From positions 1 through 22,792 of the IMG/VR virus record IMGVR_UViG_3300022842_000068: a DNA stretch of 22,792 nt. One strand, 5' to 3'. This stretch comes from a virus. Below, piece after piece: positions 1-22,792 of this stretch. The position numbers were made by a program, and so were the translations under genes. Each line of letters starts with the position of its first letter. The stretch's first letter is position 1. Below the pieces are notes generated by a model, which saw nothing but the letters and a program-made list of their open reading frames with translations, ran no database searches and had not been told where the DNA came from.

Positions 1-2160
1 ATTCGAGCTAAAACAGGCGTAAAAGTAGGAGTTGCTAATTTGACCGACATCTCTACGGTCCAGGTAGATAATCTTAGTGATGATTATATTCCATATTGGG
101 ATGGTCTGGTTTGGCGTAATACTCCTATTATAGATAGTGCTGGACTGATAGGAGTTAACCAAACGAACCCCAGTGTGGAGCTGGATATTGTGGGTGGTGG
201 GAAGTTTAGTGGTGATTTGGATGTCCGAGGGAAATTGCTCGTATATGATTCTTTACAAGTCAGGAGAGCAATATCTGTCGTGGACACAAGTTTGACTCTT
301 CAGCATTTAGAAATATCAAATGGCAGAATAGACCAGTACAACGGAGATTTAAAGCTTGTTTCTAGGCAGCCACTCGGTGGGGGTTTCAGTTTTATAGGTC
401 AACCTTTCAACTCTATAGGGTTTTATGCACTGTTTAACATAGACATGGAAAATAGACATTCCAGATTTTACGGCGGCCTGTCTGTTAGAAATATAGGTGG
501 CGGATATGAAGATGGAGATTTAACAGTACAAGGTTTAGCAGATATAGACGGTAATTTAGAGCTTGGAGCAATTGCCGATGTAGAGGCAGAAATTGACGCA
601 AAACAAGCGACCCTAGTTAGTGCCACGAATATTAAAACAATAGAAGGAAACACGCTTTTAGGTAGCGGAAACATTGACTTAGCGAAGGCCGATGTAGGGC
701 TAAGTGCTGTGGATAATTTATCTAATGCTGACTTGGCTGTAAGTACTGCTGGTCAAACGGCTTTAAACTTAAAGGCTAACTTAGCCTCACCAACCTTTAC
801 AGGAACGGTTTCGGGTGTTACTAGCACTATGGTTGGCCTAGGTAATGTCACCAACTTATCTAACGCTAACTTAGCGGTGAGTACCGCTGGGCAAGCGGCT
901 TTAAACTTAAAGGCTAACCTTAGTGGTGCTGACTTTACGGGGGATATTTCAATCAATGGGCATAAAATAGGGATAGGCAACGGTTCATCATTAACAAACA
1001 TAGCACTTGGAAGGTCGGCTTTACCGATTAATACAGGAACGTATAATTTGGCTATAGGTGAATACAGCTTATTGGCAAACACCACAGGCTCTTTTAACGT
1101 AGCAGTAGGAAGAAGTGCAGTAGTAGCCTCTATTACGGGCTCTGCAAATATAGGAATGGGAGCATTTTCCATGCAGGCATTAAATTCTGGTGGAGATAAT
1201 CTATCAATAGGGGTAAATTCAGGGAGATGGTACACAGGGTCTGCTAACCTTACCACGTCTAATCAGGGTATTTTTATAGGTAACTCTTCAAAGGCCAAGG
1301 CAAATACGTCTATAAATGAAACAGTAATTGGATATGCTGCAATAGGAAACGGCAACAACACCGTAACAATCGGTAATAGTAGTGTTACCGGTAACTATTT
1401 TACAGGTGATATATTAGGGGATAAATTATTAATAGGCACTGAAACCGACTCAGGCGAAGACTTAATCGTCAACGGAACAGCTAAAATCTCTGGAGATGTG
1501 GAGTTTGGTGCGAATGTGGGGGTGGGGACTGCGAGTCCAACGTATAAATTAGACGTTGCGGGTGACGCTAGAGTGTTTTCCTCAACTACACATTCTAGGT
1601 TAAGAGTAGACGCCGCAGCAGGATATAATCCTAATTTGTATCTAACTGAAAACGGAGCGACAAAATGGATTGTTTACAATAACAACACTGAGGATGTCCT
1701 TAATTTTGCAAATGCCTCTGCATCAACAAAAATGGTTATCGACCAGACTGGCAACGTAGGTATAGGCACATCGAGTCCAACTTTAGCTAATCTTCAAGTT
1801 AATGGGTCAATTGGTTCACTCCCAGCCTATACGGCAGCAGCACAGTTAAAACTTGGAGATTCTGGAACACCCTATTGGATAATTCAAAGAAAAGCTAGTT
1901 CAGCTGATTTAACATTTTCAAGTGTAACTTCTGGAGATGTTATGACTATGCTTAACTCTTCAGGCAAAGTAGGCATAAACACAACGAGCCCAACAGAGGC
2001 ACTTGATATAGATTCAGATGCTATTAGAATCAGAACAGCTTCAACACCTGCAAGTGCCACAGCAGCAGGAGCAGTAGGTGAAATAAGATGGGATGCTTCA
2101 TATATGTATATCTGTACAGCAACAAATACATGGAAGAGGTCAGCGATTGCTACTTGGTAA
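1..2160 (+). CDS. Tail fibre / receptor-binding protein, 5'-truncated by window edge
   Basis: The frame is open from base 1, so this is the C-terminal 719 codons of a longer protein; the TTG at 40 is not a convincing start. The product looks like a trimeric fibre exposed on the virion that contacts the host surface. Visible parts in order are: an N-terminal stretch with a short G-V-N-Q-T-N-P-S unit; two copies of a 30-residue module around NLSNA and VSTAGQ (nt 691-918); a run of YadA-head-like repeats (IALGRSAL, LAIGEYSL, VAVGRSA, NIGMGAF, LSIGVNSG, nt ~990-1390); and three G-[IV]-[GN]-T-x-SP units (nt ~1510, 1755, 1970). It ends in ...TATNTWKRSAIATW. No S74 autoproteolytic chaperone domain is visible at the C-terminus. 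The family-level role is well supported; receptor and host are unknown. Confidence 0.8.
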   Translation: MRAKTGVKVGVANLTDISTVQVDNLSDDYIPYWDGLVWRNTPIIDSAGLIGVNQTNPSVELDIVGGGKFSGDLDVRGKLLVYDSLQVRRAISVVDTSLTLQHLEISNGRIDQYNGDLKLVSRQPLGGGFSFIGQPFNSIGFYALFNIDMENRHSRFYGGLSVRNIGGGYEDGDLTVQGLADIDGNLELGAIADVEAEIDAKQATLVSATNIKTIEGNTLLGSGNIDLAKADVGLSAVDNLSNADLAVSTAGQTALNLKANLASPTFTGTVSGVTSTMVGLGNVTNLSNANLAVSTAGQAALNLKANLSGADFTGDISINGHKIGIGNGSSLTNIALGRSALPINTGTYNLAIGEYSLLANTTGSFNVAVGRSAVVASITGSANIGMGAFSMQALNSGGDNLSIGVNSGRWYTGSANLTTSNQGIFIGNSSKAKANTSINETVIGYAAIGNGNNTVTIGNSSVTGNYFTGDILGDKLLIGTETDSGEDLIVNGTAKISGDVEFGANVGVGTASPTYKLDVAGDARVFSSTTHSRLRVDAAAGYNPNLYLTENGATKWIVYNNNTEDVLNFANASASTKMVIDQTGNVGIGTSSPTLANLQVNGSIGSLPAYTAAAQLKLGDSGTPYWIIQRKASSADLTFSSVTSGDVMTMLNSSGKVGINTTSPTEALDIDSDAIRIRTASTPASATAAGAVGEIRWDASYMYICTATNTWKRSAIATW
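691..918 (+). repeat. Duplicated 30-residue module inside tail fibre gene
   Basis: Two 90-nt units (691-780 and 829-918) encode closely related 30-residue segments sharing LSNA, LAVSTAGQ and ALNLKAN. A 22-bp stretch is identical at the 3' end of both (759-780 and 897-918). The units are separated by a linker reading SPTFTGTVSG. This is a typical phage fibre collar or spacer duplication and a possible site for homologous recombination that changes fibre length. Confidence 0.85.
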
Positions 2161-2184
2161 TAAAATTTTAAATAAAAAAAAACA

Positions 2185-2652
2185 ATGAAAAAGTTAGGTT
2201 TGATTTTGATGGTTTTATTGGGGGCGTTTTCGGTTAATGCTCAGGAGATTTTTAAAACGGTGGAAAATAGTTCGGTTCAGGTGAATGAGTGGACTACCTA
2301 TGCCGTAGATGGTGTAGGGAACGCAAAAGTGGTGGACATGGATTTGAGCCTATCCGACTCTATTGTAGAATTTACGATTTACCTATCATTTTACGAGGTG
2401 GATACTTCGGGCACTTTCTCTGTAATACCTAGAAGTGGCATGAACGCAGATAGAGAGGATTTCTTTAAAGGCGTGAAGGCTGCTATTGCGGCTCAGGGAG
2501 TTTCTGAGCCTAACCTAACTCCTGCGGCTAATGAACAAACTAATAGCATTATGAGGGCTATGTTATCTGGAACAAGGGATCAGAAGTATGCGGCTTATAA
2601 TGCTATCTTGACTGGGTATGGTGCTCCTCTTTTAGCTCTTGACGAGCAATGA
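2185..2652 (+). CDS. Secreted protein with signal peptide, unknown function
   Basis: This 155-residue protein starts with MKK and a hydrophobic segment (LGLILMVLLGAFSV) ending in NAQE, a classic signal peptidase I site in Bacteroidota, so the product is probably exported to the periplasm or beyond. The rest is soluble and acidic, with no motif I recognise. It begins 24 bases after the tail fibre stop, behind an A-rich leader, and overlaps the next gene by 4 bases (ATGA), so the two are probably co-translated. Its position after a fibre gene would suit a fibre accessory or lysis or exclusion factor, but that is inference only. Confidence 0.7.
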   Translation: MKKLGLILMVLLGAFSVNAQEIFKTVENSSVQVNEWTTYAVDGVGNAKVVDMDLSLSDSIVEFTIYLSFYEVDTSGTFSVIPRSGMNADREDFFKGVKAAIAAQGVSEPNLTPAANEQTNSIMRAMLSGTRDQKYAAYNAILTGYGAPLLALDEQ

Positions 2653-3026
2653 GAATAGTACTTTCTGTGTTAGCCGTTGTCTTTATTCAGACCGTCTATT
2701 TTGGGTGGTTTTGGGTACAATTTATCTTTATAATAGTGTACGGAATCAAAAACCCTGCATACTTAAAGAGGTGGCTAAAACAGTTAGGGATGTCTCAGGC
2801 TCAATCTGGTAATGCTCAAATGTACCCTACATTAAACTTGTTTGTGAAAGGGGATGATTTTGGGAAAGATATAGACGAGTCGATAAGCCATGTTAGCGGG
2901 GTGGTGAAGCATGAAGGAAGGTACAAGTATTTAGGCAGAGTACTTTCTAACGCTCACAATTGGGTATATAAAGTACTAGGACTGTCTGATAATCACCTAG
3001 AGGAAGCAAGGAAGAACGCTCAATAG
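2649..3026 (+). CDS. Small membrane protein, unknown function
   Basis: This 125-residue protein has a long hydrophobic N-terminus rich in V, F, I and W (residues ~3-33), long enough for one membrane span or a short hairpin. A basic segment follows (KRWLKQLG) and then a soluble tail containing a predicted helical end (LEEARKNAQ). The start overlaps the stop of the preceding secreted-protein gene (ATGA), implying paired expression. No family is recognised. A signal-peptide protein coupled to a membrane-anchored one could act as a pair at the envelope, but nothing in the sequence proves it. Confidence 0.65.
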   Translation: MRIVLSVLAVVFIQTVYFGWFWVQFIFIIVYGIKNPAYLKRWLKQLGMSQAQSGNAQMYPTLNLFVKGDDFGKDIDESISHVSGVVKHEGRYKYLGRVLSNAHNWVYKVLGLSDNHLEEARKNAQ

Positions 3027-3028
3027 TT

Positions 3029-3091
3029 GACGATTTAACGCTTCACAAATTATACGTCTACGATGCCACGTCTTGGCAGGCAGCTTGGTAG
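3029..3091 (+). pseudogene. Remnant of a second tail-fibre C-terminus
   Basis: A reading frame different from the preceding gene translates as DDLTLHKLYVYDATSWQAAW followed by TAG. The pattern LHKLYVYD-x-x-x-WQAAW-stop is the kind of ending found on Bacteroidota phage fibre proteins, and it resembles the W-rich end of the fibre gene at 1-2160. No start codon of its own is apparent, so it reads as a leftover 3' end of a replaced or recombined fibre gene. Confidence is limited because it is only 20 codons. Confidence 0.45.
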
Positions 3092-3097
3092 CGTTTT

Positions 3098-3174
3098 CTT
3101 ATTTATTTAGTTATAAGGCTTTTACCTCTCATTAAAGTTTTACCCTGTGTCTGTTACAGCTTATTTATTTAGTT
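3098..3174 (+). repeat. 15-bp direct repeat in the leader of the head module
   Basis: CTTATTTATTTAGTT occurs at 3098-3112 and again at 3160-3174, 62 bases apart, in the 110-bp non-coding interval before the protease gene. It may be a duplicated regulatory element or the scar of a small insertion. The 15-mer at 3134-3148 lies between the copies. Confidence 0.6.
3134..3148 (+). promoter_or_regulatory. 15-mer AAAGTTTTACCCTGT shared with 19262-19276
   Basis: The identical 15-mer occurs in the non-coding leaders of two separate modules, 54 bases before the protease CDS and 87 bases before the secreted-protein CDS at 19364. Both flank late-type genes. It could be a shared late promoter or operator; the function is inferred only from position. 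Confidence 0.35.
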
Positions 3175-3201
3175 CGTACTGAAACTAATTCTAATATTCA
3201 A

Positions 3202-4080
3202 GTGGAATTAAACAATTTGGCTGGCACGATATGGGCACTAGAGGAATCTTATTTTAATAGGATGTCCTATTTGGCTATGTCCAAGCCCGAAGTTTTAGAA
3301 AGAATGGCCGCTCAGGTACGTGACCGTACAGAGCCTTACTTTACAGCTCGCCCTTCTTTGGCTATTCCACAAAGTGGCTCTGTTAAGGCCTCCTCTTCCA
3401 GTTATCATCACATGGTGCCTAAAGTGGTATCTAAGAATGGCTTAATCGCTGTAATTCCTATAGATGGTGTAATGACCAGAGAGGGGGATTTCTGCTCGTG
3501 GGGCACCTTAGATTTAACGGAGTGGATACTGGAAGCTTCCAATGACCCTGATGTATCTGGCATAGTGCTGGCGGCTAATAGTGGTGGCGGTGATGCCAGC
3601 GGTATTGAGATTTTTGATGCGGCTGTGAAGCAGTGCAAAAAGCCTGTGATTGGTTACGTAGGGAATGCTGCTTATAGCGGGGCCAACTGGGCACTGGCAC
3701 ATTGCAATGAAATAGTGATGGAAAGCAAGACTATTTCTGGGATGGGTAGTATTGGCGTTTACACCATGCACGTTGATTTTGAAAAACACCTAGAAAATGA
3801 AGGGGTTAATGCTCAAATGATAAGAGCGAGAGGTAGCGAGAATAAGGCTCTTAGCAATATGTATGAAGCATTGCCTGAAGCAGCTAAAAAAGACGCTGAA
3901 GACAATGTCACCAAAGTGCGTGAGACTTTTGTGAAGGCCGTTAAATCTGGCCGTCCCGGAGTGGATGAAATTGTTTTTGATGGTAAAACTTTTAATGGTA
4001 CAGAGTGTATAAAATATGGCTTGGCAAATAGTATTGGCTTCTTAGGCGATGCTATAGCGAGGGCTGATAAACTAGGATAA
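3202..4080 (+). CDS. Head maturation protease, S49/SppA-like
   Basis: This 292-residue protein has the SppA/ClpP-type serine protease core: IPIDGVM at ~86-91, a GGGDASG segment at ~128-134, the nucleophile region AAYSGANWALA with Ser159, and MGSIGVYTMHVDFEKHL at ~181-197. Lys215 in GSENKALS is placed like the SppA general base. Phage proteins of this family cut the scaffold and capsid during prohead maturation in the cytoplasm, which fits its position just before a repeat protein and the capsid candidate. The start used is GTG at 3202; an ATG at 3262 (residue 21, after AGG) is a plausible alternative. No catalytic residue looks missing. Confidence 0.85.
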   Translation: MELNNLAGTIWALEESYFNRMSYLAMSKPEVLERMAAQVRDRTEPYFTARPSLAIPQSGSVKASSSSYHHMVPKVVSKNGLIAVIPIDGVMTREGDFCSWGTLDLTEWILEASNDPDVSGIVLAANSGGGDASGIEIFDAAVKQCKKPVIGYVGNAAYSGANWALAHCNEIVMESKTISGMGSIGVYTMHVDFEKHLENEGVNAQMIRARGSENKALSNMYEALPEAAKKDAEDNVTKVRETFVKAVKSGRPGVDEIVFDGKTFNGTECIKYGLANSIGFLGDAIARADKLG

Positions 4081-4095
4081 AACCTGAAAAATTAT

Positions 4096-4638
4096 ATGAA
4101 AAATTTTGGAAGAAACACATTGGCGACTTTAAAGGCTAATTTTTTTGGTCTTAATACTTCTAGTATAACCGAGCCAGTGGTAGCCGAACCAGTGGTAGCC
4201 GAGCCAATTGTAGCCGAGCCAATTGCAGCCGAGCCAATTGCAGCCGACCCAATGGTAGCCGAGCCAATTGTAGCCGAGCCAATTGCAGCCGAGCCAGTGG
4301 CAGCCGAGCCAATTACAGCCGAGCCAATTGCAGCCGAGCCAATTGCAGCCGAGCCAATTGTAGCCGAACCAGTTGTAGCCGAACCAATTGCAGCCGAACC
4401 AGTGGTAGCCCAGTTCGCTCAAATTTCTGTATCTGATCTTAATCAATTAAGAACAGATGCTGGAAAATGGAAATCTAATGAAAGCGAGTTCAAGGTATTG
4501 AAGGATTGGCACTCTAATATGGTAAGTGCCGGTGCTGGTCTACAGATAGATGCTGCCGATGCTAATGTGACGTCTTTTAAAGTAAGTAAGGCTACTCAAA
4601 TAGCCATAGATGCTGCTGATAAAAGAAAGAAAAAATAA
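4096..4638 (+). CDS. Putative scaffold or capsid-assembly protein with pentapeptide tandem repeat
   Basis: This 180-residue protein lies between the maturation protease and the major capsid protein, the usual place of a scaffold. Residues 1-25 are basic (MKNFGRNTLATLKANFFGLN). Residues ~26-105 consist of 16 pentapeptides of the form E-P-[IV]-[VAT]-A, with one variant DPMVA. The remainder is polar and helix-prone, with KWKSNESEFKVL and AADANV, and ends in KRKKK. The proline-acid repeats would form an extended, negatively charged rod. The scaffold role is inferred from position and composition, not homology. The gene begins 16 bases after the protease stop. Confidence 0.6.
   Translation: MKNFGRNTLATLKANFFGLNTSSITEPVVAEPVVAEPIVAEPIAAEPIAADPMVAEPIVAEPIAAEPVAAEPITAEPIAAEPIAAEPIVAEPVVAEPIAAEPVVAQFAQISVSDLNQLRTDAGKWKSNESEFKVLKDWHSNMVSAGAGLQIDAADANVTSFKVSKATQIAIDAADKRKKK
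4171..4410 (+). repeat. 16 tandem copies of a 15-bp unit
   Basis: Exactly 240 bases of imperfect GAGCCAATTGYAGCC-type units encode the EPxxA pentapeptides. Most variation is between GTG and ATT (V/I), GTA and GCA (V/A) and GAG and GAA. Copies preserve frame, so length can change by slippage without breaking the protein. It is not a CRISPR array, since there are no spacers. Confidence 0.95.
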
Positions 4639-4711
4639 GGTTAGGGTTAATTTCTGAGCCTGTGGAGAGGTGAAGATTTAAACAATTTTTTAACTAACAA
4701 TTCAATTAATA

Positions 4712-5719
4712 ATGGCGGAAGTTACTGATTCGCTCACCATGGCCGACATTTCTGCTGGTCTTCAAGATTATGTATCTACTAATCAGGAAGAGGTTATTGC
4801 AGATGTGTTTGAAATTGGCTTTGGCGGAGCACCGAATAGCCCCATAGTTCCTTTATCGGACTATGTGAATGTGTTGCCTGCTTCGGGTAAAACCATTCTG
4901 ACAGATCTCGTCACTGGCGATCCTTTGCAGCCTGGGGACAAAGGAAGTTTTGATCCAAAAGATGACTACGCTAGGCTCAAAACGAGAGAAGCGGAGCCAC
5001 ATCCTGTTAAAGTGGATTTGCTTTTTAAAGAGCAAAAAATTAGAGCTCTTTATAAGACCTACATGGCAAAAGTGCGTAACAAGAAGTATGACCCTAAGGT
5101 GATGCCTTTTGAGGAGTGGTTGCTGAAAAAACTTAATGTGGACGTTCAGAAATATCTGAGACTTGCCATGTTCACGGCTGTGACTAACCAAGCTGCCGGT
5201 ACCACAAGCGAAGACCTTTTTGATGGTTTCGTGGAAATTATTTCTGATTTCTTGGTAGAAGACCCAATCAAGACAAACACGGTGGACTTAGATGTTAAAT
5301 TAAGTCTGCTTACGATTGATAACTGCGTAGATGTTTTCGAGCTCATGGCTGATGCTTTACCAGCAAATTTCGCTTATGGCGAAGAGGCGGTATTGCTCGT
5401 GAGTAAGGCTCATAGAGACCTTTACAACAAGTCTTACAGAAAGAAATACGGTACGGTGAGTTACAATAGCCAGTTCGAAAGAATGAATATTGATGGCACT
5501 AACGTGGAAATCATAGTAGAGGAAGGTGTGACTGAGTTTGCACGCCCTGTGATTACTACTAGAGAGAATTTCGTATTTCTTTATGATGATTCAAACCCGA
5601 GCATTCAGTTTGATTATCAAGTGCGTGATAGGTCACTGGCCTACGTGATGGACTTTAAGGCTGGCGTGGGTGTATGTGCTTCTGAACGCATCTGGACTGG
5701 CGTCTGGACTGCTGAGTAA
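4712..5719 (+). CDS. Putative major capsid protein
   Basis: This 335-residue protein follows the protease and putative scaffold genes. It starts at an ATG after an A/T-rich leader (AATTAATAATGG). The N-terminal part is acidic and helical (ADISAGLQDYVSTNQEEVIADVFE as consecutive segments), followed by a loop with FDPKDDY, a long central helical region (FEEWLLKKLNVDVQKYLRLAM) and a beta-rich C-terminus. Size and placement match HK97-fold capsid proteins of Bacteroidota phages, which form the shell. I recognise no diagnostic short motif, so the call depends on order, size and general layout. A hairpin with no U-tract follows the gene. Confidence 0.65.
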   Translation: MAEVTDSLTMADISAGLQDYVSTNQEEVIADVFEIGFGGAPNSPIVPLSDYVNVLPASGKTILTDLVTGDPLQPGDKGSFDPKDDYARLKTREAEPHPVKVDLLFKEQKIRALYKTYMAKVRNKKYDPKVMPFEEWLLKKLNVDVQKYLRLAMFTAVTNQAAGTTSEDLFDGFVEIISDFLVEDPIKTNTVDLDVKLSLLTIDNCVDVFELMADALPANFAYGEEAVLLVSKAHRDLYNKSYRKKYGTVSYNSQFERMNIDGTNVEIIVEEGVTEFARPVITTRENFVFLYDDSNPSIQFDYQVRDRSLAYVMDFKAGVGVCASERIWTGVWTAE

Positions 5720-5739
5720 GCTCACTTTTTAAAATATTA

Positions 5740-5782
5740 CCTCTCCCCGATTGCTGCAAGTGGTAGCGTCGGGGGATAGGTT
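5740..5782 (+). other. GC-rich hairpin after the capsid gene
   Basis: CCCCGA (5745-5750) pairs with TCGGGG (5769-5774), with inner GCT/AGC and outer ACCT/AGGT pairings around a GCAAG-containing loop. It lies in the 87-bp gap between the capsid candidate and the next gene. There is no run of T after it, so it is more likely an RNA-processing or stabilising hairpin, or a weak terminator, than a strong intrinsic terminator. Confidence 0.45.
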
Positions 5783-5806
5783 TCAATCATTTAAATTAAT
5801 TAAGTA

Positions 5807-6358
5807 ATGCCGAAAATAAATTTTGCGAGTTTAGCTGCTGACAATCACCAAGCTGGAAATCCTGCTGGGGCTGTTAGAATAGCTATTATGCTTGCTAAGA
5901 CTTTTACTGCAAACTGGCCTGTGGCGGCCGATATTGTAGAGGGAGAAATAACTACCGTGACCAGTGGTGTGTTACCAGCGGATACGGAATGGACTGTTTA
6001 TGAGGTGCCTCAAAACACAATAAGCTGGGATGATGAGCTAATTAACGAAGATGGCTTTCAGAATTATAAGCAATCTATAGAGTTTATGATAGCTGGATTT
6101 TCTAAGGAAATCCAAGTAGAGCTGGCAAAGCATATGAATGCCAGATCCGTGATTCTTGTAGAGATGAATGACGGTCAGTGGGCATGTGTGGGCACTTCTA
6201 ATAATGGAATTGGCCTAAAAGCTTCTGGTGGATCTGGAAAGAGTGGAACAGATAAGCGTGGAAAAACGCTTAAAGGAGAGCAAAATGGCTATGGCTGGGG
6301 TGTGGTACCCGTAGCATCGGCTGTGATAGCTGATATCACATTTACGGCTGTAGCGTAA
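5807..6358 (+). CDS. Putative virion structural protein (tail-tube or head-associated)
   Basis: This 183-residue protein lies directly downstream of the capsid candidate. It has a helical middle (FQNYKQSIEFMIAGFSKEIQ, residues ~77-96) and an EMNDGQWACVG segment. A glycine-rich loop follows (KASGGSGKSGTDKRGK), and the protein ends in a beta-type run of hydrophobic and threonine residues. A 'description of the added value, then Gly-rich loop, then D/K-rich turn' layout is common in phage tail-tube and similar beta-barrel structural proteins, but no specific family is recognised. Order and composition support a structural role. Confidence 0.45.
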   Translation: MPKINFASLAADNHQAGNPAGAVRIAIMLAKTFTANWPVAADIVEGEITTVTSGVLPADTEWTVYEVPQNTISWDDELINEDGFQNYKQSIEFMIAGFSKEIQVELAKHMNARSVILVEMNDGQWACVGTSNNGIGLKASGGSGKSGTDKRGKTLKGEQNGYGWGVVPVASAVIADITFTAVA

Positions 6359-6368
6359 ATAAAGTGTT

Positions 6369-6599
6369 ATGAAAGAATTTAAGTTTAAACGCGGAGTTAA
6401 ACAAGGTGTACAGCGTTACTGCCCCAATCGGGGATTAGTAACGCTGAATACTGATTTGTCTGATGCGATAGCTGAGGAGTTTATTGCAGCTGGTGTTACA
6501 GGCATTTTTGAAAAGGTAAAGGCTCCAAAACCCGAAAAAAACAATGGCAAAGAAAGCATTAAAGACTTCAACGAAGGAGCCAGTGATACCGATTCCTGA
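6369..6599 (+). CDS. Small basic/acidic protein, possible head-module accessory
   Basis: This 76-residue protein begins 11 bases after the preceding structural gene. The N-terminus is basic (MKEFKFKRGVKQGVQRYCPN) and the middle looks like a small folded unit ending in AGVTGIFEKV. The tail is charged and disordered (KAPKPEKNNGKE, ending GASDTDS). It overlaps the next ORF by 56 bases in another frame. No family is recognised; it may be a small structural or head-completion protein. Confidence 0.55.
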   Translation: MKEFKFKRGVKQGVQRYCPNRGLVTLNTDLSDAIAEEFIAAGVTGIFEKVKAPKPEKNNGKESIKDFNEGASDTDS

Positions 6600-6801
6600 A
6601 GAGGTTAGTATTGCGGAAGTGGCTGCCAAAGAGGAAGCGGCCAAACTAGAAGCTGAGGAAAATCTTGGTAAAAATAGATTATCAAAGGGCCAAATAGCCG
6701 CTTTACTGGCTGAGAAAGCTGAGCGTAAAAAAAGAGGCGAAGCCAGAGCCGCCACCAGACCTAAGTCTAAGCCCGGTAGCTTGGTGAACAGAGGCAGATA
6801 A
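6544..6801 (+). CDS. Small Lys/Ala/Glu-rich protein
   Basis: This 85-residue protein starts within the previous gene (56-base overlap) after an A-rich stretch. It is almost entirely charged and alanine-rich, with a helical centre (AEVAAKEEAAKLEAEE), the phrase LSKGQIAALLAEKAERKK, and a basic tail (RAATRPKSKPGSLVNRGR). It could be a disordered nucleic-acid-binding or scaffold-like protein. The long overlap lowers confidence, but the terminator just after its stop indicates that the transcription unit ends here. Confidence 0.5.
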   Translation: MAKKALKTSTKEPVIPIPEEVSIAEVAAKEEAAKLEAEENLGKNRLSKGQIAALLAEKAERKKRGEARAATRPKSKPGSLVNRGR

Positions 6802-6832
6802 GTGAATGAATCATTTTGATTATAAGAGAATG

Positions 6833-6861
6833 AAAGTCCCAATGATGTTGGGACTTTTTTT
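6833..6861 (+). terminator. Intrinsic terminator of the head module
   Basis: AAAGTCCCAA (6833-6842) pairs perfectly with TTGGGACTTT (6848-6857) around the loop TGATG and runs into seven T residues (6855-6861). It lies 32 bases after the last head-module ORF and marks the end of that transcript. Confidence 0.9.
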
Positions 6862-6872
6862 GTAAGTTTGAG

Positions 6873-7273
6873 ATGCAGTTAATAATTACCTTATATGGGT
6901 TTTCTAGGATACACCACTACGTCAAGTTATTGTCGGTAGGCAAAGGGATGAAAGTGCCCTTTTTGGTGTACCCTGGTATATTATTGACTGCAAGGACCAA
7001 CCGACATTTTCAATGCCTCATTTGTTTGCAAATACTCCTTGCCTCACTGACAAGCTCGATAACCCTACTGGTTTGCTTGCTTCTTTAAATTGCCATTTGG
7101 CCGAATGCGAATTACCCGACCATTATGATGAACCGGACGAATACGTGGAGATGGTCACTTATAAAGACACTATTCAGGACTTCGTTGATTTAATTCAAAA
7201 ACTACTGAGCAATGATAGACTTGCCAAAACTGCAGCTCCAGATAAAGAAGGAGCAAATGGAAAAATACCTTAG
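6873..7273 (+). pseudogene. Small gene with an apparent one-base frameshift
   Basis: From ATG 6873 the frame reads MQLIITLYGFSR and then loses protein character. From 6908 the -1 frame, closed upstream by TAG at 6905-6907, reads DTPLRQVIVGRQRDESALFG, then VPWYIIDCKDQPTF, then continues past ATG 7013 to the stop at 7273. That second frame looks like genuine protein well upstream of its first ATG, at 7013. Joining the two after AGG (6906-6908) would give a continuous protein of about 133 residues, as if one G were missing from AGG(G)ATAC. No canonical slippery heptamer is visible. If the gene is intact, the conservative product is the 86-residue ORF from 7013, which has an acidic, tyrosine-containing middle (DHYDEPDEYVEM). 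Function is unknown. Confidence 0.5.
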
Positions 7274-7868
7274 AAGGGGAAAAATTCAGCAACCTGAGTT
7301 TGACGACTTTATGGTGGGTTACAATGAGGCGACGCGTCAACCCTTCCGCTCCGCTCAGGGTTCTAAATCAACAAATGCCGATCCCAAGCCTCCTACGACT
7401 TCTGTAAAAACCAAGGAGTATGCTCCTGCTCCCATAACTCCAGGAAGTGAAAAAGAAAGGCTTTTGATGGGCTTAAAAAAAGAACAGGCAGAGGTAGACA
7501 CTCAAAAGGCATTGCTTTCTAACTCTTTACAGGACTACCCTACCACCACCAATGTTAAGGATATAACAGACAGGATTTTAGGATTAAGAGAGCTGTGGTC
7601 CAGCTTCTCAGATAAGATCATTCATGTGATGGAACATGGGATTTTGCCAAATGAAGCTCCAATATTAGATCCTGAATTTGAGCGTGCTTTACCAAGTGAT
7701 AAATTTGAACTGGATAAAGCGATAAGGAACCTTAGAAGCAATATTTCTAAGTGGAGAAAGGCTTTTAATGCTGCCAAAACGGAAGCAAAAAAACAAGGCT
7801 ACACCACCAGACTGGCTCATGGCGAAATGAAAATGGACGCCATGGAGACTAAATTTAAAAGCTTATGA
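7257..7868 (+). CDS. Charged helical protein of unknown function
   Basis: The frame is open from 7212, but ATG 7257 is preferred because AAGGAG lies 3 bases upstream and the overlap with the preceding gene falls to 17 bases. The 203-residue product has a short N-terminal unit (MEKYLRRGKIQQPEFDDF) and a low-complexity linker rich in P, T and K. Two helical, coiled-coil-like stretches follow (ERLLMGLKKEQAEVDTQKAL and LDKAIRNLRSNISKWRKAF). A REP-like repeat is embedded in the coding sequence and supplies the residues PFRSAQG. It overlaps the next gene by 4 bases (ATGA), so it belongs to the same operon. No family is recognised. Confidence 0.6.
   Translation: MEKYLRRGKIQQPEFDDFMVGYNEATRQPFRSAQGSKSTNADPKPPTTSVKTKEYAPAPITPGSEKERLLMGLKKEQAEVDTQKALLSNSLQDYPTTTNVKDITDRILGLRELWSSFSDKIIHVMEHGILPNEAPILDPEFERALPSDKFELDKAIRNLRSNISKWRKAFNAAKTEAKKQGYTTRLAHGEMKMDAMETKFKSL
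7339..7362 (+). repeat. REP-like palindromic repeat inside a gene
   Basis: AACCCT and AGGGTT flank TCCGCTCCGCTC, giving 6-bp inverted ends. It is translated in frame as QPFRSAQGS. This resembles the CTTCGGCAAGCTCAGG-type repeats dispersed in many bacterial genomes, and is related to the copies at 18.5-22.5 kb but not identical to them. Confidence 0.5.
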
Positions 7869-8374
7869 AAGGCGTACTGGTGCTGCTGATGGGAAATTTG
7901 GCTAGTGGAAAAAGTAGTCTTATTGAGGCCGTGAAGCCTGATTTAAAAGACTCTGTAAATTGTCTGGGAATAGATGAATATAGAACCCTTTATGAGGCTC
8001 ATAACTACGAAAACGAAACAAAGGCTTGGACTGCTCTAATGTCTGACGTTTCAGAAAGTGAAAATGTGCTACTGGAAACGTCTGGCACTTCTAAATGGAT
8101 AAAGGAGATCAAAGCCTCCTGGACTGGCTTGATAATTAGTGTCCATCTAAAGACACCTGAGCATGTTTGTGCCAATAGGTTTTCTGACAGAAGAAAGTCA
8201 GGCTACAAGTCCCCTCCAATGCCGTTTTTTAAACCCTTCGATAAAGCCATTAAGGATATTGGCAGTTTGCTGATGTTTGAAAATAGCGAATACACGATTG
8301 ACGGAACGCTGCCTGAGGACATCGCCTCAAAGTATTTCTATTGTATTTTAGAGCAACACAATTTGCTTGCTTAA
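7865..8374 (+). CDS. P-loop kinase-like protein
   Basis: This 169-residue protein has a Walker A motif near its start (GNLASGKSS, residues 10-18). An acidic position follows in LGIDEY (~34-39), and ENVLLETSG (~67-75) may form the second strand and acceptor site. RFSDRRKSG (~108-116) resembles a basic lid. Size and layout suit small nucleotide, nucleoside or polynucleotide kinases, or zeta-toxin-like kinases, that transfer phosphate from ATP. Lying next to a ParB-fold protein and a glycosyltransferase, a role like phage 5-hydroxymethylpyrimidine DNA kinases is attractive, but the substrate cannot be read from sequence. It overlaps the upstream gene by 4 bases. Confidence 0.65.
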   Translation: MKGVLVLLMGNLASGKSSLIEAVKPDLKDSVNCLGIDEYRTLYEAHNYENETKAWTALMSDVSESENVLLETSGTSKWIKEIKASWTGLIISVHLKTPEHVCANRFSDRRKSGYKSPPMPFFKPFDKAIKDIGSLLMFENSEYTIDGTLPEDIASKYFYCILEQHNLLA

Positions 8375-8387
8375 TTTCTATCCTTGA

Positions 8388-8403
8388 AATGGCAATTGCC
8401 ATT
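8388..8403. promoter_or_regulatory. Palindrome AATGGCAATTGCCATT, first of three GGCAATTGCC sites
   Basis: This perfect 16-bp palindrome lies in the 68-bp gap before the ParB-fold gene and is preceded by CCTTGAA. The copy at 13635-13652 has the same context, and a partial copy lies at 15813. All three are intergenic. It could be an operator or a protein-binding site, for instance for the ParB-like protein or the terminase; this is inference. Confidence 0.5.
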
Positions 8404-8414
8404 CTTCTTATTTG

Positions 8415-8440
8415 TTGCAGTATTTAATTATTAACTGCAA
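8415..8440 (+). promoter_or_regulatory. Inverted repeat just upstream of the ParB-fold gene
   Basis: TTGCAGT (8415-8421) and ACTGCAA (8434-8440) are perfect inverted repeats separated by 12 A/T-only bases, ending two bases before the ATG at 8443. The arrangement suggests an operator or a leader hairpin controlling this start. Confidence 0.45.
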
Positions 8441-8442
8441 TT

Positions 8443-9051
8443 ATGATTAACGAACTGTTTCTCACCGAAAAGGTGAAGGTGTCTAATCTGATACCCAGTG
8501 TTAAAAATCCCCGAAAAATAAAGGCTGAAGAGAAACGGAAACTGTGGGAGCGTCTTCAAAAGTATGGCCTAATATCTATTCCTGTGCGTGATGCAGATGG
8601 TACGCTTCTTGGCGGTACGCAGCGTTGTGAGCTGCTTCGCCAGTATGGTTTTGGAGACATCGAAATAGATGTAAGAACGGCCACCAGGAAACTATCTGAG
8701 GAAGAGCTGAGGGAAGTGATGATTATTGAGAATCAACATGCTGGAGAGTTTGACATGGAGAAGCTCAAAGAAGAATTTGACGAATTTCTAAACCTTGATG
8801 ATTTTGGGATAATGCTGGAAGAGGCAGGGGCTCAAATAGCCGAGATGGTAGAAACTGACGAACCAGAAATGCCGATAGTGCCAAAGTTCTCTGAGAAGTA
8901 TAGTGCCGTGGTAATAGTCTGCACCAATGAGATAGACGAGAATAATCTTTTTGAAAAGCTAGAAATAGAAAGAGGACAATGTTATAAGAGCCAGAATGTA
9001 GGACTTATGAAAGTTATTGACGCTAAAAGACTGATGGAGCTATGGAAGTAA
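8443..9051 (+). CDS. ParB/sulfiredoxin-fold domain protein
   Basis: This 202-residue protein begins with a ParB-N-like domain: NPRKI at 22-26, then KYG, PVRDADGTLLGGTQR with GGTQR at 57-61 (equivalent to the GxxR nucleotide-binding box), then ELLRQYG. An acidic helical part follows (LSEEELREVMIIE), and then a distinct C-terminal unit (YSAVVIVCTNEIDE ... YKSQNVGLMKVI). The fold binds and hydrolyses nucleotides (CTP in ParB). In phages such proteins often sit beside DNA methylases, terminases or base-modification enzymes rather than partitioning plasmids. No helix-turn-helix of canonical ParB is evident. It overlaps the glycosyltransferase start by 10 bases, so the two are translationally coupled. 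Confidence 0.75.
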   Translation: MINELFLTEKVKVSNLIPSVKNPRKIKAEEKRKLWERLQKYGLISIPVRDADGTLLGGTQRCELLRQYGFGDIEIDVRTATRKLSEEELREVMIIENQHAGEFDMEKLKEEFDEFLNLDDFGIMLEEAGAQIAEMVETDEPEMPIVPKFSEKYSAVVIVCTNEIDENNLFEKLEIERGQCYKSQNVGLMKVIDAKRLMELWK

Positions 9052-9776
9052 AAGTGGTCATTCCTTCACATAAAAGGTGGGATAGAGTAAACACCATCTC
9101 TGCGGTAGATAACGCCATTTTGTGCGTAGAGGAATCTCAAGCCAAAATGTATGCAGCATGCAATCCTGGTATAGAAATAGTGACGCATCCAGATGCCATT
9201 ATTGGTTTGGCCAGAAAGAGAGATTGGATCATAAAGCACTTCAAAAACGTGATGATGCTGGATGATGACATTGCTAACCTCACACGTGTTTATACAGAAA
9301 AAGGCGAGGAAACAATTGTGGAACCAGATGTGGCTTATGACATTATCCAGCTTGCGGCTAATGCCTGTCATGATGCTGGGTTTTTTCTCTTCGGATTTTC
9401 TACGGCCCCTACTCCACTACACTTCAAGAGTCCAGAACCTGTGAGATTCTCAGGGTACTTCACTGGCTGTGCTCACGGTGTTTTGGAAGGTTCTAAGCTT
9501 TGGTATAATCCAGATATCATCTGTAATGAGGATTATTGGATTAGCTGCCTAAATGCCTACCATCATAGAGGTGGTTTTAAGGATTTAAGGTTTTACTGGA
9601 GACAGCGTGAGACTTTTGTGAATAGAGGTGGACTGGCAGAGTTTAGAAGCACAGATGCCGAGGAGCAAGATTTCAAGCTACTCCAGAAGGTTTTTGGTTC
9701 TGATGTTATATCTTTGAGAAAGAATAAAGGGAAGATGAAACACGCTTTCCAGAAAACATTTAAACTACCTTATTGA
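9042..9776 (+). CDS. GT-A glycosyltransferase, TET-associated (TAGT)-like
   Basis: This 244-residue protein opens with VVIPSHKRWDRVNT (5-18), then a GLARKRDWII segment (~55-64) and the metal-binding MMLDDD (DDD at 74-76), the hallmark order of GT-A enzymes that take sugar from a nucleotide donor. The pattern IPSxxR ... GLxxxRxWI ... LDDD resembles the family linked to TET/JBP oxygenases in phages, which sugar-modify hydroxymethylated bases in DNA. Downstream features include FSGYFTGCAHG and CNEDYWIS, which may supply the acidic catalytic residue. Coupling to the ParB-fold gene and proximity to a kinase favour a DNA-modification role over glycan synthesis. The acceptor is unproven, and no oxygenase is present in the window. 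Confidence 0.6.
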   Translation: MEVKVVIPSHKRWDRVNTISAVDNAILCVEESQAKMYAACNPGIEIVTHPDAIIGLARKRDWIIKHFKNVMMLDDDIANLTRVYTEKGEETIVEPDVAYDIIQLAANACHDAGFFLFGFSTAPTPLHFKSPEPVRFSGYFTGCAHGVLEGSKLWYNPDIICNEDYWISCLNAYHHRGGFKDLRFYWRQRETFVNRGGLAEFRSTDAEEQDFKLLQKVFGSDVISLRKNKGKMKHAFQKTFKLPY

Positions 9777-9905
9777 TATGGATAAGCTAATCAATTCGAG
9801 AATGTTATTGTCCATGGATTGAACCTGTAATATCTGAGGGCACAATATCTATCAATGTAGATTCTGGCTCTTATTGTTATTTATGAAATAATTGAGGATT
9901 CGCTG

Positions 9906-9937
9906 AAAGCCACCTGAGAAATCGTGTGGCTTTTTTT
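9906..9937 (+). terminator. Intrinsic terminator after the glycosyltransferase operon
   Basis: AAAGCCAC (9906-9913) pairs with GTGGCTTT (9926-9933) around a 12-base loop and ends in seven T residues (9931-9937). It lies 130 bases after the glycosyltransferase stop. Confidence 0.85.
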
Positions 9938-10024
9938 GCCAATATGAAGTAAAAAGCAGATAAAACGGTATTAATAAGGTTATTCAGGAACAAAAAGGGT
10001 AGTTCTAGAGTCGTTTGGTGATTG

Positions 10025-10032
10025 TACCTTTG
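10025..10032 (+). promoter_or_regulatory. TACCTTTG, Bacteroidota-type -7 box
   Basis: This is an exact match to the TAnnTTTG -7 element used by the Bacteroidota primary sigma factor. It lies between a terminator and the gene at 10104, predicting a leader of about 65 bases. No clear TTG -33 box is visible at the usual spacing, so this is a moderate call. Confidence 0.5.
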
Positions 10033-10103
10033 TGATGTTAAAGGCTATAGCTCTTGTCATGGGTATAGCTAATTTTTCATCAAAACGTTAAACAACTTTT
10101 ATT

Positions 10104-10361
10104 ATGTCAGAAATTACATTAGAACTAATTACCATTAAAGAATTAAAGGCAGTCCTAGAAAACACTCCAGATGATGCTACCATAATGCTTGCCAACAAAT
10201 CGGAAGAGCATGGAAGTCATAAAATTGCCACTACTATGAGCAAATCTCACGTTACAACTATTGTCAGAGCCGAGAACTTTAAAATGGCTGCTAAAGGGCA
10301 TCCAACAATTACTGAATTTCCTTATCTGATTTTGGAAACAGTTACTACTAAAATTGCGTAG
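10104..10361 (+). CDS. Small phage protein with ELKAVLENTPDDA motif
   Basis: This 85-residue monocistronic gene is bracketed by a promoter-like box and a terminator. The opening ITIKELKAVLENTPDDATIML resembles a widespread small phage protein type in which 'L-x-E-L-x-x-x-L-x-x-x-P-x-D-A-x-V' starts a helix-strand unit. The rest (GSHKIATTMSKSHVTTIV) is beta-prone. Function is unknown. Its own promoter and terminator suggest expression at a different time from the structural genes, perhaps early. Confidence 0.65.
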   Translation: MSEITLELITIKELKAVLENTPDDATIMLANKSEEHGSHKIATTMSKSHVTTIVRAENFKMAAKGHPTITEFPYLILETVTTKIA

Positions 10362-10417
10362 ATATTTTAGTTTGATTCGTATAATTGAAGCGGAAAGCGA
10401 GATAGGCCTTTAAGATT

Positions 10418-10447
10418 AAGCCCTCTAAGAATTCAGAGGGCTTTTTT
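10418..10447 (+). terminator. Intrinsic terminator
   Basis: AAGCCCTCT (10418-10426) pairs perfectly with AGAGGGCTT (10435-10443), with loop AAGAATTC, followed by six T residues (10442-10447). It ends the small monocistronic unit at 10104. Confidence 0.9.
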
Positions 10448-10528
10448 ATTGCCAAATCTTCTGATTCTGGCTGCCACATTTACTGCTCTTCTGTTTCTGT
10501 AAATCGCTCATTTTCATGAGATTTCTGA

Positions 10529-10559
10529 TGTAGTTAATTATTCACTTAAACATCAGAAC
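10529..10559 (+). promoter_or_regulatory. Shared upstream element, copy A
   Basis: TGTAGTTAATTAT (10529-10541) is followed after 12 bases by CAGAAC (10554-10559), two bases before the ATG at 10562. The same two-part arrangement precedes the starts at 12104 and 12550. Copies A and B also share GAGATT just upstream. It is probably a promoter or operator for co-regulated genes, with the second half near the ribosome entry site. Confidence 0.55.
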
Positions 10560-10561
10560 AC

Positions 10562-11260
10562 ATGAGAATTCGATTAAAAAATGGGACAAACGCCCCGAAA
10601 AATTCAAGTATTTTTAGATTTTGTAATCGTACCGGCAAGTCGGTAGATGAGTACTATGTATGGGCTAAAGAGTGCGGCCAACGAGCCTCCAATAATTACA
10701 AAGACAGGATGCTTTGTAAGAAATTTGGTCTGGCAGAAATCAGCGAAATTAAAGGTCATGCAGCAGTAAGTGATGACGTGCCTTTTTCATATTCAGATAT
10801 CAACAATTTTCTATTGAATGAAATCCAGAACCCTGCGGAACTGGCTTCTAATTATCTTATGGCCGTGGCCAATAGAGATATTGATGATAGTGTTCCGGGT
10901 TTTATTAATTCCCATTTAAGCCAAACCACCAAACAAAGCTTTGAACGCTTCTGTGATAAGAATAAGCTTTCGGATGTTTCTGCATCTTGGTTTAGTAAAG
11001 ATGGCCTTGAGCTAGATGTTCAGGCTATGGAGATGTCAACCACTTTTGGCCGTGAGATTACAGAGGAAGCTATTGTGGAATATTTGACCACTTACCGCAA
11101 AGGCAAATACAGGTCTTATAATGAATCTCACTTAGAGAAGTTTGAGGCAAGAATGGAAGAGCTCTGTGGCTTCAAAATCACTGAAAAATACGCAATGCAT
11201 CTTGACAACCTCGTTAGAGGCGAAATAGAAGTAATGGCGGATGAAGATGCCCCATTTTAA
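10562..11260 (+). CDS. Unknown accessory protein upstream of the methyltransferase
   Basis: This 232-residue soluble protein is basic at the start (MRIRLKNGTNAPKNSSI) and has an acidic end (EVMADEDAPF). The middle is helical with several aromatic and cysteine residues (DEYYVWAKECGQRASNNYKD). No family is recognised. The gene is preceded by the shared element and separated from the methyltransferase by only two bases, so the two are likely co-transcribed and may act in the same process. The last residues of the form D-x-D-A-P-F are reminiscent of acidic C-termini on phage DNA-metabolism proteins that contact partners, which is only a weak hint. Confidence 0.6.
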   Translation: MRIRLKNGTNAPKNSSIFRFCNRTGKSVDEYYVWAKECGQRASNNYKDRMLCKKFGLAEISEIKGHAAVSDDVPFSYSDINNFLLNEIQNPAELASNYLMAVANRDIDDSVPGFINSHLSQTTKQSFERFCDKNKLSDVSASWFSKDGLELDVQAMEMSTTFGREITEEAIVEYLTTYRKGKYRSYNESHLEKFEARMEELCGFKITEKYAMHLDNLVRGEIEVMADEDAPF

Positions 11261-11262
11261 TT

Positions 11263-12006
11263 GTGGGAAAGCTAACATATGAAGTGCCTGCAGAGTTGAA
11301 AGACTTTGCTGCCACTTTTGATGCTATCTCTTATAGGCATTCAGATTATGGAACGGTGTTTGGCGATTTCCTGGGCTACATCACTGGAGGATTTCTAGTA
11401 GATGGTGATCCTCTACTGGCAGCAGAACTTCAGCGAAAGTACGGAGATGACTACGGCAAGTTCAATGAACTCGTGGTCCATCTTATTAAAGCATATGGTG
11501 TAATGGTGAAGGATGATAATTCTTGGTACGATGGCCTTGGTATTTTCTATGAGATAATCGCCAGTAGGTATAAGTCAAGTGCTTTAGGTCAGTTTTTCAC
11601 ACCTCCGTGTGTTGTTGATTTAATGTCTAAGCTTATCAATCCAATTGAAAGAGAGACGGTCAATGATCCTTGCTGTGGAAGTGGCCGTTTAATTTTAGCT
11701 GCCAAAGTAGTTAACCCGAAACTGTGGGCATACGCGGCGGACGTAGATCCTATTTGTGCAAAAATGACAGCCGTAAATATGGCCATACATGGCTGTAATG
11801 GTGAAGTGGCCTGTATGAATACCTTAACAATGGACTGGCGTTTTGGCTATGTTGTGAATCCATATCTGGGCTTACCTGGTATAAATCCATTCCCTCACTT
11901 GCGGCCAGTCCACTGCTGGGAAGAGTCGCGATTCTATGTGAAAGCACCTGAGTTGAAAGCTGCTGCAGAACTTAAATTAGAGACTGGTCAGTTGGCCTTG
12001 TTTTAG
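11263..12006 (+). CDS. N6-adenine DNA methyltransferase-like protein with degenerate motif IV
   Basis: This 247-residue protein has a GTG start two bases after the previous stop. It carries GQFFTPPCVVDLM (109-121), typical of HsdM-type enzymes, motif I DPCCGSGRL (135-143), and an acidic pair D160/D162 for SAM binding. The catalytic NPPY/F of this class is not present; the nearest match is VVNPYLGL (199-201 NPY), where one proline is missing. It lacks a target-recognition domain of normal type I size. It may be a solitary phage methylase protecting the genome, or a SAM-binding relative that no longer methylates adenine. Confidence 0.7.
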   Translation: MGKLTYEVPAELKDFAATFDAISYRHSDYGTVFGDFLGYITGGFLVDGDPLLAAELQRKYGDDYGKFNELVVHLIKAYGVMVKDDNSWYDGLGIFYEIIASRYKSSALGQFFTPPCVVDLMSKLINPIERETVNDPCCGSGRLILAAKVVNPKLWAYAADVDPICAKMTAVNMAIHGCNGEVACMNTLTMDWRFGYVVNPYLGLPGINPFPHLRPVHCWEESRFYVKAPELKAAAELKLETGQLALF

Positions 12007-12063
12007 ACAAAAAATAATAGGATTATCGCTTTTAATATCCGTTTTGCTGGGAGAGATTACAGA

Positions 12064-12102
12064 TGTAGTTAATCATAAACGTAATCTTTAAAACACCAGA
12101 AC
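12064..12102 (+). promoter_or_regulatory. Shared upstream element, copy B
   Basis: TGTAGTTAATCAT (12064-12076) is followed after 20 bases by CAGAAC (12097-12102), one base before the ATG at 12104. It has the same layout as copies at 10529 and 12519, and shares GAGATT further upstream with copy A. Confidence 0.55.
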
Positions 12103-12103
12103 A

Positions 12104-12283
12104 ATGCAAAAAATCATCTTGACAATCGCGAAAAATGAGAATTCAACTTTCGAAGCCGCAAATGGCCGGTACCAGTTCACGTCAAATAAGGGCGAGTCTG
12201 TACCAGCTTTTAGATTCAGAATTAACAAGCACTTTATGAACTCTGCAAGTACAGCCCAAATCTTCTTTGTGCATGAAAAATAA
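12104..12283 (+). CDS. Small 59-residue protein, unknown
   Basis: A short ORF reads MQKIILTIAKNENSTFEAAN, then contains RYQFTSNKGE and PAFRFRINKHF, and ends FFVHEK. It starts one base after the CAGAAC half of the shared upstream element, which is the best evidence that it is real. Its last 11 bases overlap the next small gene, suggesting coupling. The beta-strand-rich composition suggests a small folded domain. Function is unknown. Confidence 0.6.
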   Translation: MQKIILTIAKNENSTFEAANGRYQFTSNKGESVPAFRFRINKHFMNSASTAQIFFVHEK

Positions 12284-12470
12284 AGCCAAGCACAAAGCCA
12301 AAATCATTGCTCTACTTCCAGAAGTAGAGCAAGTGGCCGTGAAAGCATATTTCAAGAAACACCCGGACAAAGTTTGGGGAGAGCAAAGAAGCTTGCTAAA
12401 AGGTCATTCAGACCTTCCGTTATTTTCAGCTGCATCGGACGAAAAGCAGCAAGACTTATTTGAGCAGTAA
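12273..12470 (+). CDS. Small basic protein, unknown
   Basis: This 65-residue product from ATG 12273 reads MKNKAKHKAKIIALLPEVEQ at its start, then contains KAYFKKHPDKVWGEQ and a C-terminal LPLFSAASDEKQQDLFEQ. A TTG six bases upstream in frame is less likely as a start. The tail LPLF ... DLFEQ resembles short QxLxLF-type clamp-binding or partner peptides found on DNA-metabolism proteins, which would agree with its RadC and RarA-like neighbours; this is inference. A hairpin follows the stop directly. Confidence 0.6.
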   Translation: MKNKAKHKAKIIALLPEVEQVAVKAYFKKHPDKVWGEQRSLLKGHSDLPLFSAASDEKQQDLFEQ

Positions 12471-12474
12471 ACAA

Positions 12475-12498
12475 AAAGCCCAGCGTCAACTGGGCTTT
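12475..12498. terminator. Hairpin between small gene and RadC-like gene
   Basis: AAAGCCCAG (12475-12483) pairs perfectly with CTGGGCTTT (12490-12498) around CGTCAA. The T-tract is short on the + strand and longer on the - strand, so it may act in both directions or only partly terminate. It supports placing the next gene's start downstream at 12550. Confidence 0.6.
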
Positions 12499-12518
12499 AC
12501 TGTTCTTAAAAAATCAAT

Positions 12519-12539
12519 TGTAGTTAATCATCTCAGAAC
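12519..12539 (+). promoter_or_regulatory. Shared upstream element, copy C
   Basis: TGTAGTTAATCAT (12519-12531) is followed after only two bases by CAGAAC (12534-12539), ten bases before the ATG at 12550. The 13-base block is identical to copy B. Confidence 0.55.
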
Positions 12540-12549
12540 GAGTGTAAAA

Positions 12550-13008
12550 ATGGACAAAAAATTTAGAATACCAAACATTAAGATGACAATGAAGTACAAG
12601 ACACGAGTGCCAAAAGAGGAGTTATATCATATAACCTCCATCGAAGACGCTTATAATGCTTTCATGGAAGTCTTTAACGCAGACAATGTAGACTGGTTTG
12701 AAGAGGCATTTATCTTATGTCTCAACAGATGCAATAAAGTGATAGGCAGCTATAAGATTTCGCAGGGTGGTATATCAGGAACCATTATGGACCCGAAAAT
12801 AATATTCGGGGTGGCACTCACATGCCAGTCCTCGGCCATTATTGTGGCACACAATCACCCCAGCGGAAACCTTAAACCGTCCAATTCAGATACCGCGTTG
12901 ACTAATAAATTAAAGGAGGCCGGTAAGTTATTAGACATTTCAGTAATAGATCATTTAATTATTTCATCAGAAGGGTTTTACTCCTTCGCTGAGGCAGGCA
13001 AACTATGA
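12550..13008 (+). CDS. RadC-like JAB/MPN domain protein
   Basis: This 152-residue protein carries the JAMM zinc-protease signature: an acidic helix with E51/E52 (WFEEAFILCL), then HNHPSG (H101, H103) and D114 in SNSDTALT, giving H-x-H-x10-D. That spans essentially a lone RadC C-terminal domain. Despite its name this family is not proven to act in recombinational repair; it is common in phages, plasmids and conjugative elements. The frame is open from 12460, but a hairpin and the shared upstream element lie inside that extension, so ATG 12550 is chosen. It overlaps the next gene by four bases (ATGA). Confidence 0.85.
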   Translation: MDKKFRIPNIKMTMKYKTRVPKEELYHITSIEDAYNAFMEVFNADNVDWFEEAFILCLNRCNKVIGSYKISQGGISGTIMDPKIIFGVALTCQSSAIIVAHNHPSGNLKPSNSDTALTNKLKEAGKLLDISVIDHLIISSEGFYSFAEAGKL

Positions 13009-13577
13009 GCAGATACGATTTAAAAACAGTTAACCAGTATGATTTTTTTGAATGCTCTTCAGCTTTACAAAAGAGTATCAGAAGGGGAATAGAGGATGAA
13101 GCCATGTTTTGGGCAGTGGAACTGTTCAATTCCAATTTTCATGAATACATCTGGAAACGGCTACGTATAATGAGTAGCGAGGATGTAGGACTAGCAGAGC
13201 CAAATCTTTCTTCTGAAATATATGCCCTTTACATGATGCATAAAGAGCAGGCCAAAAAGAAGGACGACAAGAATAAGCCAGAGCGTTTATTTTTAACTCA
13301 TGCGGTTTTGAAGCTGTGCCGTTCTAAAAAGTCAAGAACCATAGATTGGGCATTGATTTACTTTTGGGGCTGCCATCAAAAACGGCTGCGACCTGTTCCA
13401 GACTATGCTTTTGATAAGCATAATGAGAAGGGAAGAAAGCTGAAAAGAAGTTGGAAACACTTTTTTGAAGAAGGAACAATTTTAGTATCTGACGCCAAGC
13501 ATCCTACCGAGGAAGCTTATAAGGAACTTGCAGAGTCTTCAATCTTAAAGACCTGTGGTGATGGATTATTTGATTAA
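13005..13577 (+). CDS. Free-standing RarA/MgsA C-terminal-like protein
   Basis: This 190-residue protein resembles the C-terminal (lid and tetramerisation) half of the RarA/MgsA clamp-loader-like ATPase. It has ALQKSIRRGIEDEAMFWAVE, then MSSEDVGLAEP (56-66, a strong family phrase), ERLFLTHAVLKLCRSKKSRTID in two steps, and near the end VPDYAFDKHNEKGRK and HFFEEGTIL. No Walker A or B motifs are present, so the ATPase half is missing. RarA acts at stalled forks in the host; a domain-only phage version could modify host RarA or replace part of a clamp-loader-like complex. It is co-translated with the RadC-like gene and followed by a terminator. Confidence 0.7.
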   Translation: MSRYDLKTVNQYDFFECSSALQKSIRRGIEDEAMFWAVELFNSNFHEYIWKRLRIMSSEDVGLAEPNLSSEIYALYMMHKEQAKKKDDKNKPERLFLTHAVLKLCRSKKSRTIDWALIYFWGCHQKRLRPVPDYAFDKHNEKGRKLKRSWKHFFEEGTILVSDAKHPTEEAYKELAESSILKTCGDGLFD

Positions 13578-13585
13578 TATAAATT

Positions 13586-13612
13586 GCCCTGCCATTTGGT
13601 GGGGCTTTTTTT
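13586..13612 (+). terminator. Intrinsic terminator before terS
   Basis: GCCCTGCCA (13586-13594) pairs with TGGTGGGGC (13597-13605), including two G-T pairs, and runs into seven T residues (13606-13612). It closes the RadC/RarA-like operon. Confidence 0.85.
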
Positions 13613-13634
13613 GTCCTAAAAACTTCTGCCCTTG

Positions 13635-13652
13635 AAACGGCAATTGCCGTTT
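13635..13652. promoter_or_regulatory. 18-bp palindrome AAACGGCAATTGCCGTTT upstream of terS
   Basis: This perfect 18-bp palindrome is preceded by CCCTTG, like the site at 8388, and lies 13 bases before the terS ATG. A site next to terS is also where a packaging signal or a terminase-autoregulation site could lie. Function is unproven. Confidence 0.5.
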
Positions 13653-13665
13653 TCCAGTTTTGGGC

Positions 13666-14217
13666 ATGGCTTTAAAGAAATTTACCAGTGCTCGCATTAA
13701 AAGGCTACTCAAAGTAAAGCCCAAGGAAATAGAAATATATCTACGGTATTACCTCAATGAAATTGAATGGGAGACTTTAACTGAACTACAAGCCGAAAAG
13801 CTAGAACGGTACCAGAAGATTTGGAGCTTCTATGCCATGGGAAGGACTCAGAGCATGATAATTTCTGCTGTGATGAAAGATTACGAAATTCAAGAGCGTC
13901 AGGCCAAATATGACTTAGCTACCTCCATAGCCATTTATGGAAAACTTAGCCAAGTAGACAAAGATGGCCGAACAGCTGCAAGTATAGAATATTATGATAT
14001 GCTGAGCCAGCTGGCCTTGAAAGATAAGCAGTACCTGGTATCTATTTCGGCAAGAGCCAAAGCCGACGAGCTAGCAGAACTCCATGTGAAAGATACCGAA
14101 GGGCACGATCCAGAAAAGTTCATGAGACCTACCAAGATGGTTTGGAATGTTCAGGTGAATAATTTCTCAGGAAATGAGTCTAAGGCCGAAACTCAAACGA
14201 TAAGTCTCGATGAGTAG
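13666..14217 (+). CDS. terS: Putative small terminase subunit
   Basis: This 183-residue protein starts at ATG 13666 (a TTG six bases upstream is less likely). It lies directly upstream of terL and overlaps it by eight bases. The N-terminus is basic and helical (ALKKFTSARIKRLLKVKPKE), followed by coiled-coil-like helices (LTELQAEKLERYQKIWSFY) and a region ISAVMKDYEIQERQAKYDLA that could hold a DNA-binding helix-turn-helix. TerS oligomers recognise phage DNA and hand it to TerL for cutting and packaging. The call rests on gene order, size and helical make-up, as TerS proteins are too variable for a motif. Confidence 0.7.
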   Translation: MALKKFTSARIKRLLKVKPKEIEIYLRYYLNEIEWETLTELQAEKLERYQKIWSFYAMGRTQSMIISAVMKDYEIQERQAKYDLATSIAIYGKLSQVDKDGRTAASIEYYDMLSQLALKDKQYLVSISARAKADELAELHVKDTEGHDPEKFMRPTKMVWNVQVNNFSGNESKAETQTISLDE

Positions 14218-15784
14218 TAGCCTGTCAATAAACATAAACGACAAACAGCGTAAGCTTATTCAGTCCAGAGCCAATAGAAAAAGCTTTATCGGTGGCAGAG
14301 GCTCAGGGAAATCTATGGGAATGGGTTTCCTCATTGGACTTATTTTTGAAAACTTCCCTCGTGCCACTTGGGTGGCTGCCGGTCTTTCATATGTGCAGTT
14401 GGATTCTATCATACTTCCAAACCTTAGAAAGTCCTTGGAAAAAATGGGCTACCATGAGTATGATCCAAAATTCGCCACATACGGTGTTTATGTGGTAGGA
14501 ATTCAGGCCCCCAAACATTGGATAAGACCTTATGAGAAACCAGGAAAGCGAATAATCCAATACACTATCAGCTTCATTAATGGTTTCACAATAAGACTGG
14601 TATCCCAAGATAATAAAGACACACACAGAGGATTATCAATAGATGGCATATTGGTGGACGAATCTGCCACTATATCTTTTGATTTTATTCAGGAGATATT
14701 AATGCCAGCCTTACGTTCAGATGTTACAGCTCCATACGTAAACCATCCTTGGCACTATGGATTCTTCGATTTCTCCTCTGCCTCCTGGACTATTCAAGGT
14801 AATTGGATTTATGATACAGAGGAAAAGCATAAGATAATGCTAGAGTATAGAGCGAAACAAGTTGAAAAGTTTGGTGAGCAGTGGCACCATGATAACCATC
14901 CTACGCACCTATTCATTGAGGCCACTTTTAAAGACAACCAGCAGTTTCTTCCAGAAGGTTATGAGTCAAGACTTCGTGATGCCATGGATCCATGGAAGTT
15001 CAATGTCGAAGTACTTAATCATAGAATAGTCAAGCTGCCAAACGCATACTATCACGGCTTCAATGGCGAAACTAATCTATACAGTAAAAGTTACGACTAC
15101 CATTTGAATGATAAGAACGTAACCACGTGGTCCACGAATGACTACCATTCAGATAAGCCGCTTGAATTATCAATGGATTTCAATGCAGATATATGCTGGC
15201 TTCTAGTATGTCAAGAATACGGGAAAGAGTTTAGAATAATAGATAGTGATTTCAAAAAGCCAGCTGTTACGTCACAAACTCAAGAAACAAACCTATTAGT
15301 ACAACTTGCAGAGTGGTTTAATGAAAAGTATAGTGGCCACTTGAAACGAGACGTGTTTATATATGGCGATCCAAATGGAAACAAGCGTTCAGCTTCAACG
15401 TCATCATCCAATAAAGTATTCTTCGATGAGTTCTGTGATAAACTCAAAGAAAAGAAATGGCGAATATTCAGAAGAGAATTAACGAGCTACCCAAACTCCA
15501 AGGATCGGTACACTCTTGTCAATAATCTTTTGTCCGGATATTCCGAGAAATCCCCTAGGATTAAGATCAATCAAAACACGAATAAATCCTTCATAATTTC
15601 CCTACAAAATACCCTAGTAAAAACCGACAAGTCATTCTCGAAAGACAAGTCGTCTGAATCAAAAGCCAGACTACGAGAGTACGCAACCGATCCAACAGAT
15701 GCGTTTGACTACATCGTTTGGGCTAAGTATAAAAAGCTTTTGCCTAATTCTGGTTGGAGCAATACTGGAGTAATCATCAAATAA
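14210..15784 (+). CDS. terL: Large terminase subunit (packaging ATPase and nuclease)
   Basis: This 524-residue protein has both halves of TerL. The ATPase half has Walker A GGRGSGKS (28-35), a predicted Walker B GILVDES with D150/E151, and a DNKDTHRG segment before it. The nuclease half has SMDFN (D323), IYGDPNG (D387) and a C-terminal DPTDAFDYIVW, fitting the RNase H-like metal site. It cuts concatemeric DNA and pumps it through the portal into the prohead. Length is normal and no key residue is missing. It overlaps terS by eight bases (ATGAGTAG), implying coupled translation. Confidence 0.93.
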   Translation: MSSSLSININDKQRKLIQSRANRKSFIGGRGSGKSMGMGFLIGLIFENFPRATWVAAGLSYVQLDSIILPNLRKSLEKMGYHEYDPKFATYGVYVVGIQAPKHWIRPYEKPGKRIIQYTISFINGFTIRLVSQDNKDTHRGLSIDGILVDESATISFDFIQEILMPALRSDVTAPYVNHPWHYGFFDFSSASWTIQGNWIYDTEEKHKIMLEYRAKQVEKFGEQWHHDNHPTHLFIEATFKDNQQFLPEGYESRLRDAMDPWKFNVEVLNHRIVKLPNAYYHGFNGETNLYSKSYDYHLNDKNVTTWSTNDYHSDKPLELSMDFNADICWLLVCQEYGKEFRIIDSDFKKPAVTSQTQETNLLVQLAEWFNEKYSGHLKRDVFIYGDPNGNKRSASTSSSNKVFFDEFCDKLKEKKWRIFRRELTSYPNSKDRYTLVNNLLSGYSEKSPRIKINQNTNKSFIISLQNTLVKTDKSFSKDKSSESKARLREYATDPTDAFDYIVWAKYKKLLPNSGWSNTGVIIK

Positions 15785-15812
15785 CTATCTATCTACATTC
15801 TATTTTTTAAAC

Positions 15813-15822
15813 GGCAATTGCC
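15813..15822. promoter_or_regulatory. Third GGCAATTGCC site
   Basis: This ten-base palindrome lies in the gap after terL, with AAAC on its left side as at 13635 but the right arm diverged (CAAT). It is a decayed or half version of the longer palindromes at 8388 and 13635. Confidence 0.45.
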
Positions 15823-15989
15823 CAATCCGTTATAGTGGGGGATTCTATGGGTTTCCTTTCATGATCGTCTTGAATGAGAAAAACGGCTGTAAGCATTTTA
15901 AGGTTAGAATCTTAAATAAATAATTCTTGCATAAATGGCTAAAAAACTTTTGCCCTGTTTGCTGTATTGGCTGTTTTATATCATTGTGT

Positions 15990-16259
15990 ATGGATTCAAA
16001 GATTGGATTGAGAGCCGCATTGTCTGAAATGAACAAAGTTGATTCTGTTTTTTCTATTGAGTATAGAAAGTTAAGTGGCGAATATGGATCTAAGAATAGA
16101 TGCTGCTTGCGGCCAAGTTCCAACAGACTGAATGAAGTTAAGAGATATAATAGAAGCGGACTTCTGAAACTCAGAAACCTTAATGAGGGAGGTGACTTTG
16201 AAGTGAAAATTGATTTCCTATTAAAATTTAATGGTCAAGGGATTGACTTTCTGGCATGA
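15990..16259 (+). CDS. Small protein between terL and portal
   Basis: This 89-residue product runs from ATG 15990. The frame is open from a TTG at 15927, but that extension is Cys/Phe-rich and less convincing. The protein is basic, with EYRKLSGEYGSKNRCCLRP and NEVKRYNRSGLLKLRNLNEG, then a short strand-rich end (DFEVKIDFLLKFNGQGIDF). It overlaps the portal start by four bases (ATGA). Its fixed place between terminase and portal suggests an assembly or packaging accessory. No family is recognised. Confidence 0.6.
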   Translation: MDSKIGLRAALSEMNKVDSVFSIEYRKLSGEYGSKNRCCLRPSSNRLNEVKRYNRSGLLKLRNLNEGGDFEVKIDFLLKFNGQGIDFLA

Positions 16260-17557
16260 AAAAATTAGGGCATGGTACTTATGTTCATAAGTACAATAGC
16301 GAAGGCAGTAGCGTGTTAGTGACTTTTGGAAAAAATGCAGATAAGCAAATTGACGGTGACAAGTACACTAGCGGTAATGGTACTGCCAAGCCTGAATCTG
16401 GTAAATATTTTTCAAGAGGAAAAGACGATAAGCGACTGTTGCAAATGCATAAGCTGGTGACTGAATCACCGAACAAATGGCAGCTGCTAGAGACGAAAGC
16501 TAGTTTTATTGCTGGGCTTGGTATTTCTCTTTTTGAGCGTACTGTGGAAAATAACCGAATGGTTTTAAAGCCTGCATTTGATAGTGCTTTTGATGCTTGG
16601 TTAGAGGATTTGGATATAAGTACTTATGTGGAGCAAGGCAGTATGCAACTGGCTTTTAGTTCTGAGATTAATGCAAGAATGGTGCTTGATACTAAAACAA
16701 AGAAGCCCATAGCCTTGGATGTCATTGAAAATAATGAGCTGAGGGCGGAAGTGCCAGTGGCGACTGCCTCAAAGCTTAATTCATTTTGGATTTCTAACCA
16801 GTTTGGTCATAAAAAATGGGTGAATAAAAAGGATTGTTTGGTGATTCCTGCTTTTGATAAAGCTAAGCCTGAAAAGCATGCGGCTAGCTTGATTCATTTA
16901 TTGGGCGGAAAGCCGATGCAAAAAATTTATGGCTGGGCTGGATGGTGGGGAACTGAGGCCTGGACAAATGTGGCTAATGGTGTACCTAAGTTTTATGCAG
17001 CAGCTTTTCGGAATGGTTTTTTTGTGACGCATCATATAAGTTTTCCTGAAAGTTATTTTGACAAATGGGGTCTGGATGAAAAGGAGACTGAGGTGCTGAA
17101 AGAGAAAACTTTGGCAAGCATTACTGATGTGCTTTCTAGCGTGGAAGAGAGTAACAAAGTGCTTATTACTTTTCATAGGGCTTCTTATGATCGTGGTGGT
17201 GTGCTTAATGAAGTTAAGATTACGCCTATGCCGAACCCGATTAAGGATGATTCTTTTATTAAGATGTTTGAGGCGGCTAATTTGGCTCAGGCTTCTGGCC
17301 ATGGTGTGCCGGCTAAACTGGCTGGTGTGCAGATTGGCTCTGTGATGGGTAGTAGTGGCAAGGAGATAGCTGCTGAGGCTGCTTACTTACAAGATTACTT
17401 GACGTTTTTTGACCGTGAAAGGCTGGTAAAACCTGTACGGATAGCTGCTAAGCTGCAAGGCGGATGGGAGAAGTACCATATAGGTATACAGCGAATAGAT
17501 AGCTACGTGCAGGGCTCTACTGCTGAGGATAATGTTTCTCACCCTAATAATAATTAA
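16256..17557 (+). CDS. Portal protein
   Basis: This 433-residue protein directly follows the terminase genes. It has the pattern of phage portals from Bacteroidota: an N-terminal arm, an early KASFIAGLGISLFER segment, a long beta-rich wing, then an ITPMPNPIKDDSFIKMFEA helix pair and a C-terminal part with PAKLAGV and SSGKEIAAEAAYLQDYLTF, followed by a basic stem-like end. Portals form the dodecameric ring at one capsid vertex through which DNA enters. The call rests on position after TerL and these portal-like segments. No truncation is seen. Confidence 0.75.
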   Translation: MKKLGHGTYVHKYNSEGSSVLVTFGKNADKQIDGDKYTSGNGTAKPESGKYFSRGKDDKRLLQMHKLVTESPNKWQLLETKASFIAGLGISLFERTVENNRMVLKPAFDSAFDAWLEDLDISTYVEQGSMQLAFSSEINARMVLDTKTKKPIALDVIENNELRAEVPVATASKLNSFWISNQFGHKKWVNKKDCLVIPAFDKAKPEKHAASLIHLLGGKPMQKIYGWAGWWGTEAWTNVANGVPKFYAAAFRNGFFVTHHISFPESYFDKWGLDEKETEVLKEKTLASITDVLSSVEESNKVLITFHRASYDRGGVLNEVKITPMPNPIKDDSFIKMFEAANLAQASGHGVPAKLAGVQIGSVMGSSGKEIAAEAAYLQDYLTFFDRERLVKPVRIAAKLQGGWEKYHIGIQRIDSYVQGSTAEDNVSHPNNN

Positions 17558-17560
17558 AGT

Positions 17561-18562
17561 ATGCTATTTAAGACGATTACGCAATTCAAAGCTAGTTTTG
17601 GTGGGATTCAACGCACAATGAACTGGGAAACTTGGAAGCCATTTATTATTGAGGCTGAGGAGTTTTTTATGATTCCGGCTATTGGTTCTGAGCTTTTGAC
17701 TGAACTAGCGGCACTGGTGCCTGATGATGATACGGCTATTGCTGGCACTGATAAACAAAAGGCTCTTATCTCTAAGCTGCAAATAGCGTGTGCTGCTTAT
17801 GCCGATTTTGCAGGGTGGTTTAGAATGATAATGACTACTGGCGACGCTGGCAAAACTTCTCCCTCTCCTGCCAACATGCAGGCTCCTGCGAAGTGGGCTA
17901 CGGTAGGTGGCCGTAAAGATGCGATGGCTAGAGGTGACAGAGCTGTGGAGCTGGCTCTACAATATTTGGAGGCTAATGCTGATGATTTTGCGACATGGAC
18001 GGATAGTGCTCAATACACGATAGACAAGAGTTTATTTGTGAGCGGTGCTACTGAATTGACATTAATGTTTCCTCATGCTAAGAATAGCAGAAGGATGTTT
18101 ATGGGATTGAAGCCTAGAATTCTGGAGTCTCAAAAAGGGTTTTTGCGTAAGCTGATTGGTTCTGGTTTTATCACTGATTTGCTGGCTAAGAAAAAGTCTG
18201 GTGAAGGTAGTGCTGATGAGAAATTGGCTATTGAGATGATTAGCAAAGTGGTGGCTCTAAAGGCTGTGGTGGAAGGGATGCCGTACCTGAATATTTCTGA
18301 GGACTGGCGTTTAATTTCTGAAACTGATGGCATCAATAATGAGGAAGTACTTTCCGGTGCAAGGCGTGATGAAATAATGCTTAAAGAAAGTGATAATCTG
18401 GAGATGGCTAAAAACGAGCTGATGATTTTTTTGAACGCTACGGCTACTGATGCTATTATGCCCATTTATTTTGGGAGTGTTTATTATACCGACGCTTCGA
18501 GTGCCTCTGCGACCAGCGGTGGTTTTAAGAATGATGCTGAGAATAAATTTTTCGTGCTATGA
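17561..18562 (+). CDS. Putative connector or head-associated protein (DUF6712-like)
   Basis: This 333-residue protein starts three bases after the portal stop and overlaps the endolysin by four bases. It is largely alpha-helical with aromatic residues (NWETWKPFIIEAEEFFMIP) and contains ADFAGWFRMI and FPHAKNSRRMF. Proteins of this size and position occur in Bacteroidota phages and I recall them as DUF6712, but I am not certain of that assignment. The C-terminal stretch TDASSASATSGG comes from an embedded REP-like repeat at 18491. A head-tail connector or adaptor role is inferred from position. Confidence 0.5.
   Translation: MLFKTITQFKASFGGIQRTMNWETWKPFIIEAEEFFMIPAIGSELLTELAALVPDDDTAIAGTDKQKALISKLQIACAAYADFAGWFRMIMTTGDAGKTSPSPANMQAPAKWATVGGRKDAMARGDRAVELALQYLEANADDFATWTDSAQYTIDKSLFVSGATELTLMFPHAKNSRRMFMGLKPRILESQKGFLRKLIGSGFITDLLAKKKSGEGSADEKLAIEMISKVVALKAVVEGMPYLNISEDWRLISETDGINNEEVLSGARRDEIMLKESDNLEMAKNELMIFLNATATDAIMPIYFGSVYYTDASSASATSGGFKNDAENKFFVL
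18491..18515 (+). repeat. REP-like repeat, copy 1, in frame
   Basis: GACGCTTCGAG then TGCCTCTGCGACCA, translated DASSASATS near the end of the putative connector. It matches the copies at 21081, 21271 and 22076 in core (CTTCGAG ... CTC ... GACC). Confidence 0.5.
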
Positions 18563-19128
18563 TTATGGATAAGAGACTGGCTAGTGCTGACCTGATTACG
18601 CTGGATAGAATAGGTACGCTGCACCCTGCTATTAGGAAAATAGTGCTGGAGCTGTATCTCCAGCTGAACTATTATTTTCTAGGCAGTGGTGTTAGGCTGC
18701 GGTTTTCTTGGACTTTTAGGACGGCTTTTGAGCAAAACACACTAGCCAATAAGAGGCCAAAAGTAACGAACGCATGGGCATGGCAGAGTATCCATAATTA
18801 TGGGTTGGCTTTTGACATTGTGCTGCTTTATGATAAAAATGGGGATGGGATTTTTGAGGAAGCCAGCTGGGATTTGAGACGTGATGGTGATAATGATGGC
18901 GTGGCTGACTGGCTGGAATGTATTACTTGGTTTGAAAGCAATGGGTTCCAGAATGGTTTCATAAGAAACGGAAAGAAATGGGATAGACCTCATTTCCAAA
19001 TGGATTTTGGTATGGGATGGCGTGAGATGAAGGCCAAGATAGATGCTGGTGACTATGATACCGAGGTAGTGCATGGCGTGACTTATAAGTGGATCAGGAT
19101 TTCTGACGAACTTATGGAAGCAGCTTAA
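18559..19128 (+). CDS. M15-family peptidoglycan peptidase (endolysin)
   Basis: This 189-residue protein has the zinc ligands of M15 peptidases in the right order: SIHNYGLAFD gives H79 and D86, and DRPHFQMDFG gives H145. Such enzymes cut peptide cross-links of peptidoglycan (D,D-carboxypeptidase or L-Ala-D-Glu endopeptidase type) and serve as phage endolysins. Between the metal motifs are two DxNxDG-like loops (DKNGDG ~92-97 and DGDNDG ~109-114), resembling calcium-binding loops. There is no signal peptide, so release by a holin is expected. It overlaps the previous gene by four bases; a second ATG lies six bases in. A terminator follows. Confidence 0.88.
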   Translation: MIMDKRLASADLITLDRIGTLHPAIRKIVLELYLQLNYYFLGSGVRLRFSWTFRTAFEQNTLANKRPKVTNAWAWQSIHNYGLAFDIVLLYDKNGDGIFEEASWDLRRDGDNDGVADWLECITWFESNGFQNGFIRNGKKWDRPHFQMDFGMGWREMKAKIDAGDYDTEVVHGVTYKWIRISDELMEAA

Positions 19129-19174
19129 ATGATTTCATTTTTTCTATTCTGTTTAATTATTAGGGAAGTGTTTT

Positions 19175-19205
19175 AAAGGTGTGCTCCTGTGGGGCTCACC
19201 TTTTT
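19175..19205 (+). terminator. Intrinsic terminator after the endolysin
   Basis: AAAGGTG (19175-19181) pairs with CACCTTT (19197-19203), with an inner GCTCC/GGGGC stem, followed by five T residues. It lies 47 bases after the endolysin stop and separates it from the secreted-protein gene. Confidence 0.8.
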
Positions 19206-19261
19206 GTTTTATACCGATCTGGTAATTATTGTTATGCCATTACGGCTACCAGTTTGATGAA

Positions 19262-19276
19262 AAAGTTTTACCCTGT
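19262..19276 (+). promoter_or_regulatory. 15-mer AAAGTTTTACCCTGT shared with 3134-3148
   Basis: This is the second copy of the 15-mer, 87 bases upstream of the secreted-protein start and just after the terminator. The 158-bp leader also contains CTGGTA ... TACCAG (about 19219-19252) as an inverted pair. Together these suggest a separately controlled promoter region. Confidence 0.35.
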
Positions 19277-19363
19277 TTTGTGGTTTTCGCTTTTGGCATC
19301 TTGAAGTCCAAATCAATAAGGTCCTGTATTCTTGAGAGGATCATTACTTAACTAAATATTTTC

Positions 19364-20497
19364 ATGATGAAATGTAGAAACTTTTTGTACGGCCTAATTA
19401 TGATGCTGGCTGTGGGACTGACGTCTGGAGCCTCGGCTACGGGGCAAACCAAGATTGGAACTTTTACGGATGCTGAATATCCTGTTTATCTTATTGGGTA
19501 CACTCTGCAGGCTAGTCCAGACGGTAATTTTATGCTTTTTAGAGGTGGCAATTTTCAAGGGCATGAGCTGGTAAAAACAGACGAAGGGGTTCCTGATTTT
19601 AGTCCTTGGTTATTGAATCACACAGATTGGGGTGGGATGAAGTTGCCCGACATTTCGGCTTTGCCTGAAATTCAAGGGTGGGATATCTGCTACTGTTATG
19701 ATGTGCCTTCTAATGTGACGGGGTACGGCTTATGTAAAGAAAATATATCCTACCAGGCTTATAAAGATGACCCGAATCTAAGATTATTTAAAACGGCTAA
19801 GGCTGCAAAAAAGGAGGTACGGACGATTCCTGATACTGATCCTATTGTTATTGTGCCTCATGAACCGGAAGAAAATGGTGGGGATACGAATAACCATATT
19901 GGGAAGGTGGGGTATTATTATGGGTCTAGTTATGCAGCACTAAAAGCAGAGATGTCTGGAGGTGTGGCTGAATATGATTTTTACGGACAGACTGGGGTTA
20001 ACTACCCCAGTGTGCGGAATACTAAACTGGCTGAACGGCAAGTAGTGAATGGACTGGCGACTATTAGCTTACCTAGCCACTCTACTACGGCTAATGCTTA
20101 TCTGATTAATGCCAGAGTGCCGAGTAAAATAGAAATGAGCCTTTATGATGATACCGGTAGGCTGGTTTGGAAATTATATGATACTAAAGGTGGGATTCAT
20201 CCGGGAAGCACTGGCATAAAAATGCGTGGCAATAATCATCCTGACGACGCTCATTTTTATATAAAATTCGGTGAATATAGATTGAGGGTTAAGAACCTTA
20301 ATATTCCTTCTAGTGGATTTGGGCTAGGCTCAGGGACCGACGATATTGATATGAGTATTAGGTTTGAGTTTTTGAATTCTAATGAGCATGTGATTGATAC
20401 TAAAGTGGGGCCTGGTGAGACTCGGGATTTTCTGCTTGATATGGCTTCTTTAAAGAATGATTGGCTTGGTTTTAAATTGAACTGTAATCTTTACTAG
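19364..20497 (+). CDS. Large secreted protein of unknown function
   Basis: This 377-residue protein starts with MMKCRNFLYGLIMMLAVGLT followed by an alanine- and serine-rich cleavage region (SGASATGQ), so it is probably exported. Residues ~30-170 contain many aromatic and cysteine residues (GWDICYCYD; GLCKENISY). A short Pro/Glu linker (PHEPEENGGD) separates this from a beta-rich C-terminal region (~200-377) resembling a jelly-roll or adhesive fold. No motif is recognised. A signal peptide on a protein of this size inside a phage lysis region is unusual. It could be a secreted lysis aid, a superinfection factor or a virion accessory. Confidence 0.6.
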   Translation: MMKCRNFLYGLIMMLAVGLTSGASATGQTKIGTFTDAEYPVYLIGYTLQASPDGNFMLFRGGNFQGHELVKTDEGVPDFSPWLLNHTDWGGMKLPDISALPEIQGWDICYCYDVPSNVTGYGLCKENISYQAYKDDPNLRLFKTAKAAKKEVRTIPDTDPIVIVPHEPEENGGDTNNHIGKVGYYYGSSYAALKAEMSGGVAEYDFYGQTGVNYPSVRNTKLAERQVVNGLATISLPSHSTTANAYLINARVPSKIEMSLYDDTGRLVWKLYDTKGGIHPGSTGIKMRGNNHPDDAHFYIKFGEYRLRVKNLNIPSSGFGLGSGTDDIDMSIRFEFLNSNEHVIDTKVGPGETRDFLLDMASLKNDWLGFKLNCNLY

Positions 20498-20499
20498 TA

Positions 20500-20691
20500 A
20501 TGGACTCTATAAAACCTACCCTTGTGACTTTTCTTTTTTCTTTTTTTACTGGTGGCGACCTTGCTTATAATCTAATCAAATGGTGCGTTATCGTTTTAGC
20601 CTTACTATTCTGGATGGCTAGAAATAGGCGGGAGGTGAATGAGTTTTATGGGGGTAGTTTTTGGGAATATTTCAAATCAATTTTTAAATAA
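20500..20691 (+). CDS. Small membrane protein with FSFFTGG motif
   Basis: This 63-residue protein starts two bases after the secreted-protein stop. The N-terminal MDSIKPTLVTFLFSFFTGGD is followed by one clear membrane span (WCVIVLALLFWMA) and a charged tail (RNRREVNEFYGGSF). Its FSFFTGG segment is repeated at the start of the Rz-like protein at 20929 (AIFSFFTGGG). Size and neighbourhood suit a holin or antiholin component, without homology evidence. Confidence 0.55.
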   Translation: MDSIKPTLVTFLFSFFTGGDLAYNLIKWCVIVLALLFWMARNRREVNEFYGGSFWEYFKSIFK

Positions 20692-20698
20692 AAATAAG

Positions 20699-20926
20699 AT
20701 GGGCAAAATTTTTAGGAATAAGATTTCTTTTTGGATTTTGTGGGGCATAGGAATCGCCGCTTTAGGAGGTCAGTTTTATAGGTATTGGACGGGTACACTG
20801 GAGGGTAGTTGGCTGGACATTGCTGTTTTTATTATTGCTATTGGCTTTGTAATGTTCCCTAAGTCTTTGGCCGATATAGTGGAAAGCTGGGCTAAGTCTA
20901 AGACCGGGATGGATGATGAGAAGTAA
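20699..20926 (+). CDS. Small two-span membrane protein, holin-like
   Basis: This 75-residue product runs from ATG 20699. The frame extends to 20639, but that part overlaps the previous gene and is not needed. It has a basic N-terminus (MGKIFRNK), a span WILWGIGIAALGG, a short loop, a second span AVFIIAIGFVMF and a charged tail (ESWAKSKTGMDDEK). Two spans plus a charged tail match class II holins, which open the inner membrane so the endolysin can reach the cell wall. Placed two bases before the Rz-like gene. Confidence 0.55.
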   Translation: MGKIFRNKISFWILWGIGIAALGGQFYRYWTGTLEGSWLDIAVFIIAIGFVMFPKSLADIVESWAKSKTGMDDEK

Positions 20927-20928
20927 TT

Positions 20929-21465
20929 ATGATTAAGGCTATTTTTTCTTTTTTCACTGGTGGTGGCTTAAAGGCTGTATTGTCTTCTGCGTCTTATGCT
21001 CTTGTGGGTATCGTGGTGGCTATTGCTGTTTGGCAGATTAATACATGGTTTCGCGTTAATCCTGTGGAGAAATCGCTTGCCACTTCGAGGGCCTCTGTGA
21101 CCGCTACGGCTGACAGTTTGCTTTCTGCGAAAAATGACTTGACTCTTAGGGTGCGTGAGGTGGGTGAGTTGCAAATGACGATTCAAAAAGTGAGTGGTAC
21201 GGCTAAGGTGGATCGTATTAGTTTTGATAGGCAGATAGTTGGGCTTCAACGTACACTTAGGACGGTGGTGGACGCTTCGAGAGGCTCAGCGACCGAGGAT
21301 AGTATTTATATTAATAAGCTAGAATCTGGCGTGAGGGTGGATCTGGTGAGGCTGGTGTTTAGGAAGCCGCTGTTTTCTGATAAATTGAGGTTAACGGATT
21401 CTACTTATACGATTGGTGTTGGGTGGGGATTTCCTGTTTTTGATGGGATTCGGAGTCTTGAATGA
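20929..21465 (+). CDS. Rz/i-spanin-like membrane protein
   Basis: This 178-residue protein has one N-terminal membrane span (ALVGIVVAIAVW, residues ~25-36), then an extended helical, coiled-coil-like region (SLLSAKNDLTLRVREVGELQ and following) and a short C-terminal folded part (SDKLRLTDSTYTIGVGWGFP). That topology is the i-spanin plan, which disrupts the outer membrane after cell-wall digestion. It begins with MIKAIFSFFTGGG, sharing FSFFTGG with the gene at 20500. No separate o-spanin lipoprotein gene is visible. Two REP-like repeats lie in the coding sequence. Confidence 0.55.
   Translation: MIKAIFSFFTGGGLKAVLSSASYALVGIVVAIAVWQINTWFRVNPVEKSLATSRASVTATADSLLSAKNDLTLRVREVGELQMTIQKVSGTAKVDRISFDRQIVGLQRTLRTVVDASRGSATEDSIYINKLESGVRVDLVRLVFRKPLFSDKLRLTDSTYTIGVGWGFPVFDGIRSLE
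21081..21103 (+). repeat. REP-like repeat, copy 2, in frame
   Basis: CACTTCGAGG then GCCTCTGTGACCG, translated ATSRASVTA in the helical part of the Rz-like protein. Confidence 0.5.
21271..21296 (+). repeat. REP-like repeat, copy 3, in frame
   Basis: GACGCTTCGAG then AGGCTCAGCGACCGA, translated DASRGSATE in the Rz-like protein, in the same reading frame relative to the repeat as copies 1, 2 and 4. Confidence 0.5.
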
Positions 21466-21467
21466 TG

Positions 21468-21590
21468 CTAGTTGAAGAGGAATGTGATAATTAGGGAGAG
21501 GATGGCTAGTGCCAAAATAATTGTGAAATACCACTGGCTCATTTGTTGGCCTCGTTTGCTGAATCTTGGGTTGTTAGGGTCATAAGTCAT
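21468..21590 (-). CDS. 40-residue minus-strand membrane protein candidate
   Basis: On the minus strand an ATG at 21590 opens a 40-codon ORF ending at TAG 21468-21470. The product begins MTYDPNNPRFSKRGQQMSQW, then has a clean hydrophobic span (YFTIILALAILSLIITFLFN) at the C-terminus. It fills most of the gap between two + strand genes without overlapping either. TAGATTTG, a TAnnTTTG-type box, ends three bases before the ATG, which would give a nearly leaderless transcript. A soluble head with a hydrophobic tail is a protein-like layout. Small size and opposite strand keep this tentative. Confidence 0.45.
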   Translation of the reverse strand: MTYDPNNPRFSKRGQQMSQWYFTIILALAILSLIITFLFN

Positions 21591-21608
21591 TTACAAATCT
21601 AAAAAGTA

Positions 21609-22463
21609 ATGAGAAAACGAAAGACTGTTCCTGAATCTTTTAGTGATCTGAGCAAAGCGGAGATTGGGGCTGTGCTGCCGCTTCTTATGCAATTAAAATA
21701 TTATGGGCATGATTACGACAAAGTGATCCAAATCTTTAAAGCTGTGCTTAGGGCTTTGAAGGTTAGTTTTTCTGATAATAATATTGTGATCCTTAATTTC
21801 TTAGAAAAAATGTTATGGCTTATTAACGCTAAGGTGCGTTCTAAGCCATTTTTGTTTGTTACAGTGAATCGTAAAAAGTACTATCTACCAGCAGAGAATT
21901 TTGCTGATACCAGTGGCCTAGAACTGGCGATGGCCAATATTTATTATTTGAAGCTGGCAACGATTCGAGAGCCTGAGCGACCAACCCCAAGCACTGACAA
22001 CGGTGCTGTATCTGTGAGTCAGACTAAATATTTGAACTTGTTACTGGCTACTATTTGCCGTACGAGCACTTCGAGCACTTCGAGAGCCTCAGTGACCGAC
22101 TTATTTACCAAGAATGGTAAAAAAGTTATTCGGGATGATTTTGATAGTGAGATTTGTGAGGAGGCCGCTGAGAGTTTTGATGAGATGGACTTAGGCGAGG
22201 CTTATGCTGTGCTCCAATACTGGGAGAGTATGAATGCCGATTTTATGCAGGCTTATAAGCAAGTATTTTCTAATGATGATGACGATAGCCCCGGTCTTTT
22301 TGAAGGTGGGGAAGGCTGGATTGCGGTTTTGGAGGATATTGCTAAAGATGGCGTGCATGGTGATTTTGAAAGAGTGTGCGGAACAAATGCTCATACGCTC
22401 TGGATGTATCTGAAGCATCAAAGAGTTATGGCTGTTGCATCTGCACTTCGGCAAGCTCAGTGA
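21609..22463 (+). CDS. Unknown phage protein ending in a REP-like repeat
   Basis: This 284-residue protein starts after an AAAAAGTA leader. The N-terminus is basic (MRKRKTVPESFSDLSKAEIG) and the protein is helical throughout, with an acidic region (SNDDDDSPGLFEGGEGW) near residue 230. No family is recognised. Two REP-like repeats are embedded: one encodes STSRASVTD in the middle, and another at the 3' end supplies the last codons LRQAQ and the TGA stop. The true C-terminus may therefore have been altered by that repeat. Position suggests a structural or tail-related role. Confidence 0.6.
   Translation: MRKRKTVPESFSDLSKAEIGAVLPLLMQLKYYGHDYDKVIQIFKAVLRALKVSFSDNNIVILNFLEKMLWLINAKVRSKPFLFVTVNRKKYYLPAENFADTSGLELAMANIYYLKLATIREPERPTPSTDNGAVSVSQTKYLNLLLATICRTSTSSTSRASVTDLFTKNGKKVIRDDFDSEICEEAAESFDEMDLGEAYAVLQYWESMNADFMQAYKQVFSNDDDDSPGLFEGGEGWIAVLEDIAKDGVHGDFERVCGTNAHTLWMYLKHQRVMAVASALRQAQ
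22067..22099 (+). repeat. REP-like repeat, copy 4, in frame, with partial duplication
   Basis: CACTTCGAG occurs twice in a row (22067-22075 and 22076-22084), the second continuing as AGCCTCAGTGACCGA. Translated STSSTSRASVTD. The doubled CACTTCGAG is a small internal expansion. Confidence 0.55.
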
Positions 22464-22467
22464 CCGA
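22444..22467 (+). repeat. REP-like repeat, copy 5, supplying a stop codon
   Basis: CACTTCGGCAAG then CTCAGTGACCGA. It is read in a different frame from copies 1-4 (ALRQAQ), so its TGA (22461-22463) stops the 284-residue protein. Confidence 0.55.
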
Positions 22468-22470
22468 AAG

Positions 22471-22497
22471 AATTTATAATTGAAAATTTATAATTGA
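22471..22497 (+). repeat. AT-rich tandem repeat AATTTATAATTGA x2
   Basis: Two 13-base identical copies (22471-22483 and 22485-22497) directly follow REP-like copy 5 in the 40-bp leader of the last gene. Confidence 0.7.
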
Positions 22498-22503
22498 TAT
22501 ATA

Positions 22504-22792
22504 ATGGAATTGATTGCTGGAGACTATGCAAGCTTTATAGGTTATTTTGAGGATTGGGCTAATGGCCATGCCGATATAAAGTTCTTTATGTACGGCGGAA
22601 CCCCTTTGGATGGTGTAGATCAAGCGACTGGCTGTCCAGATTTTGCATACCCTTATATCTGGCTAGAGTCTCCTGTTATTAAGTTTAATAGTAATGGCGG
22701 CGGCAGTTATTTTGACATTTTCCATGTGGATATAAATTTTATTGCTACGGCTCCTTTAGATGATTTGGCAAAACAAAGGGCTGCGTCTGCTG
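22504..22792 (+). CDS. Partial phage gene, cut by window end
   Basis: ATG 22504 opens a frame that remains open to the last base (96 codons seen). It begins MELIAGDYASFIGYFEDWAN and continues with KFFMYGGTPLDGVDQATGCP, a YPYIWLESP segment and FHVDINFIATAP. Two glycine-rich turns and many aromatic residues suggest a structural protein with beta strands, possibly a tail-completion or tail-terminator type. No family is recognised. Confidence 0.65.
   Translation, partial: MELIAGDYASFIGYFEDWANGHADIKFFMYGGTPLDGVDQATGCPDFAYPYIWLESPVIKFNSNGGGSYFDIFHVDINFIATAPLDDLAKQRAASA

Follow-up and report, generated by a model that had tools for sequence, protein, structure and literature searches.

The question raised by this locus is whether a short sequence repeated in front of several gene starts of one phage is a regulatory signal in itself or part of a larger one. 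To our knowledge, the regulation of Bacteroidota phages has been little described; Bacteroidota hosts use an unusual sigma factor. The stretch analysed here (the window) is the entire 22.8-kb virus record IMGVR_UViG_3300022842_000068 (22,792 nucleotides), which may be a fragment. The motif TGTAGTTAATnAT occurs exactly at positions 10529 (copy A), 12064 (copy B) and 12519 (copy C) of the + strand, just as the first-pass annotation had reported for TGTAGTTAATNAT, and the window holds no other exact match. The CAGAAC that it had described behind each copy is likewise present, at 10554, 12097 and 12534, after spacers of 12, 20 and 2 bases, and the weaker copy that it placed at 6874 (TGCAGTTAATAAT, site D) is real; this last 13-mer also lies on the minus strand at 8427.

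With up to two mismatches, the motif has eight matches in the window compared to a shuffle mean of 3.7, and 3 of 100 shuffles reach eight. In the window as a whole, three occurrences of a 10-mer are nothing out of the ordinary (100 shuffles hold a mean of 8.95 such 10-mers each). Across the 16 intergenic segments, TGTAGTTAAT and GGCAATTGCC alone are present in three, and some 10-mer was found in three segments in 53 of 2000 shuffles; the 10-mer alone is modestly above chance (p ~ 0.03), a figure that takes neither CAGAAC nor position into account. Copies A and B are the two longest, being 77% alike over 44 nt (10518-10561 and 12053-12096).

In order to see the motif in context, relatives of the phage were collected. 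The window terminase has relatives in 82 of the 390 genomes examined from the order holding a Siphonobacter MAG and, by an alignment query, in the viral contigs L178-L181; a fifth locus (L182) was not counted because its match covered only 58 residues. Single-protein scans of the viral contigs yielded no relatives with the terminase or the portal and one distant locus with the methylase. Gene order is largely kept among the relatives: protease, capsid, ParB-like protein (8443), TAGT glycosyltransferase (9042), 232-aa protein (10562), N6-methylase-like protein (11263), MgsA_C-like protein (13005), small and large terminase, and portal, where the window terminase, capsid, protease and portal are what we take these genes to be from general knowledge and annotated matches. 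Downstream of the protease gene, at 4096-4638, the window also encodes a predicted protein in which near-identical VAEPI/AAEP repeats form a long run.

The 13-mer is not conserved in these relatives. A search of 25 loci (L158-L182) for TGYAGTTAATNAT with at most one mismatch yielded four scattered matches, none at a copy of the conserved element described below. The two-part pattern of motif and CAGAAC was rejected as a widespread signal: it gave 2 matches in the 390 order genomes, compared to 1 on the reversed control, and its 103 stretches in viral contigs look like chance because each stretch listed holds a single match. What the leaders of homologous genes share (several 232-aa proteins, and RadC in L178 and L179) is a block, ATCCGTTYTGYCGGGAGA...TTTACA, which the window has directly before copy B. 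The motif forms the 3' end, specific to the phage, of a longer element; the invariant core of this element lies just upstream and had been overlooked in the first-pass annotation.

Collected from the window and related loci, the block is represented by 35 distinct copies. The element spans about 80 bp and consists of an A-tract, TT, a nearly invariant 18-bp core (ATCCGTTYTGYYGGGAGA), 3-4 nt, TWTAYA, and a leader prone to contain an inverted repeat. Information content over the 35 copies (positions numbered from the first base of the core) marks the A-tract at -26 to -21, TT at -6/-5, positions 0-9 and 12-17, which are nearly invariant except for a pyrimidine at 7, and T at 21; conservation is far higher in the core than in its flanks. 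The copies precede ORFs in the region bounded by the TAGT glycosyltransferase and the small terminase, one to five per prophage locus, and all are on the coding strand. The start codon follows 52-87 nt after the core begins in the 29 rows kept for this measure, after removal of L288 and L304, where no ORF was found, and of L175 9650, L302 4947 and both L305 copies, with a first ATG 29 nt after ATCC. By eye, and unscored, L178, L294 and L161 have a terminator-like hairpin that stops just short of the core. Within positions 24-41, GTAGTY occurs in 8 of the 35 copies; at each of two control places, it occurs in none of the 35. The part most shared inside one prophage relative to other prophages is positions 18-44, where the motif falls: copies within a prophage are 86% alike at positions 18-27, compared to 47% between representatives, and 70% compared to 35% at positions 28-44 (22 within-prophage pairs, the majority supplied by L178 and L179).

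The high-G+C prophages L170-L172 and L176 carry a variant, TTTCTGTA...GGTTCTGTATGAAGA...CTTTACAT, and L173 a further one. A sequence-only model (R1) was built from an alignment of 34 copies, comprising 28 of the 35, window copy B included, and six of the variant group; L176, left out of the alignment, was then found by R1 with an E-value of 5.9e-10.

The element is nearly restricted to these Cytophagales prophages and near-absent from host chromosomes. The strict core was found at 11 sites in 6 of the 390 order genomes, with none on the reversed control. Five of these six genomes have a pair about 1.6 kb apart adjoining a terminase of this phage family; the sixth, G252, has a single copy, and its terminase pieces lie on another contig. 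In viral contigs, the strict pattern gave 15 stretches on 12 contigs, and one genome (IMG 2881096153) has such elements on four viral contigs. An R1 search of the phylum matched 6 of 395 genomes; the sole convincing match, in G013, lies on the L171 contig, itself part of the training set, and the other five were judged chance by eye from the surrounding letters. One 94-base copy from L178 had no blastn match among 50,697 phage records and none among 72,556 plasmid records. L160, L166 and L174 have the 232-aa gene family and no recognised element. Within the literature searched, by four of the element's sequences and by prophage and promoter terms, no description of it was found.

Of the three exact motif copies, only the one at 12064 has the invariant core. 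Copy B is a full element at 12009-12090 on the + strand (R1 52.1 bits, E 1.1e-15, with B itself among the 34 training copies); a PWM built without the window scores it at 51.6 bits, compared to a maximum of 1.9 in 100 shuffles. Its core, ATCCGTTTTGCTGGGAGA (12037-12054), matches that of related prophages exactly, and GAGATTAC (12053-12060) is a putative degenerate -7 box that begins 11 nt before the exact motif (12064-12076). An inverted repeat, AGATTAC/GTAATCT, surrounds the motif (12054-12087), and the 44 nt after the core fold with a z-score of -2.1.

R1 found only B in the window and did not find A, C or D. Copy A (10494-10541, + strand) stands before the 232-aa gene and has no recognisable core; its parts are TTTCTGTA (10494-10501), which the variant carried by L170-L172 and L176 also has, then GAGATTTC (10518-10525), and finally the motif (10529-10541). 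Ten relatives have the element before the same gene family (L158, L161, L163, L169, L175, L178, L181, L300, L301, L302), and we read A as a diverged copy at a conserved place that keeps traces of the element. An inverted repeat, TTCTGATGT/ACATCAGAA, was seen there by eye and left unscored (10523-10558), and a terminator-like hairpin precedes the copy (10418-10443). Copy C (12507-12539), before RadC, has the motif (12519-12531) and CAGAAC (12534-12539), with no core and no matching box, and site D (6863-6886) has TAAGTTTG (6863-6870) followed by TGCAGTTAATAAT (6874-6886); C and D appear to keep only the 3' part of the element, its putative start region. All of these sites are on the + strand, as is site E (10025-10045), where TACCTTTG, a canonical box, is followed by TGATGTTAAAGG, weakly like the motif, before gene 10104.

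The reported position of the motif just before start codons applies to copy C if RadC starts at ATG 12550. Were TTG 12460 the start, the motif would fall within the RadC frame. The likelier start is ATG 12550, since a terminator-like hairpin (12475-12498) lies just before the motif and RadC of L178 starts shortly after its element. Site 6874 has no clear start behind it. The motif is overlapped by ATG 6873, and the frame from ATG 6896 runs for only 14 codons; a coding-like frame begins after a stop at 6905 and contains no ATG until 7013. The small gene at 6873-7273 may be frameshifted or start unusually.

The statement that the motif shows no match to the Bacteroidota TAnnTTTG box needs correcting. 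At site D, the canonical TAAGTTTG, one of only two intergenic TAnnTTTG sequences on the + strand, begins exactly 11 nt before the motif, and box-like octamers stand in the same register in A (GAGATTTC) and B (GAGATTAC); copy C, with AAAAAATC there, does not fit. A search for sigma-70 type promoters found eight in the window, fewer than the shuffle mean of 17.8, and promoters of this type were rejected as an explanation. As described in the available text of two studies, the Bacteroidota sigma-A promoter has a TAHHTTTG -7 box, and transcription starts 4-5 nt after it (PMC6847099, PMC9723704). The 35 copies do not carry this box as such: positions 16-23 read G A H H T T T A/C, so that two of the six conserved bases differ, with G for T-12 and A or C for G-5. 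GAHHTTTA fits the other four (A 35/35; T 27/35, 35/35 and 27/35), and the element further resembles the sigma-A promoter in having TT at the place of -33. The octamer register breaks down in 8 of 35 copies, where 3 nt and not 4 precede TAYA. In the element, the spacer hardly varies and is rich in G+C, whereas that of F. johnsoniae is described with A+T-rich motifs at -18 and -28 (PMC6847099, PMC9723704, in the portions available).

These observations suggest that a family of Cytophagales prophages carries a promoter-leader element in multiple copies, in front of several small operons, and that the motif is the end of this element that lies nearest the start and is specific to the phage. We give this reading a probability of roughly 0.55. 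The element is best read as a promoter that is phage-specific, as are its start region and leader; the first-pass proposal of a phage-specific promoter or operator was in the right area, although the motif it named is not the conserved part. Host RNA polymerase would use the element with the help of a factor that reads the core and is probably phage-encoded. GAHHTTTA at positions 16-23 would then be a degenerate -7 box, with TT at -33, a nearly invariant spacer serving as the site of the trans factor, and a start near position 28, in or just before GTAGTTAAT, so that the motif would be initially transcribed sequence and the shared downstream part would give the operons of one phage the same leader. 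The predicted leader averages 39 nt over 29 rows, similar to the 33 nt reported for F. johnsoniae leaders in the available text of PMC6847099. In the window phage, only B is complete, and D has a canonical sigma-A -7 box in place of the core.

No gene was found in all element-bearing prophages and absent from both element-free ones compared, and individual candidates for the trans factor were set aside. A SymE-like protein (L158:9074-9247) is present in only 4 of 6 element-bearing genomes compared. The 232-aa protein, as an AlphaFold2 model with a pLDDT of 82, had no PDB match at E 0.001 and only weak matches to large viral proteins, and the model gives no pointer to a DNA-binding fold.

The element is compact and recognisable and marks accessory operons (DNA modification, RadC, small ORFs), and so offers a handle to define a prophage regulon, as well as a handle on the factor that reads it and possibly phage-responsive promoters for Cytophagales. 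More tentatively, and in our view rather doubtfully, the elements might form a dedicated class of Bacteroidota phage promoters, in which a spacer core is read by a trans factor while start region and leader co-evolve in each phage, so that the accessory operons of a prophage would obey its own regulator and not the one of a co-resident prophage.

Like T7-type phage promoters, the element closes a long conserved, promoter-like block with an invariant GGGAGA. A T7-type reading was provisionally set aside after a search for the single-subunit RNA polymerase (PF00940), run without a positive control, found no such gene in any of seven element-bearing genomes.

The closest analogue is formed by the start-associated sequences (SAS) and extended SAS (ESAS) of cluster K mycobacteriophages. 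As far as the available text of PMC3203893 describes it, SAS is a 13-bp sequence, GGGATAGGAGCCC, immediately upstream of many gene starts, with its function given as not known, and linked to it are inverted repeats with a variable spacer and a consensus that differs between subclusters. Like SAS, the element is specific to its phages and recurs upstream of several genes in the same phage, and the inverted repeats may have a counterpart in its excess downstream folding, though not in every copy (PMC3203893). Unlike SAS as described there, it has another sequence and occurs in another phylum, and its core begins 52-87 nt before the start; distant phages share this core and differ in the part downstream of it (PMC3203893).

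The downstream folding is evidence for an alternative that we consider unlikely, namely that the element is mainly an RNA leader, in which transcription would start at GGGAGA and the inverted repeat would form an RNA hairpin, with the motif in or near its loop, that regulates translation or stability. Over the 44 nt after the core, folding is stronger than in control leaders (mean z -1.57 in 23 representatives compared to -0.37 in 223 controls, Mann-Whitney p 6e-5), and the stems differ between phages with pairing kept, as in L169 (TTACAGAGTT/AACTCTGTAA), L308 (ATTTACAGAC/GTCTGTAAAT) and L294 (TTTTACAGT/ACTGTAAAA); two copies in L163 have loops of unequal length, which would suit RNA better than a dimeric DNA site. 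This excess folding supports a start at GGGAGA, but not all copies fold: L178 4777 and 8023 and L179 3792 and 7028 have no predicted structure after the core, stems begin at different places among copies, and Rfam gave no match in the window at gathering score. We favour the degenerate -7 box with a start near position 28. L163 also has a third, partial copy of the element (L163:13069-13110, minus strand), which runs into an apparent 21-bp perfect inverted repeat around the motif region, one arm of which looks as if copied from the other.

It is distinctly improbable that the copies are recombination joints or duplicated cassette boundaries, with the motif having no regulatory role of its own. 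Cassettes do differ between phages, since RadC precedes the 232-aa gene in L178 but follows it in the window, and the likeness of copies inside one prophage, which extends beyond the core, may be plain duplication; the conservation of the core far above its flanks, the narrow start distance and the uniform placement on the coding strand argue against joints.

We give still less credence to a translation-initiation signal, which the first-pass annotation had also proposed. Its appeal lies in the position before starts and in CAGAAC, which directly precedes two start codons, among them ATG 12104 (CAGAAC at 12097-12102, + strand). Core and motif, however, lie tens of bases from the start at varying spacing, and in the available text of PMC6847099, Bacteroidota initiation is set by A at -3, -6 and about -12/-13 and by low structure. 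CAGAAC itself looks like part of the translation-start region rather than the second half of one site, because its spacing varies and relatives have CTAAGCA or another, often A-rich, sequence in its place. That the three motif copies are a coincidence, with only B functional as part of the conserved element, seems very improbable: the shuffle frequency of repeated 10-mers and the lack of a core in C and D leave some room for it, but A is 77% like B and sits at a conserved place, CAGAAC follows all three copies, and A, B and D share the 11-nt register.

Other repeats were seen in the window and its relatives. A second conserved noncoding block lies just after the large terminase (window 15800-15840) and consists of TATATTCC, a T-rich part, TGGCAATTGCC (GGCGATCGCC-like in L163, L169 and L175) and CGnTAnAGnGCGGGC; it is present in 13 of 13 aligned sequences (the window, L127, L158, L159, L160, L161, L163, L169, L170, L172, L175, L178, L181) and may be a packaging site or a late promoter. 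The palindrome GGCAATTGCC occurs in three intergenic segments, at 8391, 13639 and 15813; those at 8391 and 13639 both hold CCTTGAAAYGGCAATTGCCRTT, and changes match in both arms. Finally, L166 has its own three-copy leader repeat, of different sequence and also before small operons (L166:11097, 11746, 12635), with CAATTAATCAT in two of the three copies.
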